Below are positions 1 to 64,000 of a stretch of 64,000 nucleotides of DNA, one piece after another. The notes under the pieces were generated by a model. It had not been told where the DNA came from. It saw nothing but the letters and a program-made list of their open reading frames with translations, and searched no databases. Position numbers and translations under genes: made by a program. How positions within the stretch are numbered: position 1 is the first letter of the stretch; the number at the start of each line of letters is the position of its first letter. Origin of the DNA: Catenulispora pinistramenti (GTDB taxonomy: Bacteria; Actinomycetota; Actinomycetes; Streptomycetales; Catenulisporaceae). The stretch is taken from contig NZ_JAAFYZ010000019.1 in NCBI RefSeq assembly GCF_018274385.1, positions 1 through 64,000 on the forward strand, given 5' to 3'.

Positions 1-20
1 CAGTTGTGTATAAGAGACAG
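1..20 (+). other. Nextera transposon adapter remnant at contig end
   Basis: The first 20 bases match the end of the Illumina Nextera read-1 adapter, including the Tn5 mosaic end, with one mismatch (T for A at base 4). Bases 5-20, TGTGTATAAGAGACAG, match exactly. This is library-preparation sequence and not chromosome. An open frame runs through it into the first gene, so any start codon placed at base 6 is false. Genomic sequence begins at about base 21. Confidence 0.93.
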
Positions 21-59
21 CACCCGCCCACCACCGCCCCGACCTGGAAGGCCGCCGCA

Positions 60-1115
60 GTGAGTACTCCCGGCACGCTGACCCCGCCGCTTCAAGAGAC
101 GACGCAGGGCTGGGGTCCGTACGCAATCGCCCTGCAGCAGGACGAAGCCCTGTCCGTGGCCTTGAAGGACGGCCTGCTCCGGGTGGAGGAGGTGCTGCTG
201 AACTACACCCGCAGCGACCACGCCTACATCAGCGAGATCACCTCGCACCTGGCGCAGGCCGGCGGCAAGCGCACCCGGCCGCTGCTGGTCCTGCTGGCCG
301 CGCAGTTCGGCGACCCGGCCCGGGCCGGCATCGTGGAGGCCGCAGTGGTGGTGGAGCTGACCCACCTGGCCACCCTGTACCACGACGACGTGATGGACGA
401 GGCGGCGCTGCGCCGCGGGGTGGCCTCGGCCAACCAGCGCTGGGACAACTCGCTGGCCATCCTGTCCGGCGACTTCCTGTTCGCCCGGGCCTCGACCCTG
501 CTCTCGGAGCTGGGCCCGGACGCCGTGCGGATACAGGCCGAGACCTTCGAACGGCTGGTGAGCGGGCAGATCTCGGAGTCGGTGGGCCCGAAGAACGGTC
601 AGAACCCGGTGGAGCACCATCTGGAGGTGCTGGCCGGCAAGACCGGCTCGCTGATCGCCACCTCCGGCCGGTTCGGCGCGATCTTCGCCGGCTGCACCAG
701 CGACCAGGAGCGGATACTGGCCGAGTTCGGCGAACTGTTCGGGGTGGCCTTCCAGCTCTCCGACGACCTGCTGGACATCGCCTCGGAGTCCGAGCAGTCC
801 GGCAAGACGCCGGGCACGGACCTGCGCGAGGGCGTGCACACCCTGCCGATGCTGATCGCGCTGGCGATGGACGGCTCGGCCGACCCGGACACCGAGCGGC
901 TGCAGGAACTGCTGCGGACCGATCTGGCGGCCGACGACGAGGCCTTCGCCGAGGCGCTGGAACTGCTGCGCGCGCACCCGAGCATGGAGCAGGCACGGGA
1001 CGTCGTGCGCGGCTACGCGCAGAAGGCGAAGGCGGTGCTGGACCCGCTGGCGGAGATCCCGGCCAAGGAGGCGCTGCGCGCGCTGTGCGACGTGGTGATC
1101 TCCCGGACCACCTGA
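60..1115 (+). CDS. Polyprenyl diphosphate synthase (all-trans, class I)
   Basis: It condenses isopentenyl diphosphate units onto an allylic primer to make a long polyprenyl chain, most likely for the menaquinone side chain. All class I motifs are present: GGKRTRP at residues 68-74, the first Asp-rich motif DDVMD at 109-113 followed by RRG, and the second, DDLLD, at 235-239. The length of 351 aa is normal for the family. The start chosen is GTG at 60; the frame stays open upstream only through adapter sequence. Only a weak GGAAG lies ahead of it. Whatever lay upstream is lost at the contig end; in Streptomyces a similar gene follows the nuo operon, but that cannot be checked here. A strong terminator follows. 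Confidence 0.93.
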   Translation: MSTPGTLTPPLQETTQGWGPYAIALQQDEALSVALKDGLLRVEEVLLNYTRSDHAYISEITSHLAQAGGKRTRPLLVLLAAQFGDPARAGIVEAAVVVELTHLATLYHDDVMDEAALRRGVASANQRWDNSLAILSGDFLFARASTLLSELGPDAVRIQAETFERLVSGQISESVGPKNGQNPVEHHLEVLAGKTGSLIATSGRFGAIFAGCTSDQERILAEFGELFGVAFQLSDDLLDIASESEQSGKTPGTDLREGVHTLPMLIALAMDGSADPDTERLQELLRTDLAADDEAFAEALELLRAHPSMEQARDVVRGYAQKAKAVLDPLAEIPAKEALRALCDVVISRTT

Positions 1116-1135
1116 TATCAGGTCGGGGAAGACCG

Positions 1136-1173
1136 AAAGCGCGCCGACGACGCTTATGTCGTCGGCGCGCTTT
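1136..1173. terminator. Bidirectional terminator between convergent genes
   Basis: Perfect 13-bp stem (GCGCGCCGACGAC at 1139-1151 with its complement at 1158-1170), 6-nt loop, and AAA/TTT flanks that extend it to 16 bp. It lies between the convergent polyprenyl synthase and hydrolase genes and reads as an intrinsic terminator on both strands. Confidence 0.9.
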
Positions 1174-1203
1174 GTCTTTCCCCGGGCTTCTGCCGGCCGT
1201 TCT

Positions 1204-2016
1204 TCAGGCCAGCGCGTCGATGAACTCGGTGACGATCGCGTCGAACTCGCCCGGGTGTTCCATGTTCGGGTAGTGCGCCGCGTCCTCGACGGTGGCCTTG
1301 CGGCCGCCGGCGACGCTGTCGGCCAGCCGCTCGGCGTTGTGCCGGTGGTCGTCGGAGTCGGAGCCGCCGATCACCGCCAGCACCGGGATGGTCAGCTTGG
1401 CCGCCCGGGCCCAGGTGTCCTCGGCGTGCACCGACCAGTCCTGCTCGTCGGCGGTGTGCTTCAGCCAGGTCTTCGTGGTCATCTCATCGATCAGCGCCGG
1501 GACGGCGGGGTCGAGGTCGGCCAGGGCACGGTCCGGACCGCTGGTGAACTCGTTCCAGATCGTCAGGGCGCCTTTGAGGTCGCCGGAGAACAGCGCCGGC
1601 CAGACCTTCTCCAGCGTCGGGCGGGTCCAGCCGTCCACGAACTCCGGCTCGCTGGTGCCGGCTCCGCTGACCACCAGCGCGCGGACCAGCTCCGGGTGTT
1701 CCAGGGCGGTGTCGGTGGCGGTCGCGGCGCCCATCGAGACGCCGATCAGCACCGCGGGGCCGGCGTCGAGGTGGCGGATCAGGGCCGCGATGTCGTCGGT
1801 GTGCCGGAAGGCGGCCGCGGCGTTGCTGCTGTCGCCGTGGCCGCGCGCGTCCGGGGCGATCACGCGGTAGCGCGCGGGCAGGGTCGCCAGCTGCGCGTTC
1901 CACTGGCGGTGGTCGAGGAAGCCGCCGTGCAGGAGGACTACGAGGGGACCGGTGCCCGCGTCGCGGTAGGCCAGCCGGCCGCCGTCGGCGAGGGTCGCGT
2001 ACTGGAGCTCGTTCAT
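1204..2016 (-). CDS. Alpha/beta hydrolase
   Basis: A 270-aa alpha/beta-hydrolase-fold enzyme, substrate unknown. The oxyanion-hole HGG is at residues 30-32, the nucleophile elbow GVSMGA places the catalytic Ser at 94, and the catalytic His is near 248 in DAAHYPNMEHP. The frame is open to 2064, but the ATG at 2016 begins the conserved fold (MNELQYATL) and the upstream part lies inside the operator region. It is transcribed divergently from a MarR repressor gene, and an operator copy abuts its start codon. It is therefore probably repressed by that regulator and induced by the regulator's ligand. Confidence 0.85.
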   Translation of the reverse strand: MNELQYATLADGGRLAYRDAGTGPLVVLLHGGFLDHRQWNAQLATLPARYRVIAPDARGHGDSSNAAAAFRHTDDIAALIRHLDAGPAVLIGVSMGAATATDTALEHPELVRALVVSGAGTSEPEFVDGWTRPTLEKVWPALFSGDLKGALTIWNEFTSGPDRALADLDPAVPALIDEMTTKTWLKHTADEQDWSVHAEDTWARAAKLTIPVLAVIGGSDSDDHRHNAERLADSVAGGRKATVEDAAHYPNMEHPGEFDAIVTEFIDALA

Positions 2017-2031
2017 GACACCTAAGGTGCC
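2017..2031. promoter_or_regulatory. MarR operator, copy 1
   Basis: GACACCTAAGGTGCC, an almost perfect palindrome whose core CACCTAAGGTG is exact. It touches the hydrolase start codon. The reverse-strand version of copy 2 (GACACCTGAGTTGCC) differs at only two positions. The centres are 31 bp apart, close to three helical turns. Binding by the adjacent MarR protein is inferred. Confidence 0.7.
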
Positions 2032-2047
2032 ATTCTCGCCGTGGGTT

Positions 2048-2062
2048 GGCAACTCAGGTGTC
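2048..2062. promoter_or_regulatory. MarR operator, copy 2
   Basis: GGCAACTCAGGTGTC, the inverted second copy of the 2017-2031 element. It ends against a CATAAT -10-like hexamer (2062-2067) five bases before the marR GTG, so a bound repressor would cover the marR promoter. Confidence 0.68.
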
Positions 2063-2067
2063 ATAAT
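2062..2067 (+). promoter_or_regulatory. -10 hexamer of marR, probably leaderless
   Basis: CATAAT ends 5 nt before the GTG start at 2073. This spacing puts the transcription start at or within a base or two of the start codon, which fits a leaderless mRNA. It overlaps operator copy 2. Confidence 0.5.
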
Positions 2068-2072
2068 GAGGT

Positions 2073-2540
2073 GTGGCTGATGAACCGCTCTCTCCCGAGG
2101 ACCTGGCCTTGCGGCTCGCTGACGTCTATCTGCTGGTCGGGCCGTTGTATCGGCGAGTACTGCGGAAGGTCGAGACGGGCGAGGAGATCGACGGCGTCGG
2201 CGCCGGCGTGCGCATGGTGCTGGACCTGCTGCGCCAGGGCGGGCCGATGACCGTGCCGCAGATGGGCCGGGCGCAGGCGTTGAGCCGGCAGTTCGTGCAG
2301 CGGATGGTGAACGACGCGGCCGAGCGCGGGTTCGCCGAGGCGGTCCCGAACCCGGCGCACCGGCGGTCCTCGCTGATCCGGCTCACCGACGCCGGCCGCA
2401 CCGCCATCGAGGCGGTGATCGCCCGCGAGCGCGGGCTGCTCGGCCAGGTCGGCGGTGACCTGACTCAGGCCGACGTGGACGCCTGCGTCAAGGTGCTGTC
2501 GTGCATGCTGGACGAGCTGTCGGATGTGGACGTGGACTGA
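2073..2540 (+). CDS. MarR-family transcriptional regulator
   Basis: A 155-aa winged-helix repressor. The helix-turn-helix region is MTVPQMGRAQALSRQFVQRM, followed by the wing PAHRRSSLIRLTDAGR. Flanking helices form the usual MarR dimer arms. The GTG start sits just after a -10-like CATAAT, so the mRNA is probably leaderless. Two copies of a palindrome in the divergent promoter make it the likely repressor of itself and of the hydrolase. Its last 76 bp overlap the convergent RarD-type gene. Confidence 0.88.
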   Translation: MADEPLSPEDLALRLADVYLLVGPLYRRVLRKVETGEEIDGVGAGVRMVLDLLRQGGPMTVPQMGRAQALSRQFVQRMVNDAAERGFAEAVPNPAHRRSSLIRLTDAGRTAIEAVIARERGLLGQVGGDLTQADVDACVKVLSCMLDELSDVDVD

Positions 2541-3469
2541 CCGGGCAGGTCGCCGCGACCGGAGCGCCGGGCCGCGCGCAGTGCGTCCACGGTCAGCAGT
2601 ACCAGCGCGGCCCAGACGATCAGGAACCCGGCCAGCCGGGCCGGCGGCACCGCCTCGTGCTGCACCAGCACCCCGCACAGGAACTGCAGGATCGGTGCCA
2701 GGAACTGCAACAGCCCGACCATCGACAGCGGCAGCCGGTTGGCCGCCGCCCCGAACGCGATCAGCGGCAGCACCGTCACCGGCCCGGCGAGCATCAGCAG
2801 CGCGGTGTTGCCGGCGTGCTGCCCGAAAACGAGGGTCCCGTGCGTGCCGAGCCACACCAGATACCCGACGGCCGGCACGAACTGCAGCGAACTCTCGACC
2901 GCCATCGCTTCGGCGGCGGGTACCGCCACGAGCTTCTTGAGCAGCCCGTACGTCCCGAAACTCCCGGCCAGCACCAGCGCGATCCACGGCGCCTTCCCGT
3001 ACCCCAAGGCCAGCACCACGACCGCGACCGCCCCGACCCCGACCGCGGCCCACTGCAGCCGCCGCAGCCGCTCCCGCAGCAGGAACACCCCGAACAGCAC
3101 GGTCACCAGCGGGTTGATGAAGTACCCGAACGCGGTGTCGACGGTGTGCCCGTGGTTCACCGACCAGATGTAGACGAACCAGTTCACGGAGATGGCCACC
3201 GCGGCCCCGGCGAGCAGCGCGAGCTTGCGCGGCGCCCGCACGATCTGGCGCACCCACCCCCACCGCGTCGTCCCGTCCGGCACCCGCCGCAGCGCCAGCA
3301 GCACGAGCACGGCCAGCAGCGACCACGCCATCCGGTGCGCCAGGATCTCCCCGGCCCCCGCGGGCTCCAGCAGCGGCCAGTACAGCGGGAACAACCCCCA
3401 GGCCCCGTACGCCGCGATCCCGAACCCCACCCCGAGCCGCCGCTCAGCGGCGCTCCCGCTTTCTCCCAT
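2465..3469 (-). CDS. rarD: RarD-type EamA/DMT-family permease
   Basis: A 334-aa integral membrane protein of the drug/metabolite transporter superfamily with about ten hydrophobic segments. The opening GFGIAAYGAWGLFPLYWPLL and the HRMAWSLL segment match the RarD branch (chloramphenicol-sensitivity protein). The substrate is unknown. ATG at 3469 begins the conserved N-terminus; the open frame reaches 3601 but adds only unconserved residues. The Ser/Thr-rich C-terminus runs 76 bp into the convergent marR gene. Confidence 0.87.
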   Translation of the reverse strand: MGESGSAAERRLGVGFGIAAYGAWGLFPLYWPLLEPAGAGEILAHRMAWSLLAVLVLLALRRVPDGTTRWGWVRQIVRAPRKLALLAGAAVAISVNWFVYIWSVNHGHTVDTAFGYFINPLVTVLFGVFLLRERLRRLQWAAVGVGAVAVVVLALGYGKAPWIALVLAGSFGTYGLLKKLVAVPAAEAMAVESSLQFVPAVGYLVWLGTHGTLVFGQHAGNTALLMLAGPVTVLPLIAFGAAANRLPLSMVGLLQFLAPILQFLCGVLVQHEAVPPARLAGFLIVWAALVLLTVDALRAARRSGRGDLPGQSTSTSDSSSSMHDSTLTQASTSA

Positions 3470-3638
3470 GAGGCACAGGATAGGGCGGCGACCTGCTTCT
3501 GTCACAGGTGGACCGGTGGTTGGACTGTTACCGATGCGAGGCCGCGGCGAGCGGTGCTCCGCCAGGTCGCGGCGGCCAAAGCGAAGCGCCCCCGGACCCA
3601 TCGGTCCGAAGGCGCCTCACCGCAGTGTTCAGCTGTCG

Positions 3639-6083
3639 CTACTCGTCGTCCCCGTGCTCGCGGGGCAGCAGCTTGTAGGTCGGGTTCGCCATCGCCAGGT
3701 GCCCCTCCATCTCGCCGACCATGCCCTCGACGCGCATCAGCGCTCCGGGCTCGATGCCGGGGATGGAGCGGCGGCCGTAGAAGACCAGGGTGATGCCGCC
3801 GGAGGCGTCGTAGAGCTCGGCCTCCAGGGCGGGGGAGCCCTTCACCGGGGACACGGCGACCGAGCGGACCCGGCCCTGGACCGCGGCGCGCTGGCGCCAC
3901 TGGACCGTGGAGATCGGGCTGACCGAGACCGGGACGCCGCGGCCGGGGTCCGGGACGGCGCCGCACTCGGCGTCGAGCAGCATCTTCTTGGTGGAGCGGG
4001 GCTTGCCCGCGCCGCTGCCGGCCTCGCTCTCGCGGACCTTGGACTTGCGGCCCTTCTCCGCCAGCTCCAGCTCCTCGATCGCCTCGACCACGTCGAACGG
4101 CACGATCGTGGCCACCACGTGCGGCAGCGTCGAGAGCACCTCGGCCAGGCGGTCGGCCGTGCGGTCGTGCAGCAGGCGGCCGACCACCGGGGAGTACGTG
4201 CGCCGCGGGAGCAGCACCGTCACCTCGTAGCCGTCCGAGGTCTCGCGGGCCGCCAGCTCCATCGCCGCGCGGCGGATGCGCCGGTCCGGCACCTCGATGA
4301 TCTCCAGCGGGATGTCCGCGGCCTGCGAGGCGTCCCATTGGCCGCGCAGCTGCTCGGCGTACAGGTTGTCGACCATCAGGTGCACCGCGCGGACCTCGGT
4401 CGGCCGCAGCGAGCGGGCGTAGCGCAGTGTCTTGATCACCGCGAGGTCGACCGAGTCCACCAGGACCAGGATCGAGGTCTGGGTCCGCATCGGCAGGTCC
4501 GCCGAGGCCGGCGCCTTGGCCAGCGCCTCGGCCTCGCGGCGGTAGCGCTTGTTCAGCTGGATCAGGCCGAACACGGCCGGCGGAAAGACGATGACGACCA
4601 TCCAGGCGCCCTCGGTGAACTTCACCGTCGCGAAGATCACCACGACCGCGAACGACATCACACAGGCCGACCCGGCCACGAACAGCTTCCACCAGCGGTA
4701 CGGCTCGTTGCGCGACCAGTGGTACTTGAACAGGCCCGCCGAGGCCATCACGAAGCCGGTGAACACGCCGATCGCGTACAGGGCCACCAGCGACGTCAGG
4801 TCGCCGCCGGTGCCGATGAGCAGCGCCAGCGACAGGATCGTGAGCACGATGATGCCGTTGGAGAAGGACAATCGGTGCCCGCGGACCAGGAACTGCCGGG
4901 GCAGGAAGTTGTCCTCGGCGACGAACGAGGTCAGGAAGGGGAACCCGTTGAACGAGGTGTTGCCGCCGGTATAGAGGATCAGCGCGGTGGACAGCTGCAC
5001 CAGGGTCAGCATCACCGTGCCGAAGCCGTGGCCGCCCCAGGTGATCTTGGTGATCTGGGCCAGCACGGTCGGGTTGCCGCTGCCGTACGGGTTGGTCTTC
5101 AGCTGCCAGGCCAGGATCGAGATGCCCAGCACCAGCGAGCCCAGCGCCGTCGACATGAAGATCATCGTCTTGGCGGCGTTCTTGCCGGCCGGCTTCTTGA
5201 ACACCGACACGCCGTTGGAGATGGCCTCCAGGCCGGTCAGCGAGGAGCCGCCGTTCGCGAAGCCCTTCAGGATCCACAGGATCGCGGTGAACTGGAACAG
5301 GGTGCCGGTGTAGCCGCCGAGCCGCAGCGCGCCGCCGGCCTGGTCGTGCAGGCTGACCGCCTGCGGCAGGCCGGTGGTGGCCAGCTTGATCAGGCCCAGG
5401 AGCACGGTCGTGCCGGCCATCAGGATGTAGAAGTAGGCCGGGACCGCGAACGAGCGCCCGGCCTCGCGGATGCCGCGCAGGTTGCCGAAGCACAGCAGGA
5501 TGATCACGAAGACCGAGATGTAGATCTTCCAGCTGTCGATGTTGACGTGGAAGGTGAAGGTCATCCAGGACGCGATCGCGTCCGTGCCGGCGGCGATCTG
5601 CACCGCCACCGTCACGATGTAGTCGATGAGCAGGGCGACCGCGGCGATCTGGGCGACCTTCTGCCCGAAGTTCTCGCGCGCCACCACGTACGCGCCGCCG
5701 GCCTTGGTGTAGTGCCGGACGACGTCCCGATAGCACAGGGTCAGCAGGAGCAGCAGGCCCAGGATCACCCCGGTGACCGGCATGACCAGCATGAAGCCCA
5801 CGGTGCCGAAGTACGGCACGAGCTGGGTCAGCATCTGCTCGGTGCCGTACGCCGAGGAGGACACGCAGTCCGGCGCCAGGACGCCGAGCGCGACCGGGTT
5901 CGACAGCTTCTCGCCGTGCAACTGGTCGTTCACCAGCGGCTGGCCGAGCAGCCGCTTCTTGACCCGGTAGCTGAGGCTCTCCGGGAGGTTGACGTCCGGG
6001 GCCAGAGCCCCGGGCGCGGCGACCGGTACCGACTTCGCCCCCGCGCCGGCCGGTTTCGGCCCGGCCGTGCTGGTACTGCTCAT
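3639..6083 (-). CDS. APC amino-acid permease fused to C-terminal OB-fold domain
   Basis: An 814-aa protein. Residues of about 45-500 are an APC-superfamily permease with twelve or so hydrophobic helices. Residues of about 500-690 are a soluble cytoplasmic region (RTQTSILVLVDSVDLAVIKT onward) typical of actinobacterial permeases related to M. tuberculosis Rv2690c. The last 90 or so residues (ALEAELYDASGGITLVFYG, then GRRSIPGIEPG) match the stand-alone OB-fold nucleic-acid-binding protein of actinobacteria (Rv2694c type). In mycobacteria as I recall them, those are separate genes in one neighbourhood with trkA and a DUF3159 gene; here they are one frame. The ATG at 6083 is preferred, with GAGG about 10 nt upstream; a TTG at 6113 is possible. 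Confidence 0.82.
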   Translation of the reverse strand: MSSTSTAGPKPAGAGAKSVPVAAPGALAPDVNLPESLSYRVKKRLLGQPLVNDQLHGEKLSNPVALGVLAPDCVSSSAYGTEQMLTQLVPYFGTVGFMLVMPVTGVILGLLLLLTLCYRDVVRHYTKAGGAYVVARENFGQKVAQIAAVALLIDYIVTVAVQIAAGTDAIASWMTFTFHVNIDSWKIYISVFVIILLCFGNLRGIREAGRSFAVPAYFYILMAGTTVLLGLIKLATTGLPQAVSLHDQAGGALRLGGYTGTLFQFTAILWILKGFANGGSSLTGLEAISNGVSVFKKPAGKNAAKTMIFMSTALGSLVLGISILAWQLKTNPYGSGNPTVLAQITKITWGGHGFGTVMLTLVQLSTALILYTGGNTSFNGFPFLTSFVAEDNFLPRQFLVRGHRLSFSNGIIVLTILSLALLIGTGGDLTSLVALYAIGVFTGFVMASAGLFKYHWSRNEPYRWWKLFVAGSACVMSFAVVVIFATVKFTEGAWMVVIVFPPAVFGLIQLNKRYRREAEALAKAPASADLPMRTQTSILVLVDSVDLAVIKTLRYARSLRPTEVRAVHLMVDNLYAEQLRGQWDASQAADIPLEIIEVPDRRIRRAAMELAARETSDGYEVTVLLPRRTYSPVVGRLLHDRTADRLAEVLSTLPHVVATIVPFDVVEAIEELELAEKGRKSKVRESEAGSGAGKPRSTKKMLLDAECGAVPDPGRGVPVSVSPISTVQWRQRAAVQGRVRSVAVSPVKGSPALEAELYDASGGITLVFYGRRSIPGIEPGALMRVEGMVGEMEGHLAMANPTYKLLPREHGDDE

Positions 6084-6212
6084 CGCTTGCTGCCTCGTTT
6101 CGGCGGGATCCAAAGGTCCAACATGGTCCCTATGCCCATGCCGAAGGTCTGTCCTATCACCCTGGAGATCAGATCATCCAACCCGAGGGCGTTTGCATTT
6201 CGTTTGCACGTG

Positions 6213-6251
6213 CGAGAACGCCCCTGCCCGCGAGCGGGAGGGGCGTTCTCG
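6213..6251. terminator. Long hairpin downstream of korAB
   Basis: CGAGAACGCCCCT at 6213-6225 pairs with its exact complement ending at 6251, and an inner CCGC/GCGG pair lies in the loop. It sits 90 nt beyond the korB stop and ahead of the permease gene on the same (minus) strand. There is no T tract, so it is a GC-type terminator or an mRNA 3'-end structure. Confidence 0.65.
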
Positions 6252-6340
6252 ATCATGAGCTGTGCGTTTGCGACCAGGACTGTCGCATGGCCGTCGAACT
6301 CATCGCCGGGCCGGGGCCGAACGGGGGAGTGTTCGACCTC

Positions 6341-7360
<1,020 letters not shown>

Positions 7361-7363
7361 GTC

Positions 7364-9250
7364 TTAGACCCCCGCCCTTGCTGAATCGCCAACCGCGTCC
7401 GACGCGATCAGGTTCTTGATCACTTCGGCCAGCTCGGCCGCCTTGAACGGCAGGCCGCGCACCTGGTTGTAGCCGACCGCGTCCACGAGGTAGCGGGCGC
7501 GGATGAGCATGGAGAGCTGCCCGAGGTTCATCTCGGGGATGAGCACTCTGTCGTACTCCTTCAGTATGCGCCCGAGATTGGCCGGGAAGGGGTTCAAGTG
7601 CCGCAAGTGGGCGTGCGCGACCCGTTGCCCGCCCCGGCGGACCTGGCGGCAGGCCGCCTGGATCGGGCCGTAGGTCGAGCCCCAGCCCAGGACCAGGATC
7701 TTCGCCTCGCCCGAGGGGTCGTCGACTTCCAGGTCGGGGATGTCGATCCCGGCGACCTTGGCCGCGCGGGTGCGGACCATCAGGTCGTGGTTCGCCGGGT
7801 CGTAGGAGATGTTGCCGGTCCCGTCCTGCTTCTCGATGCCGCCGATCCGGTGCTCCAGGCCCGCGGTGCCGGGGATGGCCCAGGGCCGGGCCAGCGTCTC
7901 CGGGTCGCGCAGGAACGGCCAGAACTCCTCGCTGCCGTCCTCGAGCACCTTGTTCGGGCCGGCGGCGAAGTTCGGGGCGATCTCCGGCAGGTCGGCGACG
8001 TCCGGGATGTGCCAGGGCTCGGAGCCGTTGGCCAGGTAGCCGTCGGACAGCAGGAACACCGGGGTGCGGTAGGTGACGGCGATCCGGACCGCCTCCAGGG
8101 CGGCGTCGAAGCAGTCGGCGGGGGAGCGCGGGGCCACGATCGGCACCGGTGCCTCGCCGTTGCGCCCGAACATGGCCAGCAGCAGGTCGGACTGCTCGGT
8201 CTTGGTCGGCAGACCGGTGCTCGGGCCGCCGCGCTGGATGTCGCAGATCACCAGCGGCAGCTCCAGGCTCACGGCCAGGCCGATGGTCTCGCCCTTGAGG
8301 GCGATGCCGGGGCCGGAGGTGGTGGTCACCCCGAGCGCGCCGCCGAAGCTGGCGCCCAGGGCCGCGCCGATGCCGGCGATCTCGTCCTCGGCCTGGAAGG
8401 TCCGCACGCCGTGGTTCTTGTGCTTGCTCAGCTCGTGCAGGATGTCCGAGGCCGGGGTGATCGGGTACGCGCCGAGGAACAGCGGCAGCCCGCTCTGGTG
8501 GCCGGCGGCGATCAGGCCGTACGCCAGTGCGAGGTTGCCGTGGATGTTCCGGTAGGTGCCCTTGGGCATCGGGGCCGGCGCGACCTCGTAGGAGACGACG
8601 AAGTCCTCGGTGGTCTCCCCGTAGTTCCACCCGGCCCGGAAGGCCGCCACGTTCGCGGCCGCTATCGTCGGCTTCTTGGCGAACTTCTTCTCCAGGAACG
8701 CCACCGTGGCATCGGTCGGCCGGTGGTAGAGCCAGGACAGCAGACCGAGCGAGTACATGTTCTTCGCGCGCTCGGCGTCCTTGCGGGAGATGTCGAAACC
8801 CTCCAACACCTTCACCGTCTGCGTGGTCAGCGCGACCCTGTGCACCTTGTAGCCGTCCAGTGAACCGTCCTCCAGCGGGTCGGCGGCGTAGCCGACCTTG
8901 GTCAGGGCGCGCGGGGTGAACTCGTCGGTGTTGACGATGACCGTGCCGCCGCGCGGGACGTCCTTGAGGTTTGCTTTCAGCGCCGCCGGGTTCATCGCCA
9001 CCAGCACGTCCGGCGCGTCGCCGGGGGTGAGGATGTCGTGGTCGGCGAAGTGCAGTTGGAACGCGGACACGCCGGGCAGGGTCCCGGCGGGGGCGCGGAT
9101 CTCCGCGGGGAAGTCGGGCAGCGTCGACAGGTCGTTGCCGAACGCCGCGGTCTCGGAGGTGAACCGGTCACCGGTCAGCTGCATGCCGTCGCCGGAGTCC
9201 CCGGCGAAACGGATGATGACCCGGTCTACCTTCTCAACCTGCTTGGTCAT
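7364..9250 (-). CDS. korA: 2-oxoacid:ferredoxin oxidoreductase, alpha subunit (gamma-alpha fusion)
   Basis: A 628-aa protein. The N-terminal 190 or so residues are the gamma domain (RFAGDSGDGMQLTGDRF). The rest is the pyrimidine-binding alpha domain, with YPITPASDILHELSKHKN and the following GAALGASFGGALGVTTTSGP. This gamma-alpha fusion with a separate beta is the actinobacterial KorAB form. The ATG at 9250 is the first in-frame start. The region upstream carries an inverted repeat that may be an operator. Confidence 0.94.
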   Translation of the reverse strand: MTKQVEKVDRVIIRFAGDSGDGMQLTGDRFTSETAAFGNDLSTLPDFPAEIRAPAGTLPGVSAFQLHFADHDILTPGDAPDVLVAMNPAALKANLKDVPRGGTVIVNTDEFTPRALTKVGYAADPLEDGSLDGYKVHRVALTTQTVKVLEGFDISRKDAERAKNMYSLGLLSWLYHRPTDATVAFLEKKFAKKPTIAAANVAAFRAGWNYGETTEDFVVSYEVAPAPMPKGTYRNIHGNLALAYGLIAAGHQSGLPLFLGAYPITPASDILHELSKHKNHGVRTFQAEDEIAGIGAALGASFGGALGVTTTSGPGIALKGETIGLAVSLELPLVICDIQRGGPSTGLPTKTEQSDLLLAMFGRNGEAPVPIVAPRSPADCFDAALEAVRIAVTYRTPVFLLSDGYLANGSEPWHIPDVADLPEIAPNFAAGPNKVLEDGSEEFWPFLRDPETLARPWAIPGTAGLEHRIGGIEKQDGTGNISYDPANHDLMVRTRAAKVAGIDIPDLEVDDPSGEAKILVLGWGSTYGPIQAACRQVRRGGQRVAHAHLRHLNPFPANLGRILKEYDRVLIPEMNLGQLSMLIRARYLVDAVGYNQVRGLPFKAAELAEVIKNLIASDAVGDSARAGV

Positions 9251-9280
9251 GGGAAACCCGCCCTGTAGTGAGAAGTGTCG

Positions 9281-9310
9281 TTACCCGTACTCCAATGTTA
9301 CGGCGGGTAA
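9281..9310. promoter_or_regulatory. Inverted repeat upstream of korA, possible operator
   Basis: TTACCCG (9281-9287) and CGGGTAA (9304-9310), perfect 7-bp inverted halves 16 nt apart, 31-60 bp ahead of the korA ATG. This is the position expected of a promoter-proximal operator or a leader hairpin. No regulator is identified. Confidence 0.35.
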
Positions 9311-9439
9311 GTTTCCCCGAGCGGTAGTGGGAATGCCCGGATGTCTTGTCTGGCGGGATGACGGTGAAAGAGCTGTAAAGATGGGCGGGTCGCCTGGCGG
9401 CGCCCGCCCGGGTTCGGCTAACGGGGATCCCGCAGCTGG

Positions 9440-10759
9440 TCAGGGCCGCCCCAGGGCCCGGTAGGTCCAGCCCGCGGCCCGCCAGGCCGCCGCGTCCAGC
9501 GCGTTGCGGCCGTCGATGATGCGGGTGCTCCGCACCTGGCCGCCGACCACCGCCGGGTCCAGCTCGCGGAATTCCTTCCACTCCGTCAGGTGCAGGATCA
9601 CGTCCGCCTGCTCCGCGGCCTCCATCGCCGTATCGGCGTAGGACAGGGTCGGGAACATCTTGCGGGCGTTGTCGGTGGCCTTCGGGTCGTAGACCGTGAC
9701 CTGCGCGCCCTGCAGGTGTATCGACGCCGCGACGTTCAGCGCGGGGGAGTCGCGGATGTCGTCGGATTCCGGCTTGAACGCCGCGCCCCACACCGCGACC
9801 CGCTTGCCGAGCAGCGAGCCGTCGCACTGCTCCCGGGCCAGGTCCACCGTCCGGGCCCGGCGCCGCATGTTGATGGCGTCGACCTCCTTCAGGAAGGCCA
9901 GCGCCTGGTCCACGCCCAGCTCCCCGGCCCGGGCCATGAACGCCCGGATGTCCTTGGGCAGGCAGCCGCCGCCGAAGCCGAGCCCGGGTACCAGGAAGCG
10001 GCCGCCGATCCGCGGGTCGTAGGACAGCGCCTGGGACAGCTGCATGACGTCGGCGCCGGCCGCCTCGCACACCTCGGCCATGGCGTTGATGAAGGAGATC
10101 TTGACCGCGAGGAAGGAGTTCGCGGAGACCTTGACCAGCTCGGCGGTCGAGAAGTCGGTGACGACCAGCGGCACCTTCTCGGCCAGCAGCTGGGCGTACA
10201 AGTGGCGCAGATCCGCCTCGGCCTGCTCGGACCGCACGCCGATCACCAGCCGGTCCGGGTGCAGCGTGTCCTGCACCGCGTAGCCCTCGCGCAGGAACTC
10301 GGGGTTCCACGCCACCTCGGCGTTCGGCGCCAGCTCCGCGAGCCGGTCGGCGATCCGGGCGGCGGTGCCGACCGGGACCGTCGACTTGCCGACCACCAGC
10401 GAGCGGCCCTGGTGCGCGATGGCCCGGGCGATGCTGTCGAAGGCGGCGTCGACATAGGTCATGTCGGCGGCGTACTCGCCCTTCTTCTGCGGCGTGCCCA
10501 CCGAGACGAAGTGCACCGCGCCGTCGCCGGCCCACGCGGCCAGCTCGGCGTAGTCGGAGGTGAAGGACAGCCGGCCGGCCGCGATCTGCTCGCGCATCAG
10601 CTCCTGCAGCCCGGGCTCGTAGAAGGGGACGCGGCCGTCGGCCAGCGCGGCGACCTTCTCCACGTCCACATCCAGGCCCATGACCTCGAATCCGAGTTCG
10701 GCCATGCAGGCGGCGTGGGTGACACCGAGATACCCGGTGCCGATCACCGTGATCCGCAC
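9440..10759 (-). CDS. ugd: UDP-glucose 6-dehydrogenase
   Basis: It oxidises UDP-glucose twice to UDP-glucuronate using NAD. The 439-aa protein has the N-terminal Rossmann motif VIGTGYLGV and the nucleotide-sugar dehydrogenase catalytic motif GFGGGCLPKD (Cys nucleophile near residue 260). The C-terminal UDP-binding domain includes GAAFKPESDDIRDSPAL. The start is GTG at 10759, with GGAG about 8 nt upstream; the frame runs on to 10798 without conservation. UDP-glucuronate can feed acidic wall polymers, so this gene probably serves the glycan locus further right even though it lies 20 kb away. Confidence 0.93.
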   Translation of the reverse strand: MRITVIGTGYLGVTHAACMAELGFEVMGLDVDVEKVAALADGRVPFYEPGLQELMREQIAAGRLSFTSDYAELAAWAGDGAVHFVSVGTPQKKGEYAADMTYVDAAFDSIARAIAHQGRSLVVGKSTVPVGTAARIADRLAELAPNAEVAWNPEFLREGYAVQDTLHPDRLVIGVRSEQAEADLRHLYAQLLAEKVPLVVTDFSTAELVKVSANSFLAVKISFINAMAEVCEAAGADVMQLSQALSYDPRIGGRFLVPGLGFGGGCLPKDIRAFMARAGELGVDQALAFLKEVDAINMRRRARTVDLAREQCDGSLLGKRVAVWGAAFKPESDDIRDSPALNVAASIHLQGAQVTVYDPKATDNARKMFPTLSYADTAMEAAEQADVILHLTEWKEFRELDPAVVGGQVRSTRIIDGRNALDAAAWRAAGWTYRALGRP

Positions 10760-11175
10760 TTGTGTCTCCGATCTGAGGGGGGCTGTCGGTCGAAGCAACC
10801 CAGACTAGATGTCGATGTTAAGCGGAACCGAAAGGCGTGAGAACCAGCTCCGCCCACCCATGACGCGGCTCCCGAACGGGACCCCCAGACCGGTCGCGCA
10901 CCGCACCGGCCCGGCTTCGCTCGGTGTCGGCGACGCCGTCGGTGGAGCACGGAGGAACAGCCGGTGGCGCCGGGTTTGCTGAACCGGTTGACAGGGGCGT
11001 CCGGCTCCGGCGCCCCTCACAGGAAACTCAGTGCTCTGACAGGTGATCACGCCTCGTAGGCGACTAAGGCGCAACGGGTAGGCGAACAAATGTCCCTGGT
11101 CGGACGTTTCCCAACTCGGGGTAGCTTCCGCGCGCCTAGATTGATCGCTCGAGACAGCTTCAAACTGGAGCTCGA
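10760..11175. other. Gene-free stretch between ugd and the DUF1508 pair
   Basis: No credible coding frame in 416 bp. It should contain the divergent promoters. Visible items are a GGGGCG/CGCCCC hairpin at about 10995-11016, an isolated TTGACA at 10988-10993 without a matching -10, and a CGCCTCGTAGGCG stem near 11049-11061. None is assigned a function. Confidence 0.5.
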
Positions 11176-11535
11176 GTGTTGGGCGGAATGGCCGTGGACA
11201 CTGTGCGGGACGAAAGCGGACGCGTGCTGGTGGACCGGGCCGACAACGGGCGATACCGGTGGCGGGCCAAGGCGAGCAACGGTCGCATAGTGGCCGTCTC
11301 GGCCGCGGCCTACTCGGGGATAGACGAAGCCCGCCGCGCCTACTCACGCTTACGCCGGGACGCGCCGACCCTGTCGGCACGTATCAGCCATGTGAAGGAC
11401 GGAGCCGGCTGGACCTGGGTGCTCCAGTCGCCGAGCGGGACGGCGCTGGCCCGGTCGGTCCGCTCCTATGAACGGTACGCGACCTGTCAGATAGCGGTCG
11501 CCAAGTTCCTGGCGCTGCTCGCCGCAGAAGGCTGA
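11176..11535 (+). CDS. Tandem DUF1508 (YegP-like) protein 1
   Basis: A 119-aa cytoplasmic protein made of two copies of a short YegP/DUF1508-like unit. The first is RYRWRAKASNGRIVAVSA followed by a Tyr-Ser-containing helix (residues about 20-62). The second is GWTWVLQSPSGTALARSV followed by its helix (about 75-117). In the family this unit is a small beta-beta-beta-alpha fold of unknown role. GTG 11176 has GGAG 5 nt upstream; the ATG at 11188 is an alternative. One base separates its stop from the next gene, which encodes a second two-unit protein. Confidence 0.72.
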   Translation: MLGGMAVDTVRDESGRVLVDRADNGRYRWRAKASNGRIVAVSAAAYSGIDEARRAYSRLRRDAPTLSARISHVKDGAGWTWVLQSPSGTALARSVRSYERYATCQIAVAKFLALLAAEG

Positions 11536-11536
11536 G

Positions 11537-11893
11537 ATGGCGGCCTCGCTGGTGGTCAGCTCCGCCGACGACGGCGAGCTGACCTGGGTCCTGCTCGCGG
11601 CCAACGGCCGTCCGCTGGCGCGTTCGGCCAACGTCTACCGCAGCGACGAGGCCCTGGACGCGGCCTGGCGCGAACTGGTCGCCGACCGCGACGCCCTCAG
11701 CATCCGCCTCGGCCGCGACGGGCCGGACTGGTGGTGGACGGCCACGCTCCCGGTCCGCGTCGTGGGCGCGGGCATGAGCGCGGGGCGGGTGGTGGCCCGC
11801 AGCGCGCGCGGGTACCTGCGACCGGACCAGTGCCGCGGAGGCGCCATCGGGTTCCGGAACGCCTTGTCGGGCTACGCCCGGCGCGGTAGGTGA
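11537..11893 (+). CDS. Tandem DUF1508-like protein 2
   Basis: A 118-aa protein with the same two-unit plan as its neighbour. Unit 1 is ELTWVLLAANGRPLARSA (residues about 14-58). Unit 2 is WWWTATLPVRVVG with an inserted loop, then GRVVARSARGY (about 72-115). It starts one base after the previous stop, so the two are translationally coupled. The divergence between units suggests an old duplication. Function unknown. Confidence 0.65.
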   Translation: MAASLVVSSADDGELTWVLLAANGRPLARSANVYRSDEALDAAWRELVADRDALSIRLGRDGPDWWWTATLPVRVVGAGMSAGRVVARSARGYLRPDQCRGGAIGFRNALSGYARRGR

Positions 11894-12393
11894 ACGAGGC
11901 GTGTCCGGGATGGCGCCGGGACGGTACCGACGGAAGCACTTCTGGCGCACGCCGGTGGTACCGGCGCTCATCGCCGGGCGCGTGGCCTGCTTGTGCGGCG
12001 GGCCGTGGCCGCCGATCGACGCGGCGACGGTTGGTGAGGACGTTGTGACGATGTGTGGTCCTCGGCGAAGGTGAGTGCTGAGTAGTTCGAACCGGCTACC
12101 GCTTCGGAGTCCCGGGGCGGCTACCGCCGCACCCTTACCGCCGGCAACCGGCCCTCCGCTGCCGCGGGTGAACGCGAGGCTCCGAAGACGGCACCGAAGC
12201 GCCACTGCCGGAAGCACACCGGGTTATGCCGGACTTTGTTTCAGGGCACTCACACACCCCTCAAGCAGCACATCTGTGCGGTCCGAGGCCGATTCGGCCG
12301 CGGACCGCACACAGAGTGCCCTCTGGTCGTCCGCTCGCCGGTCGGCGAGTCTCATTCCCGCAAGGACCAGTCCCCCTTGCAGGAGGAAACGCA
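11894..12393. other. 500-bp gene-free structured leader before the PstS-like gene
   Basis: No credible gene. Several inverted repeats are nested here. CTTCGGAG (12102-12109) can pair with CTCCGAAG (12180-12187) around smaller GGCGG-CTA-CCGCC and CCGG-CAA-CCGG hairpins. GGGCACTC (12244-12251) pairs with GAGTGCCC (12314-12321) around the strong hairpin at 12275-12311. CTCGCC/GGCGAG forms a stem at 12334-12349. The region ends with AGGAGG at 12381. It looks like a long regulated 5' leader. I do not recognise a known riboswitch class, and no PHO-box repeats are evident. Confidence 0.45.
12275..12311 (+). promoter_or_regulatory. Strong leader hairpin within an 8-bp outer stem
   Basis: TGTGCGGTCCG (12275-12285) pairs with CGGACCGCACA (12301-12311), continues through one A-G mismatch into GGCCG/CGGCC, and leaves a 3-nt loop. 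The outer GGGCACTC/GAGTGCCC stem (12244-12321) encloses it. It has no T tract and lies 83 nt before the start codon, so it may be a leader-RNA control element or a terminator for upstream transcription. Confidence 0.55.
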
Positions 12394-13449
12394 ATGCGCT
12401 CTGTCACCCGCAAGCTCGCCATCACCTCGGCGGTCGCCGCGGCCGTCCTCGGCGCCACGGTGGCGTCGAACGGCGCCGCGCTGGCCGACCCGCCGGCGGG
12501 CACCACCCCGGCCGCGACCGACATCGTCGCCGCCGGTTCGGACACCATCCAGGCGTTCGACAACGGTCTGTCGACCCAGTACAACGCGACCAGCCCGGCC
12601 TCGAAGTTCTACACCTGGGACGCGACCGGCACCTCGCCGATCACCCCGAAGACCGGCGCCACCTCGATTCCCCGGCCGAACGGTTCCGGCCAGGGCATCA
12701 CGGCGCTGAACAACAACACCAACGCCACGCTCGACATCGCCCGCTCCTCGCGCGGTCCGAACACGGGCACCGCGGACTGGTTCATCCCGTTCGCCCAGGA
12801 CGCGGTGGGCTGGGCCGGCTTCACCGGCGGCAACGCGCCGACCGACCTGACCTCGGCCGACCTGCAGGGCATCTACACCTGCAGCATCACCAACTGGAAC
12901 CAGATCACCGACGAGCCCGGCTACACCGGCCCGAACGCGACGATCGACCCGATCGTCCCGCAGTCCGGTTCCGGCACCCGTTCGTTCTTCCTGTCCGCGC
13001 TGAACATCACGGCCGCCAGCGAGCCGTGCTGGAACGCCACCACGCCGGAGGAGAACGAGGGCACCGCCTCGGTCTTCGCCGGTGACGTGAACGCCGTCTT
13101 CCCCTACTCGCTGAGCCACGCGGTCGGCCAGCTCTACGACGGCAAGGGCAGCGGCACCGACAACATCGGCGTCCTGGACGTCTTCCGCTCGATCGACGGC
13201 AACACCCAGATCGACCAGACCAACAAGGTGTGGAACGCGAACTTCCCGCTGACTTACACCCGCGAGGTCTACCACGTCGTGCGCCAGTCCGACTGGGCCG
13301 ACGCCACCGAGGGCCCGCGCCTGAAGGCCCTGCTCGACCGCTCCACCAACGGCGGCTACCTGTGTGGCACCGCCGCCAGCAGCCTGATCACCAGCTACGG
13401 CTTCCAGACGCTGGGCAACGCCTGCGGCACCCTGACCGCCGGTCAGTGA
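12394..13449 (+). CDS. Secreted PstS-like substrate-binding protein (untethered)
   Basis: A 351-aa secreted protein with a signal peptide (residues 1-31, cleavage after AALA). It has a PBP-like domain of the phosphate-binding type: ADIVAAGSDTIQAF at the start, SADLQGIYTCSITNWNQI as in PstS, and VPQSGSGTRSFF near residues 188-199 resembling the PstS phosphate-binding loop. It lacks a lipobox Cys and a C-terminal TM, so it should be released or loosely wall-bound. The ATG has a perfect AGGAGG about 7 nt upstream. It precedes a Pst-like operon but is separated from it by two terminators. The ligand is probably phosphate, which is inferred. Confidence 0.78.
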   Translation: MRSVTRKLAITSAVAAAVLGATVASNGAALADPPAGTTPAATDIVAAGSDTIQAFDNGLSTQYNATSPASKFYTWDATGTSPITPKTGATSIPRPNGSGQGITALNNNTNATLDIARSSRGPNTGTADWFIPFAQDAVGWAGFTGGNAPTDLTSADLQGIYTCSITNWNQITDEPGYTGPNATIDPIVPQSGSGTRSFFLSALNITAASEPCWNATTPEENEGTASVFAGDVNAVFPYSLSHAVGQLYDGKGSGTDNIGVLDVFRSIDGNTQIDQTNKVWNANFPLTYTREVYHVVRQSDWADATEGPRLKALLDRSTNGGYLCGTAASSLITSYGFQTLGNACGTLTAGQ

Positions 13450-13504
13450 CCTCTCACCGGTCGGAGCACCACTGACCCTCGGTCGCGGTGATCCGGCCTC
13501 ACGA

Positions 13505-13547
13505 CCGGGCCCGCCGGAGCCGTCCATGGACGACTCGGCGGGCCCGG
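13505..13547 (+). terminator. Terminator after the secreted PstS-like gene
   Basis: A 43-nt near-palindrome centred on TCCATGGA, with outer arms CCGGGCCCGCCG and CGGCGGGCCCGG, 55 nt after the stop and followed by a pyrimidine-rich tail (CTCTTCCTCCCTT). Confidence 0.75.
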
Positions 13548-13601
13548 CTCTTCCTCCCTTCCCCATGTCCGCCCTCTATCCCTGACTTCCAAGGAGTCCC
13601 C

Positions 13602-14186
13602 ATGAACCGCACCGCTGTGCGCACGGTGGCTGCCGCCGCCGCCCTCGCCGCGACCGCCATCGCCCTGCCGTCGGCCAGCGCGACCGGCACCCCGGCTTCC
13701 GGTTCGGTCGCCTTGACCGCCTCCAACGCCTTCCTCACCTCGGCGCTCCGCTCCGGCATCGCGGCGGTGCCGCTGCCGACGGCGACCGGGTCCTACAACA
13801 GCGCCACCGGTGCGACCGCGACCTTCCCGGTCACCGGTGGCAACGCCGTGCTGGCGCGCTACTACGGCAGCGTGACGCTCGGCGGCGGGATCGCCTTCGC
13901 GGACGCGCTGACCGGCAAGATCGTCTGCTTCCACCAGGTCTCCCTCAGCGCCCGCAGCCAGGAGCTGTCCGCGGTGCCCGACGGCGGCACCACGCCGGTG
14001 AACCTGTTCGAGTTCGGCGGCGACACCGTGATCAGCAACATCGGCGTCAAGCCGGAGACCCTGACCGGTGACGCGGACATCCCGGCCGACGGCGCCGCCT
14101 ATCTGGACCAGGCGCTGGGCACCACGTTCTTCACCGCCAACCAGGCTGTCGGCTCCCTGAGCGCCACCTACACGCCGGCCTCCTGA
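13602..14186 (+). CDS. Small secreted protein, unrecognised
   Basis: A 194-aa protein with a clear Sec signal peptide (residues 1-28, ASA cleavage) and a mature part rich in Thr, Gly, Val and Ala, predicted mostly beta. Segments such as GSYNSATGATATFPVTGG and GSVTLGGGIAF have the rhythm of HtaA-like beta domains, but the similarity is too weak to name. No membrane anchor or sorting motif. AAGGAG lies 6 nt before the ATG. It has its own terminator and sits between the free binding protein and the tethered transport operon, so a role at the same cell surface is likely but unproven. Confidence 0.7.
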   Translation: MNRTAVRTVAAAAALAATAIALPSASATGTPASGSVALTASNAFLTSALRSGIAAVPLPTATGSYNSATGATATFPVTGGNAVLARYYGSVTLGGGIAFADALTGKIVCFHQVSLSARSQELSAVPDGGTTPVNLFEFGGDTVISNIGVKPETLTGDADIPADGAAYLDQALGTTFFTANQAVGSLSATYTPAS

Positions 14187-14215
14187 TCAATTCATTGACA
14201 TGCCGACCGAAAGTG

Positions 14216-14243
14216 CGACGCCGGGCCGGTCCCGGCGTCGTTT
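14216..14243 (+). terminator. Terminator before the Pst-like operon
   Basis: Perfect 10-bp stem CGACGCCGGG / CCCGGCGTCG with a 5-nt loop followed by TTT, 29 nt after the upstream stop codon. Confidence 0.8.
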
Positions 14244-14350
14244 CGCGGTCGGCCACCGTTTTCGCCTTGGCCGCGTCGCGGTCGGTTCCCCGTCGCCCGC
14301 GAGCGGGCGAATGTATGCGTCCCCTGATTTTCGATCTCGGAGGTTCCTCC

Positions 14351-16957
14351 ATGTCGCCCCGTGAAGCGGGAGCCGTCCGGCGCCGCAGAGGCGTGCGCGC
14401 CTATTGTGCGGCCGTACTCGCCTGGACGGCCGCGTTCATGGCGGCCCTGGTTCTGCTGCCTCCGGGTGCGCACACCATCGCCGCGGCCCACGCTGACAGC
14501 TCGTCGGTCACCGTCCCCGGACCAGCGGTCTGGATTCCGTCCACGCAGACGTACGGCGCCAACGGCGCTGTGACGGTTTCCCAGACAACGAACCTTGTGG
14601 ACCAGATGGTTCATGTGTCCTGGACCGGTTTCACTCCCAGCAGCGGCCAGTTCGTGACGTTCACCAACCTCAACGTCCTGTACCCGGTCGCGGTCTACGA
14701 ATGCCGGGGCACGAATCCCAAGATCACCGACTGCTACGGCACGACCCACTACGGCCAGAAGGCCGCCGCCGGCTTCGCCCAGCCCAACGACGGGGCAGGC
14801 CTGGCAGCGCCTGACTTCCCCAACAACGCGGTGCCCGCGGTGACTCGTAGCGACGGCACCGGAAGCGCTGACATCGAGGTCTACACGGCGAACCAAAGCC
14901 CGTCTTTGGGCTGTGACGCGGCCAACCCGTGTTCGATCGTCGTCGAACCGAACTACGGCGGCGACTCGACCGGGATCGACAGTACGACGTCGCCCCCGGC
15001 ACCGAACTGCGCCGACCACGGGGTGGACCGCCACCCTCCCTATATGGCGACGTTCAATGGCTTTCTCCAGGTCGACCCGAACCAGAACGGCACCGGCGAG
15101 ATGTGTGCCTGGAACAACCACGTCACCATTCCGCTCTCCTTCGCCCCCGTCGCCGGCGCCTGTCCGGCCAGTGCGGCCGGCGTGTCCGCCGAGGGGATGC
15201 CGATGCTCGACCGGGCCTTGGCGCAGTGGACGGTCGGTGCCTGCCTCAACTCGGCCGATCCGGTAACCCTGCAGTACAGCAGCGATATCACCGAGCCGGA
15301 GTCGCGCAGCGACTTCTTGCAGGGCCGGGCCGGGGCTGACATGGCCTTCACCTCGCTGCCCGCCGATCCGGCGGCCAGCAGCGCGCATCCGTACACCTAT
15401 GTGCCACTGGGCAACACCGGCATCGTGATCGCGTTCTTCATCGATGACGCCCGCACGCACCTGCCCATCACCGGCGTGAAGCTGAACGCGAGATTGATCG
15501 CCAAACTGTTGACGCAGTCCTATGACGTCGAACACATCTCGACCTCGAAGATCGACATCCCGTCGGTGGCGGGGAACCCGACGTGTCTGTTCAGCGATCC
15601 GGAGTTCCTGGCGCTGAACGCCCAGACCGGTGTCACCTGGCCGAACTGCGCGGGGAACGCCATCTCCAGTCTGCCGATCGTGACGGGCGGCACGACTGAT
15701 CTGGTGACGGAGCTGACGACGTGGATCATGTCGGATCCCGACGCCGAGGCGTTCCTGGCCGGGACTCCGGATCCATGGGGCATGCACGTCGATTCCTTCT
15801 ACCAGACCTCCAAATATCCCTACCCCATCAACAGCTTCGTCTCTCAGGACGGCAGCGGCCCCGCGGGCGAACTGGGGACCGGCCTGCCCTTCCCCACCGA
15901 TCCCAACGCGGCGGATCATGACGGGGCGCATATGAAGGGCTACGAGTGGAACCCGCTCCAGGCCGGGCTCGACGACGTCGCCCGGCACATGCTGCAGGCG
16001 AACCCGACATGCATCGTCTGGCAGTACGACGCGTTCAACGGCATCCACGACAAGTGCACGGCGCAACTCGTCGGCGGCCGTGACGTGATCGCCGTCATGG
16101 ACGCCGGCCGCGCCGCGGCCTTCAACATGCCGACCGCGGCCCTGGCCAATGGTTCCGGTGCCTACGTGCCTCCGAACGCTTCCAGCATGAAGTCGGCAGC
16201 CCTGGACTACGTGACCGATCCCAAGACCGGGACCCAGTCGCTTCCGTGGGGCAGCGCCCACACCGGCTACTCGGGCGACACCAACGCCTACGCGTTGACC
16301 GTCCCGACATACGCGATGGCTCCGACCTCCGGGGTCCCGGCGGCCAAGGCCACCACGATCGCCGATCTCCTGTCCGCGGTGACGGACAGCCGCAGCGGCC
16401 AGCTGTCCGGCACCCAGCCCGGCGAGCTCGCTCCCGGCTTCACGGCGAACACCCCGGCGCAGGCGGCGCAGGCGGGCGCGGCGATCGGCAGGATTCGGGC
16501 CGGCGCCGGCCCGAACGGCGGGCCGACCACGGTGACCGCCACCGGCCCGGCCACCGGCAAGCCCACCACCTCCGGCAACGAGGTGATCACCCCGGTGACG
16601 GTCACGAAGAACGGCACGCCCTCGGTCTCTTACAGCACCAGCACGCTGGGCGGCAACGGCGGGGCGAACGGCGGTGCCGACGCGGCGGACGGCGCGTCCG
16701 GTTCGTCCAAGGGCGCGGCTGGAGCCTCCGGGAGCAGCGGCCCGACCCGCAACCTGAGCGGCTCCACCACGGCGGCGGCGGTGGGTAGTGCCACTGCTGA
16801 CAAGGCCGGGGTCGGCCGGCTGATCCTGCCGATCCTGCTGATCATCGGCCTGGTCCTGGTGGCCGCCGGTCCCGCGGCGCTGGTCCTGTCCTCCGGCGGC
16901 GTGAGCACCAAGCTTCGGGCGCTGTGGCCGCAGGCCAAGCGGCGTTTCGGGCGGTGA
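14351..16957 (+). CDS. Membrane-tethered PstS-related protein with long linker
   Basis: An 868-aa surface protein. A basic N-terminus and hydrophobic stretch (residues about 20-48) act as signal peptide. An N-terminal beta-rich region of about 230 residues comes next, then a degenerate PBP-like domain (MLDRALAQW, GADMAFTSLPADP, LPIVTGGTTDLVTELTTWI). A Gly/Thr/Ser-rich linker spans about 716-815, then one TM helix (LILPILLIIGLVLVAAGPAA) and a basic cytoplasmic tail ending KRRFGR. No LPxTG-type motif. The ATG at 14351 has GGAGG 8-9 nt upstream; that SD lies in the palindrome GGAGGTTCCTCC. It is the first gene of the operon and its stop is 4 nt before pstC, implying a role in substrate capture. 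Confidence 0.72.
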   Translation: MSPREAGAVRRRRGVRAYCAAVLAWTAAFMAALVLLPPGAHTIAAAHADSSSVTVPGPAVWIPSTQTYGANGAVTVSQTTNLVDQMVHVSWTGFTPSSGQFVTFTNLNVLYPVAVYECRGTNPKITDCYGTTHYGQKAAAGFAQPNDGAGLAAPDFPNNAVPAVTRSDGTGSADIEVYTANQSPSLGCDAANPCSIVVEPNYGGDSTGIDSTTSPPAPNCADHGVDRHPPYMATFNGFLQVDPNQNGTGEMCAWNNHVTIPLSFAPVAGACPASAAGVSAEGMPMLDRALAQWTVGACLNSADPVTLQYSSDITEPESRSDFLQGRAGADMAFTSLPADPAASSAHPYTYVPLGNTGIVIAFFIDDARTHLPITGVKLNARLIAKLLTQSYDVEHISTSKIDIPSVAGNPTCLFSDPEFLALNAQTGVTWPNCAGNAISSLPIVTGGTTDLVTELTTWIMSDPDAEAFLAGTPDPWGMHVDSFYQTSKYPYPINSFVSQDGSGPAGELGTGLPFPTDPNAADHDGAHMKGYEWNPLQAGLDDVARHMLQANPTCIVWQYDAFNGIHDKCTAQLVGGRDVIAVMDAGRAAAFNMPTAALANGSGAYVPPNASSMKSAALDYVTDPKTGTQSLPWGSAHTGYSGDTNAYALTVPTYAMAPTSGVPAAKATTIADLLSAVTDSRSGQLSGTQPGELAPGFTANTPAQAAQAGAAIGRIRAGAGPNGGPTTVTATGPATGKPTTSGNEVITPVTVTKNGTPSVSYSTSTLGGNGGANGGADAADGASGSSKGAAGASGSSGPTRNLSGSTTAAAVGSATADKAGVGRLILPILLIIGLVLVAAGPAALVLSSGGVSTKLRALWPQAKRRFGR

Positions 16958-16961
16958 GCCG

Positions 16962-18017
16962 GTGACCACCGCCGACGCCGGCACCGAGCTGGCCGACGAC
17001 CTGTTCGGGTCGCCGCCCCAGGGCTCCGGCCCCGGGGCGGCGCCCGCCCCCGCCGACGACACCCCGATGAAGATCATCCCTGGCGTCTCGCGCGGCGACC
17101 GGGTCTTCCGGATCGCCTTCCGGGGCGCCGGCCTGTCGGTGTTCGCGATCATGGGGCTGATCGCCCTGTTCCTCATCACCCGCGGCGCGCAGGCGCTGCA
17201 CGCCACGGGCTGGTCCTTCCTGACCGAGCAGCGGTGGCAGACGGCCACGCACCGGTTCGGCGTGGGTGCCGTGCTGCCGGACGGGATCATCATCGCGGTC
17301 ATCGCGCTGGTGATCGCGGTGCCGGTGGCGCTGTCCGCGGCGCTGTGGATCTCCGAGTACGCGCCTTCCGGCCTTCGCCGGACTCTGATCTCGCTGATCG
17401 ACCTGATGGCGGCGGTGCCGAGCATCGTCTACGGGCTGTGGGGGCTGATCTTCCTCACGCCGCGCATCATCGGGTTCGAGCGCTGGGCGGCGACCCACCT
17501 CGGTGGCGTGCTGCCGTTCCTCAAGGTGCGCAACGGCGAGGTCTCCGCTTCCTACTCGCAATCGGGGTTCATCGCCGGGGTGGTGGTGGCGCTGATGATC
17601 ATCCCGATCGTCTGCTCGCTGTCCCGGGAGGTGTTCTCCCAGGCCCCGACCGGAGAGCGGGAGGGCGCCTATGCCTTGGGCGCCACGCGGTGGGGGATGG
17701 TGCGCACCGTCGTGCTGCCGTTCGGTAAGGGCGGGATGATCGGCGCGGTGATGCTGGGGTTCGGCCGGGCCATGGGTGAGACCATCGCCGTCGCGCTGAT
17801 CATCTCGCCGGTGTTCGCGATCACCTGGCATCCCCTGCAAGCCGACTCCAACTCCATCTCCTCGCTGATCGCGCTGCGATACGGCGAGTCCGACAAGCTG
17901 TCGCTGTCGGCCCTGATGGCCGCCGGGCTCGTGCTGTTCACGATCACCCTGCTGGTCAACATGGTCGCGTCCGCGATCATCGCCAGATCGCGCTCCGGCG
18001 CCGCGACCAACGAGTGA
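16962..18017 (+). CDS. pstC: Phosphate-type ABC transporter permease PstC
   Basis: A 351-aa inner-membrane subunit of a PstSCAB-type importer with about six helices. The ABC permease EAA loop is GAYALGATRWGMVRTVVLPF near residues 232-251, and DLMAAVPSIVYGLWGL is characteristic of PstC. The N-terminal 35 or so residues are Pro/Gly/Ala-rich. The GTG start lies 4 nt after the preceding stop. It pairs with PstA, and PstB further along supplies the ATPase. Confidence 0.92.
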   Translation: MTTADAGTELADDLFGSPPQGSGPGAAPAPADDTPMKIIPGVSRGDRVFRIAFRGAGLSVFAIMGLIALFLITRGAQALHATGWSFLTEQRWQTATHRFGVGAVLPDGIIIAVIALVIAVPVALSAALWISEYAPSGLRRTLISLIDLMAAVPSIVYGLWGLIFLTPRIIGFERWAATHLGGVLPFLKVRNGEVSASYSQSGFIAGVVVALMIIPIVCSLSREVFSQAPTGEREGAYALGATRWGMVRTVVLPFGKGGMIGAVMLGFGRAMGETIAVALIISPVFAITWHPLQADSNSISSLIALRYGESDKLSLSALMAAGLVLFTITLLVNMVASAIIARSRSGAATNE

Positions 18018-18033
18018 GGGGTCTGACGCCGTC

Positions 18034-19287
18034 ATGACACTTATCGATATCGCCACGAGCAGTGGCGCGACCGGTGAGGGCACCGCGTATCTCGACGCGG
18101 CCACCGGGCAGGTCCGGGTGCGTCCCGGCGCGATCACCACCGCCGACATCGGCACTCTGGCCGGCGCCGCCGTGGGCGCGCTCGGGCTGGTCTGGCTGGT
18201 GTACGAGCGGATCATGCCGTGGTCCGGCGCACTCGGGTTCTGGCTGTGCTGGTATGTGATGTTCCTGGTCTTCTACTGGGGCATCGCGCGCACCCAGTGG
18301 GAGGCGCGTCACGTGCGGGAGAAGCTTGCCGCGGCCATGTTCACCGGCGCCGGGGTCTTCGTGCTGGTGGTACTCGTCGACCTGATCGCCTACGTGGGCT
18401 GGCGGGGAGAGAAGGCCATCGGGCATGGCAACTTCCTGACCACCGACATGCAGAAGACCGGGCCGTTGGACGGTCTGAACAGCGGCGGCATATTGCACGC
18501 GATGATCGGTTCGCTGGAGCAACTGGGTCTGGCGACCTTGTTCGCGGTGCCGCTGGGCATCGCCGCCGCGGTGTTCATGTCCGAGATCGGCGGGCGGCTG
18601 GCCCGACCGGTGCGCACCGTGGTCACGGCGATGACCGCGCTGCCCTCGATCGTGGCCGGGCTGTTCGTGCTCGGCTCGGTGATCCTGACCCTGGGCTACG
18701 ACCGCAGCGGCTTCGCCGCGTCGCTGGCGCTGACCGTGATGATGATGCCGATCGTGACCCGCGCCGCCGAAGTGGTGATCCGCATCGTGCCCAACACCTT
18801 GCGAGAGGCCTCTTACGCGCTGGGCGGGAGCCAGTGGCGCACGGTGTGGAACGTGGTGCTGCCGACCGCCCGCTCCGGTCTGACGACTGCGGTCCTGTTG
18901 GGCATGGCCCGCGCGGTGGGCGAGACCTCGCCGGTCCTGCTCACGGCCGGGTTCTCCTCCGGCAAGAACTCGAACCCGTTCAGCGGGCAGCAGGTCAGCC
19001 TGCCGCTCTACGTGTGGAACTACGTGCGTTATCCGCAAGAGAACATGAAGATCCGGGCCTTCGGCGGAGCGCTGGTGCTGATGGCCATCGTCATGATCCT
19101 GTTCGTCGCCGCGCGCATGGCCGGCGGCCGTCGACCCGGCGAGTTGTCGCGGCGTCGCCGTCGCCAGATGGCCCGTGACCGGGTCCGCATCGCCGCGACG
19201 CATCCCGCCAGGCCGCAGGCGCCGGCTGTGACTCCTGCGCCCACCGCCGCGGCAATCATCCATCCGGAACCGGAGCCAGCCTCGTGA
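18034..19287 (+). CDS. pstA: Phosphate-type ABC transporter permease PstA with extra N-terminal TMs
   Basis: A 417-aa permease. The conserved core (about residues 145-370) carries TALPSIVAGLFVLGSV and the EAA loop REASYALGGSQWRTVWNVVL. Ordinary PstA proteins are about 290 aa. Here roughly 130 extra N-terminal residues contain three additional hydrophobic segments, and the basic Pro/Ala-rich C-terminus is also extended. Its TGA overlaps the GTG of the tethered PstS gene (GTGA), so the two are translationally coupled. Confidence 0.9.
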   Translation: MTLIDIATSSGATGEGTAYLDAATGQVRVRPGAITTADIGTLAGAAVGALGLVWLVYERIMPWSGALGFWLCWYVMFLVFYWGIARTQWEARHVREKLAAAMFTGAGVFVLVVLVDLIAYVGWRGEKAIGHGNFLTTDMQKTGPLDGLNSGGILHAMIGSLEQLGLATLFAVPLGIAAAVFMSEIGGRLARPVRTVVTAMTALPSIVAGLFVLGSVILTLGYDRSGFAASLALTVMMMPIVTRAAEVVIRIVPNTLREASYALGGSQWRTVWNVVLPTARSGLTTAVLLGMARAVGETSPVLLTAGFSSGKNSNPFSGQQVSLPLYVWNYVRYPQENMKIRAFGGALVLMAIVMILFVAARMAGGRRPGELSRRRRRQMARDRVRIAATHPARPQAPAVTPAPTAAAIIHPEPEPAS

Positions 19288-21119
19288 AAACAGCCCGCAT
19301 CCTCAGACCCCGAATCCCGGTCTGGCTGGCGGCCGGCCTGGCCGTGACCGCGGCCCTGGCCGCCGCGCTCACTCCGGCCACCCCGGCGCACGCCGCCACC
19401 GCGTTGAGCGGGTCCGGCTCCTCGTGGAGCGGTCCGGCGCTGGACCAGTGGCGCCGGGACATCCTGCCGCAGGGCATCAACATCAACTTCTCGGCCAACG
19501 GCTCGGCGGCCGGCCGGACCGACTGGGAAAGCGGTCTGGACGACTTCACGGCTTCCGACGTTCCGTTCCGCAGCACGAGAGACCAGGGCGTGAGCGGTTC
19601 GAACACCGGCGCGGGGAACATCGAGAACCCGACCTGGCGGTACTCCTACGTTCCGGTGACCGCCGGCGGCACGACCTTCATGTACAACCTGAAGATCGGC
19701 GGCAAGCAGGTCACCGACCTGCGCCTGTCGCCCGACGTGCTGGTCGACATCTTCACCAACCAGATCACCATGTGGGACGACCCGCGGATCAAGGCCGACT
19801 ACCCGGGGAACCTGCCGCACGAGCCGATCACCCCGGTGGTGCGCTCCGACGGTTCCGGTGCGACCGCGCAGTGGACCCGCTACATGGAGCACACGCACAA
19901 GGCGCAGTGGGACGCGTATTGCAACGCGATCAACGGTGTCTCCTGCGGTGATTACACGGAGTTCTTCCCGACCCCGCCCAGCAGCAACATGCACTCCGAG
20001 AACGGCTCGGACGTGGTGGCCGGTTTCATCATGTCCCCGCAAGGCGAGGGCGCCATCGGCTACGACGAGTACGCCTACGCCAAGCTCAACAACTGGCCGG
20101 TCGTCAAGGTCCTGAACCCCGCCGGCTACTACTCCATCCCGACCGCGTCGAACGTCGCGATCGCGCTCACCGCCGCGAAGATCCGCGGCGTGGACGACGA
20201 CACCCCGCCGAGCGACCCGAACTATCTGCAGCAGAACCTCGACGCGGTCTACACGATGACGGACCCCCGGTCGTACCCGATCTCCAGCTACAGCTACATC
20301 ATCGTGCCCCGCGATACCGGGACGCTGCCGGCGCTGCCCAGGGCGAGCGACGACCACGGCGCCGCGCTGTCGAAGTACGCCGCCTACATCCTGTGCGGCG
20401 GGCAGGCCGAGGCCGACCAACTCGGGTACTCGCCGATCCCGCGGAACCTGGTGAAAGGCGGGATGCTCCAGGTGTCGCACATCCCCGGGCAGCAGTCCGG
20501 CGTGGATCCCAACACCCTGTCCAACTGCCCGAACCCGACCTTCAACGCCTCCGGCCAGCTGACGGTGCTCGCCGACGCGCCGCAGCCGAGCCCCTGTGAC
20601 AAGGCCGGCACCCCGCTGAACTGCACGGTCGGGACTTCCGGCGGCGGCTCGGGCGGGTCGGCCGGCGGCTCCTCCGGCGGTTCCTCGGGCGGCAAGAAGG
20701 GCAGCACCACCGGCGGCCACTCGACGTCTGGCGGGACCTCTGGCGGAGCCAACGGCGGTTCGGGGTCGAACGGCGGGAACACCGGCGGTGCCGGCGGTAC
20801 CGGCGGGACCACCGGAGGCGCGGTCGGCGGGACCACGGGCGGCACCACCGGCGGTGGTGCCGGTGGGATCGACCCGGTCACCGGGCAGACCCTCGACGAC
20901 TCCAGCGGCGGGGACAGCGGCGGGTCCAGCGGAGGAGCCACGCAGGTGGTGGCCGACGTGCCACAGCACCGTGATCCGAAGCTGATGGCCGGTCTCACGG
21001 CGTTGGAACTGCTGGCGGTGGTGACCATCCCGCCGATGCTCGGCAACATGTTGGTGCGCCGCCGGAGATTGGCCGCGGCCAATGCCGCGGACCGGGGGGA
21101 ATCGGAGCCGAAGCTGTGA
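19284..21119 (+). CDS. pstS: Membrane-tethered PstS phosphate-binding protein
   Basis: A 611-aa surface protein. Signal peptide 1-38 (AHA). PstS domain about 40-440, with LSGSGSSWSGPALDQW near the N-terminus and the phosphate-loop motif RSDGSGAT at 187-194. Then about 100 residues of Gly/Ser/Thr repeats (450-552), one TM helix (about 570-590) and an RRRR cytoplasmic tail. Typical PstS proteins are 320-370 aa lipoproteins; this one has no lipobox and is anchored by its C-terminal helix. No sortase sorting motif is visible. Its GTG overlaps the pstA stop, and its stop overlaps the next gene's start. Confidence 0.86.
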   Translation: MKTARILRPRIPVWLAAGLAVTAALAAALTPATPAHAATALSGSGSSWSGPALDQWRRDILPQGININFSANGSAAGRTDWESGLDDFTASDVPFRSTRDQGVSGSNTGAGNIENPTWRYSYVPVTAGGTTFMYNLKIGGKQVTDLRLSPDVLVDIFTNQITMWDDPRIKADYPGNLPHEPITPVVRSDGSGATAQWTRYMEHTHKAQWDAYCNAINGVSCGDYTEFFPTPPSSNMHSENGSDVVAGFIMSPQGEGAIGYDEYAYAKLNNWPVVKVLNPAGYYSIPTASNVAIALTAAKIRGVDDDTPPSDPNYLQQNLDAVYTMTDPRSYPISSYSYIIVPRDTGTLPALPRASDDHGAALSKYAAYILCGGQAEADQLGYSPIPRNLVKGGMLQVSHIPGQQSGVDPNTLSNCPNPTFNASGQLTVLADAPQPSPCDKAGTPLNCTVGTSGGGSGGSAGGSSGGSSGGKKGSTTGGHSTSGGTSGGANGGSGSNGGNTGGAGGTGGTTGGAVGGTTGGTTGGGAGGIDPVTGQTLDDSSGGDSGGSSGGATQVVADVPQHRDPKLMAGLTALELLAVVTIPPMLGNMLVRRRRLAAANAADRGESEPKL

Positions 21120-22117
21120 CCGCGCCCACCACGTCGCTGGACCCGGAGCTGGACTCCGGGACCGAGGCCGTCGGCACCGCGGAGGCGGATCCCGAGGAGA
21201 AGCAGGCCACTGTGACGCTTGAGTCTCCGGAGCCGGAGTCGGAGGCTCAGCCGGCCCGGCCCCGGCAGTCGGCCGCCGCTGTGCGCGCCGCGCTGCGCGC
21301 CGGCCGGGGCCGGCGGATCGTGCGGACGGTGGCCACGGCGGCGAGCCTGCTGTCCGTGCTCATCCTCGGGTTCGCCGGCTACGCCTACGGATTGTCCCGG
21401 CTCCAGGAACAGCACAGTCAGGCCAACCTCTACCGGGTGCTGGCCGCTGAGCTCGCGCAGGCGACGGCGCCGGTCAGCCCGTCGCCGGACGGGGTCCCGC
21501 TGGCCATCATGGACATCCCGGCGATCGGGGTGCACCAGGCGGTCATCGTCGAGGGCACGACCGGCGCCGACCTGGCCAAGGGGCCCGGGCACCGCCGGGA
21601 CACCGTGCTGCCCGGCCAGCCCGGGGTCAGCGTGGTGATGGGGCGGAGCGGGACGTTCGGCGCGCCGTTCGCCGCGCTGACCGGGCTCCAGGTCGGCGAC
21701 AAGATCGACTTCACCACCGGCGAGGGCACCTTCACCTACACCGTGAACGCCTTCGGCCAGGGGTCCAAGCCGATCGTCGACCCCTTCAAGAACCGGCTGG
21801 TGCTGGCCACCGGCGACTCGACCTGGATCCCGACCCACGCCGTCTATGTCGGTGCGCACCTGGACGGCGAGCCCGCGGGCGGCTCCGGACAGCGCGGTAC
21901 GCAAAGCGACCTGGACAAGCCGCTGGCCTCCGACACCGACGCCTGGCCCACATTGCAGCTGTGGGCGCTGGCCCTGGCCCTGGCGGTGGCCGCGACGGTC
22001 GGGCTGAGCGTGGTGTGGAACCGGCGCGCCGTCTACCTGTCCATGGCGCCGGTGCTGGCCGCGCTGCTGTGGTGCGTGTACGAGAACGCCGCCATCTTGC
22101 TGCCGAACCTCAACTGA
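21116..22117 (+). CDS. Catalytically dead sortase-fold membrane protein
   Basis: A 333-aa protein: Glu/Pro-rich cytoplasmic N-terminus, TM helix about 70-92, extracytoplasmic sortase-like domain about 128-248, then two more TM helices (about 281-300 and 306-322). The domain follows class C/E sortases closely ([14 protein letters not shown], then [38 protein letters not shown]). At the catalytic positions, however, the expected His of GHR is R177 (MGRSG), and the Cys of TLxTC is G233 (LVLATG). The only Cys, C320, is in the last TM. A transpeptidase role is therefore unlikely; a structural or sensing role in the Pst complex is inferred. It is coupled to pstS by a 4-nt overlap. Confidence 0.8.
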
Positions 22118-22130
22118 ACCTGGGACCACG

Positions 22131-23036
22131 ATGACCGAGATAGAAGAGCACGGCGGGGTGGCGACGGCCTCGGCCGCGGACGCCCCCACCGAGCAGCTGC
22201 CGCCGGTTCCGCCCGGCCCCGGCTCGGCCGCTGGTCCGGACGGGGACGGGGCCGTCGGCCGCCTGTCCAGCCTGGAGACCCGCGACCTGTCGGCCTGGTT
22301 CGGCGACCACAAGGTGCTGGAGCGGGTGTCGCTCACCATGGCGCCCGGCGAGGTGACGGCCCTGATCGGGCCGTCCGGCTGCGGGAAGTCCACGTATCTG
22401 CGGATCCTGAACCGCATGCACGAGATGGTGAAGTCGGCGCAGCTGGCCGGGCAGGTGCTGCTGGACGGCGCCGACATCTACTCGCCGGGCCGGCGCCCGG
22501 CGGACATCCGGGCCCGGGTGGGCATGGTGTTCCAGCGCCCGAACCCGTTCCCGGCGATGTCCATCTACGACAACGTGGTCAGCGGTCTGAAACTGGCCGG
22601 GATCAGGGCCAACAAGGCGCGGCGTGACGAGCTGGTGGAGACCAGCCTGACCCAGGCCGGTCTGTGGATCGAGGTCCGCAACCGGCTCCGCGCGCCCGGC
22701 GGCGCGCTGTCCGGCGGCCAGCAGCAGCGGCTGTGCATCGCCCGCTCGCTGGCGGTGGAGCCGGACGTGCTGCTGATGGACGAGCCCTGCTCCGCCCTGG
22801 ACCCGACCTCCACCCGCCGGGTCGAGGAGACCATCGCCGACCTGCGCGGCCGGCTGACGATCGTGATCGTCACCCACAACATGCAGCAGGCCGCGCGGGT
22901 CTCGCAGAGCTGCGCGTTCTTCCTGGCCACGCACGACACGCCGGGGCGGATCGTGGAGGCCGGGCCGACGCGGCAGCTGTTCGAGGACCCGCAGGACGAG
23001 CGGACCTCGGACTACGTGAACGGCCGGTTCGGCTAG
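22131..23036 (+). CDS. pstB: Phosphate-type ABC transporter ATPase PstB
   Basis: A 301-aa ATPase that powers the PstCA channel. Walker A is GPSGCGKST, the signature [16 protein letters not shown], Walker [14 protein letters not shown], and the switch His is in [17 protein letters not shown] after Walker A is characteristic of PstB. The N-terminal 55 or so residues are an Ala/Pro-rich extension. It is the last gene of the operon, followed by a strong terminator. No phoU gene lies nearby. Confidence 0.94.
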
Positions 23037-23055
23037 CCCGGAACGGGTTTCGGTG

Positions 23056-23092
23056 CGGCGCCGGCCGGGTCTTCAGGGCCCGGCCGGCGCCG
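23056..23092. terminator. Bidirectional terminator between pstB and glsA
   Basis: Perfect 14-bp stem CGGCGCCGGCCGGG / CCCGGCCGGCGCCG with a 9-nt loop, 20 nt after pstB and 25 nt from the convergent glutaminase stop. Confidence 0.85.
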
Positions 23093-23116
23093 TGCTGTGT
23101 GCGCCGCCGGCCGGGA

Positions 23117-24067
23117 TCAGAACACCGACCAGCCGGTGGCCGCGCTGAACCGGTCCAGGGCCTCCACCCCGGCCACCGAGTTCCCGTGCGGGTCCAGTGC
23201 CGGCGACCACACGCACAGCGCCGCGCGGCCCGGGACCACGGCGACGATGCCGCCGCCCACGCCGCTCTTGCCGGGCAGGCCCACCCGGAAGGCGAAGTCG
23301 CCGGCCGCGTCGTAGGCGCCGCAGGTCATCATCAGGGCGTTGACCCGCTTGGCGCCCAGGACCGGGAGCAGCCGGGTGCCGTCGGTGCGCACGCCGTGCC
23401 GGGCCAGGAACAGCGCCGCCATCGCGGTCTCGGCGCAGCTCATGGCGATCGAGCAGTGCCGGAAGTAGTGCTCGGCGGTGAGGTCCACCGGGTTCTCGAT
23501 GTTGCCGTAGGCGGCCATGAAGTGGGCCAGGGCCAGGTTCAGGTCGCCGTGCTCGCCCTCGGAGGCGGCCACCGCGCCGTCGATGGTGACGGTGTGGTCG
23601 CCGGACTCGGCGCGCAGGAAGTCCAGGACGGCGCCCGCCGCGTCGCCGGTCTGGGTCTGCAGGATGTCGGTGACGACCAGCGCCCCGGCGTTGATGAACG
23701 GGTTGCGCGGGATGCCGCGTTCGTACTCCAGCTGGATCAGCGAGTTGAAGGCGTTGCCGGACGGCTCCACGCCCACCCGGCCGCGCAGCGCCCCGGCGTC
23801 CCCGGCCATCACCAGGGCCAGGGTGAACACCTTCGAGATGCTCTGCAGCGAGAAGCGCTCCTGGAAGTCGCCCACGCCGTACAGGTGGCCGTCGACGGTG
23901 GCCAGGGCCATCCCGAAGCGGTCCGGCGGCACATTGGCCAGCGCCGGTATGTAGTCCGCCACGCGTCCTTCGCCGACGTATGGCGCCACCTCGTCGGCGA
24001 CCCATTCCAGCAGCGCGTCGTAGGCGATGTCGTCCACCGAGACCGCCGCGCCCTCCTCAGTCGCCAT
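23117..24067 (-). CDS. glsA: Glutaminase
   Basis: It hydrolyses L-glutamine to glutamate and ammonia. The 316-aa beta-lactamase-fold enzyme has the family's SLQSISKVFTLALV (catalytic Ser-x-x-Lys in SISK), PSGNAFNSLIQLE, RNPFINAGALV, and a conserved C-terminal LPGKSGVGGGIVAVVPG. The length is typical. It is monocistronic and convergent with pstB. Its promoter shares about 210 bp with the divergent histidine kinase gene. Confidence 0.94.
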   Translation of the reverse strand: MATEEGAAVSVDDIAYDALLEWVADEVAPYVGEGRVADYIPALANVPPDRFGMALATVDGHLYGVGDFQERFSLQSISKVFTLALVMAGDAGALRGRVGVEPSGNAFNSLIQLEYERGIPRNPFINAGALVVTDILQTQTGDAAGAVLDFLRAESGDHTVTIDGAVAASEGEHGDLNLALAHFMAAYGNIENPVDLTAEHYFRHCSIAMSCAETAMAALFLARHGVRTDGTRLLPVLGAKRVNALMMTCGAYDAAGDFAFRVGLPGKSGVGGGIVAVVPGRAALCVWSPALDPHGNSVAGVEALDRFSAATGWSVF

Positions 24068-24266
24068 CTGCGGCGCACCCCGGGATGTCCAGCCTGGTCT
24101 GGATGTCGGCCGCCCACTGCCGGTCGTGTGTGGTCTCCATGAACTCTTTCCAATCGATCAGCAGATAGGTGAGGTCGATCACGCCGCGGTGCCGGAACTG
24201 CGCGTGCTGGTCATGATCCCATCGTTCCCCTACGAAAGGAGGACGTGCGCCGATCCGTGGGCGACC

Positions 24267-24272
24267 TACGCT
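24267..24272 (+). promoter_or_regulatory. -10 hexamer for leaderless histidine kinase gene
   Basis: TACGCT followed by GAAGGG and then the GTG start at 24279, the spacing expected when the start codon is the transcript's first codon. The same run, CTACGCTGAAGGGGTGA, recurs before the thioesterase gene at 29399. Confidence 0.5.
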
Positions 24273-24278
24273 GAAGGG

Positions 24279-25613
24279 GTGAAATCCCCGTCCTGGCTCC
24301 CGCGCGCCCGCGACCTCGCGGTGATGTCGCTGGCCCTGATGGAGGCGCTGGCGGACCTGCTGGATGACGAGTACGCGCACCACGACCTGGCGATGGCGCT
24401 CTGGCAGACCTCGCTGGCGGTGGTCGGGACGGCCGCCCTGTGGTGGCGCCGGTCGCACACCGAGCGCGTGACCGTGCTGACGATGGTGCTGTGCGTCGCC
24501 GGCCAGGTGCAGGTCCCGCTGGCGATGATGCTCTTCGCCCTGGCGGTGAAGCGCCGGGACCGCTGGATGTTGGTCCTCACCGCCGTCGCCTACGTGGCCT
24601 TCCTGGCCGAGACGGCGGTCCAGAACCACGACGTGACCTTCGGCGACCTGCTGACGACCCTGCTGGTGGTCCTGGTCCTGACGCTGTCCGGCGCCTACTT
24701 CGGGGCCCGCCACGACCGCCTGGTGGCCCTCCAGGAGCGCGCGGAGCGGGCCGAGGCCGAGCAGGAGGCGCGGGCCGAGGCCGCCCGGCTGGCCGAACGG
24801 GCCCGGATCGCCCGCGAGATGCACGACGTGCTGGCGCACCGGATCTCGCTGATCGCGCTGCACGCCGGCGGCTTGGAGATCACCGAGCGCCCCGAGCCCG
24901 ACGCCGCCCGGCAGACCGCCGGCCTGATCCGGGAGACCGCGCGCTCGGCGCTGGAGGACCTGCGCAACGTGCTCGGCGTGCTGGCCAGCGGCGACACCTC
25001 GGCCCCGCTGGCCCCGCAGCCGCGCTTCGCCGACATCGCCGAGCTGGTCGAGCGCTCGGCCGCGGCCGGCGTGTCGGTGCGGCTGGTGCCGAACAGCAGC
25101 CTGGGCCTGGAAGCCGAGGTGCCGGAGGCGGTCGGCCGCGCCGCCTACCGGGTGGTCCAGGAGGCGCTGACCAACATCCACAAGCACGCCGCCTCGGCCG
25201 CCAGTGCGGTCCGGCTGTCCGGCGCTCCGGGCATCGGCCTGGAGGTGCGCGTGGAGAACCAGGCGCCGCGGGCCGTGGGGACCTCGCTGCCCGGCGCCGG
25301 CTCGGGCCTGGCCGGGCTGCGTGAGCGGGTCGAGGTGGCCGGCGGCTCGTTCGAGGCCGGTCCGACCCTGCGCGGCGGCTTCCTGGTGCTGGCCTGGCTG
25401 CCCTGGCCGGAGAACGGGACCAAGGAGGAGGCGGACTACGGCGTGATCGTCACCCCGTCCGCCGGCAGCCGTTCCCACCCCGGGAACCTCAAGAGGGGTC
25501 CGGAGAATCCAGTCGGCGCCGCCTGCGCCGCCGACGATGACAAGAACCACGCCGCCCCGACCGCCGGTCCCGCCGACCGCCGCCTGATCCCCGCCCCGGA
25601 GCCCGCCGCATGA
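24279..25613 (+). CDS. NarL-type sensor histidine kinase
   Basis: A 444-aa membrane kinase. About five hydrophobic segments fill residues 10-145 without an obvious large extracellular domain. A charged coiled coil (ERAERAEAEQEARAEAARLA) leads to the HisKA_3 dimerisation helix with the phospho-acceptor His in REMHDVLAHR. The ATPase domain has the N-box EALTNIHKHA and the G-box GLAGLRERV. About 60 poorly conserved residues follow. The frame is open from 24027, but GTG 24279 has a well placed -10 and starts the conserved part. Its stop overlaps the response regulator start (ATGA). Confidence 0.88.
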   Translation: MKSPSWLPRARDLAVMSLALMEALADLLDDEYAHHDLAMALWQTSLAVVGTAALWWRRSHTERVTVLTMVLCVAGQVQVPLAMMLFALAVKRRDRWMLVLTAVAYVAFLAETAVQNHDVTFGDLLTTLLVVLVLTLSGAYFGARHDRLVALQERAERAEAEQEARAEAARLAERARIAREMHDVLAHRISLIALHAGGLEITERPEPDAARQTAGLIRETARSALEDLRNVLGVLASGDTSAPLAPQPRFADIAELVERSAAAGVSVRLVPNSSLGLEAEVPEAVGRAAYRVVQEALTNIHKHAASAASAVRLSGAPGIGLEVRVENQAPRAVGTSLPGAGSGLAGLRERVEVAGGSFEAGPTLRGGFLVLAWLPWPENGTKEEADYGVIVTPSAGSRSHPGNLKRGPENPVGAACAADDDKNHAAPTAGPADRRLIPAPEPAA

Positions 25614-26269
25614 TCCGCATTCTGCTCGTCGACGACGAGAGCCTGGTCCGCGCGGGTCTGCGCACCATCCTGGAGTCCGCCGAGGACCTGCGGGTGGTGG
25701 CCGAGGCCGAGGACGGCTCCCAGGTGATCGACGCGCTCGCGGCGCACCGTCCGGACGTGGTGCTGATGGACGTCCGGATGCCGCGCGTGGACGGCCTGGA
25801 GGCGCTGCGCCGGGTCCAGGCCACCCCCGACCCGCCGCCGGTGGTCATGCTCACCACCTTCGACCTGGACGCCTACATCTTCGAGGCGCTGCGCCTGGGC
25901 GCCACCGGCTTCCTGCTGAAGGACACCCCGCCGCGCGACCTGGTCTCGGCGATGCGCGTGGTGGCCCGCGGCGACGCGATGCTGTCGCCGCCGGTGACCA
26001 AGCGCCTGCTGGACCACTACACCGGCCTGCGCGTCGCGGACCGCGCGGAGCAGGCGGCGAAGCTGCTGACCGACCTGACCCCGCGCGAGCGGGACGTGCT
26101 CGCCGAGGTGGCGCGGGGGCTGTCGAACGCGCAGATCGGCAAGAACCTGTATCTGAGCGAGGCGACGGTGAAGGCCCATGTGTCCCGGGTGATGGCCAAG
26201 CTCGGCGTGGCGAACCGAGTGCAGGCGGCGTTGGTGGGGCGCGATGCGGGGCTGCTCGACCAGGCGTGA
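25610..26269 (+). CDS. NarL/LuxR-type response regulator
   Basis: A 219-aa cognate regulator of the kinase, overlapping its stop by 4 nt. The receiver has the acidic pair in LLVDDES, the phospho-acceptor Asp in VLMDVRMP, the Thr in MLTTF and the Lys in LLKDTPP. The C-terminal LuxR HTH begins LTPRERDVLAEVARGLSNAQ and includes SEATVKAHVSRVMAKL. Targets are unknown; an ECF sigma gene follows closely downstream. Confidence 0.93.
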   Translation: MIRILLVDDESLVRAGLRTILESAEDLRVVAEAEDGSQVIDALAAHRPDVVLMDVRMPRVDGLEALRRVQATPDPPPVVMLTTFDLDAYIFEALRLGATGFLLKDTPPRDLVSAMRVVARGDAMLSPPVTKRLLDHYTGLRVADRAEQAAKLLTDLTPRERDVLAEVARGLSNAQIGKNLYLSEATVKAHVSRVMAKLGVANRVQAALVGRDAGLLDQA

Positions 26270-26380
26270 GCGTGCCCTCGGCCCCCGGACGCCGGTCACA
26301 GGTCCGCCGCAAGCCTGTGATCAGCCGGTTCCGCCGTCCCGGTTTCCCGCACCCGCACCCCGTTTGTCAGAAGGCCGGGC

Positions 26381-26386
26381 TATCGT
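26381..26386 (+). promoter_or_regulatory. -10 hexamer for ECF sigma gene, probably leaderless
   Basis: TATCGT followed by 7 nt and GTG at 26394. Without an SD, this spacing suggests a leaderless mRNA. The GTG at 26385, also in frame, overlaps the hexamer and is less likely. Confidence 0.45.
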
Positions 26387-26393
26387 GAAAAAC

Positions 26394-27380
26394 GTGTCCA
26401 CGACCACAGACCGCGACGCCGTCGCCGAGCAGCTCGAACCCTTCCGCCGCGAGCTGACCGCCTACTGCTACCGGATGCTGGGCTCCGCGTTCGAGGCTGA
26501 GGACGCGGTGCAGGAGACGCTGCTGCGGGCCTGGTCGAAGTTCGACGGGTTCCAGGGGCGCTCGCAGCTGCGGACCTGGCTGTACCGGATCGCGACCAAC
26601 GTGTGCCTGGACATGGGGCCGGCGGCGCAGCGGCGGGCCCGGCCGATGGACTTGTTCTCACCGGGATCGGCGACCGCGCCGAACATGGCGCAGCTGGAGG
26701 AGAACGTCTGGGTGGGGCCGATCCCGGACGAGCGGGTGCTCAGCGGGGATCCGGCGGAGGTCGCGGTCGGGCGGGAGAGCATCCGGCTGGCGTTCGTCGC
26801 CGCGTTGCAGCAGCTGGCGCCGCGGCAGCGGGCGGTGCTGATCCTGCGCGAGGTGCTGGCGTGGTCGGCCGCCGAGACCGCCGAGCTGCTGGACTCCTCG
26901 GTGGCCTCGGTCAACAGCGCGTTGCAGCGGGCCCGGGCCACACTGGCCGACGGCGGCACGGCCGGGGACACCGCCAAGCCGCTCGACGAGGAGCAACGCG
27001 AGTTCCTGGCCAAGTACGTGAAGGCCTTCGAGGCCTTCGACATCGACGGTCTGACCGAGCTGCTGCGGGCCGACGTCACCTTGAACATGCCGCCCTACCA
27101 GCTCTGGCTGCAGGGCATCGAGGAGCTGCGCACCTGGTGGGCGGGCCCCGGCAGCGGCTGCCGCGGTTCGCGGCTGCTGCCGGTCGAGGCCAACGGGACG
27201 CCGGCGTTCGCGCAGTACCGGCCGGCCGAGGACGGTGACGGCTTCACGCCGTGGGCGATCATCGTCCTGGAGATCCGGGACGGCGGACTGGCCGGGATCG
27301 GCAGTTACCTGGACACCGACCGATTGTTCCCGCTGTTCGGGGTGCCCGCGCGGCTCCGGGCCGACGGTAGCCCGGCCTGA
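26394..27380 (+). CDS. ECF sigma factor with SnoaL-like C-terminal domain (SigG/SigX5-like)
   Basis: A 328-aa extracytoplasmic-function sigma factor. Region 2 runs from about 15 to 75 (YRMLGSAFEAEDAVQETLLR, TWLYRIATNVCLD). Region 4 is near 140-190 (LQQLAPRQRAVLILREVLAW, then SSVASVNSALQRAR). A SnoaL/NTF2-like tail follows (YVKAFEAFDIDGLTELL, LNMPPYQLWLQG). In such sigma factors the tail modulates activity in place of a separate anti-sigma factor, and no anti-sigma gene is adjacent. The stop lies 2 bp from the convergent STAS gene. Confidence 0.9.
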   Translation: MSTTTDRDAVAEQLEPFRRELTAYCYRMLGSAFEAEDAVQETLLRAWSKFDGFQGRSQLRTWLYRIATNVCLDMGPAAQRRARPMDLFSPGSATAPNMAQLEENVWVGPIPDERVLSGDPAEVAVGRESIRLAFVAALQQLAPRQRAVLILREVLAWSAAETAELLDSSVASVNSALQRARATLADGGTAGDTAKPLDEEQREFLAKYVKAFEAFDIDGLTELLRADVTLNMPPYQLWLQGIEELRTWWAGPGSGCRGSRLLPVEANGTPAFAQYRPAEDGDGFTPWAIIVLEIRDGGLAGIGSYLDTDRLFPLFGVPARLRADGSPA

Positions 27381-27382
27381 CC

Positions 27383-27676
27383 TCAGCCCCCGGGCTTCGG
27401 CAGTAGCTCCACCGGTAACCCCTCCGCCCCCGGATCCGATAACCCCTCCGGCTCCGGGGCGTCGTCGGGCCCGCCCTCCGAAGACCCGCCGTCCATCAGG
27501 AACACCTCCTCGAGCCCGGTCACCGCCAGCAGCAGCCGCAGCCGCTCCCCGACCCCGGTGAGCACCAGCTCGTTTCCCCGCCGCCGGGCGTCGAGCCGCC
27601 GCCGCGCCAGCCGCTCCAGGTCCGCCCTGGTCGGCCGCTCGATCGACGACACGTCGTACCGCTCAATGCGCCTCAC
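27383..27676 (-). CDS. Small STAS-domain-like protein
   Basis: A 97-aa protein (GTG start). The middle (residues about 20-62, TRADLERLARRRLDARRRGN, then GVGERLRLLLAVTGLEEVF) matches the short STAS proteins common in actinobacteria, which resemble anti-anti-sigma factors or MlaB. The conserved phospho-Ser position of classical SpoIIAA is not evident. The acidic Gly/Pro-rich tail is unconserved. Its convergent position next to an ECF sigma gene is suggestive but does not prove a link. Confidence 0.65.
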   Translation of the reverse strand: MRRIERYDVSSIERPTRADLERLARRRLDARRRGNELVLTGVGERLRLLLAVTGLEEVFLMDGGSSEGGPDDAPEPEGLSDPGAEGLPVELLPKPGG

Positions 27677-27808
27677 GCCATTAAAGACCGGCTCCGCGGC
27701 GCCGATTCATCGTTCGTGCGCGAAATTCCGAGCCGGAGCGATGAGTTCCGCCCCGCGCCGTCGTCTGACCCGGTGAAGCGACCGACGATCCCCCGAGGAG
27801 TCACCATC

Positions 27809-28375
27809 ATGCGCACCATCACCGCGGGCCTGTTCTCCGCCGCCGACGGCGTCGTGGCCGAACCGCAGGACTGGCACTTTCCCTACTTCAACGACGAGCT
27901 CGGCGTGGCTGTGATGGAGCAGCTCGGCGCCGCCAAGACCGTGCTGTTCGGCCGCACCACCTACGAGGGCTTCGCCGCCGCCTGGCCGGCCCGCGAGGCG
28001 GCCGGCCAGGACCTGGAGATGGCCAAGGCCCTCGGCGACGCGCGCAAGATCGTCGTCTCGCACCAGAAGCTGGACCTCACCTGGCGCAACTCCGAGCAGG
28101 TGGAGGGCGACCTGCTGGACTTCGTCCGCGAGCTCAAGGCCGGCGACGGCGGCCCGATCGGGGTGTCCGGCTCGGTCTCGGTGGTGCGGCAGCTGCTGCG
28201 CGCGGGCCTGCTGGACGAGCTGCACCTGTTCGTCCACCCGATCGCCCTCGGCCAGGGCCTGCGGATCTGGCAGGACGACCTGGCCGAGCCGATCAAGCTG
28301 CGGCTGATCAAGTGCGACGTGTTCAAGACCGGCACGCTGCACGTCGTCTACGGTCCGGCCGAGGACGCCGCGTAG
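27809..28375 (+). CDS. RibD C-terminal / DHFR-fold reductase family protein
   Basis: A 188-aa protein of the dihydrofolate-reductase-like RibD_C family. ITAGLFSAADGVVAEP at the N-terminus, KTVLFGRTTYEGFAAAWP, and the NADPH-site-like GPIGVSGSVSVVRQLL and LDELHLFVHPIALGQGLRI are typical. These actinobacterial proteins are predicted NAD(P)H-dependent reductases with unknown substrates and are not true FolA. ATG 27809 has GAGGAG 8 nt upstream; the frame is open from 27716. Confidence 0.88.
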   Translation: MRTITAGLFSAADGVVAEPQDWHFPYFNDELGVAVMEQLGAAKTVLFGRTTYEGFAAAWPAREAAGQDLEMAKALGDARKIVVSHQKLDLTWRNSEQVEGDLLDFVRELKAGDGGPIGVSGSVSVVRQLLRAGLLDELHLFVHPIALGQGLRIWQDDLAEPIKLRLIKCDVFKTGTLHVVYGPAEDAA

Positions 28376-28383
28376 CAGTAGGC

Positions 28384-28413
28384 CGATCAGTAGCGATCAG
28401 TGTCGATCAGTAG
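28384..28413. repeat. Three 10-bp tandem repeats, CGATCAGTAG-type
   Basis: CGATCAGT occurs at 28384, 28394 and 28404, exactly 10 bp apart. The array sits between the convergent reductase and membrane-protein genes and includes the latter's stop codon. Confidence 0.7.
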
Positions 28414-29243
28414 GGCCGCGCGCCGCCGTAGGGGTCACGCTCCTGCGGCGGCGCGTTGGTCTCCGTCGCCGCGTTCGCCGATTCGTAGCCGCTGTAGCCC
28501 GGGGTGGGATCGCCCGACGAGTACGGCGACGTCGGGCTGAACGAGTAGTCCTCGCTCGCGCTCTCCGGGTCCGGCGAGCCCGGCGAGGCGGACGACGACG
28601 ACACCGAGGACGGCGAGTAGTCCGAGTAGTCCATCGCCGGGGACGGGTACTCCCGCGTCGCCCTCTCCTCCTGCGCACCACCCTCGGTGGACCCGTACAC
28701 CAGCACCGCCACGAACCCGACCAGCCAGCCGGCGAACAGCCCGAACGCCAGCCCCAGCGCGATCAGCGCGTAGTAGATGTCGCCGCGCCCGAACCGCGCG
28801 TTCGCGGGATCGTCGGCGAGTCCGGCGGCGACCCTGAGTCCGGCGATGGCCGACCCGGCGATCAGCGCGATCGAAGCGGCCAGCCCGGTGACGAACCAGC
28901 TGCCGAGGAACAGCGACCAGCGTCCGCGCTCGGCGCCCACGCCCCGGCAGACCAGCATCAGCAACAGGAAGGTGAGCACCACCGCGATCACGGGTTCGGC
29001 CAGCATGCCGTAGAAGAGCCGGCTGGGCTCGCCGCTCTCCTTGGTGGCCCGCCACGCCAGCGCGCTCAGGCCCCTGACGGGACCGGCGATCCAGCTGTGC
29101 GCCGCGTTGCCGTTCTCAGCGGACCGGCCGTTCCGCCAGTGCTGGGTCCACTGGTTGTCGAAGGCGGCCAGCAGCGCCAAGAGCACCAGTGCCGCGAACC
29201 CCGCTATAGCCGCCCCGCGTCGCGCGGAGATGTTTTGAGCCAT
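28407..29243 (-). CDS. Membrane protein with Ser/Pro/Tyr-rich tail, unrecognised
   Basis: A 278-aa protein with one N-terminal TM (residues about 11-28), a short extracytoplasmic loop, then three hydrophobic segments between about 80 and 185. The last 85 residues are hydrophilic and rich in Ser, Pro, Tyr and Glu, probably disordered and cytoplasmic. No family recognised. It is divergent from the thioesterase gene and convergent with the reductase gene; its stop lies in a 10-bp repeat array. Confidence 0.75.
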   Translation of the reverse strand: MAQNISARRGAAIAGFAALVLLALLAAFDNQWTQHWRNGRSAENGNAAHSWIAGPVRGLSALAWRATKESGEPSRLFYGMLAEPVIAVVLTFLLLMLVCRGVGAERGRWSLFLGSWFVTGLAASIALIAGSAIAGLRVAAGLADDPANARFGRGDIYYALIALGLAFGLFAGWLVGFVAVLVYGSTEGGAQEERATREYPSPAMDYSDYSPSSVSSSSASPGSPDPESASEDYSFSPTSPYSSGDPTPGYSGYESANAATETNAPPQERDPYGGARPY

Positions 29244-29386
29244 CAGACGCCCCCTGTCCTGTGTCCGCTCCCTGACATCTTGGCGCCGGGAGCGCGGCGA
29301 GGATAGCCCTTACCCCGGCGTGACCGGCGCTATCGTCTCCAGCGGATCGGATCGATGCCCGGATCGAGGCACGTCCCGGGACGATC

Positions 29387-29392
29387 TACGCT
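29387..29392 (+). promoter_or_regulatory. -10 hexamer for leaderless thioesterase gene
   Basis: TACGCT, six bases (GAAGGG), then GTG at 29399. It is identical in sequence and spacing to the element ahead of the histidine kinase gene at 24279. Confidence 0.5.
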
Positions 29393-29398
29393 GAAGGG

Positions 29399-29971
29399 GT
29401 GACCGATGACGCCCCCCGTACCGCCGGCGGCCCCGCGCCCCGCACCACCGCCGCCTCGCGCACCATGCTGTCCCACATCATGGGCCCCACCGAGGTGAAC
29501 CTGCTCGGCACCGTGCACGGCGGCGTGGTCATGAAGTTCGTCGACGACGTCGCCGGGGCGGTGGCCGGCCGGCACTCCGGCGGCCCGGCGGTCACCGCCG
29601 CGATGGACGAGATGCAGTTCCTGAACCCGGTACGGGTCGGCGACCTGGTCCACGCCTACGCCCAGGTGAACTGGGTGGGCGCCACCTCGATGGAGGTCGG
29701 CGTGCGGGTGATGGCCGAGCCCTGGAACGAGGCCGGCACCGCCCCGCGCCACGTGGCCAGCGCCTACCTGGTGTTCGTCGCCGTCGACGACAAGGGCCAG
29801 CCGCGTTCGGTGCCGCCGCTGGTGCTGGAGACCGATCTGGACCGCCGCCGGCACGGCGAGGCCGAGATCCGCCGCAGCCACCGGCTGGCCCGCCGGCGCG
29901 CCATCCAGGCGGCCCGGGCCGGGGCGGTGGAGGGCGCCGAGGTATCGGTACCGGCGGAGGCCGGGCAATGA
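29399..29971 (+). CDS. Acyl-CoA thioesterase (hotdog fold)
   Basis: A 190-aa hotdog-fold protein of the YciA/BACH acyl-CoA hydrolase family. Conserved features are MGPTEVNLLGTVHGGVVMKF near 28-47 (with the catalytic-region Asn and His-Gly-Gly), DEMQFLNPVRVGDLV, and VASAYLVFVAVDDKGQPRSV near the C-terminus. It probably hydrolyses medium- or long-chain acyl-CoAs in the cytoplasm. The start GTG follows a TACGCT -10 at leaderless spacing. Its stop overlaps the ACT-like gene (ATGA). Confidence 0.88.
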   Translation: MTDDAPRTAGGPAPRTTAASRTMLSHIMGPTEVNLLGTVHGGVVMKFVDDVAGAVAGRHSGGPAVTAAMDEMQFLNPVRVGDLVHAYAQVNWVGATSMEVGVRVMAEPWNEAGTAPRHVASAYLVFVAVDDKGQPRSVPPLVLETDLDRRRHGEAEIRRSHRLARRRAIQAARAGAVEGAEVSVPAEAGQ

Positions 29972-30348
29972 CCGCCGGCGGCTCCCGGGCCCAGCGGCTG
30001 CGCCTGGTCCCCGGGCGCTTCGTGGTCGAGCACCTGCCGGCCGCGGTCGCCCCGCCGAGCGGCTGGATCGCGCAGGTCCGCGCGCCCGAGGGGCTGACGG
30101 TGGTCCGCGAGGTGGTCGGGCCCGAGCCGGCCGGCGTCGATCTGTGGCGCGCGCTCTACGGCGGCGACTCCGCGCACGGCCTTGACCTGCCCGGCATGCT
30201 CGCCGCGCTGCTGGAACCGCTGGCCGCCGCCGCGGTCCCGGTGTTCGTCGCCTCCACCTATCACGCCGACCTGGTCCTGGTCCCCGAACCCGCCGCCGAG
30301 CGCGCGGTCGAGGCGCTGCGGGCGGCCGGGCACACCGTCGATCGGTGA
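29968..30348 (+). CDS. ACT-like domain protein
   Basis: A 126-aa cytoplasmic protein resembling the ACT_7/CASTOR-type regulatory fold: SGWIAQVRAPEGLTVVREV, LLEPLAAAAVPVFVASTYHA, and DLVLVPEPAAERAVEALRAA as the second beta-alpha-beta unit. Such domains bind amino acids or other small ligands. It is coupled to the thioesterase gene by a 4-nt overlap; the biological link is unclear. Confidence 0.72.
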   Translation: MTAGGSRAQRLRLVPGRFVVEHLPAAVAPPSGWIAQVRAPEGLTVVREVVGPEPAGVDLWRALYGGDSAHGLDLPGMLAALLEPLAAAAVPVFVASTYHADLVLVPEPAAERAVEALRAAGHTVDR

Positions 30349-30360
30349 CCCCGCCGGGTC
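30343..30360 (+). terminator. Short terminator overlapping the ACT-like stop codon
   Basis: GTGACCC, 4-nt loop, GGGTCAC, then TGTTTG. The stop codon lies in the left arm. Confidence 0.55.
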
Positions 30361-30411
30361 ACTGTTTGATCGCGGTCCGCGCATCCGCCGGAAGGCAACA
30401 GATCCTGCCGG

Positions 30412-30417
30412 TAACCT
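30412..30417 (+). promoter_or_regulatory. -10 hexamer before the first glycosyltransferase
   Basis: TAACCT, then 8 nt, then ATG at 30426 with no SD. This fits a leaderless or nearly leaderless mRNA at the left edge of the glycan locus. Confidence 0.42.
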
Positions 30418-30425
30418 GACCGACG

Positions 30426-31484
30426 ATGAACGTCTCAGAACCCTCCGCGGCATCGCTTGAGGAGCACAAGACCACCTGGCCCCCGGTCTCGGTGATCATG
30501 CCGGTCCTCAACGAGGAGCGCCACCTCGCCTTCGCGGTCAACGGCGTCCTGGCCCAGGGCTACCCCGGCGAGCTGGAGCTGATCCTGGCGATCGGCCCGA
30601 GCACCGACCGCACCCAGGCGATCGCCGACGAGCTGTCGGCCGCCGACCCGCGGGTGCGCAGTGTGCCGAACCCCACCGGCCGCACCCCGGCCGCCCTGAA
30701 CGCGGCGCTGGGCGAGGTGAAACACGGCATCGTGGTCCGGGTCGACGGCCACGGCGAACTGGTCCCCGGCTACATCGCCACCGCCGTCCGGCTGCTGGAG
30801 CAGACCGGCGCGGCCAACGTCGGCGGCGTCATGCGGGCCGAGGGCGTCACCGGCTTCGAGCAGGCCGTGGCCCGGGCCATGACCAGCAAGCTGGGCGTCG
30901 GCAACGCGCCCAACCACACCGGCGGCGAGGGCGGCCCGGCGGACACCGTCTACCTCGGGGTGTTCCGCCGCGACGTGCTCGACGAACTCGGCGGCTACGA
31001 CGAGCACTTCACCCGGGCCCAGGACTGGGAGCTGAACTACCGGATCCGCGAGTCCGGCGGGCTGATCTGGTTCGACCCGGGCCTGTCGGTGACCTACCGG
31101 CCGCGCCCGACCTTCCGGGCGCTGGCCAAGCAGTACAAGGAGTACGGCCGCTGGCGCCGAGTCGTGATGCGCACCCACGCCGGCACCGCGAACCCGCGCT
31201 ACCTCGCGCCGCCCGGAGCGCTGCTGGCCGTCGCCACCGGCACCGTCGTCGGCCTGGCCGGCCTCACCGGCGGCCCCGGCATAGCGGTGCTCGGTTTCAT
31301 CATCCCCGTCGGCTACTTCGGCGCACTGACCGCCGGCGCGCTGTACGAGTCGCGCGGCCTGCCCTCGGGCGTCCGCGCCCGGCTCCCGCTGGTGCTGGCC
31401 ACCATGCACGGTTCCTGGGCCTACGGTTTCCTCACCTCCCCGGCGCGCCTGGCCAAGGCCACCGGCAAGACCCCGAAGAAGTAG
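30426..31484 (+). CDS. Family 2 glycosyltransferase, ExoA-like, membrane-anchored
   Basis: A 352-aa inverting GT-A enzyme. The nucleotide-binding start is VSVIMPVLNEERHLAFAV; the metal-site region VVRVDGHGELVPGY replaces DxD with VDG; the acceptor motif EHFTRAQDWELNYRIR holds the ED/QDWE catalytic acid. Three hydrophobic helices (about 262-345) anchor the C-terminus. It resembles ExoA-type enzymes of exopolysaccharide synthesis. It is 6 nt upstream of a GT4-type gene, so the two form an operon. Confidence 0.88.
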   Translation: MNVSEPSAASLEEHKTTWPPVSVIMPVLNEERHLAFAVNGVLAQGYPGELELILAIGPSTDRTQAIADELSAADPRVRSVPNPTGRTPAALNAALGEVKHGIVVRVDGHGELVPGYIATAVRLLEQTGAANVGGVMRAEGVTGFEQAVARAMTSKLGVGNAPNHTGGEGGPADTVYLGVFRRDVLDELGGYDEHFTRAQDWELNYRIRESGGLIWFDPGLSVTYRPRPTFRALAKQYKEYGRWRRVVMRTHAGTANPRYLAPPGALLAVATGTVVGLAGLTGGPGIAVLGFIIPVGYFGALTAGALYESRGLPSGVRARLPLVLATMHGSWAYGFLTSPARLAKATGKTPKK

Positions 31485-31490
31485 CCGCGC

Positions 31491-32657
31491 ATGCGCATCC
31501 TGATGCTCGTCATCTCCAACGTCGCCACCGACACCCGGGTGATGCGCGAGGCCGCGGCGCTGGCCGACGCCGGCCACGCGGTCCACGTCGTCGGCAAGGA
31601 CGTCTCGACCGGCTACGAACCGCCGGCCGGGGTCACGGTGTCCAGCGTCGGCGCCGGCTCGGCGTTCCGCAAGCAGGGCGCCGAATCGCTGGGCGCGCGG
31701 CGCAAACTCCCGCCGCACCTGCGCACCGCGCGCTGGCTGCTGCTGCCACAGCACCGCAACTCGGCGTTCGCCTCGTGGCGGGCCAAGGCCAAACAGCTGG
31801 CCGGGAAGCAGGAGTTCGACATCGTGCACGCGCACGATTTCAACACCCTGCCACTGGGCGTGGAACTGGCGCAGGACAAGCGTGTCCCGCTCGTCTACGA
31901 CACCCACGAGCTCTGGCAGGGCCGGCCGCGGGTCGGCCGCCCGACGCCGTTCCAGAAGCGCCGGGAAGCCAAGCAGGAACAGGCCTGGGGCGCCCGCGCA
32001 GCCGCCGTCATCACCGTCGGCGAGGGCGTGGCCGAGGCGCTGCGCACGGCTTACGGCTGGCGCCACGTCGAGGTCGTCCGCAACACCTTCCCGCTGCCCG
32101 AGGGCGGCCCGGTCGATCCGCCCAAGGGTGTGTCAGGGGCCGTATACGCGGGCCGCATCGCGCCGTTCCGCGAGCTGGAGGCGATCGCCGGGGCCTCGGA
32201 ACTGGTGAAGCCGCTGCGCATCGTCATCGCCGGCCCGGCCGACGACACGTATCTGGGCTCCTACGACTCCAAGGCGGCCGAGGTGCTCGGCGCCCGCCCG
32301 GTGGACGAGGTGGACGCGCTCCTGCGCGAGCTGGGCATCTCCCTGGTCACCCACTCCGACAAGTGGCAGAACCACCGCCTGGCGATGCCGAACAAGCTCT
32401 TCCACGCGGTCCGCGCCGGCGTCCCGGTGGTCGGCACCGACGTGCAGGAACTGCGACGCGTGGTCGAGGAGCACAAGCTGGGGGCCCTCTACCGGCCGGG
32501 CGACGCCGAGTCGCTGGCCGAGGCCCTGCGCGAGGTCGCGGACAACTACGCGACCTACGCGGTCAACGTGCGCGCGGCCGCCCCGGCACTGAGCTGGGAG
32601 GCCGATTCCGAGGTCCTGCGCGGGATCTATGAGCGCCTCGCCCCGCGAGGCGATTGA
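31491..32657 (+). CDS. GT-B glycosyltransferase (family 4-like)
   Basis: A 388-aa retaining-type GT-B protein. The N-terminal Rossmann half starts MRILMLVISNVATDTRVMRE and includes DIVHAHDFNTLPLGV and YDTHELWQGRPR. The C-terminal half has AVYAGRIAPFRELEAI and the donor-site stretch PNKLFHAVRAGVPVVGTDV, in which the usual EX7E acid pair is not obvious. It probably adds a sugar to the surface polymer from the cytoplasmic side. Confidence 0.86.
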   Translation: MRILMLVISNVATDTRVMREAAALADAGHAVHVVGKDVSTGYEPPAGVTVSSVGAGSAFRKQGAESLGARRKLPPHLRTARWLLLPQHRNSAFASWRAKAKQLAGKQEFDIVHAHDFNTLPLGVELAQDKRVPLVYDTHELWQGRPRVGRPTPFQKRREAKQEQAWGARAAAVITVGEGVAEALRTAYGWRHVEVVRNTFPLPEGGPVDPPKGVSGAVYAGRIAPFRELEAIAGASELVKPLRIVIAGPADDTYLGSYDSKAAEVLGARPVDEVDALLRELGISLVTHSDKWQNHRLAMPNKLFHAVRAGVPVVGTDVQELRRVVEEHKLGALYRPGDAESLAEALREVADNYATYAVNVRAAAPALSWEADSEVLRGIYERLAPRGD

Positions 32658-32701
32658 TCCGCCGGGTTCAGGACGAGTGGTTCGCGCCCGGGCCGGGGCA
32701 G

Positions 32702-32707
32702 TAGGGT
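32702..32707 (+). promoter_or_regulatory. -10 hexamer for leaderless glycosyltransferase gene
   Basis: TAGGGT, six bases, then GTG at 32714, with no SD. Confidence 0.42.
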
Positions 32708-32713
32708 CGGTCC

Positions 32714-33976
32714 GTGTCGAAGCTCCGCGTCCTCTACGCCCCCCGGGACATCGCCGGCCAGCCGTCCGAGTGGGCCAAGGCGCTGCGCGCGCAAGGCGTG
32801 GACGCGCAGGTGTGGTCGTTCGGTGAACCGGCCTTCGGGCTGCGCCCGGACCGCGAGTGGGACCAGGACCGGCTGCTGGCCGACCCGATGTATCGCTGGC
32901 AGGCGCTGGACGAGGCGGTGCGCTCGTTCGACGTGTTCCACCTGCAGTACGGCCGCGGGCTGCTGGACGCCAGGGAGCCGGTGCTGCCCGAGCTGTGGGA
33001 CCTGCCGCTGCTGCGCTCGCTCGGCAAGCGGGTCTACATGCACTGGCACGGCTCCGACGTCCGCCTGCCCTCGGTCCACGCCGAACGCGAGCCGGACTCG
33101 TACCTGGCCGGCGCGACGGTCGATGAGGACGCCATCCGCGCGCGGGTCTCGGTGGCCCGCCGCTTCTGCGACGCCATGTTCGTCTCCACCGCGGGCCTGC
33201 CGGACTACGTCCCGGACGCCGAGCTGATCCCGCTGGCCCTGGACGTCGCGGCCTGGCGCACCACGCGCGGCGCCGAACCGGCCGTCCCGGTCGTGGTGCA
33301 CATGCCGTCCCGGCGCGCCACCAAGGGCTCGGACCTGGTCGACGCCGCCCTGCGGCCGCTCCACGACGAGGGCGTGATCGGCTACCGCCCGCTGTCCGGC
33401 CTGACCCGCGACCAGGTCAAGGCCGAGTTCGCCACGGCGGACCTGGTGGTCGACTCGCTGACCATCGGCGACCACGGAGTGGTCTCCTGCGAGGCGATGG
33501 CCTCCGGCGCGATCGCGATCGCGCACATCCACGAGCGCGTCCGCGCCCGCGAGGCGATGCCCGGTGCCCCGGTGTCGCAGGTCCCGATCGTCGAGGCCAC
33601 CGGCGCATCGCTGGCCGAAGTGGTCCGCAAGCTGGCGGCCGACCCGGCGGAACGCACGCGGCTGCGCGCCGAGGGCCTGACCTGGGTGACGCAGCGCCAC
33701 GACAGCAAGGTGGTGGCGGCGCAGCTGCTGGCGGCGTACAACCGCCCGCGCGGCCGGGTGGTCAGCGCCTACCCGGAGTGGCCGGAGTCGACCGGCAAGA
33801 AGCGGGTGCGGGAGCTGGAGGCCGAGATCGAGCGGCTGCGGGCCCAGCTGGGCCCGAACGGCGAGCCGCTGCCCGGCCTGACGCGTCGGGACCGCTTGGA
33901 GGAGCGGCCCGGGCTGCATCTGGCGGTGCGCAAGGCCGATCGGGCTTATCGCGGGCTGCGGAAGAAGCTGAAGTAG
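32714..33976 (+). CDS. GT-B glycosyltransferase
   Basis: A 420-aa GT-B protein related to the one at 34767. They share a start of the type LRVLYAPRDIAGQPSEWAKA, a HWHGSDVRLPS motif, a VPVVVHMPSRRATKGSDL motif and DLVVDSLTIGDHGVVSCEAM in the donor-binding half. A short charged coiled coil (KKRVRELEAEIERLRAQLG) lies near the C-terminus. The GTG start lies behind a TAGGGT hexamer at leaderless spacing. The convergent Uma2 gene ends 2 bp from its stop. Confidence 0.84.
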   Translation: MSKLRVLYAPRDIAGQPSEWAKALRAQGVDAQVWSFGEPAFGLRPDREWDQDRLLADPMYRWQALDEAVRSFDVFHLQYGRGLLDAREPVLPELWDLPLLRSLGKRVYMHWHGSDVRLPSVHAEREPDSYLAGATVDEDAIRARVSVARRFCDAMFVSTAGLPDYVPDAELIPLALDVAAWRTTRGAEPAVPVVVHMPSRRATKGSDLVDAALRPLHDEGVIGYRPLSGLTRDQVKAEFATADLVVDSLTIGDHGVVSCEAMASGAIAIAHIHERVRAREAMPGAPVSQVPIVEATGASLAEVVRKLAADPAERTRLRAEGLTWVTQRHDSKVVAAQLLAAYNRPRGRVVSAYPEWPESTGKKRVRELEAEIERLRAQLGPNGEPLPGLTRRDRLEERPGLHLAVRKADRAYRGLRKKLK

Positions 33977-33978
33977 GG

Positions 33979-34530
33979 CTACTCGCCGAGGGCGTAGCGG
34001 GCGATGGCGTCGAGGTCGAGGGGGACGTCGATGTCGGCGACTTTGAGGGTCACCTGGCCGAGATGGGTCACTTCGTCGCCGCGCAGCGGGATCTCGAAGA
34101 GTGCGAGGCGTCGGCCGCTGCACTCGATGCGCCACGAGGGAATGCCGGCATCGCGGTAGAGCGCCGGTTTTACCCGGCGGTCGTTCACTTTGGAACCGGG
34201 CGACATGATCTCGATGGCCAACACCAGGTCGCTCGCCATCGCGGTGCGGTTAGGGGCGAAGTCGGCCGTATTGATGACGAAGACATCAGGGCGGACGACA
34301 GTAGTCTCTTCGAGGGTGACATCGATGTCGGTAAAAACTGGAAACGCGCTCCCCATGCTGTCTTCGAGGATTCGAAACAGGCGGTTCGCTGCTCGGTTGT
34401 GCCAGAACGCTGATGACGGACTCACGGCCAGTGCACCTCCGATGAGTTCCACCTTGAGCTTCTCGTCCACGTCGAGGTCGAAGAACTCTTTGGTGGTAAG
34501 CGGTTCGGAGGCGTGCATGATGGAGTTCAA
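33979..34530 (-). CDS. Uma2-family (DUF820) putative endonuclease
   Basis: A 183-aa PD-(D/E)XK-fold protein: KVELIGGALAVSPSSAFWHN, PDVFVINTADFAPN, and LVLAIEIMSPGSKVNDRRVK with the catalytic E-I-x-S-P-x-x-x-D-x-x-x-K pattern. The family is widespread as isolated copies in actinobacteria and cyanobacteria; its role is unknown. The start is set by a perfect AGGAGG 7 nt before TTG at 34530; an in-frame ATG lies 12 bases downstream, and the frame is open to 34575. Base composition looks less GC-rich than its neighbours, and it interrupts a run of glycosyltransferase genes, so it may be an insertion. Confidence 0.85.
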   Translation of the reverse strand: MNSIMHASEPLTTKEFFDLDVDEKLKVELIGGALAVSPSSAFWHNRAANRLFRILEDSMGSAFPVFTDIDVTLEETTVVRPDVFVINTADFAPNRTAMASDLVLAIEIMSPGSKVNDRRVKPALYRDAGIPSWRIECSGRRLALFEIPLRGDEVTHLGQVTLKVADIDVPLDLDAIARYALGE

Positions 34531-34766
34531 GTCGAAACCTCCTTCGATTCGCCTGCCATCATCCGCCGGACTCATCGGGAATCAGCCCCTCTCTTTTCCT
34601 CTCATTCACCCGTTCAGCCCATCCGGTCCGCTCGAACGAGTACTCACATCATCCCTTACCCCGCCCTCGGACCGGTCGCCCACACCCCACCCGCCTCACC
34701 CGAATCGGCTAACGTGGCGGCACCGGCCGACCGACCGGGTACGCGCCACCAGAAAGCCGCCGAGCC

Positions 34767-36284
34767 ATGCCTGAGCAGGATCAGCCCGCCGCCGCCCGCA
34801 GCCGGGCCGCCGTCGTCTCCGCGGCGCCCGCGGCCGCCGCCGAGGCCGCGCGGGCGGAGGCGGAGCGGCTGCTCGCCGACGGGTACAGCGTCCTGCTGCT
34901 GACTCCCGCTTTCGGCAAGCGGAAGCCGGATCCGTCGCGGGGCGGCGTGCACGTCGTCGAGGTGCGGGTCGGGACGTCCTTCGACTCCGCGCCCGGGGCG
35001 TTGGGCAAGATCGGGCGTAAGGCCGTGCTCACCACGCGTAACGCGCGCGGCAAGGCGCTGGGGAATCCCGCGGCCACCTGGTCCGCCGCCGACATCGCCG
35101 CCGAGATCGGTCCCTACCTGGACGCCTTCGCCCCGGATGTGGTCGTGGCGTGCGACAAGACCGCCGAGAAGGCGGTGGCCAAGATCGGCCGGGCCGCGGT
35201 CGCCCCCGGCAAGGCGCAGTCGAAGGCGGAGAGCCCGGCACAGCCTTCGCTGCTCATCGGGTCCAACAACAACGCCGGTATGGGGTACGCGTGGGCCCGC
35301 GCGGTGCGGGAGCACGCCGGGATCACGGCCCGCAACATCCAGAAGAAGAGCTACGCCTTCGCCTACGGCTCCGACATCAAGGCCGAGGACAAGGACTGGG
35401 TCGACCCGCTGTGGGGCCTGGCGCGCGTCGCCGACACCCTGGACACCGTCACCCACGTGCTGTCCGAGAGCGGGCTGGCGGTCTTCGGCCGGCTCAACGG
35501 CGGGCTGCTCGCCGACGACCTGCCCGAGCTGCGCCGGGCCGGGATCCGCAGCGGGCTGCTGTTCCACGGCTCCGACATCCGGTCGCCCGACCGGCACATC
35601 GAGCTCTACAAGTTCTCGCCCTTCCGCGCGCCGGTGAGCGAGGAGGACCAGAAGCTCACCGAGGTGCTGCGCGGCAAGACCGACGAGATGGCCAAGTGGG
35701 TCGCGGAGTTCGACGGCCCGGTCTTCGTCTCCACCCCGGACCTGATCGACGACGTCCCGCACGCCACCTGGCTGCCGGTGGTCGTGGACCTGGAGCAGTG
35801 GACCGAGGGGACCCGGGCGCCGCTGGAGCGCGAGGTGCCGGTGGTCGTGCACGCGCCGTCCCGCCCGTTCATGAAGGGCTCGGACCTGATCGAGCCGACG
35901 CTGCGCGACCTGGAGTCCCGCGGCCTGATCGAGTACCGGCGGCTGGAGCACATCCCGCAGGCCGACCTGGTCGGCGTGGTGCAGGACGCGGACATCGTGC
36001 TGGATCACTTCGTGATCGGCAATTACGGCGTGATGACCTGCCAGGCGATGGCCGCCGGCCGGGTCAGCATCGCCAACATCGACCAGCGGGTCCGGGACCG
36101 GGTGCCGGCCGAGATCCCGACCATCCAGGCCGACCCGGACTCGCTCGGCGAGGTGATCGAGGGTGTGCTCGCCGACCGGGACAAGGCGCGCGCGGTGGCG
36201 GCCACCGGCCGCGCGTTCGTCCGCGAGTTCCACGACGGCCGCAAGTCCGCCGAGGCCATCGGACCCTGGCTCAGGGGAGCCTAA
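34767..36284 (+). CDS. GT-B glycosyltransferase
   Basis: A 505-aa GT-B protein, the longer relative of the one at 32714. It shares LFHGSDIRSPDRHIELYK, VPVVVHAPSRPFMKGSDLIE and DIVLDHFVIGNYGVMTCQAM in the C-terminal domain. The N-terminal 70 residues are an Ala-rich extension. ATG at 34767 has no good SD; a TAACGT -10-like hexamer is at 34710-34715, giving a leader of about 45 nt. An inverted repeat follows the stop. Confidence 0.82.
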   Translation: MPEQDQPAAARSRAAVVSAAPAAAAEAARAEAERLLADGYSVLLLTPAFGKRKPDPSRGGVHVVEVRVGTSFDSAPGALGKIGRKAVLTTRNARGKALGNPAATWSAADIAAEIGPYLDAFAPDVVVACDKTAEKAVAKIGRAAVAPGKAQSKAESPAQPSLLIGSNNNAGMGYAWARAVREHAGITARNIQKKSYAFAYGSDIKAEDKDWVDPLWGLARVADTLDTVTHVLSESGLAVFGRLNGGLLADDLPELRRAGIRSGLLFHGSDIRSPDRHIELYKFSPFRAPVSEEDQKLTEVLRGKTDEMAKWVAEFDGPVFVSTPDLIDDVPHATWLPVVVDLEQWTEGTRAPLEREVPVVVHAPSRPFMKGSDLIEPTLRDLESRGLIEYRRLEHIPQADLVGVVQDADIVLDHFVIGNYGVMTCQAMAAGRVSIANIDQRVRDRVPAEIPTIQADPDSLGEVIEGVLADRDKARAVAATGRAFVREFHDGRKSAEAIGPWLRGA

Positions 36285-36294
36285 CCCAAGCTCG

Positions 36295-36326
36295 GGCTCG
36301 GATTCGCCGTTGCTAGAATCCGAGCC
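36295..36326. terminator. 11-bp hairpin between glycosyltransferase genes
   Basis: GGCTCGGATTC and GAATCCGAGCC, perfect complements around a 10-nt loop, 10 nt after the upstream stop. It has no T tract. It also contains a TAGAAT -10-like hexamer (36314-36319), so it could equally be an operator for the next gene. Confidence 0.55.
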
Positions 36327-36352
36327 AGTCCACACCTGCCCCCGGAGGAACA

Positions 36353-37906
36353 GTGACCACGTCCGACCAGCGCCGTCCTCGAGTAGTCATGCTGGTCGGG
36401 AACTTCATCGACGGCGACTCCCGGGTGCAGAAGGAAGCGCGCTCGGCGGCCGCGGCCGGCTGGGACACCTACCTGGTCGGACGCTCCTACACCGGCAAGC
36501 GCGAGGAGTCCGAGCTCGGCGCGGTGACCGTGGTCCGCGCGGCCGAGACCATGGCCGCCACCCGCTACCGCTCCTCGCACCCGCACCGGCGCGGTGTCAA
36601 AGGCCTGATCGCCTACTCCTCGCAGGACGTGAGCCGGGTCAAGCACCAGCGGCAGCGGCTGCGGCAGATGGACCTGGCCGCCGAGCGCGAGCTGCTGGCC
36701 CGCCGGATCAGCGCCGGCGCGGGCCCGTTCGCCGCGCTGTTCGGCAAGGCCGGGCTGACGACCAGCGGCACCCTGGTCCGGGCCCGCGGCTACTGGGTCG
36801 CGGCCCGCAAGCGCGCCTTCGACACCAACTACCAGAGCGCCCAGCAGGCCCCGAGCTCGGCGTTCGAGCGGATGCTGGCCAAGCGCGGCGGCGACACGTC
36901 CTCCTGGGACGTCCAGCCCCGCCTGATCGACTTCGAGGACTCCTTCGGCCGGGTCGCCGACCAGCTGGAGCCGGACGTGATCCACGCCAACGACGCCGAG
37001 ATGCTCGGCGTGGCGGTGCGCGCGGCGGCCCGGGCCCGGGCCAAGGGCCGCAAGGTCGCGGTGGTCTACGACTCCCACGAGTACACCGCCGGTGACGTCC
37101 GTCCCGAGGACGTCACCTGGGCCCCGGTGATGTTCGCCCAGGAACGCAAGTACATCGCCGCCGCCGACGGCGTGGTGGCCGCCGTGGACAACTTCGCCGA
37201 CAAGCTGGTCGAGCACCACAAGCTCACCGTGCGCCCGACCGTGGTCCGCAACATGCCGGAGGCCTCGACGTTCACCGTCGCCGGCGGCAAGGAACCCGGC
37301 GTCCGCGGCCACCTGGGCCTGGGCCCCGAGGCGACGATCCTGGTGTATCCGGGCGCCGTCACCCCGATCCGCGGCCTGGACACGGCGGTCCGGGCGCTGC
37401 CGAAGCTGGCCGACACCCACCTGGTGCTCATGGTGGCCTCGCGCGGCGGCTACGTCGCCGAACTGGTGACCCTGGCGGGCGAGCTGGGCGTCGCAGACCG
37501 CTTCCACGTCCTGGACTACGTACCGGTCGAGGAGCTCACCGACTTCATCGCCTCGGCCACGATCGGCATCGACACCCTGCGCCGCATCCCCACCCAGGAA
37601 CTGACGATCACGACGAAGTACTGGTCGTACATCGGCGCCCGGCTCCCGGTCGTGGTCAGCGACGTCAAGGCGGCCGGGGCGCTGACCCGCGAGCTCGGCA
37701 ACGGCGAGGTGTTCGAGGTCGACGACGTCGACGCCCTGGTGCGCGCGGTGCGCGCGGTGGCCTCGGACCGCGAGCGGTACGCGGCGGTGTACACCGACGA
37801 GATGCTGGCCGCGCATAGCTGGGAGGGCCAGGTGCCGGCGCTGCTCGCGCTGTACGCACAGGTCAGTGGGCTGACGCCGGAGCCGGTGGAGACGTCGGCG
37901 GACTGA
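36353..37906 (+). CDS. GT4-like glycosyltransferase
   Basis: A 517-aa GT-B enzyme paralogous to the one at 41473. Both open with RRPRVxMLV, then DSRVQK. Later motifs are DVIHANDAEMLGVAV, VVYDSHEYTAG, ILVYPGAVTPIRGLDTAVRA and the donor-site TTKYWSYIGARLPVVVSDV. The GTG start has GGAGG 5-6 nt upstream. It lies at the right end of the first run of transferases, before the regulator/peptide island. Confidence 0.87.
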   Translation: MTTSDQRRPRVVMLVGNFIDGDSRVQKEARSAAAAGWDTYLVGRSYTGKREESELGAVTVVRAAETMAATRYRSSHPHRRGVKGLIAYSSQDVSRVKHQRQRLRQMDLAAERELLARRISAGAGPFAALFGKAGLTTSGTLVRARGYWVAARKRAFDTNYQSAQQAPSSAFERMLAKRGGDTSSWDVQPRLIDFEDSFGRVADQLEPDVIHANDAEMLGVAVRAAARARAKGRKVAVVYDSHEYTAGDVRPEDVTWAPVMFAQERKYIAAADGVVAAVDNFADKLVEHHKLTVRPTVVRNMPEASTFTVAGGKEPGVRGHLGLGPEATILVYPGAVTPIRGLDTAVRALPKLADTHLVLMVASRGGYVAELVTLAGELGVADRFHVLDYVPVEELTDFIASATIGIDTLRRIPTQELTITTKYWSYIGARLPVVVSDVKAAGALTRELGNGEVFEVDDVDALVRAVRAVASDRERYAAVYTDEMLAAHSWEGQVPALLALYAQVSGLTPEPVETSAD

Positions 37907-37969
37907 GCTCACGGCTGTCCTCGTGACCGCCGCGGGTGGAGGCCGCCCGGCCATCAATCCACGCCGGCC

Positions 37970-38914
37970 CTAAAGCCAGCCGCGCCGCGCCGCCTCGACC
38001 CCGGCCTCGAACCGGCTCTCGGCACCCAGCCGGTCCATCAGGTCGGCCATGATGCGGCGCACGGTGCGGGCCGAGATGCCCAGGCGCTTGGCGGCCACGT
38101 CGTCGGTGAGGCCGTCGGCGAGCAGCCGCAGCAGGTGCCGGTCGGTGGGGGACAGGCCGGCGCCGGATTCGGAGGCGGAGGGCATCCCGAGCGGGACGGC
38201 GTCCGTCCAGATCAGTTCGAACAGGGCCGTCAGTTGGTCGATCAGCCCGGGCTCGCGGACGCACAGGGCGCCGACGCTGGTCTCGTTCGGCTTGATCGGT
38301 ACCACGGCCGTCTTGCCGTCCACGATGAGCAGCCGGCGGGTGACGGAGGGGGAGAGCCGGACCTCGCTGCCGCGCTCGGCCATCCAGCGGCCGTAGGCGA
38401 TGGTGGTGGCGTCCTGGCGGACCGTGGAGTGGTAGAGCACCCGGACCCGGACCCGGCTGGCCAGGTCGTCGTCCGCGGACTCCGAGGCCTTGAGCGCCGC
38501 CGGGTGGATGGTGCTGCCCGGCACCATTGACAGGACCTCGACCATGGCGCCGGAGGCCAACTGCTCCAGCCCGACCTGGACCGCGTCCAGGCCGATCAGC
38601 CGCTCGGCCGGCTCCCGGTCGGCTTCGGCCGCCCGGCCCGCCGCCACGGCGTCCCGGCTGGCGGCCAATTCCTCTTCCTGCCGCCGCACCAGCAACTGCA
38701 TCCCGGCTACCAAGGGGACCGGATACAGCCCGCCGGTGCGTTCCCGCGAAGGCCGCAGCAAGGCCAGCTCCACGAGGCTGTTCAGGGTGCCCCGGATGTC
38801 GTCCTCGTCCTGGCCAAGGCGCTCTGTCAGCTCGTGGACGCCCACTGAGGGGTCGGCGAGCATCGCGCTATAGACCGCTTGCGCTAGCGGATCCAGACCT
38901 AGCGAACCAAGCAC
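37970..38914 (-). CDS. TrmB/LuxR-type regulator
   Basis: A 314-aa transcription factor. An N-terminal TrmB-like helix-turn-helix (LGLDPLAQAVYSAMLADPSV, then ELTERLGQDEDDIRGTLNSL) is followed by a ligand- or partner-sensing middle domain (about 90-240). A C-terminal LuxR HTH follows (LSPTDRHLLRLLADGLTDDV, AKRLGISARTVRRIMADLMD). GTG 38914 with GGGGG about 6 nt upstream starts the conserved part. It is divergent from a tiny secreted-peptide gene, so it is the natural candidate to control, or respond to, that peptide. Confidence 0.85.
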   Translation of the reverse strand: MLGSLGLDPLAQAVYSAMLADPSVGVHELTERLGQDEDDIRGTLNSLVELALLRPSRERTGGLYPVPLVAGMQLLVRRQEEELAASRDAVAAGRAAEADREPAERLIGLDAVQVGLEQLASGAMVEVLSMVPGSTIHPAALKASESADDDLASRVRVRVLYHSTVRQDATTIAYGRWMAERGSEVRLSPSVTRRLLIVDGKTAVVPIKPNETSVGALCVREPGLIDQLTALFELIWTDAVPLGMPSASESGAGLSPTDRHLLRLLADGLTDDVAAKRLGISARTVRRIMADLMDRLGAESRFEAGVEAARRGWL

Positions 38915-39159
38915 GGCACACCCCCTTTTGCAGTATCCGGCCTCCCGTGCCGGACCCATGCTCGCAGCCAGGGCCTTGGCGATCAAGGGGGAAACCGCAC
39001 GATTCCGGATAGGGGTCGTGGCCGGGACCGGCCTGGCCTAAGGCGGACGGGCCTGCGCCATTCCGTGCGCCACCCGTCGCGGGACAGACTCGGACCGACG
39101 CCCGGTACGGGGCGTTCAGGGCCCGGCCCGGTGTTCCCAGGCCCACAAAATCCGCCGCA

Positions 39160-39336
39160 ATGAATGGATTCGTCGTGTCTTTTTTCAAGCGTGTCCTCGT
39201 TGGCTCCGCGCTGGCGGCCGCCCTTGTCGCGGTGCCGCTTGTCCCGGCCACCCAGACCACTCATAGCCAGGTCGGGGCCGTGATGGTCCAACCAGACAGC
39301 GGTGGTCAGTGGTGCGCCACGTGCTGGCCCTCCTAG
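39160..39336 (+). CDS. Small secreted peptide with C-terminal CxxC tail
   Basis: A 58-aa frame, MNGFVVSFFKRVLVGSALAA onward, with a Sec-type N-terminus (Lys-Arg, then a hydrophobic core LVGSALAAALVAVPLV, likely cleavage near residues 30-36). The short mature part ends GGQWCATCWPS. The two cysteines are spaced CxxC and flanked by Trp. No SD precedes the ATG; GTG 39175, in frame, is an alternative start. It lies between a divergent TrmB/LuxR regulator and a small unknown gene 16 bp downstream. It could be a secreted signal, a modified-peptide precursor or a metal/redox peptide. No modification enzyme is adjacent. Confidence 0.62.
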   Translation: MNGFVVSFFKRVLVGSALAAALVAVPLVPATQTTHSQVGAVMVQPDSGGQWCATCWPS

Positions 39337-39352
39337 AGAAGATAGGACAATC

Positions 39353-39715
39353 ATGGATCTGATCATGGTGGCAGTGCAGCGGGCCGGCTTCGCCGGTGAC
39401 CGTGGCCTGGCGGCAGCGACCCTCCGTTACGCTCTGCAGGCGGTCTCTGGCGACTCTCCCCGCGCCCTGGAGCACGCTCACGTCGTCGTCGACGAAGCCG
39501 GCGTCTTCCCGGCCCGCCTCGTGGCCGGCCTCTACCTCGCCTCCGACCCGGATGTCCCCTATTCGATCCGTGACACCGCCACAGCGCTGGTGCGTCGTGC
39601 CCTGACCACCTCGCCCCTGCTGGAGGACTGGAGTGTCGATTGGGTCGAAGGACCCTATGGATACGAGTTGCTGGGCGGCCTCGACACGCTCGAGGACAGC
39701 CCGCTCCGGAACTGA
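39353..39715 (+). CDS. Small protein, unrecognised, paired with the peptide gene
   Basis: A 120-aa soluble protein, mainly alpha-helical by composition, with no signal peptide and no recognised family. AGGA lies 5 nt before ATG 39353; the frame is open from 39302 through the peptide gene's end, but the SD favours 39353. It is 16 bp after the peptide stop and followed by a strong terminator, so the two form a small operon. It could be an immunity, processing-partner or unrelated protein; the sequence does not decide. Confidence 0.68.
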   Translation: MDLIMVAVQRAGFAGDRGLAAATLRYALQAVSGDSPRALEHAHVVVDEAGVFPARLVAGLYLASDPDVPYSIRDTATALVRRALTTSPLLEDWSVDWVEGPYGYELLGGLDTLEDSPLRN

Positions 39716-39751
39716 CTGCGGCGCCCGACCCGCAACCGCGCGTCGCAGTCG

Positions 39752-39802
39752 GCTATAGAGGTGTGTCCTGCCGGAGGTCCCCGGTAGCCACACCTCTATA
39801 GC
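39752..39802 (+). terminator. Terminator after the peptide operon
   Basis: Perfect 14-bp stem GCTATAGAGGTGTG / CACACCTCTATAGC around a 23-nt loop, followed by GTTTTC, 36 nt after the stop. Confidence 0.85.
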
Positions 39803-39866
39803 GTTTTCATGTAGATGCCGGGCTAGTAGTGCGTTTCCGACCATATCGGTCGGTCGTTGACCCGAC

Positions 39867-41405
39867 ATGCGAAAGGCGTTGCGCAGGATCGACCCGTTGG
39901 CGGCGGCGGTGGCCGTGCTCGCCCTGGCGCTGCGAGCCCCGTTGGTGGTCGCGGCGTTGCCGGGAGTCGGGAACTCGGACGAGCCGCTGAACATCTCCGT
40001 CGGCGTGCGGATGGCGACGGACGGGACGCTGGACGCGCACACCTATCGCTACCCGGGGCTGCTCTATGAGGTGATCGCCGGGATGACCGCCGCGTTCCGC
40101 GGAGTCGGGATCCGCGTCCCGGCGCACGGCGCGATGCGCATCGAGAACCTGGGTGTGGCGCACACCGACTCCCGCGCGTTCGTGGTGGCGATCCGGTGCG
40201 TGGGGGTTCTGGCCGCGGTCGCCACCTGTCTATTGGTGTGGGCCGCAGTCCGGGAAGTACACAAGGCGGCGGGACTGCCGGAGCGATGGGGACGGGTCGC
40301 GGCGGCCGTCGCAGCGGCGACTCTAGCGGTCTCCCCTTTAGCGACCGCCAATAGTGCTTACGCAACGCCGGACGTATTCGGGGGACTGGCCGTAGCGCTC
40401 AGCTTGTATGGCGCTACTAGGGTTCTCCGCGATGCGCGCTATGGGGATCTCCTGTGTGGTCTCGGAGTAGGGATCGCATTAGGGGTCAAGTACTTGGTCG
40501 CCGCAGCGCTTCCGGTTCTCGTCGCCTATGCGGTGAGTTCCAGAGATCGCAAGGGGATCATCAGACTCGCTAAGGTCGCCGCCCTCGCCGCGGCGGTGTT
40601 CGTGCTGACCACACCAGGGATCGTCACGCATCCCATCGCTGTTATCAGCGGCCTGCGGGCGGAAGCCGTCCATTATCAAGACGGCCACGTCGGCGCACAG
40701 GGCGGCGCGCCCGGCTACTACCTGAACGCGCTCCTCCGCGACCAGCCATTGCTATTGGGCGCGGCCGCAGTGGCGGCCGTCGCGCTGTTCCGTACCGACG
40801 GCCTCATTCGCAGAACATTGATTGTGGTCTTCGCTTATGTGATTCCACAGTTCCTCCTCCTGGCCGTGATGACGGTGCGCTTCGACCGCAATCTCGTGCC
40901 GTTGACGCCGGCGCTCGCGGTCCTCGCCGGGGTGGCCGTCCCCGCGCTGTTGCCCGACACGGGCCGCCGCCACACGTCACGCCGCGCGCTCGCGGCCCTC
41001 ACCGTCGTAGCCGCGTTCGTCCCGGTCGTCTCGGCCGCCGGCCTCTATCCGCGCCTGGACGAGCACTCCCGGGTCCAGGCCGCCGCGTGGGTCGCGAAGC
41101 ACGTCCCCGGGCACGAGCCGGTCGCGGTGGAGAGCTACGGCCCCTGGCTCGACCCCGACCGCTACCGCCTCGTCTCGTTCACCTTCGCCGCCGACAAGCC
41201 GGCCGTCCAGGCCCGGGCGCTGATCCTCACCGAGCACGCCGCGGGCCGCTTCCTCGCCGATCCCGCGCACCACGCCCGCGAGGCCGCCGTCTACCGCGCG
41301 ATCATGGGTCGTTACAGACTTGCAGCGAGATTCACAGCCGGGTCGTGGATCGAGGTCTTCGTGCCGCGGGAGCCGCCGGCGGGGAGCCGCGCGGCGGGCC
41401 GCTGA
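39867..41405 (+). CDS. GT-C-type membrane glycosyltransferase (PMT/ArnT-like)
   Basis: A 512-aa protein with about ten hydrophobic segments. An acidic first loop, GVGNSDEPLNISVGVRMATD, is the position of the catalytic Asp/Glu in the GT39/GT83-like (PMT/ArnT) superfamily. Such enzymes use polyprenyl-phosphate sugars on the outer face. The middle of the gene is AT-richer than its neighbours and has two TTA leucine codons (40338 and 40479), which are rare in such genomes and often make translation depend on the bldA tRNA. No clear SD precedes the ATG. Confidence 0.78.
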   Translation: MRKALRRIDPLAAAVAVLALALRAPLVVAALPGVGNSDEPLNISVGVRMATDGTLDAHTYRYPGLLYEVIAGMTAAFRGVGIRVPAHGAMRIENLGVAHTDSRAFVVAIRCVGVLAAVATCLLVWAAVREVHKAAGLPERWGRVAAAVAAATLAVSPLATANSAYATPDVFGGLAVALSLYGATRVLRDARYGDLLCGLGVGIALGVKYLVAAALPVLVAYAVSSRDRKGIIRLAKVAALAAAVFVLTTPGIVTHPIAVISGLRAEAVHYQDGHVGAQGGAPGYYLNALLRDQPLLLGAAAVAAVALFRTDGLIRRTLIVVFAYVIPQFLLLAVMTVRFDRNLVPLTPALAVLAGVAVPALLPDTGRRHTSRRALAALTVVAAFVPVVSAAGLYPRLDEHSRVQAAAWVAKHVPGHEPVAVESYGPWLDPDRYRLVSFTFAADKPAVQARALILTEHAAGRFLADPAHHAREAAVYRAIMGRYRLAARFTAGSWIEVFVPREPPAGSRAAGR

Positions 41406-41460
41406 CCTGCTCACCCGTCCGCCGTGGCGGCGGCTTTCCCGCCCCGGGCCGCGGCCCCAC

Positions 41461-41466
41461 TAGCAT
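41461..41466 (+). promoter_or_regulatory. -10 hexamer for leaderless glycosyltransferase gene
   Basis: TAGCAT, six bases, then GTG at 41473; no SD. Confidence 0.45.
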
Positions 41467-41472
41467 TCCCAT

Positions 41473-42996
41473 GTGACAAACGACCGCCGTCTCAGTGCTC
41501 GGCGCCCACGCGTGGCGATGCTCGTCGCCAACGACGTCCGTCTGGACTCGCGGGTGCAGAAAGCCGCCTACAGCGCCGCGGAGGCCGGATACGACGTCCT
41601 CCTGCTCGGCTACGAGCCGAACCGCAAGGGGCGACCATCGGATCCGGCCTACATCGGCGCGGCGCAGGTCGTGCGTACCGGACTGCACAACAAGTGGCAG
41701 ATCGCGCAGTGGCCGCTGAAGGACGGCGGGGCCCCCGGGCTGCGGCTGATGCCGTTCCGGGCGCTGTCGTTCGCGTCCTCGCTGGACTACAAGGCGCGGC
41801 GGCGGATCGTGCAGCGGATCAAGGAGCCCGGGACCGGCGACGGCAGCGTGAAGCACCGCGCCAAGGAGGCGCTGTGGAAGGTCTACTTCCGGGACGGTGA
41901 CTGGCGGCGCACGGCCCGGCACCTGCTGTGGCTGGAGTCCAGCTGGTCGGCGCTGATCGAGGAGTTCGAGCCGGACCTCATCCACGCTCACGACATGCAC
42001 ACGCCCGGCATCGCGGTGCGGGTGGCCGACCGGCTGGCCCACAAGGGCAAGCGGCCGAAGGTGCTCTACGACGCGCACGAGTTCGTGGCCGGGGTCTCCA
42101 TGCCGGAACAGCGGCGGCTGGCCTACGTCGGGCTGGAGGGCGAGTACGTCCGCAAGGCCGACGCGGTGATCACGGTCTCGCCGCTGCTCGCGCAGTGGCT
42201 CCAGGAGCGCTACCACCTGACCGAGACGCCCGGCGTCGTGGCCAACGCGCCGATGCTGCACCTGCCCGGCGAGGAGCACGAGCCCGGCGGTCCGGACGCC
42301 GGTACCGACTCGGAGGCCGATGCCGACCGGGGCGCCCACGCCGACCAGTCCGAGGCGCCGAGCCTGCGCAAGGCCTGCGGTCTGGCCGACGACGTCCCGC
42401 TGCTGGTCTACTCCGGCGCGGTCTCGCCGATGCGCGGCATCGCGACCATGGTCGCCGGCCTGCCGGAGCTGCCGGACGTGCACATGGCCGTGGTCCGCGG
42501 CGCCGACACCGAGTTCACCCGGGCGCTGGAGAAGCAGGCCGAGGAACTGGGAGTGGCCGACCGGCTGCACATGGTCGGTTACGTAGCGCCGCACCTGGTC
42601 CCGCAGTACCTGGCCTCCGCGGACATCGGCGTGATTCCGATCCTGCACACCCCGAACCACGAGGTGGCGCTGATCACGAAGTACTACGAGTACATGCACG
42701 CCAAGCTGCCGATCGTGGTCTCCGACGTCCAGGCGATGGCCGACTTCACCCGGGAGCTGGGCAACGGCGAGGTCTTCACCGCCGAGGACGCCCACGAGTA
42801 CGCTCAGGCGGTCGCCAAGGTGCTCGCCGACCGGGCGGCCTACGCGTCCCGCTACACTGACGACCTGCTGGCGGCCAACTCCTGGGAAGGTCAGGCCGAG
42901 GTGCTGGGCGGGGTGTACGCGCGGCTGCTCGGGCAGGAGCCGGAACCGCGGACGGGGGTCCGAGCGTTCGGCGAGACGAGTGAACCGACCGCTTAG
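41473..42996 (+). CDS. GT4-like glycosyltransferase
   Basis: A 507-aa GT-B enzyme and paralogue of the one at 36353 (DSRVQKAAYSAAEAGYDV, DLIHAHDMHTPGIAVRVADR, YDAHEFVAGVSMPEQRRLAY, LVYSGAVSPMRGIATMVAGL, ITKYYEYMHAKLPIVVSDVQ). An acidic insertion (EEHEPGGPDAGTDSEADADR, about residues 270-298) separates the two halves and is absent from the paralogue. The likely job is sugar addition on the cytoplasmic side just before export by the adjacent ABC system. Confidence 0.87.
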   Translation: MTNDRRLSARRPRVAMLVANDVRLDSRVQKAAYSAAEAGYDVLLLGYEPNRKGRPSDPAYIGAAQVVRTGLHNKWQIAQWPLKDGGAPGLRLMPFRALSFASSLDYKARRRIVQRIKEPGTGDGSVKHRAKEALWKVYFRDGDWRRTARHLLWLESSWSALIEEFEPDLIHAHDMHTPGIAVRVADRLAHKGKRPKVLYDAHEFVAGVSMPEQRRLAYVGLEGEYVRKADAVITVSPLLAQWLQERYHLTETPGVVANAPMLHLPGEEHEPGGPDAGTDSEADADRGAHADQSEAPSLRKACGLADDVPLLVYSGAVSPMRGIATMVAGLPELPDVHMAVVRGADTEFTRALEKQAEELGVADRLHMVGYVAPHLVPQYLASADIGVIPILHTPNHEVALITKYYEYMHAKLPIVVSDVQAMADFTRELGNGEVFTAEDAHEYAQAVAKVLADRAAYASRYTDDLLAANSWEGQAEVLGGVYARLLGQEPEPRTGVRAFGETSEPTA

Positions 42997-43107
42997 GGTG
43001 TAACCACGGGGACATTCGGCAGCCCGCGAAACGTTGCCCGATAGTGTGACCGATCTACAGCACGACCCTGACCCCCCATTCAGGCGCAACCTAGCAAGTA
43101 GTGGAGT

Positions 43108-44082
43108 GTGAGCGTGGCGACCGCCACCAGTGAGACGGCCTCCGTGGAGGAGGCCCGGCTGAAGACCCCCGAACCCCCGCGCCCGGCCGAGCAGGTTCAC
43201 GTCTTCGAGCCCTACCGGTACGCGCTGCCCAAGTTGGGGCCGTACTTCCGGGACGTGTGGTCGCGGCGCCAGTTCGCCACCCACATGGCGTCCTCGACCC
43301 TGAAGGGCCAGCATTTCGACAGCTTCTTCGGGCAGTTCTGGCTGGTGCTGAACCCGATGCTGCTGGCGCTGGTGTACTTCTTGCTGACCAGTGTGCTGGG
43401 CGGGCAGAGTGGCGCCGGCACGAGCGCGATGAACCACTTCGTCGGACTTTTGACCGGTTTGTTCGCCTTCTTCTACACGCGGAACGTCATCCAGTTCGCT
43501 GCCAGCTCGATCACCGGCGGCGGCAAGATGATCATTAACATGTCGTTCCCGAAGGTGCTGCTGCCGCTGTCGACGACATTCACGGCGATGCTGATGTACT
43601 TCCCGACGCTGCTGGTCTACGCGGTGTTCTACGTAAGCGTGCACCACAGCGTGACGTGGAACATCTTCTGGATCATCCCGATCTTCCTGATCCAGACGGT
43701 CTTCAGCTTCGGTCTCGGGCTGTTGTTCGCGGCGGTGACGCTGTACTTCCGCGACATGTCGACGCTGCTGCCCTATGTGCTGCGCATCTGGATGTACATC
43801 ACCCCGGTGCTGTTCTCCTTGAGCTATGTGAAGTCCGAGGTCGCGGGCAACAAGCTGCCGCACGCGATCCTGGCTGTCTACAACTGGGACCCGTTCTCGC
43901 CGATCATCAACTCCTGGAACACGGTGCTGGTCGGCAACGGCCCGCGGCCGTTCTGGCCACACGCGTCCTACGCTCCACAGTTGTCGGAGATACTGGTCGG
44001 CGCTGTATGCGCGGTCCTCGCCCTGGTCATCGGCGCCTGGTACTTCATGTCGAGGGAGCGTGAGTTCGCTGTCCGCCTCTGA
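43108..44082 (+). CDS. ABC-2-type polysaccharide export permease (Wzm/TagG-like)
   Basis: A 324-aa membrane subunit with six hydrophobic segments: FWLVLNPMLLALVYFLLTSV, LTGLFAFFYTRNVIQFAA, and MYITPVLFSLSYVKSE in the C-terminal half. This pattern belongs to exporters of O-antigen, teichoic acid and related polymers. The GTG start is preceded by GGAG. It overlaps the ATPase gene by 23 nt, so the two are translated together and form one exporter. Confidence 0.9.
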   Translation: MSVATATSETASVEEARLKTPEPPRPAEQVHVFEPYRYALPKLGPYFRDVWSRRQFATHMASSTLKGQHFDSFFGQFWLVLNPMLLALVYFLLTSVLGGQSGAGTSAMNHFVGLLTGLFAFFYTRNVIQFAASSITGGGKMIINMSFPKVLLPLSTTFTAMLMYFPTLLVYAVFYVSVHHSVTWNIFWIIPIFLIQTVFSFGLGLLFAAVTLYFRDMSTLLPYVLRIWMYITPVLFSLSYVKSEVAGNKLPHAILAVYNWDPFSPIINSWNTVLVGNGPRPFWPHASYAPQLSEILVGAVCAVLALVIGAWYFMSREREFAVRL

Positions 44083-45043
44083 AACCGTCGAGACTGTCGA
44101 GACCGCGGAGTCCGTCCAGACCCCGGCGCCGGCCACGGCCGCGATCGCCGAGAAGCCGCTGGATCCCCGGCCGGCCATCAAGGTCGAGGACCTGCACCTG
44201 TACTACCGCACCAAGGCCGAGGCCAACCCGACGCTGAAGGCCGCGCTGATCCGCAAGGTGAAGCGGCAGAAGGTCGAGCAGAAGGTCATCAAGGCGGTGC
44301 AGGGCGTCTCCTTCGAGGTGCCGCACGGGACCGTGCTGGGCGTCATCGGCCACAACGGGGCCGGGAAGTCCACGCTGCTGCGCGCGCTGTCCGGGATCCT
44401 GCCCCCCACGCAGGGTCGGGTCGAGGTGCGCGGCCGGGTCTCCACGCTGCTGGCGCTGGGCGTCGGCTTCAACCAGAACCTCACCGGCCGGGAGAACATC
44501 GTCCTGGGCGGTCTGGCGCAGGGTTGGTCGAAGGACCAGATCCGGGAGAAGGAGAACTCGATCATCGACTTCGCCGACCTCGACACGCTCTCGGAGGGCG
44601 CGATCGACCGGCCGATGAAGACGTACTCCTCGGGCATGTACGCGCGGGTGGCCTTCGCGGTCGGCGTGCACATGGACCCGGACATCCTGCTCGTGGACGA
44701 GGCCCTGTCCGCCGGTGACGCGCGGTTCAAGGAGCGGGCCACCGAGAAGATGCTCGAGCTGTGTGAGAACGCCCGCACCATCGTGCTGGTCTCGCACGGT
44801 CTGGAGACCGTGCGGCACATGTCCAACCACTGCATCTGGATGGACCACGGCAACCTGGTGCAGAGCGGCGACCCGGACGAGGTCATCGACAACTACATCG
44901 AGAAGCAGCACAAGGACCGCGAAGAGGCCGACCGCAAGAAGGCCGCCGCCGAGGCCAAGGAGGCCCAGGAGGACGAGGCGCTCGCGGCCAAGGCCGAGAA
45001 GACCAAGGAAGCGCTGCAGAAGGCCATCGGAGAGGACGTCTGA
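44060..45043 (+). CDS. Polysaccharide export ABC ATPase (Wzt/TagH-like)
   Basis: A 327-aa ATPase. Walker A GHNGAGKST, signature YSSGMYARVAFAVG, Walker B ILLVDEALSAGD, switch His in VLVSHGLETV. KVEDLHLYYRTKAEANPTLK with a long gap before the Walker motif is typical of Wzt/TagH. It has no C-terminal carbohydrate-binding domain. The last 50 residues are an extended Lys/Glu/Ala coiled-coil-like tail, so substrate recognition would rest elsewhere. It overlaps the permease gene. Confidence 0.92.
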   Translation: MSSLSASETVETVETAESVQTPAPATAAIAEKPLDPRPAIKVEDLHLYYRTKAEANPTLKAALIRKVKRQKVEQKVIKAVQGVSFEVPHGTVLGVIGHNGAGKSTLLRALSGILPPTQGRVEVRGRVSTLLALGVGFNQNLTGRENIVLGGLAQGWSKDQIREKENSIIDFADLDTLSEGAIDRPMKTYSSGMYARVAFAVGVHMDPDILLVDEALSAGDARFKERATEKMLELCENARTIVLVSHGLETVRHMSNHCIWMDHGNLVQSGDPDEVIDNYIEKQHKDREEADRKKAAAEAKEAQEDEALAAKAEKTKEALQKAIGEDV

Positions 45044-45050
45044 GCAAGGC

Positions 45051-46157
45051 ATGTCCCCTGACCGCAGCAGTATTGACGTGTCGATCATCACCGGCGGGCA
45101 CGACGTCGCGGACGCGCGGCTGCACCGGCTCGCCGCCGCTTTGCGCCGCGCAGGTCTGGGCGTCGAGGTGGTCGGTCTCGGGGTGCCCGAGGCCGGCCCG
45201 GCCGACTGCGCGGTGCGCACCCTGGGGTCCCGCTCGGCGAAGAAGCGGCTCAAGGCGGACCTGACGCTGCCCTTCAAGGCCCGCGGCAAGGTCCTGCTGA
45301 CCGTGGACCCGGACATGGTGCCGGGGGCGACGCTGGCCCGCTGGTTCAAGGGCAAGCGGCTCATCGCCGACGTCCACGAGGACTACCTGAAGCTGCTCAA
45401 GGACCGCGCCTGGGCCCGTGCCCCGTGGAAGAAGAGCGCGGCCACGTTCGCGGTGCGGTTCTGCACGTTCTGGACCAAGCGGGCGAACATCACCGTGGTG
45501 GCCGACGACCACGTGCCGCCGATGAAGGGCCGCAAGCGCCTGGTGGTGAAGAACCTCCCGGACTTCTCCTTCCTGCCGGCCCCCGGCGAGCCGGACCGCG
45601 TCGCCCCGCGGGCCATCTACATCGGCGACGTGCGGCGCTCGCGCGGGCTGCAGGCGATGCTGGCGGCCGTGGAGGGCACCTACACCTGGGAGCTCGACGT
45701 GGTCGGCCCGGTGCAGCCCGGCGACCAGGCCTGGCTGGACCAGTGGCACGCCACCTCGAGCGAACAGGTCAGGAACCGGATCAGGTTCCACGGGCGTCTG
45801 GATCCTCAGAAGGCCTGGGCGCTGGCCGACGGGGCGTGGGCCGGACTCGTGCTCCTGGACGACACCCCGGCCTTCCGCGAGGCGGTGCCGAGCAAGCTGT
45901 ACGAGTACCTGGCCGTCGGGCTGGCCGTGGTGGCGACGCCGCTGCCGCGGATGGCCGAACTGGTCCAGGCCTCCGGTGCGGGCGAGGTGGTGGCGGACCC
46001 CGCCGCCGCGTCGGCTACGCTGCGGCGGTGGTCGGAGGACTACGGCGAGCTCGAGCGGGCGCGCCGCAACGCCCGCAAGTGGGCGGCGGAGCACCTGACC
46101 GGTGCCTCGCCGTACGACAAGCTGGCGGAGGAGATCCGCGGGCTGGTCAAGCACTGA
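45051..46157 (+). CDS. GT4-like glycosyltransferase
   Basis: A 368-aa GT-B enzyme starting MSPDRSSIDVSIITGGHDVA, 7 nt after the ATPase stop. It has a basic N-terminal domain (RSAKKRLKADLTLPFKARGK), HEDYLKLLKDRAW, AIYIGDVRRSRGLQAMLAAV, and the donor site PSKLYEYLAVGLAVVATPL with the EX7E-type acids around FREAVPSKLYEY. It belongs to the export operon. Confidence 0.86.
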   Translation: MSPDRSSIDVSIITGGHDVADARLHRLAAALRRAGLGVEVVGLGVPEAGPADCAVRTLGSRSAKKRLKADLTLPFKARGKVLLTVDPDMVPGATLARWFKGKRLIADVHEDYLKLLKDRAWARAPWKKSAATFAVRFCTFWTKRANITVVADDHVPPMKGRKRLVVKNLPDFSFLPAPGEPDRVAPRAIYIGDVRRSRGLQAMLAAVEGTYTWELDVVGPVQPGDQAWLDQWHATSSEQVRNRIRFHGRLDPQKAWALADGAWAGLVLLDDTPAFREAVPSKLYEYLAVGLAVVATPLPRMAELVQASGAGEVVADPAAASATLRRWSEDYGELERARRNARKWAAEHLTGASPYDKLAEEIRGLVKH

Positions 46158-46232
46158 GGGCGGGCGAGGAGGGTCCACGCCGCCAGCGGGCCGCGATCCG
46201 GCGCCGCGCGAACGATCCCGGAGAGACCGAGA

Positions 46233-46853
46233 GTGACTGAACAGAAGCAGGGTAGCCGGGAAGGCGTGCGAATCCTGCCCAGCGCGGACGTCGACGACCG
46301 TGCCGAGATCGGCGCCGGGACCAGCGTCTGGCACCTGGCCCAGGTGCGGGAGGGCGCGCGGATCGGGCGCGACGTGGTCATCGGCCGCGGCGCCTACATC
46401 GGTCCGGACGTCCCGGTCGGCGACAACTGCAAGATCCAGAACCACGCGCTGGTCTACGAGCCCGCGGTGCTGGAGGCCGGCGTGTTCATCGGCCCGGCGG
46501 TGGTCCTGACCAACGACCACTTCCCGCGCGCGGTCAACGCCGACGGCACCCCCAAGTCCGCGCACGACTGGACCCCGGTCGGCGTCACGCTGCGCCAGGG
46601 TGCCTCGGTCGGCGCCCGCTCGGTGTGCGTCGCTCCGGTGACCGTCGGCCGCTGGGCCCTGATCGCCGCGGGCTCCGTGGTGACCAAGGACGTCCCGGAC
46701 TTCGCGCTGGTCGCCGGTGTCCCCGCCAAGCGCATCCGCTGGGTCGGCAAGGCCGGCGAGCCGTTGGAGGACCGCGGCGCGGGCCTGTTCGTCTGTCCCA
46801 AGGACGGATCCGAGTACCAAGAGATCGACGGTGTTCTGAAGGAGAAGGCATGA
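46233..46853 (+). CDS. UDP-3-amino-GlcNAcA 3-N-acetyltransferase (WbpD/WlbB-like)
   Basis: A 206-aa left-handed beta-helix acetyltransferase. Hexapeptide repeats run from about 20 to 165 (VWHLAQVREGARIGRDVVIG, then KIQNHALVYEPAVLEAGVFI, GPAVVLTNDHFPRA). This pattern, including the VYEP and TNDH segments, is characteristic of enzymes that acetylate the 3-amino group of UDP-GlcNAc3NA. With the next two genes it forms the set expected for UDP-2,3-diacetamido-2,3-dideoxyglucuronate. Its stop overlaps the aminotransferase start (ATGA). Confidence 0.86.
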   Translation: MTEQKQGSREGVRILPSADVDDRAEIGAGTSVWHLAQVREGARIGRDVVIGRGAYIGPDVPVGDNCKIQNHALVYEPAVLEAGVFIGPAVVLTNDHFPRAVNADGTPKSAHDWTPVGVTLRQGASVGARSVCVAPVTVGRWALIAAGSVVTKDVPDFALVAGVPAKRIRWVGKAGEPLEDRGAGLFVCPKDGSEYQEIDGVLKEKA

Positions 46854-47953
46854 CCCAGCCATTCATTCCCCCGGCCCGTCCGGTGACCGGCGAGGATGAG
46901 ATCGAGGCCGTGGTGCGCGTCATGCGGACCGGTCAGGTCGCCGCCGGCCCGGAGGTCGAGGCGTTCGAGAACGAGTTCTCGCAGTTGGTCGACGGGCTGC
47001 ACTGTGTGGCCGTGAACTCCGGGACTTCCGCGCTGCACCTGTCGGTGCTGGCGTTGGGCGTCAAGCCGGGCGACGAGGTGATCATGCCCTCGTTCTCCTT
47101 CGCCGCGACCGCGAACTCGGTGGCGATCGTCGGCGCGGTGCCGGTGTTCGTGGACATCGAGCGGGGTTCGTTCAACGTCGACCCGGCCGCGATCGAGGCC
47201 GCGATCACCCCGAAGACCGTGGCGATCATGCCGGTGCACCTGTACGGGCACCCGGCCGCGATGGGTCCGATCATGGAGATCGCGCGCAAGCACGGTCTGA
47301 AGGTCATCGAGGACTCCGCGCAGGCTGTCGGGGCCACGCTGGACGGCAAGGCGATCAGCACCTTCGGCGACGCCGCGTGCATCAGCTTGTACCCGACCAA
47401 GAACATCCACTCCATCGAGGGCGGCATCGTGGTCACCCCGGACGCTGAGGTCTCGCGCCAGGTCCGCCTGCTGCGCAACCAGGGCATGGAGGAGCGGTAC
47501 AAGAACGAGGTCATCGGTCTGAACAACCGGATCTCCAGCGTGCATGCCGCGGTGGGCCGGGTGCAGCTGGCGAAGCTGGCCGGGTGGACCAAGCAGCGCC
47601 AGGAGAATGCGCGGTACTTCGACACGCACCTGCAGGGTGTCGGCGTTCCGCCGGTGGCTGCCGGGGCGGAGCACGTGTATCACCAGTACACGATCCGGGT
47701 CACCGATGAGGTCGAGGGCGGCCGTGACGGTCTGGCTGTGCGTCTGAAGGAGCGCGGTATCGGGACCGGCATGTACTACCCGATCCCGATCCACCGGCTG
47801 CCGTCCTTCCAGCGTCCCGATGTCGTCTCGCGCGTCGTCGGTGATCTGGTCGAGACGGAGAAGGCGGCGGCTGAGGCGTTGTCGCTGCCGGTGATGCCGA
47901 CTCTGTCCCAGGACGGCTTGGAGCGGATCGTGGCCGGGGTGAACGCGCTGTGA
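46850..47953 (+). CDS. PLP-dependent sugar aminotransferase (WbpE/WlbC-like, DegT family)
   Basis: A 367-aa DegT/DnrJ/EryC1 aminotransferase. Motifs are NSGTSALHLSVLALGVKPGD, the PLP-binding Asp and partner in VIEDSAQAVGA, and the Schiff-base Lys in YPTKNIHSIEGG. It is predicted to add the 3-amino group to the 3-keto UDP-GlcNAc-uronate, using glutamate. Coupled by 4-nt overlaps to both neighbours, the acetyltransferase and the oxidoreductase. Confidence 0.9.
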   Translation: MTQPFIPPARPVTGEDEIEAVVRVMRTGQVAAGPEVEAFENEFSQLVDGLHCVAVNSGTSALHLSVLALGVKPGDEVIMPSFSFAATANSVAIVGAVPVFVDIERGSFNVDPAAIEAAITPKTVAIMPVHLYGHPAAMGPIMEIARKHGLKVIEDSAQAVGATLDGKAISTFGDAACISLYPTKNIHSIEGGIVVTPDAEVSRQVRLLRNQGMEERYKNEVIGLNNRISSVHAAVGRVQLAKLAGWTKQRQENARYFDTHLQGVGVPPVAAGAEHVYHQYTIRVTDEVEGGRDGLAVRLKERGIGTGMYYPIPIHRLPSFQRPDVVSRVVGDLVETEKAAAEALSLPVMPTLSQDGLERIVAGVNAL

Positions 47954-48972
47954 GCGGGGCGGACGGCAAGAAGCTGCGCGCCGGGCTGATCGGTCTGGGC
48001 ATGATGGGCCGGCACCATGCGCGGGTGCTGGGTTCGATGGAGGGTGTGGAGCTGGTCGCGGTCGCCGACCCCGGTGGCGACGCGCACGGCGCGGCCGGCG
48101 GGCGCGCGGTGCTGCCCGATGTCCAGTCGCTGATCGCCGCGGGGATCGACTTCGCGGTGGTGGCGGTGCCGACGGTGTTCCACACCGAGACCGGTCTGGC
48201 GCTGGCCGAGGCTGGCGTTCACACGCTGATCGAGAAGCCTTTAGCGCCTGACGCGGAGTCCGCGACCCAGCTGGCCGAGACCTTCGAGCGGGCCGGGCTG
48301 GTCGGCGCGGTCGGGCATATCGAGCGTTTCAACCCCTCGCTGCAGAATCTGCGTAAGCGGTTGGAGCACGGTGAGCTCGGCGAGGTGTTCCAGGTTGTCA
48401 CCCGGCGTCAGGGTCCCTTCCCGAACCGGATCGCCGATGTCGGTGTGGTGAAGGACCTGGCCACGCACGACATCGATTCCACGGCCTGGGTGACCCGCCA
48501 GCCCTACACCTCGGTCTCGGCGCACACCGCCTACCGGTCGGGTCGCGAGCATGAGGACCTGATCGCGATGACCGGCCGGCTGGCCGACGGCACCGTGGTC
48601 AACCATCTGGTGAACTGGCTGTCGCCGATGAAGGAGCGGGTCACCATCGTGACCGGTGAGAAGGGCTGCTTCGTCGCCGACACCCTGACCGCCGATCTGA
48701 CCTTCTACGCGAACGCATCGGCGCCGACGATTCCCAGCTGGGAGGCGATGCAAGCCTTCCGCGGAGTATCGGAGGGCGACATGGTGCGCTTCGCCATCCC
48801 CAAGCCGGAACCCCTGCGCACCGAACTCGAGGCGTTCCGGGACGCGGTGCTGGACGTCGACGGCGGCCGGGACCGTGTGGTGAGCATGCGGCAGGGTCTG
48901 CAGGTCGTGCGGGTCGCCGAGGCGGCGCTGGATTCGGCCGCCAAGGGCATCACCGTCGAGCTCGAAGCGTGA
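47950..48972 (+). CDS. UDP-GlcNAcA 3-dehydrogenase (WbpB/WlbA-like, Gfo/Idh/MocA)
   Basis: A 340-aa NAD-dependent oxidoreductase. The Rossmann start is AGLIGLGMMGRHHARVL, the family EKP motif is HTLIEKPLAP, GHIERFNPSLQNL follows, and the active-site His lies in DLATHDIDSTAWV. Expected role: oxidation of C3 of UDP-N-acetylglucosaminuronate, the step before the aminotransferase. It ends the operon that starts with the exporter; a strong terminator follows. Confidence 0.88.
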   Translation: MSGADGKKLRAGLIGLGMMGRHHARVLGSMEGVELVAVADPGGDAHGAAGGRAVLPDVQSLIAAGIDFAVVAVPTVFHTETGLALAEAGVHTLIEKPLAPDAESATQLAETFERAGLVGAVGHIERFNPSLQNLRKRLEHGELGEVFQVVTRRQGPFPNRIADVGVVKDLATHDIDSTAWVTRQPYTSVSAHTAYRSGREHEDLIAMTGRLADGTVVNHLVNWLSPMKERVTIVTGEKGCFVADTLTADLTFYANASAPTIPSWEAMQAFRGVSEGDMVRFAIPKPEPLRTELEAFRDAVLDVDGGRDRVVSMRQGLQVVRVAEAALDSAAKGITVELEA

Positions 48973-49048
48973 TCGCCGATCAGCGTTCCGTGACCTTCTC
49001 GGCGATGGCCGGAACAGGCCGCTGACCAGCTGAGGACGTCGGGTTATC

Positions 49049-49089
49049 AGGGCCCCCGAAACCGGGTATCCGGGTTTCGGGGGCCCTTT
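49049..49089 (+). terminator. Terminator of the export/sugar operon
   Basis: Perfect 15-bp stem AGGGCCCCCGAAACC / GGTTTCGGGGGCCCT with a 9-nt loop followed by TT, 77 nt after the stop. Confidence 0.9.
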
Positions 49090-49186
49090 GACGGGCTCTT
49101 TACCGGGGTTTGACGACCTTCACGAAACTCTAAGGGTCCTCACGGAGACTGATCTCCCCGTTGGGGACGAGTCCGCACCATGCCTG

Positions 49187-50107
49187 ATGAAAGGGGCTGG
49201 ATCCTTGGAGCACGAGCCGCCTCCTCCCCATGTCAGTGTGGTTCTGCCTTGTTACAACGAGGAAGCCCACGTTCTGCTGGAGATCCAACGGATCTGCGCC
49301 GCTTTGGACGCCACTGACTATCCCTACGAGGTGCTGGCCGTCGACGACGCGTCCACGGACGGGACCTTGGAGGTGTTGCGCAAGGCCGAGATCGAGTACC
49401 CGAGCGTGAAGGTGGTCGCGTTCTCGCGTAACGGCGGGGCGGGGACTGTGCGCCGGATCGGGTCGACGATGGCCCGGGGTGACATCGTGGTGTGGACCGA
49501 CGCCGACATGTCGTATCCGAACGAGCGGATCCCCGAACTGGTGGAGATGCTTGATTTCGACGCCGACATAGACCAGGTCGTGGGTGCCCGCAAGGCGGAG
49601 ATGGGTTCGCACCGGCTGCTGCGGATACCGGCGAAGTGGGTCATCCGCAAGATCGCGGAGAAGCTGGTCAACCAGAAGATCCCGGACTTGAACTCGGGTT
49701 TGCGCGCTATGCGGCGTGAGGTCGCGAAGCCGTATCTGCGGTTGCTGCCGCCCGGTTTCTCGTGCGTCACCACGATCACGTTGGCGTTCATGTCCAACCA
49801 GAAGAACGTGGTCTACGTCCCGATCGACTACGCGAAGCGGGCCGGGAAGTCCAAGTTCAAGTTCGTGAAGGACGCCTACCGCTATATCCTGCAGGTCCTT
49901 CGGATGGTCATGTACTTCAATCCGCTGAAGGTCCTGATGCCGCCGGCGTTGTGGTTGGTCGGGATCGGCGCGGTGAAGGCGGTGTTCGACCTGGTGGTGC
50001 ACCCGTTCCGGTTCGCCCAGAACACCGCGCTGCTCATTCTCAGCGGCCTGATCATCGCCTCCATGGCGCTGCTCGCCGACCTCATCGTGCGGTCGCGGCC
50101 GGAGTGA
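49187..50107 (+). CDS. Family 2 glycosyltransferase (DPM-like)
   Basis: A GT-A enzyme of about 306 aa. Nucleotide site HVSVVLPCYNEEAHVLLEIQ, then VLAVDDASTDGT, the metal-site DxD in VVWTDADMSYPNE, and the helical DLNSGLRAMRREV of dolichol-phosphate-mannose-type enzymes. Two hydrophobic helices end the protein (about 240-300). The start is uncertain: ATG 49187 lacks an SD, while TTG 49205 has AAAGGGG about 9 nt upstream. The frame is open to 49088, inside the terminator. Its stop overlaps the next start (GTGA). It may make a polyprenyl-phosphate sugar used by the following membrane protein. Confidence 0.87.
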   Translation: MKGAGSLEHEPPPPHVSVVLPCYNEEAHVLLEIQRICAALDATDYPYEVLAVDDASTDGTLEVLRKAEIEYPSVKVVAFSRNGGAGTVRRIGSTMARGDIVVWTDADMSYPNERIPELVEMLDFDADIDQVVGARKAEMGSHRLLRIPAKWVIRKIAEKLVNQKIPDLNSGLRAMRREVAKPYLRLLPPGFSCVTTITLAFMSNQKNVVYVPIDYAKRAGKSKFKFVKDAYRYILQVLRMVMYFNPLKVLMPPALWLVGIGAVKAVFDLVVHPFRFAQNTALLILSGLIIASMALLADLIVRSRPE

Positions 50108-53100
50108 GCCGGCGACGTCTTCGGGGGACACATCTGGTCACCGCGGTGGCCGTGCTGGCCGCGTTGTATCTGGCGGTCGGGGGCATCGCCTCGCAGTTGG
50201 CGGGGCGCAGCGTGCTCGCCGACACCGACTACATGGTGCGCTACGGGGCGTACGCCAACGCGGGCTTCGCCGACTCGCAGAGCAAGAACCTGATGCAGTC
50301 GGACGTCTACAGCGCGGAGATCCCGGCCGAGGACCTGTTCGCCAAGGGGGTCAAGTCCGGGAAGGCCGCGGCTTGGGACCCCTACATCGTCGGCGGGACG
50401 CCGCTGGGTACCAACCCCAACAACGCGCTGGCATCTCCGGTGACCGCGCCTTATTACGTGCTGCCGTCTTGGTTGGCGCCGGCTTATGAGCGGCTGGCCG
50501 AGGTGCTGGTGGGCTTGGTCGGGCTGTATCTGTTCCTGCGCCGACTGAAGCTTTCGCCGCCGGCCGCGTTGGTCGGCGGGATGGCGTACGTCTCCGGCGC
50601 CTACATGGTGGCCTGGCAGGGCTGGCCGCAGACCCGGGTCGGGGCCTTTGTGCCGCTGGTGTTCTGGGCGGTCGAGCGGTGCCTGCAACAGCGGCGGTTC
50701 CGTGACGTCGCGGTGTTGGCCGTGGCGGTCGCGTGCCTCATGCTCGGCGGATTCCCGGCGGTGGAGGGCTATGCGCTGCTGACCGCCGGTGTCTACGCGC
50801 TGGTGCGGACCCGCAAGATCGGGCGGTTGATCGGGCTCGGGGTGGGTGTCGCGGCCGGGGCCGGGCTGGCGATGTTCCAGTTGCTGCCGTTCGCGAAGTT
50901 CTATTCGTCGTGGCTGATCGAGGGGCGTGGGCAGAGCGGATCGGACCACCTGGATCCGGTGACGTTCCTGACGTCGTTCGCCCCGTGGGCGTTCGGCGGC
51001 GTGGCCTCCAACGGCCAGGAGTTGTGGTACCTGGACCGGAACGCGGTCGAGGCGCTGGGCTATGTCGGCGCGGCCGTGCTGGTGCTGGTCGTGGTCGCGG
51101 TGATGGCGGTCCGGCGGGGCCGGATCCTGTTGCCGCGCGGGGTGTGGGTGTTCTTCGTCGCCTCCGCCGCGGTGTGGATGCTGTTGGTGTACCACGGTGG
51201 GTGGGCGCTGGCGGCCACGCAGCATGTTCCGGTACTGAGAGCGTTGTTCGGGGCCAACTTCATCGGGCGGGCGCGGTGTGTGACCGGGCTGTTGCTGGCC
51301 TGTCTGGCGGCGGTCGGTTTCGAGGTGGTGCTGCGGAAGCGGTCGGAGTTCGTGGCGGCGCCGGCCTCGGCCGCGGCCGTGGCTTCCTCACGTGGGCGGT
51401 TCGGGCAGTGGGTCGCCGTTCGGCTTCGGATCGCTCCGGTCGCGCGCTGGGCCGAGTCGGCCTCGGCGCGGTGGCCCCGGGCGTGGGCGCTGGCGGGCCG
51501 GTCGGCCGCGCCGGCGTGGGCGGCCCTGGTGGTGCTGGCGGTCGGGCTGGAGGCCTGGGCCCTGGTGGGGCAGGGGCGCAAGCTCGCGGTCACCGAGGGC
51601 GCCAACGGGTACAACGGTTCTGACGCCGCGTCGGCCACGCGGGTCGCCGTCGCCACCTACAACCGGGAGATCCACAGCGGCCTGTTGCTGATCGGCGCCG
51701 CGGCGCTGCTGGTCGGCCTGCTGTGGCTGGTGTCCCGGTTCGGCGGCTCGGTGCGGCGGCTGGGCCTGGTGCGGGTGCTCGCGGCGTGCGGGGTGGTGGC
51801 GATGGTCGCCGCCGAGGGCACGTCCTTCATAGGCCGGTTCACCCCCAGCGCCGATAAGTCGACTTTCTATCCGGTGACGGACACCCAGGAGTTCCTGGCC
51901 GCGAACCTCGGCCACTCCCGCTACGCGAGCACCTCCGAGGGCTCGGTGCTCGGCACCGACTCGGTGTACGGGCTGCGGGCGCTGAACGGGCACGCGTTCC
52001 TGAACTCCGCGTTCGCGACGCTGGTGAAGGGGATGCCGGGGGATCCGGTGCCGGCCCCGACCCGGTTGGCGTTCAGCCCGGACGAGGCGCAGGCCACCAG
52101 CCCGATCCTGGACCGGCTGGGGGTGGCGTACTTCACCGCCGCGCCCAGCGAGCCGGTGTTCGGGACGGTGCATCCGGCGGCTGGCGACGGTTCCTCGGTG
52201 GATCTGCAGCCGAACGTGCCGATCACGGTGACCCTGCCGGTCGGGGACGATGTGCGGGCCCTGGGACTGGTCCCCACCTCGGCCGCCGACGTGTTCTCCT
52301 ACGCGCCGATCACGAGCAACGACTGGATCGAGGTCACGGTCTCGGACGGGGCCGGTACGACGACGTCGAAGCGGCTGACCGAGGGCATCCAGACCGGCGT
52401 GGAGTTCGACGTGCCGCTGGCGCTGGACTCCCCGGCGCAGCACGGCCCGCGCACGGCGACGATAACGCTGCACACGAACAAGACGACGCCGCTGGCGGTC
52501 GCCGCCGTCGCCGGGGCACCGGCGCTGGCCACCGTCACCGACCCCGGCGACGGCCTGAAACTGGTCTACGCCGGCTCCTCGGTGATCTACCAGCGCCTGA
52601 ACGCGATGCCGCGGATCCGCTGGGCCGACTCCTCGGTGGTGGTCTCGAACGCCGCGTCCCGGGTCAACCTGCTGGCCTCCGGGCAGCTGGACGCCTCCAC
52701 GGTGGTGCTGAACAGCGGCACGGCCCTGCCGGCGCCGACGCTGCTGGCGTCAGGGACCTCATCCGGCACGCCGGCTCCGGGCTCCGCGGCGGCGGACTTG
52801 GCAGCGGCGTCCGCCACCGTGGCCGGTTCCGCCTCCGGAACCGTCGACGGCGCGGTCACGGTGACCTCCGACGGCATGGACTCGGTCGGCGCGCTGGTGG
52901 ACAACCCGACCGCCGGCTACCTCGTGGTGGCGGACTCCGACCAGGTCGGCTGGTCCGCGACGGTGGACGGCAAACCGGCCCGCCTGGTCCCCGCCGACCA
53001 GGGCCTGGTAGCGGTGTCGGTGCCGGCCGGCAGCCACACCGTCAAGCTGCGCTACAAGTCCCCGGACCACGGCATCGGCGGCTACGCCAGCGCCGCGACC

Positions 53101-53343
53101 GCTTTCGCCCTGGCCGGCGGCGTCGGGGCGGAGACTTGGTGCTCCCGCCGAGGCCGCTCGACGCCCTGGGAGCTGGCGTGGATGCGCGCCCGGGCCCGCC
53201 GCGTCGCGGTGGTACAGCCGGGCGGTGCGGGCGCGGTGGATGCCGCGCTGCCGGCGACGGATGTGGGCGGCGGACCGCCGGGTGCGGGGCCGGGAGACGG
53301 CGACGCGCCCGGGCCGGACGTGCCGGAGGACGCGAGTGCGTGA
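50104..53343 (+). CDS. YfhO-family large membrane protein
   Basis: A 1079-aa protein with about a dozen hydrophobic helices in the first 600 residues and a large extracytoplasmic C-terminal part. The N-terminus (SVLADTDYMVRYGAYANAG), the helical VGGMAYVSGAYMVAWQGWPQ, and the near-C-terminal SDQVGWSATVDGKPARLVPA, then VPAGSHTVKLRY, match the YfhO family. Such proteins have a GT-C-like architecture and are linked to adding sugars to wall polymers. The last 70 residues are Pro/Gly/Ala-rich. It is coupled by a 4-nt overlap to the DPM-like gene, a natural donor-maker/transferase pair. Confidence 0.84.
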   Translation: MSRRRLRGTHLVTAVAVLAALYLAVGGIASQLAGRSVLADTDYMVRYGAYANAGFADSQSKNLMQSDVYSAEIPAEDLFAKGVKSGKAAAWDPYIVGGTPLGTNPNNALASPVTAPYYVLPSWLAPAYERLAEVLVGLVGLYLFLRRLKLSPPAALVGGMAYVSGAYMVAWQGWPQTRVGAFVPLVFWAVERCLQQRRFRDVAVLAVAVACLMLGGFPAVEGYALLTAGVYALVRTRKIGRLIGLGVGVAAGAGLAMFQLLPFAKFYSSWLIEGRGQSGSDHLDPVTFLTSFAPWAFGGVASNGQELWYLDRNAVEALGYVGAAVLVLVVVAVMAVRRGRILLPRGVWVFFVASAAVWMLLVYHGGWALAATQHVPVLRALFGANFIGRARCVTGLLLACLAAVGFEVVLRKRSEFVAAPASAAAVASSRGRFGQWVAVRLRIAPVARWAESASARWPRAWALAGRSAAPAWAALVVLAVGLEAWALVGQGRKLAVTEGANGYNGSDAASATRVAVATYNREIHSGLLLIGAAALLVGLLWLVSRFGGSVRRLGLVRVLAACGVVAMVAAEGTSFIGRFTPSADKSTFYPVTDTQEFLAANLGHSRYASTSEGSVLGTDSVYGLRALNGHAFLNSAFATLVKGMPGDPVPAPTRLAFSPDEAQATSPILDRLGVAYFTAAPSEPVFGTVHPAAGDGSSVDLQPNVPITVTLPVGDDVRALGLVPTSAADVFSYAPITSNDWIEVTVSDGAGTTTSKRLTEGIQTGVEFDVPLALDSPAQHGPRTATITLHTNKTTPLAVAAVAGAPALATVTDPGDGLKLVYAGSSVIYQRLNAMPRIRWADSSVVVSNAASRVNLLASGQLDASTVVLNSGTALPAPTLLASGTSSGTPAPGSAAADLAAASATVAGSASGTVDGAVTVTSDGMDSVGALVDNPTAGYLVVADSDQVGWSATVDGKPARLVPADQGLVAVSVPAGSHTVKLRYKSPDHGIGGYASAATAFALAGGVGAETWCSRRGRSTPWELAWMRARARRVAVVQPGGAGAVDAALPATDVGGGPPGAGPGDGDAPGPDVPEDASA

Positions 53344-53404
53344 GGCGTCGATTCGCGATTCGGGCTCGCGGTTCGGCTACGCCGGCTTACATCCGGTCGC
53401 CGAC

Positions 53405-54499
53405 TCAGCGCCCGAACCCAAGCTCCGTCAGCTTCGCGAGCAGCGGCTCCACCACATGCGCGGGCGTGAACTTCTCGCGGGCGGCGGTGCTCGACGCGTG
53501 CTTGAGCTTCGCCAGTTCGTCGGGGTTCTCCGCCAGCGCGGCGAGGGCGGCGGCGAGCGCTGCCGGGTCGCCGGGGGCGACGTAGCGGGCGGCGTCGCCG
53601 AAGGCCCGGCGCTGCGGCGGAGTGTCCGAGGTGACGATCGCGCAGCCGGCCGCCGCGCCCTGGTAGACCTTGTTCGGGACCACGCGCAGGGCCTTCGGGC
53701 CGGTGCCGAAGATGCCGAGGCACACGTCGTGCGCGGCGACCAGGGCGGGCAGGTCCGCGGAGGCGATCCAGTCGTGCCAGGTCACCGTCTCGGCGCTGCC
53801 CGCGTAGTCGAGGGCCTGCTGTTTGTCCTGGCCGCTGCCGATCATGGTGAACCGGATCGGCCGGTCGGTGAGGCGGGCGATGGCGCTGCCGATCGTGGCG
53901 GCGCCCTGGAGCGGGGTGAACAGGCCGTAGAAGACCACGCGCAGGGGGCTCTCGGCCGGCGCCGGTTCGGGCGCGAACCACTCGTCCGGAGCACCGACCG
54001 GCACCACCACCGCATGCTCCCGGTGTTTGGCGGGCAGGGTCTCCCGGTGTTCCTCGGTGTCGACCACGACCACGCGGGCGGAGCTGAGCGCGGCCGCATC
54101 GACAGCCCGCAGCAGGGGCTGCCGCACCCCGTGGCCGACCTGCCGGTCCCGCCCGGTGTCGGCGGCACCGATGAGATGGTCCAGCACCACGCGCCGGCGG
54201 CCGAACAGCACCCTGGCCAGCAGCACGTCGAAGTGCCCGAGGTACCCGACCACCACGACGTCGGGCCGCGGTCCGCGCACCGAACGCCACGCCAGCCGCG
54301 CCCAGCACCGCGCCAGCCGCGTCCCCAGGGCGGGCACGCGCCACGGTTGTGCCAGCATCTTGACCCGCGCGGCGGTGTCGAACCCCAAGGGCGCGTTACA
54401 CTCGCGCACCTCATGACCCGCACGACGCAGCCCCTCGGCGATGACTCCCACCCGGGGGTGCGCCGCCACATCGTAAGTACCGAAGATCAGGACGCGCAT
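53405..54499 (-). CDS. GT4-like glycosyltransferase
   Basis: A 364-aa GT-B enzyme. MRVLIFGTYDVAAHPRVGVI begins the Rossmann half; PDVVVVGYLGHFDVLLARVL and VVLDHLIGAADTGRDRQVG follow. The donor half has LRVVFYGLFTPLQGAATIG and PNKVYQGAAAGCAIVTSDT. The ATG (54499) has no SD. TACTGT on the same strand (54513-54508) ends 8 nt before it, so it may be leaderless. Its start codon overlaps the upstream edge of the divergent membrane-protein frame. Confidence 0.86.
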   Translation of the reverse strand: MRVLIFGTYDVAAHPRVGVIAEGLRRAGHEVRECNAPLGFDTAARVKMLAQPWRVPALGTRLARCWARLAWRSVRGPRPDVVVVGYLGHFDVLLARVLFGRRRVVLDHLIGAADTGRDRQVGHGVRQPLLRAVDAAALSSARVVVVDTEEHRETLPAKHREHAVVVPVGAPDEWFAPEPAPAESPLRVVFYGLFTPLQGAATIGSAIARLTDRPIRFTMIGSGQDKQQALDYAGSAETVTWHDWIASADLPALVAAHDVCLGIFGTGPKALRVVPNKVYQGAAAGCAIVTSDTPPQRRAFGDAARYVAPGDPAALAAALAALAENPDELAKLKHASSTAAREKFTPAHVVEPLLAKLTELGFGR

Positions 54500-54507
54500 G
54501 GTCAGCC

Positions 54508-54513
54508 ACAGTA
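54508..54513 (-). promoter_or_regulatory. -10 hexamer of the minus-strand glycosyltransferase
   Basis: TACTGT on the minus strand, 8 nt from the ATG at 54499. It lies inside the open frame of the divergent gene, supporting a later start for that gene. Confidence 0.4.
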
Positions 54514-54701
54514 GCGGTTCCGCCTATGGCCGCAGGGCCGGTGACGGCGAGTCAGCCGGCGCCGAAAGCCTGGCCGACGCGACCGGTGCGCCCGCGGCCG
54601 ACCCGGGCGGCGCCGAAGGCGCCTCGGCTCAGAGACAGGCGCCTCCAGCGACGCCTTCCGCCGACGGTGCTCCGGCCAACGCGGAGCGCTCGGCCGGTGT
54701 C

Positions 54702-55877
54702 ATGACCAGTACTCCGGCCAAGGCGGAACCCCCGGCTGGTGTCGCGATCAGCGCTTCGGCCAAGGCCACTGCCGCCGCCGGCTCCAACGCGGCCGGCTCC
54801 AACGCGGCCGGTTCCAACGCGGCCGGTTCCAACGCCGCCGGCGGCTCCAACGTCGTCGCCGGAGCCGACACCGACACCGTCACCGTCACGGAAGCCGATC
54901 TCGAAGCCGACCTCGAAGCACCCCTGCGCCCCGCCCCCAACCGCCGCTCCCAGCTGTTCCGCCTGGCCTTCCTGCTGCTCACCCTCGCCGCCGGCGCCTA
55001 CGCCGTGGCCCACCAGTGGACCCGCGTCCGCACCGGCTTCGCCGACCTGGGCCCCGTGCCCCTGCTCGTCGCGCTCCTGCCGGCCCTGGCGTCGGTCGGC
55101 GCGATGATGCTGGCCTGGCGCGGTCTGCTCGGCGCCCTCGGTTCGCCGCTGCGCCTGCGCCCCGCCTCGCGTATCTTCTTCACCAGCCAGCTCGGCAAGT
55201 ACCTGCCCGGCTCGGTCTGGCCGGTGGTCGCCCAGATGCAGCTCGGCCGCGCCTACCGCATCCCGCGGGCCCGCAGCGCTGCCGCCGCTGCCTTGGCGAT
55301 GCTCGTCTCGCTGGCGTCCGCGCTGGTGCTGGCCGCTGTGGCGCTCCCGCTCGGCGGCGGGGCGAAGGCCGCGGGCTACTGGTGGGCCTTCATCGTGGTA
55401 CCGGTGCTGTTGGCCGGGTTGCATCCCAGGATCGCGAACCCCGCGTTGCGGATGCTCTTCCGCCTCACCCGGCGCCCCGCGATCGAGCCGCTGACCGGGC
55501 GCACCATCGCCGAGACCGCCGGACGCAGCGTGGTCGGCTGGCTCCTCGCCGGTGCGCACATCTGGATCCTGGCGATGGCGCTCGGCGCGTCACCGTGGCG
55601 CGCGCTGCTCTTGGGCATCGGCGGCTACGCCTTCGCCTGGAGCGTCGGCTTTCTCATCGTCTTCGCCCCGGCCGGTGCCGGCGTTCGCGAGCTGATCCTG
55701 GTCGCCGCGCTGCAACCGGTGCTCGACCCGGCCAAGGCGACGGTCGTCGCGCTCGCCTCGCGGCTGGTGACCATCGTCGCCGACCTCGTCGCCGCCGCGG
55801 TCACCGCCCGCGAGGGCAGCCGGGGGAAGAAAGCCGATGAAGCCTCGTCCGAGGCGCCCGCCGAAGCCGCCGTGTAG
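54702..55877 (+). CDS. LPG-synthase-TM (UPF0104) family membrane protein
   Basis: About 391 aa from ATG 54702. The frame is open back to an ATG at 54498, but that start overlaps the divergent gene's start codon. An Ala/Ser/Asn-rich N-terminal part with GSNAA repeats precedes eight or so TM helices of the lysylphosphatidylglycerol-synthase membrane-domain/AglD family (TSQLGKYLPGSVWPVVAQMQ; GYAFAWSVGFLIVFAPAGAG, then VREL). There is no aminoacyl-transferase domain, so it resembles the stand-alone proteins thought to act in lipid or glycan export and flipping. It lies between two glycosyltransferase genes. Confidence 0.8.
   Translation: MTSTPAKAEPPAGVAISASAKATAAAGSNAAGSNAAGSNAAGSNAAGGSNVVAGADTDTVTVTEADLEADLEAPLRPAPNRRSQLFRLAFLLLTLAAGAYAVAHQWTRVRTGFADLGPVPLLVALLPALASVGAMMLAWRGLLGALGSPLRLRPASRIFFTSQLGKYLPGSVWPVVAQMQLGRAYRIPRARSAAAAALAMLVSLASALVLAAVALPLGGGAKAAGYWWAFIVVPVLLAGLHPRIANPALRMLFRLTRRPAIEPLTGRTIAETAGRSVVGWLLAGAHIWILAMALGASPWRALLLGIGGYAFAWSVGFLIVFAPAGAGVRELILVAALQPVLDPAKATVVALASRLVTIVADLVAAAVTAREGSRGKKADEASSEAPAEAAV
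54780..54857 (+). repeat. 15-bp in-frame tandem repeats encoding GSNAA
   Basis: Four contiguous 15-bp units (54780-54839, GGCTCCAACGCGGCC with C/T and G/C changes), a 3-bp spacer, then a diverged fifth copy. They encode GSNAA repeats in the N-terminal tail of the adjacent membrane protein, a likely length-variable region. Confidence 0.85.
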
Positions 55878-55890
55878 CGGCACCGCCCTC

Positions 55891-56817
55891 TCACGACTCC
55901 TTGGGCGGCAGCGGCGGCATCCGGAAAGCCTTGCGCACCACCGGATTCCGCTTCACCGCCAGCTCCGTCGCCGCCATCCGCCAGCGCACGTAGCCCTTCT
56001 TCGAGTACCGCCACTCCCGCTTGTGCCGGGCCCAGTCCACCTTCCGCGGCTCCGGCACCGCGCCCAGCTTCTCCGAAGCCAGCGCCTGGTACTTCTCCTG
56101 GAGCGACGTCCGCAATGCGGAGTCCTCGGCGTCCTTGTTGACGTTGCTGATGTTCGCGTCGTGCCGCCGGTACAGGAACGACGGCGTCCGCGAGTAGACG
56201 AACTCGCGCCCGTCGATCAGCAGCGTCGCCCACACCGGGTACAGCATCTGCGCCAGCAGCGCCGGGTCCAGCTCCACCGCCTGGATCAGCTCGGTCCGGA
56301 CGAACGCCCCGTCGTTCACGTCGATCCGGCCGATCAGCAGGTCGCCCAGGTGCGCGGCCCGCCGCCGCTTCGCGTACTGCCGGTTCAGCTCACCGTCGGT
56401 GATGAAGTACGACGCCGCCGACACGTCCGCGCCATGCCGCATGTTCCGCAGGTGCAGTGTGATGTGCTCCGGCAGCATGATGTCGTCGTCGCCGAAGATG
56501 GTCAGGTAGCGCGAGGCGGCCAGCGAGACTCCCAGGGCGATCGCGGCGCCCGGGTCCTTGCGGCCGTCGTGCACCTCCACCCGCGCGTAGTCGACGCTCA
56601 CCGCCGGGCCGGCCGCGGCGGCAGCGGCGGTCATCTCGGCGACCGCCTCCCGGGTCGAGTCGGTCGGGGACGCGTCGTCCACCACCAGTACCCGCACCGT
56701 GGCCCCGAGTTTGTCCGAGGCCGCGCGGGCCGAGGCGACGATGGACTGCACCGTCTCCCGCAACAGCCCCGGCCGCTCCCGCGTGGGGACGATGACAGTG
56801 AGTTCAGGGTCGGTCAC
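55891..56817 (-). CDS. Family 2 glycosyltransferase
   Basis: A 308-aa GT-A enzyme. LTVIVPTRERPGLLRETVQS, VLVVDDASPTDSTREAV and the metal-site YLTIFGDDDIMLPEHI with an extended DDD. GAFVRTELIQAVELD and the acidic acceptor region follow. It has no TM helices. GTG 56817 has GAGGAG 4 nt upstream; the open frame reaches 56832. It is convergent with the UPF0104 gene and divergent from the nucleotide-sugar dehydrogenase gene. Confidence 0.85.
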   Translation of the reverse strand: MTDPELTVIVPTRERPGLLRETVQSIVASARAASDKLGATVRVLVVDDASPTDSTREAVAEMTAAAAAAGPAVSVDYARVEVHDGRKDPGAAIALGVSLAASRYLTIFGDDDIMLPEHITLHLRNMRHGADVSAASYFITDGELNRQYAKRRRAAHLGDLLIGRIDVNDGAFVRTELIQAVELDPALLAQMLYPVWATLLIDGREFVYSRTPSFLYRRHDANISNVNKDAEDSALRTSLQEKYQALASEKLGAVPEPRKVDWARHKREWRYSKKGYVRWRMAATELAVKRNPVVRKAFRMPPLPPKES

Positions 56818-56940
56818 GGCGCTCCTCAGCAAGTAGACGGCATAAGGGTATTAGGAACCGGGCCGGGTACGCTGGCGTCTTCAAGCTTGGCTGTCCAAGT
56901 TGAAAATACAAACGTTCCCGAACCTGGAGTCCGGAGCACT

Positions 56941-58272
56941 GTGAAGATCAGCGTCATTGGAATGGGCAAGATCGGCCTGCCGCTGGCCGTCCAGTTCGCC
57001 TCGAAGGGGCACCAGGTCCACGGTATCGACGTCGTGCCGCGGGTGGTCGACCAGATCAACGCCGGCGTGGAGCCGTTCCCCGGTGAGGCCGAGCTCGACG
57101 TGCGGCTGCCGCGAGTGGTCGAGGCGGGCACCCTGACCGCCACCCTGGACGGGGTCGCCGCGGTCGCCGACAGCGACGCGGTCGTGGTCGTCGTCCCGGT
57201 GGTCGTGGACGAGGACGCGGTGCCGGACTTCCGGGCCATGGACGCCGCCACCCAGACCATCGCCGCCGGCCTGAAGCAGGCCGCCGCGAACGGCCGCACC
57301 GGCATCCTGCTGAGCTACGAGACCACGCTGCCGGTGCACACCACCCGCGAGCGCTTCGTGCCCGCCCTGGAGTCCGCATCGGGCCTGAACGCCGGCCGTG
57401 ACTTCCTGCTCTGCCACAGCCCCGAGCGGGTCTACACCGGCCGGGTCTTCTCCGACCTGCGCAAGTACCCGAAGCTGGTCGGCGGCATCGACGCCGCCTC
57501 GGCCGAGGCCGCGGTCGCCTTTTACGAGGCGGTCCTGGACTTCGACGAGCGCCCGGACCTCAAGCGCGGCAACGGCGTGTGGGACCTGGGCTCCGCGGAG
57601 GCCGCCGAGCTGGCCAAGCTCGCCGAGACCACCTACCGCGACGTCAACATCGGCCTGGCCAACCAGTTCGCGCGGTTCGCCGACCGCACCGGCATCGACA
57701 TCTTCCAGGTGATCGAGGCCTCCAACAGCCAGCCGTTCAGCCACATCCACCAGCCGGGTCCGGCGGTCGGCGGCCACTGCATCCCGGTCTACCCGCGCTT
57801 CTACCTGTTCAACGACCCCGAGGCCTCGATCGTGCGCGCGGCCCGCGAGTCCAACCTCGCGCAGCCGGCCTACCTGGTCGGGCTGCTGGAGGGCCTGCTC
57901 GGCGGCGCGACCGGCGGCGGCGGGCTGGCCGGCCGCAAGGTGCTGGTGCTCGGCGCGGCCTACCGCGGCGGCGGCGTGAAGGAGACCGCGTTCTCCGGCG
58001 TCTTCGGCCTGGTCGCGGCGCTGGCCGGGGACGGCGCGGTGCCGCTGGTCTCCGACCCGCTGTACAGCTCCGAGGAACTGGCCGCGCTCGGCCTGCCGGC
58101 CTACGAGCCCGGCACCGAGATCGCCGGCATCATCGTGCACACCGAGCACGAGGAGTACCGCGAGCTGTCGGCCGCGGACTTCCCCGGCGTGAAGGTGATC
58201 GTCGACGGCCGCAACATCACCGACCCGGCCAAGTGGGACGGCGTCGCGCGCAAGGTCCTCGGCATCGCCTGA
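56941..58272 (+). CDS. UDP-N-acetylglucosamine 6-dehydrogenase (WbpA/WecC-type)
   Basis: A 443-aa nucleotide-sugar dehydrogenase. Rossmann motif ISVIGMGKIGLPLAVQFASK; YRDVNIGLANQFARFA, then the Cys-nucleophile motif GPAVGGHCIPVYPRFY, the form found in UDP-HexNAc dehydrogenases; C-terminal LVLGAAYRGGGVKETAFSG. The GTG has GGAG about 6 nt upstream. It would make UDP-GlcNAc-uronate, the substrate needed by the WbpB/E/D-like trio at 46-49 kb. A TACGCT -10-like hexamer is at 56868-56873, and a small bulged hairpin (56881-56903) lies in the leader. Confidence 0.88.
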   Translation: MKISVIGMGKIGLPLAVQFASKGHQVHGIDVVPRVVDQINAGVEPFPGEAELDVRLPRVVEAGTLTATLDGVAAVADSDAVVVVVPVVVDEDAVPDFRAMDAATQTIAAGLKQAAANGRTGILLSYETTLPVHTTRERFVPALESASGLNAGRDFLLCHSPERVYTGRVFSDLRKYPKLVGGIDAASAEAAVAFYEAVLDFDERPDLKRGNGVWDLGSAEAAELAKLAETTYRDVNIGLANQFARFADRTGIDIFQVIEASNSQPFSHIHQPGPAVGGHCIPVYPRFYLFNDPEASIVRAARESNLAQPAYLVGLLEGLLGGATGGGGLAGRKVLVLGAAYRGGGVKETAFSGVFGLVAALAGDGAVPLVSDPLYSSEELAALGLPAYEPGTEIAGIIVHTEHEEYRELSAADFPGVKVIVDGRNITDPAKWDGVARKVLGIA

Positions 58273-58333
58273 GCACGGCGGCGGTAGGCAACACAACCAA
58301 GCAACTCAGCTAAGCAACACAGCGAGGGGGGCG

Positions 58334-58939
58334 ATGGTGGCGATCCGAGCGATCATCCCCGACATCGGCGGGGTCCTGGAACACACCCCGGACCTGGGCA
58401 CCGTGGCGCGCTGGACGCCGGAGTTCGGCGCCGGCTGGGAGCACCGCGTCGACCCGGTCTTCCGGGCCGGCGAGATCGGCACCATCACCCTCGAAGAGGT
58501 CCACGAGCGGGCCGCCGCCACCCTCGGGGTGCCGGTGGCCCGCTTCGAGGCCTACATGGACGACGTCTGGGTCGAGTACGTCGGCACCTACAACGCCGAG
58601 CTGGCCGCCTACTGGAGTGCCCGCCGCGCCGAGGGCTACCAGACCGCGATCATCAGCAACAGCTTCGTCGGCGCGCGCGAGCGCGAGGAGGAGGCGCACC
58701 GCTTCAGCGAGCTGACCGACCTGATCGTGTACTCGCACGAGGTCGGCGTGATGAAGCCGGACCCGGCCATCTACGAACTCTGCTTGGACCGGCTCGGTAT
58801 GCGGCCGCAGGAGACGGTGTTCGTAGACGACTTCGAGCCGAACTGCGAGGCGGCCCGCGCGCTCGGCATGGCCGCGGTGCTCTTCAAAGACACCGCGCAG
58901 GCCGTCCGCGACCTCGACGCGCTCCTGCAAAAGGACTGA
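58334..58939 (+). CDS. HAD-superfamily hydrolase (phosphatase)
   Basis: A 201-aa HAD subfamily IA protein. Motif I IIPDIGGVLE (nucleophile Asp in DIGG), motif II in TAIISNSF, motif III Lys in GVMKPDPAIYELCL, motif IV VFVDDFEPNCEAARALGM. The cap is small and helical. The substrate is unknown; a sugar or nucleotide phosphate is typical. It lies 61 nt downstream of the UDP-sugar dehydrogenase on the same strand. Confidence 0.88.
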   Translation: MVAIRAIIPDIGGVLEHTPDLGTVARWTPEFGAGWEHRVDPVFRAGEIGTITLEEVHERAAATLGVPVARFEAYMDDVWVEYVGTYNAELAAYWSARRAEGYQTAIISNSFVGAREREEEAHRFSELTDLIVYSHEVGVMKPDPAIYELCLDRLGMRPQETVFVDDFEPNCEAARALGMAAVLFKDTAQAVRDLDALLQKD

Positions 58940-58988
58940 TCCGCCGCCGCGCCGATGACTTCCGCGCGGCCGGATCGTCTGTACAGGC

Positions 58989-59516
58989 ATGAGTGACCTC
59001 AAGCCCCTGCGGGCCAAGAACCTGTCCCTGCCCAAGTACGGACTTGATGAGCTGGAGTGGGACGCCGTCGAGCAGGCGATCGCCGGCGCGGTGGCCGGCC
59101 CCGGCCGCTCCTGGTTCCTCACCACCCTGAACCCCGACGGCTCCCCGCACACCACCGGGTTCGGCCACAGCTGGCTGAACGGCGCCATCCACTTCACCAC
59201 CGGCCCGGAGATCCGCAAGACCCGGAACCTGGTCGCCGACCCGCGCTGCGCCGTCGCGGCCCCGATCGAGGGCTACGACGTCACCTTCGACGGCGAGGCG
59301 CACCGCGTCACCGACCCCGCGGTGGTGCAGACCGTCGCCGGTATGTACGTCGCCGGCGGCTGGCCCTGCCGAGCCGAGGGCGACGTGATCACCGCGCCGT
59401 TCAGCGCCCCGAGCGCCGGTCCCGGCCCCTGGCAGGTCTACCGGATCGAGGTGCTGTCGGCGGTCGCGCTGAAGAGCACCGGGGACGGTGGCGCGACGAA
59501 GTGGTGGTTCCGGTAG
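58989..59516 (+). CDS. Pyridoxamine-phosphate-oxidase-fold flavoprotein
   Basis: A 175-aa split-barrel protein: SWFLTTLNPDGSPHTTGFGH, HFTTGPEIRKTRNLVADPRC and the C-terminal GGATKWWFR are typical of the actinobacterial PNPOx-like family that binds FMN or F420. The substrate is unknown. ATG start at 58989; convergent with an LCP gene 38 nt away. Confidence 0.86.
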   Translation: MSDLKPLRAKNLSLPKYGLDELEWDAVEQAIAGAVAGPGRSWFLTTLNPDGSPHTTGFGHSWLNGAIHFTTGPEIRKTRNLVADPRCAVAAPIEGYDVTFDGEAHRVTDPAVVQTVAGMYVAGGWPCRAEGDVITAPFSAPSAGPGPWQVYRIEVLSAVALKSTGDGGATKWWFR

Positions 59517-59554
59517 AGGTCGGCGCTACACAGAGCCCTGTCAGGGCAGCCCTG

Positions 59555-60739
59555 TCAGGGCGTCGTCTGTTCCCCCTGCTTCGCCGACAACGCCAGCACA
59601 TCCGCCGGAACCGGCGCGTCCTGCCGCATCGCCGTGAACAGGTCCTGCGCCATCGGCGCCAGCTGCACGCGGTTCGGGTCCGGCTGGTACCACTGCCACG
59701 GCACCGTCAGGTAGGTGATCTGCTGGCGCGGCACCTGCTTCAGGTCCGAGGCGAAGTCCGCCAGCGCGGTCAGCGAGCCGAGGGCGGGGTCGGTGGTGAG
59801 GGCCTTGGTGGCGGCGTCCAGCACCTTGTAGAGCTTCGCCGGGTCGTTCAGGGTGCCGTTGTCGGCCAGGGTGTCCAGCGCCGAGTTCAGGAACTGCTGC
59901 TGGCGGCTCATCCGGCCGATGTCCGAGCCGTCGCCGAGGTTGTGCCGGGCCCGGACGAAGGCCAGGGCCTGGTCGCCGTTCACCACGGTGGTGCCGGCCG
60001 GCAGGTTCAGGTGCGAGTCGGGGTCGTTGACCGCCTGGTCCAGGTGGACCGGGATGCCGCCGATGGCGTTCACGATGTTCTTGAAGCCCGTGAAGTCGAC
60101 CACCAGTACGTGGTCGATGTTCAGGCCGCTGAAGGTCTCGACGGTCTTCACCGTGCAGGCCGCGCCGCCGATCGAGAACGCCGCGTTGAACATGCCGAAC
60201 TGGGGCTGGGACTGGGTCCCGTTCGGCTGGGTGCAGGTCGGGGTCTGCACCATCGAGTCGCGCGGGATCGAGGCCACCGTCGCGCTCTTCCGGTCCGCGG
60301 CCACGTGCAGCAGCATCGTGGTGTCCGAGCGGGCCCCGGAGTTGGCGTCGCCGTACTGCGCGTTGGCACCGTCCCGGTCGTCGGAGCCGATCAGCAGGAC
60401 GTTCATCGCGGCGCCGGCGCCGGGGGAGGGGCTGGCCGGCTTCGGCTTCAGGGCGTCCGGCAGCCCGGGCGCGTCGTCGGCGTGGATGTCGACGGTCCGG
60501 ATGTTGTCGTTCAGCCGGTTGTACACGCTCCACAGCCCGGCGGCGCCGGCGATGGCCAGCACTGACAGCGAGGTCGCGCAGATGATGACGACCCGGCGCC
60601 GGGGCATGGAGCCGCTGTCGGCGGGGCCGGCGTGGCGCCGGGAGCGGCGGGAGCCGGGACGGCGCGGGTCGGCGGGGGTGTCGCGGGCGTCGTCGGCGTC
60701 GTCCGGGCGGTCGGCCGGGCCGGTGGTCTGGTCGTCCAT
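59555..60739 (-). CDS. LytR-CpsA-Psr family glycopolymer ligase
   Basis: A 394-aa LCP protein. Basic cytoplasmic N-terminus, one TM helix (about 50-70), then the extracytoplasmic LCP domain: NVLLIGSDDRDG, ARSDTTMLLHVAADRKSATV, ASIPRDSMVQTP with the catalytic-pocket Asp and Args, and FVRARHNLGDGSDIGRMSRQ. LCP enzymes move glycopolymers from polyprenyl carriers to peptidoglycan. It has no LytR_C domain. Upstream on the minus strand are TATAAA and CATAGT -10-like hexamers (60751-60767). Confidence 0.92.
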   Translation of the reverse strand: MDDQTTGPADRPDDADDARDTPADPRRPGSRRSRRHAGPADSGSMPRRRVVIICATSLSVLAIAGAAGLWSVYNRLNDNIRTVDIHADDAPGLPDALKPKPASPSPGAGAAMNVLLIGSDDRDGANAQYGDANSGARSDTTMLLHVAADRKSATVASIPRDSMVQTPTCTQPNGTQSQPQFGMFNAAFSIGGAACTVKTVETFSGLNIDHVLVVDFTGFKNIVNAIGGIPVHLDQAVNDPDSHLNLPAGTTVVNGDQALAFVRARHNLGDGSDIGRMSRQQQFLNSALDTLADNGTLNDPAKLYKVLDAATKALTTDPALGSLTALADFASDLKQVPRQQITYLTVPWQWYQPDPNRVQLAPMAQDLFTAMRQDAPVPADVLALSAKQGEQTTP

Positions 60740-60808
60740 GGTGAGACGAGACTATGTCATTTTTATAGGGACTTCGTCCTGGATGTCCCAGTGCTGCGAC
60801 ATCTGTGC

Positions 60809-60854
60809 GAACGGCCGGTCACCCGCTCGCCGGGAGCGCGGTGACCGGCCGTTC
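60809..60854. terminator. Terminator between the two LCP genes
   Basis: Perfect 15-bp stem GAACGGCCGGTCACC / GGTGACCGGCCGTTC with an inner CGCTC/GAGCG pair, 20 nt past the stop of the minus-strand LCP gene at 60874. It separates the two LCP genes into different transcripts. Confidence 0.85.
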
Positions 60855-60873
60855 GGCGGCGGTGTCGGGCGGC

Positions 60874-62748
60874 TCAGCCGGTGCCGGCGCCGTAACCGGC
60901 GGTGATGCCGGAGCAGATGTCCTGGTCGGCGGTCCGCGAGTTGTTCGCGATGTCCGTCGGCAGCGAGCCGGGCGCGCTCGATCCGCTCGCAGCGGTCGAA
61001 CCCGAGGTCGGGGCGCCGGTGGAGGAGCCCGCGCCGGGCTTCGGGTGGGCCGCGGCGTAGTCGTCGCCGAGCTCCACCACGATCTCCGAGGCGTAGGGGC
61101 CGCCGGACTCGACCTTCGAGCCCGGGTACAGCGTGGCCAGCTGCTTGGCCTTGGCCTCGTCCTTGGAACTGCCGTACAGGATCGTGGTGACCGCGGTGTG
61201 CGGCGGCACGGTCCGGCTGAGCGAGGCGTTGTAGCCCTGGGCCTGCAGCGAGGTGACGTTGTCGCCGCCCAGGCCGTTGACCGTGGTGCTGTTCCGCACC
61301 AGCACCGTGATCGTCGAGGGCGAGATCGACGGCGCCGGCGGGGCCGTGGTGGCCGGCGCCGAGGTCGTCGGGGCCGCGGACGAGGGCGTCCCGGACGCCC
61401 CCGAGGCGTTGGAGCCGTCCAGGAGCTGGTCGTTCTTGAGGTGGTCCCAGATCACGCCGGCGGCCACCGGGTCCATCTCGACCCGGCCGTCCTGGGTCCG
61501 GTAGTGGCCCGGCAGCGTCATGAACTGGATGTTCGAGGGGTTGACGCCCTTGATCGACTCGGCGAAGCTCGACAGCGCGCTCAGGCTGCCCAGGCCCGGG
61601 TCGAACTGCGCGTATTTCAGCGCGTCGTTGAAGATGGAGCTGAGCACCGTGGGGTCGTTCAGGACCCCGTCGCTCTCCACCTTCTTGATCATCGACCCCA
61701 GGAACGCCTGTTGGCGCCGGGTGCGGCCGATGTCCGAGCCGTCGCCCAGGCCCTCGCGCTCGCGGACGTAGTCCAGCGCGGTCTGGCCCTTCACCGTCTG
61801 GATGCCCTTGTGCAGGGTGATGTTGTCCCCGCCGGCGTCGTTGACGTCCTTGGGCACACAGACCTGCACGCCGCCGATGTCGTCGGTGAGCTTGGCGAAC
61901 GCGGCGAACCCGACCACCACGGTGTGGTCGACGCGGATCCCGGAGATCGACTCGATGGTGTTGATCTCGCACGCCACGTTGCCCTGCGAGGTGTTGCCGA
62001 CCGCGAACGCCGCGTTGAACTGGTTTTGCTGCGGCTTGGTCTGCCCCTTGCCGGGGTTCTTCGGGTCGATGTCGCACGCCGGCATGTTGACCATCATGTC
62101 GCGCGGGATCGAGATGCCCACGGCGTGCTGGTGGTCGGCGTAGACGTGCAGCAGGATCGAGGTGTCCGAGCGGGCGCCGTCGCCGGTCGCGCCGCCGCCG
62201 AAGGCGTTGTTGCCGTTGTCCCGGCTGTCCGAGCCCACCAGCAGGATGTTCTCCGGGTGCTGGCCGGCCGCGTTGGCCTTGGCCTCGGCCGGGCGGTTGG
62301 TGGACAGGCCCGAGGTGTCGAAGGTGTTGATGCTGCCGTTGAAGTGCTGGTAGGTGAAGGCGCCGGCGCCGATCACGGTCACGGCCAGCGAGGCCGCGGA
62401 GATGCTGATGATGCCCTTGGGGGCCAGCCGTCCCCGACCCGCGGCCGCGGGTATCGACCCGCCGCGCCCGCTGCGCCCGCCCCGGCCGCCGCGGCCGGGC
62501 GGGAGCTCGCCTTCGGAGGCGCTGTCCGGTTCGGCGCGGTAGCCGCCGCGGCCGCTCGGCGGGCCCGGGGGTTCGTCGCCATAGCCGTCCGGGGCTGCCT
62601 GGGGCGCCCCGCGGGTGCCGCGTCGCGCGCGCGGTGGGGTGAAGTCGTGGGCGTCGTCATAGCCGCCTTGCCCGGCGTCGTACCCGTCGGAAGACTGCCG
62701 ACTCGCCCGCTCCCACGGAAGCGGCTCGGGGTTGCGCTCGCCTGCCAC
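60874..62748 (-). CDS. LytR-CpsA-Psr family ligase with LytR_C domain
   Basis: A 624-aa protein. A long cytoplasmic Gly/Arg/Asp-rich N-terminus (about 110 residues), one TM (about 115-137), the LCP domain (ILLVGSDSRDNGNNAFGGG, ARSDTSILLHVYADHQHAVG, ISIPRDMMVNMPAC, YVREREGLGDGSDIGRTRRQ), then a LytR_C domain (ITVLVRNSTTVNGLGGDNVT to about residue 560) and a Ser/Gly-rich tail. It probably attaches the locus's polymer to peptidoglycan. The GTG has GAGGAG about 8 nt upstream. Confidence 0.92.
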   Translation of the reverse strand: MAGERNPEPLPWERASRQSSDGYDAGQGGYDDAHDFTPPRARRGTRGAPQAAPDGYGDEPPGPPSGRGGYRAEPDSASEGELPPGRGGRGGRSGRGGSIPAAAGRGRLAPKGIISISAASLAVTVIGAGAFTYQHFNGSINTFDTSGLSTNRPAEAKANAAGQHPENILLVGSDSRDNGNNAFGGGATGDGARSDTSILLHVYADHQHAVGISIPRDMMVNMPACDIDPKNPGKGQTKPQQNQFNAAFAVGNTSQGNVACEINTIESISGIRVDHTVVVGFAAFAKLTDDIGGVQVCVPKDVNDAGGDNITLHKGIQTVKGQTALDYVREREGLGDGSDIGRTRRQQAFLGSMIKKVESDGVLNDPTVLSSIFNDALKYAQFDPGLGSLSALSSFAESIKGVNPSNIQFMTLPGHYRTQDGRVEMDPVAAGVIWDHLKNDQLLDGSNASGASGTPSSAAPTTSAPATTAPPAPSISPSTITVLVRNSTTVNGLGGDNVTSLQAQGYNASLSRTVPPHTAVTTILYGSSKDEAKAKQLATLYPGSKVESGGPYASEIVVELGDDYAAAHPKPGAGSSTGAPTSGSTAASGSSAPGSLPTDIANNSRTADQDICSGITAGYGAGTG

Positions 62749-62824
62749 AGAATCTCCTCACACCTGGGTCCGCCTCGGATACGGGTCCCGGGTCGCCTCG
62801 CGGTTCCTTCACCGCGCCACGACG

Positions 62825-63658
62825 TTACTCGACAGGAAGCACGCCGAGAGTGCCTTCCGCGGTTCCGTTCTCCTGGCCCCCGGCCCCCGCGGTGCCCCCG
62901 GCCAGCGAGGCGACACGCGCGTTGACCTTCTCCGATGCCATCCGGCCCGGAAGCCGGGACGGATCGACGTTCCGGCACAGTACCAAGGAAGCCCCGACGG
63001 CGAGCTCGGACGTCAACGCCGCCCGGATCTCCGGCCGCGAATCGTAGGCGCAGCCGGTCAGGACCCGGCTGGCGGCGCTGAGGTTCCAGCGGGCCGCCGC
63101 CTCGGCCGCGTCCCGCACCAACTCGCCCTGCGTCCACCCGCCCCCGTCGGCGACCAGGGCCGGGGTGTCCGCGGTGACAGGGGAGTACGGGGTGAACACG
63201 TCGGGTTGCGCCGGGGCGGCCCGGGCGTAGTCGGTGAAACCTTCGGGAACGCTGGGGAACGGCGCGCCCAGCGGCCGCAGCGCCAGCGCGATCCGCTCGC
63301 CCTTGCAGGCCAGCGCCTCCTGCAGCCGGTCCGGACCGGCCACCACGGCCGCGGCGCGCTCGGCCGCCGCCGGGTCCTCGCCGACGCTGGCCACCACGCC
63401 GGCGGTCCAGCAGGCCAGCAGCCAGATCGGGGTCTGCCAGTGGGTCGGCAGCAGGATCGCGACCTCGTCGCCGGGGCCGAGCGCGAGGTCGTCCTGGATC
63501 AGGTTGGCGGTCTTGGCGACCCAGTTGTCGAACGTCGTATACGACAGTTCCACCCGCTCGCCGGTGTGGTCGTCGTAGTACGTGAGGAACGGCCGGGACG
63601 GGCCGAGGGCGAGCGCGGCCCGCCACGCGCCCGGGAAACTACTGTTCGCTGCGGTCAC
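62825..63658 (-). CDS. TIGR03089-family protein (AMP-ligase-like fragment)
   Basis: A 277-aa protein matching the actinobacterial TIGR03089 family, which resembles the N-terminal part of AMP-forming ligases (FLTYYDDHTGERVELSYTTF, then ALGPGDEVAILLPTHWQTP) but lacks the C-terminal adenylation motifs. Function unknown. GTG 63658 begins the conserved part. It is usually found beside LCP and ManB genes, as here. Confidence 0.85.
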   Translation of the reverse strand: MTAANSSFPGAWRAALALGPSRPFLTYYDDHTGERVELSYTTFDNWVAKTANLIQDDLALGPGDEVAILLPTHWQTPIWLLACWTAGVVASVGEDPAAAERAAAVVAGPDRLQEALACKGERIALALRPLGAPFPSVPEGFTDYARAAPAQPDVFTPYSPVTADTPALVADGGGWTQGELVRDAAEAAARWNLSAASRVLTGCAYDSRPEIRAALTSELAVGASLVLCRNVDPSRLPGRMASEKVNARVASLAGGTAGAGGQENGTAEGTLGVLPVE

Positions 63659-63810
63659 GCCGAGAGGATACGGGGGAAACAGGCTGCTGTTGTGCAAGCA
63701 CGTCGGTCGGGGACCGTTTATGCTGGCCCGCACGGCGTGCCGGGTGTACGCGACCATTCGCGGTGCACGTCCCGGACACCGCGCGGAGAGAACTGGCGAG
63801 GGGAAAGAGC

Positions 63811-64000
63811 GTGACCGAGGCGATTCTTCTGGTGGGGGGCAAAGGCACCCGCCTGCGCCCGCTGACGGTGAACACCCCCAAGCCGATGCTGCCGGTCGCG
63901 GGCGTCCCGTTCCTGACCCACCAGCTCGTGCGCGCCAAGGACGCCGGGGTGCACCGGGTGGTGTTCGCCACCGCCTACAAGGCCGAGGTCTTCGAGGAGT
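63811..64000 (+). CDS. Sugar-phosphate nucleotidyltransferase (ManB-like), 5' part
   Basis: The first 63 residues of a nucleotidyltransferase, cut by the window edge. The GTP/NTP-binding signature ILLVGGKGTRLRPLTVNTPK and the following PMLPVAGVPFL are those of mannose-1-phosphate guanylyltransferases and related enzymes. GAGGGGAAAGAG precedes the GTG. GDP-mannose would supply mannose for wall glycans or lipid carriers. Confidence 0.85.
   Translation, partial: MTEAILLVGGKGTRLRPLTVNTPKPMLPVAGVPFLTHQLVRAKDAGVHRVVFATAYKAEVFEE

Follow-up and report, generated by a model that had tools for sequence, protein, structure and literature searches.

What is a sortase-like protein without its active site doing inside a transporter operon? 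The window analysed here, a 64,000-nucleotide stretch of the Catenulispora pinistramenti genome, encodes a protein that a first-pass annotation had read as a sortase fold of class C/E devoid of the catalytic His and Cys, and for which it had proposed a binding or scaffold role in place of transpeptidation. The operon context went unnamed in that annotation, and it is the informative part. Genes that overlap or nearly touch one another follow in the order pstS1, small secreted protein, BigS, pstC, pstA, pstS2, pseudosortase, pstB:

12394..13449, + strand: PstS1, a secreted PstS-like binding protein with no membrane anchor
13599..14186, + strand: small secreted protein of 195 aa, no family match
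14315..16957, + strand: BigS, 880 aa, the marker of the pseudosortase operon type
16962..18017, + strand: PstC permease (TIGR02138, 250 bits; cut-off 196)
18034..19287, + strand: PstA permease (TIGR00974, 216 bits; cut-off 193)
19284..21119, + strand: PstS2, a PstS-type binding protein of 611 aa with a long Gly/Ser-rich linker, a C-terminal transmembrane (TM) helix and a basic tail
21116..22117, + strand: pseudosortase, GTG start, 333 aa, sortase barrel at about residues 128-250
22131..23036, + strand: PstB ATPase (TIGR00972, 342.2 bits, just under the cut-off of 343.2)

A Pst-type operon with an embedded sortase-like gene

The start of the pseudosortase gene overlaps the pstS2 stop (GTGA), and pstB begins 13 nt 3' of it. 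BigS has no Pfam family match; by profile and model, it comprises an N-terminal beta-sandwich, a PstS-fold binding domain and a C-terminal TM helix. PstS2 reaches 164 bits against TIGR00975 (cut-off 205). Scored against the phosphate ligands of E. coli PstS, it keeps S47, S74, D92, R187, D189, S191 and G192, with A193 in place of Thr141; across the PstS2 family, the Asp56 position is D or E and the Thr141 position is variable. Since most phosphate ligands are kept, the substrate of the transporter is likely an oxyanion of the phosphate type. PstC, PstA and PstB look like ordinary importer parts, and the operon encodes a complete PstC/A/B transporter together with three PstS-like binding proteins, two of them (PstS2 and BigS) membrane-tethered. 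The small secreted protein (13599-14186) is kept in the operon copies of Catenulispora and Kitasatospora.

The same genome has a separate pst operon, pstS-pstC-pstA-pstB, with no sortase between its genes and with a perfect PHO box (GTTCACC-N4-GTTCACC; L190:6484-6501, contig C12) about 90 bases upstream of pstS. The pseudosortase operon resembles such a PstSCAB importer in its PstC and PstA, which exceed the NCBIfam cut-offs, in its PstB, which narrowly misses its own, and in the mostly kept PstS2 ligands. It differs by its three PstS-like proteins, two of them TM-tethered, by the additional pseudosortase and by the lack of any PHO box above chance near the operon start, for which reason we rejected PHO regulation of this operon. 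A sortase-family gene (G000:C12:11973-12398, L004) lies some 6 kb away from the canonical pst operon, probably by coincidence.

The protein has a sortase fold and is nearest to class E

The Pfam sortase family PF04203 matches residues 132-213 of the pseudosortase with 52 bits (cut-off 26.6; E 7.6e-14), the best NCBIfam model is that of class E sortases (NF033747; E 1.8e-18, 67.2 bits, below the cut-off of 160), and the best sequence relatives in the PDB are the class E sortases 5go5/5go6 (E 3e-13). An AlphaFold2 model built from 72 orthologues (mean pLDDT 88.7) overlays on sortases, which are the only top matches in Foldseek: 4d70 of class D comes first (E 3e-11), followed by 5go6 of class E (E 6e-10). 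Judged from sequence and model, the protein belongs to the sortase fold superfamily, with homology far beyond chance. The initial assignment to class C/E thus holds for the fold and for class E, the nearest class by sequence; class C proved much weaker. In the model, a long N-terminal helix (53-114) includes the N-terminal TM segment and two TM helices (274-300 and 303-327) stand at the C-terminus, where a conserved LLPN is found. This predicts three membrane helices in total and is a small correction to the earlier layout: the C-terminal end has two helices, not one.

With class E sortases such as SrtE1 of Streptomyces coelicolor or 5go5/5go6 of S. avermitilis, the pseudosortase shares the barrel, the GPGH and PG[QE]xG signatures, an N-terminal membrane helix and an actinobacterial range (PMC5148588). 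Unlike them, it has neither the catalytic His, Cys and Arg nor the LAXTG-reading Tyr of the beta3/beta4 loop, it adds the two C-terminal TM helices, it sits in a transporter operon and it scores 67 bits where the class model asks for 160. Among the closest intact relatives found are sortases with a C-terminal membrane region ending in LLP[AS] (L148, L150-L152, L158, L160, L163 and L168), from the same phylum and other classes. Their domain layout is the same by alignment, and they may possibly resemble the ancestor of the pseudosortase; however, they have their own His, Cys and Arg, and those checked with long flanks lie without PstS, PstC or PstA.

The catalytic residues are missing in every orthologue

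Alignment with 5go5/5go6 sets MGRSGTFG over the catalytic AGHRRTYG and LATGD over LTTCE, and hence R177 in the His column and G233 in the Cys column, just as first proposed. The third catalytic residue, an Arg that had gone unmentioned, corresponds to A242, and the column of the class E substrate Tyr to R160; positions 160 and 177 align with the substrate Tyr229 and the catalytic His251 of SrtE1. The sole Cys, C320, does sit in the last membrane helix, so the barrel offers no alternative His/Cys pair, and we rule out this possibility.

Is this a peculiarity of one protein? Among 103 orthologues (those with scores over 200 bits), the His column holds R in 97 and K in 6, and the Cys column reads A in 64, G in 20, S in 12, T in 4 and V in 3, with no Cys at all. 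The checks proposed in the first-pass annotation thus turned out in its favour: position 177 is invariably Arg or Lys, and position 233, though not itself fixed, is never Cys. The catalytic Arg is absent from 103/103 orthologues and present in 36 of 37 intact sortases, a comparison set selected for having His and Cys. With His, Cys and Arg jointly missing in all 103, it is very unlikely that any member of the Pst-linked family acts as a transpeptidase by the known mechanism, in agreement with the initial proposal. By every catalytic feature tested, these proteins appear to keep the sortase frame without being sortase enzymes.

The class E substrate Tyr is lost as well. Column 160, Tyr in 30/37 intact sortases, is R in 74 and L in 20 of the dead proteins, with no Y among those counted and R, L or V in nearly all. 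At least two of positions 160, 161 and 177 are Arg or Lys in 98/103 dead proteins versus 0/37 intact ones; R161 is found in 97/103, and R227 in 94/103 versus 13/37 intact sortases. Positions R161, S172, R177 and P239 are conserved specifically in the dead family. Judged from these few columns and from homology, the groove would now be rich in Arg and Lys. Overall, however, the barrel carries a slight negative charge (mean net charge -2; -4 in the window protein) and is not more positive than that of intact sortases.

A single clade tied to a transporter

How widespread is the dead protein? A search of 60 relatives returned full-length orthologues from most Catenulispora genomes, from two genomes of the same family and from four of another family of the order, along with a second, more distant copy in seven Catenulispora genomes. 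A scan of the genome collection confirmed 333 related stretches, of which 80 loci were kept; these include Kitasatospora, Frankia, Dactylosporangium, Cryobacterium, Microbacterium, Nocardioides, Jiangella, Actinophytocola and Acidimicrobiaceae, among others. No plasmid-borne copies were found. A tree of 88 rows groups the dead proteins of the Pst-linked set, with L147 and L149 as the two earliest dead branches, in a single clade (support 99/92) that spans the Actinomycetota and stands apart from the intact sortases. This rules out independent losses per lineage for the Pst-linked set. Two further rows lack the His/Cys pair: L165 is truncated, and L166 has the Cys and an Asp for the His.

Whole-gene dN/dS among Catenulispora species (about 0.55, with low dS) is uninformative, and constraint is therefore argued from the wide alignment and from the barrel, where the closest pair shows a dN of 0.017 against a dS of 0.059. 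Read in this way, the sequences describe a conserved pseudoenzyme, with a catalytic loss common to orthologues under constraint.

The linkage to the transporter is strict. Genes of the transporter operon are present at 80/80 scan loci, with PstA, PstB or PstC at 77/80, and each of the 48 loci that exceed 20.5 kb has both BigS and pstB. When 396 genomes were sampled evenly across the phylum, nine had BigS, and these same nine are the ones with a strong-scoring dead sortase. The tenth strong sortase match (genome G325) comes with its triad intact and without BigS; in genome G415, a more diverged dead copy is accompanied by a complete set of pst genes and a weak match to BigS. Conversely, none of five intact relatives for which long flanks were available has PstS, PstC or PstA as a neighbour, and no member with an intact triad was found in the Pst-linked family. 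The 80/80 loci, the co-occurrence with BigS and the placement of intact relatives elsewhere together indicate that the dead state goes hand in hand with the transporter. Between lineages, the layout of BigS/PstS2 and the order of the genes differ.

Sorting signals and surface proteins around the operon

The C-termini of PstS2 and BigS each consist of a TM helix, usually followed by a basic tail. In PstS2 this is the layout of a sorting signal; the PstS2 tails have no invariant motif. The first-pass annotation had seen no LPxTG-like motif in the neighbouring proteins. This is correct for the window, where LAxTG and LPxTG are both absent from the neighbours, but does not extend to the family: LAxTG/LPxTG proteins occur in the operon region of 17/98 orthologous loci, including three Microbacteriaceae PstS2 proteins (L087, L091 and L099) with LAETG, LPDTG or LADTG directly before the TM helix. 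These may be remnants of a sorting signal or chance matches. Close relatives have LAxxGW, and with only three Microbacteriaceae on one side and LAxxGW in nearby species on the other, we do not claim the motif as proof that the pseudosortase reads a sorting signal.

At 44 loci, homologues of WxL-interacting proteins (PF06030) are encoded close to the pseudosortase, and at 58 the same is true of Big_3_5/WxL-like proteins; the window operon has no WxL or WxL-interacting-protein gene. PF06030, Ig-like and WxL-like proteins are encoded between pstS1 and the pseudosortase in L043:10733-13653, L044, L046 and L090:7343-9890, where a WxL-like surface system of actinobacteria appears linked to a Pst-type transporter. 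A transglycosylase-like gene is found anywhere in the retrieved stretch at 12 loci, with an SLT_2 domain in the L123 copy, and at most 5 kb downstream of the pseudosortase start in L080, L082, L100, L101, L123, L133 and L134.

What might the pseudosortase do?

Of the readings left, a binding or scaffold role fits best. We put a probability of roughly 60% on the following account: an ancestral sortase lost all three catalytic residues once, in the common ancestor of the family, and one specialised ABC transporter of the Pst type took it over as an accessory subunit in the membrane. Its barrel would lie outside the membrane beside PstC and PstA, where the Arg/Lys-rich groove that once received sorting signals would grip without cutting, holding the juxtamembrane tails of PstS2 and BigS or an anionic ligand. 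Such holding could organise or gate the delivery of substrate to the permease. Among the candidates for what is held (the PstS2/BigS tails, an anion or WxL-like proteins), we prefer the tails. Against a holder we count the acidic barrel overall, the lack of an invariant PstS2 tail motif and the varying BigS/PstS2 layout and gene order.

Alternatively, the pocket might be a receptor for anions: R177 and R160/R161 would bind extracellular phosphate, a phosphorylated polymer of the wall or some other oxyanion, and the anchor of three helices would relay this to the permease, making the protein a sensor and not a scaffold. The fixed Arg/Lys at 177, the prevalence of R161 and R227 and the phosphate-type binding proteins with most ligands kept as partners would fit such a receptor, but the barrel has gained no net positive charge, and we regard this reading as rather unlikely. 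A little less probable still is that the pseudosortase docks the WxL-like and Ig-like (Big_3_5) surface proteins and WxL-interacting proteins, with the Pst-type ABC part powering their assembly instead of uptake. The many loci encoding such proteins, and the lytic transglycosylase-like genes near some of them, are in line with docking; the window operon, however, does without either WxL gene type, and its PstC, PstA and PstB resemble importer components. We give very little credence to a residual enzyme that uses other residues of the old pocket as a cysteine-independent hydrolase or transferase: R161, S172, R177 and P239 are newly conserved under strong constraint, yet the dead orthologues have no conserved barrel Cys, column 233 varies between five residues and nothing among the conserved positions points to a new acid/base-nucleophile set. 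A local pseudogene or alignment error, for which only the missing triad speaks, is refuted by the orthologue set, with its invariant residues across Actinomycetota classes, low barrel dN relative to dS and intact frames.

Whether as holder or as sensor, the pseudosortase thus probably serves its transporter by holding or sensing something, and not as an enzyme. More tentatively, and at somewhat less than even odds, we suggest a family of ABC importers with a dedicated extracytoplasmic pseudoenzyme subunit. In it, a sortase barrel that once cut sorting signals would now hold membrane-tethered binding proteins uncut, or else sense an anion; three proteins of PstS fold would serve a single permease, and the operons of many lineages would add surface proteins of the WxL-like kind.

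Relation to known systems

Many pseudosortase operons resemble the clusters of WxL and WxL-interacting proteins (PF13731, PF06030) in encoding PF06030 and WxL-like/Ig-like proteins; those clusters, as described (PMC10599100), are not known to centre on a Pst-type transporter or a dead sortase. No description of a sortase pseudoenzyme or of a pst-linked sortase was found in the literature searched, which covered few subscription papers. Class E sortases and Pst transporters were already known, and the proposed pseudoenzyme subunit is, as far as that literature goes, the new part.

If confirmed, this would be a case of a wall-anchoring enzyme recruited as a transporter subunit, and automatic pipelines that label such genes 'sortase' would misname hundreds of them. 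It would also define a second Pst-type system beside the canonical pst.
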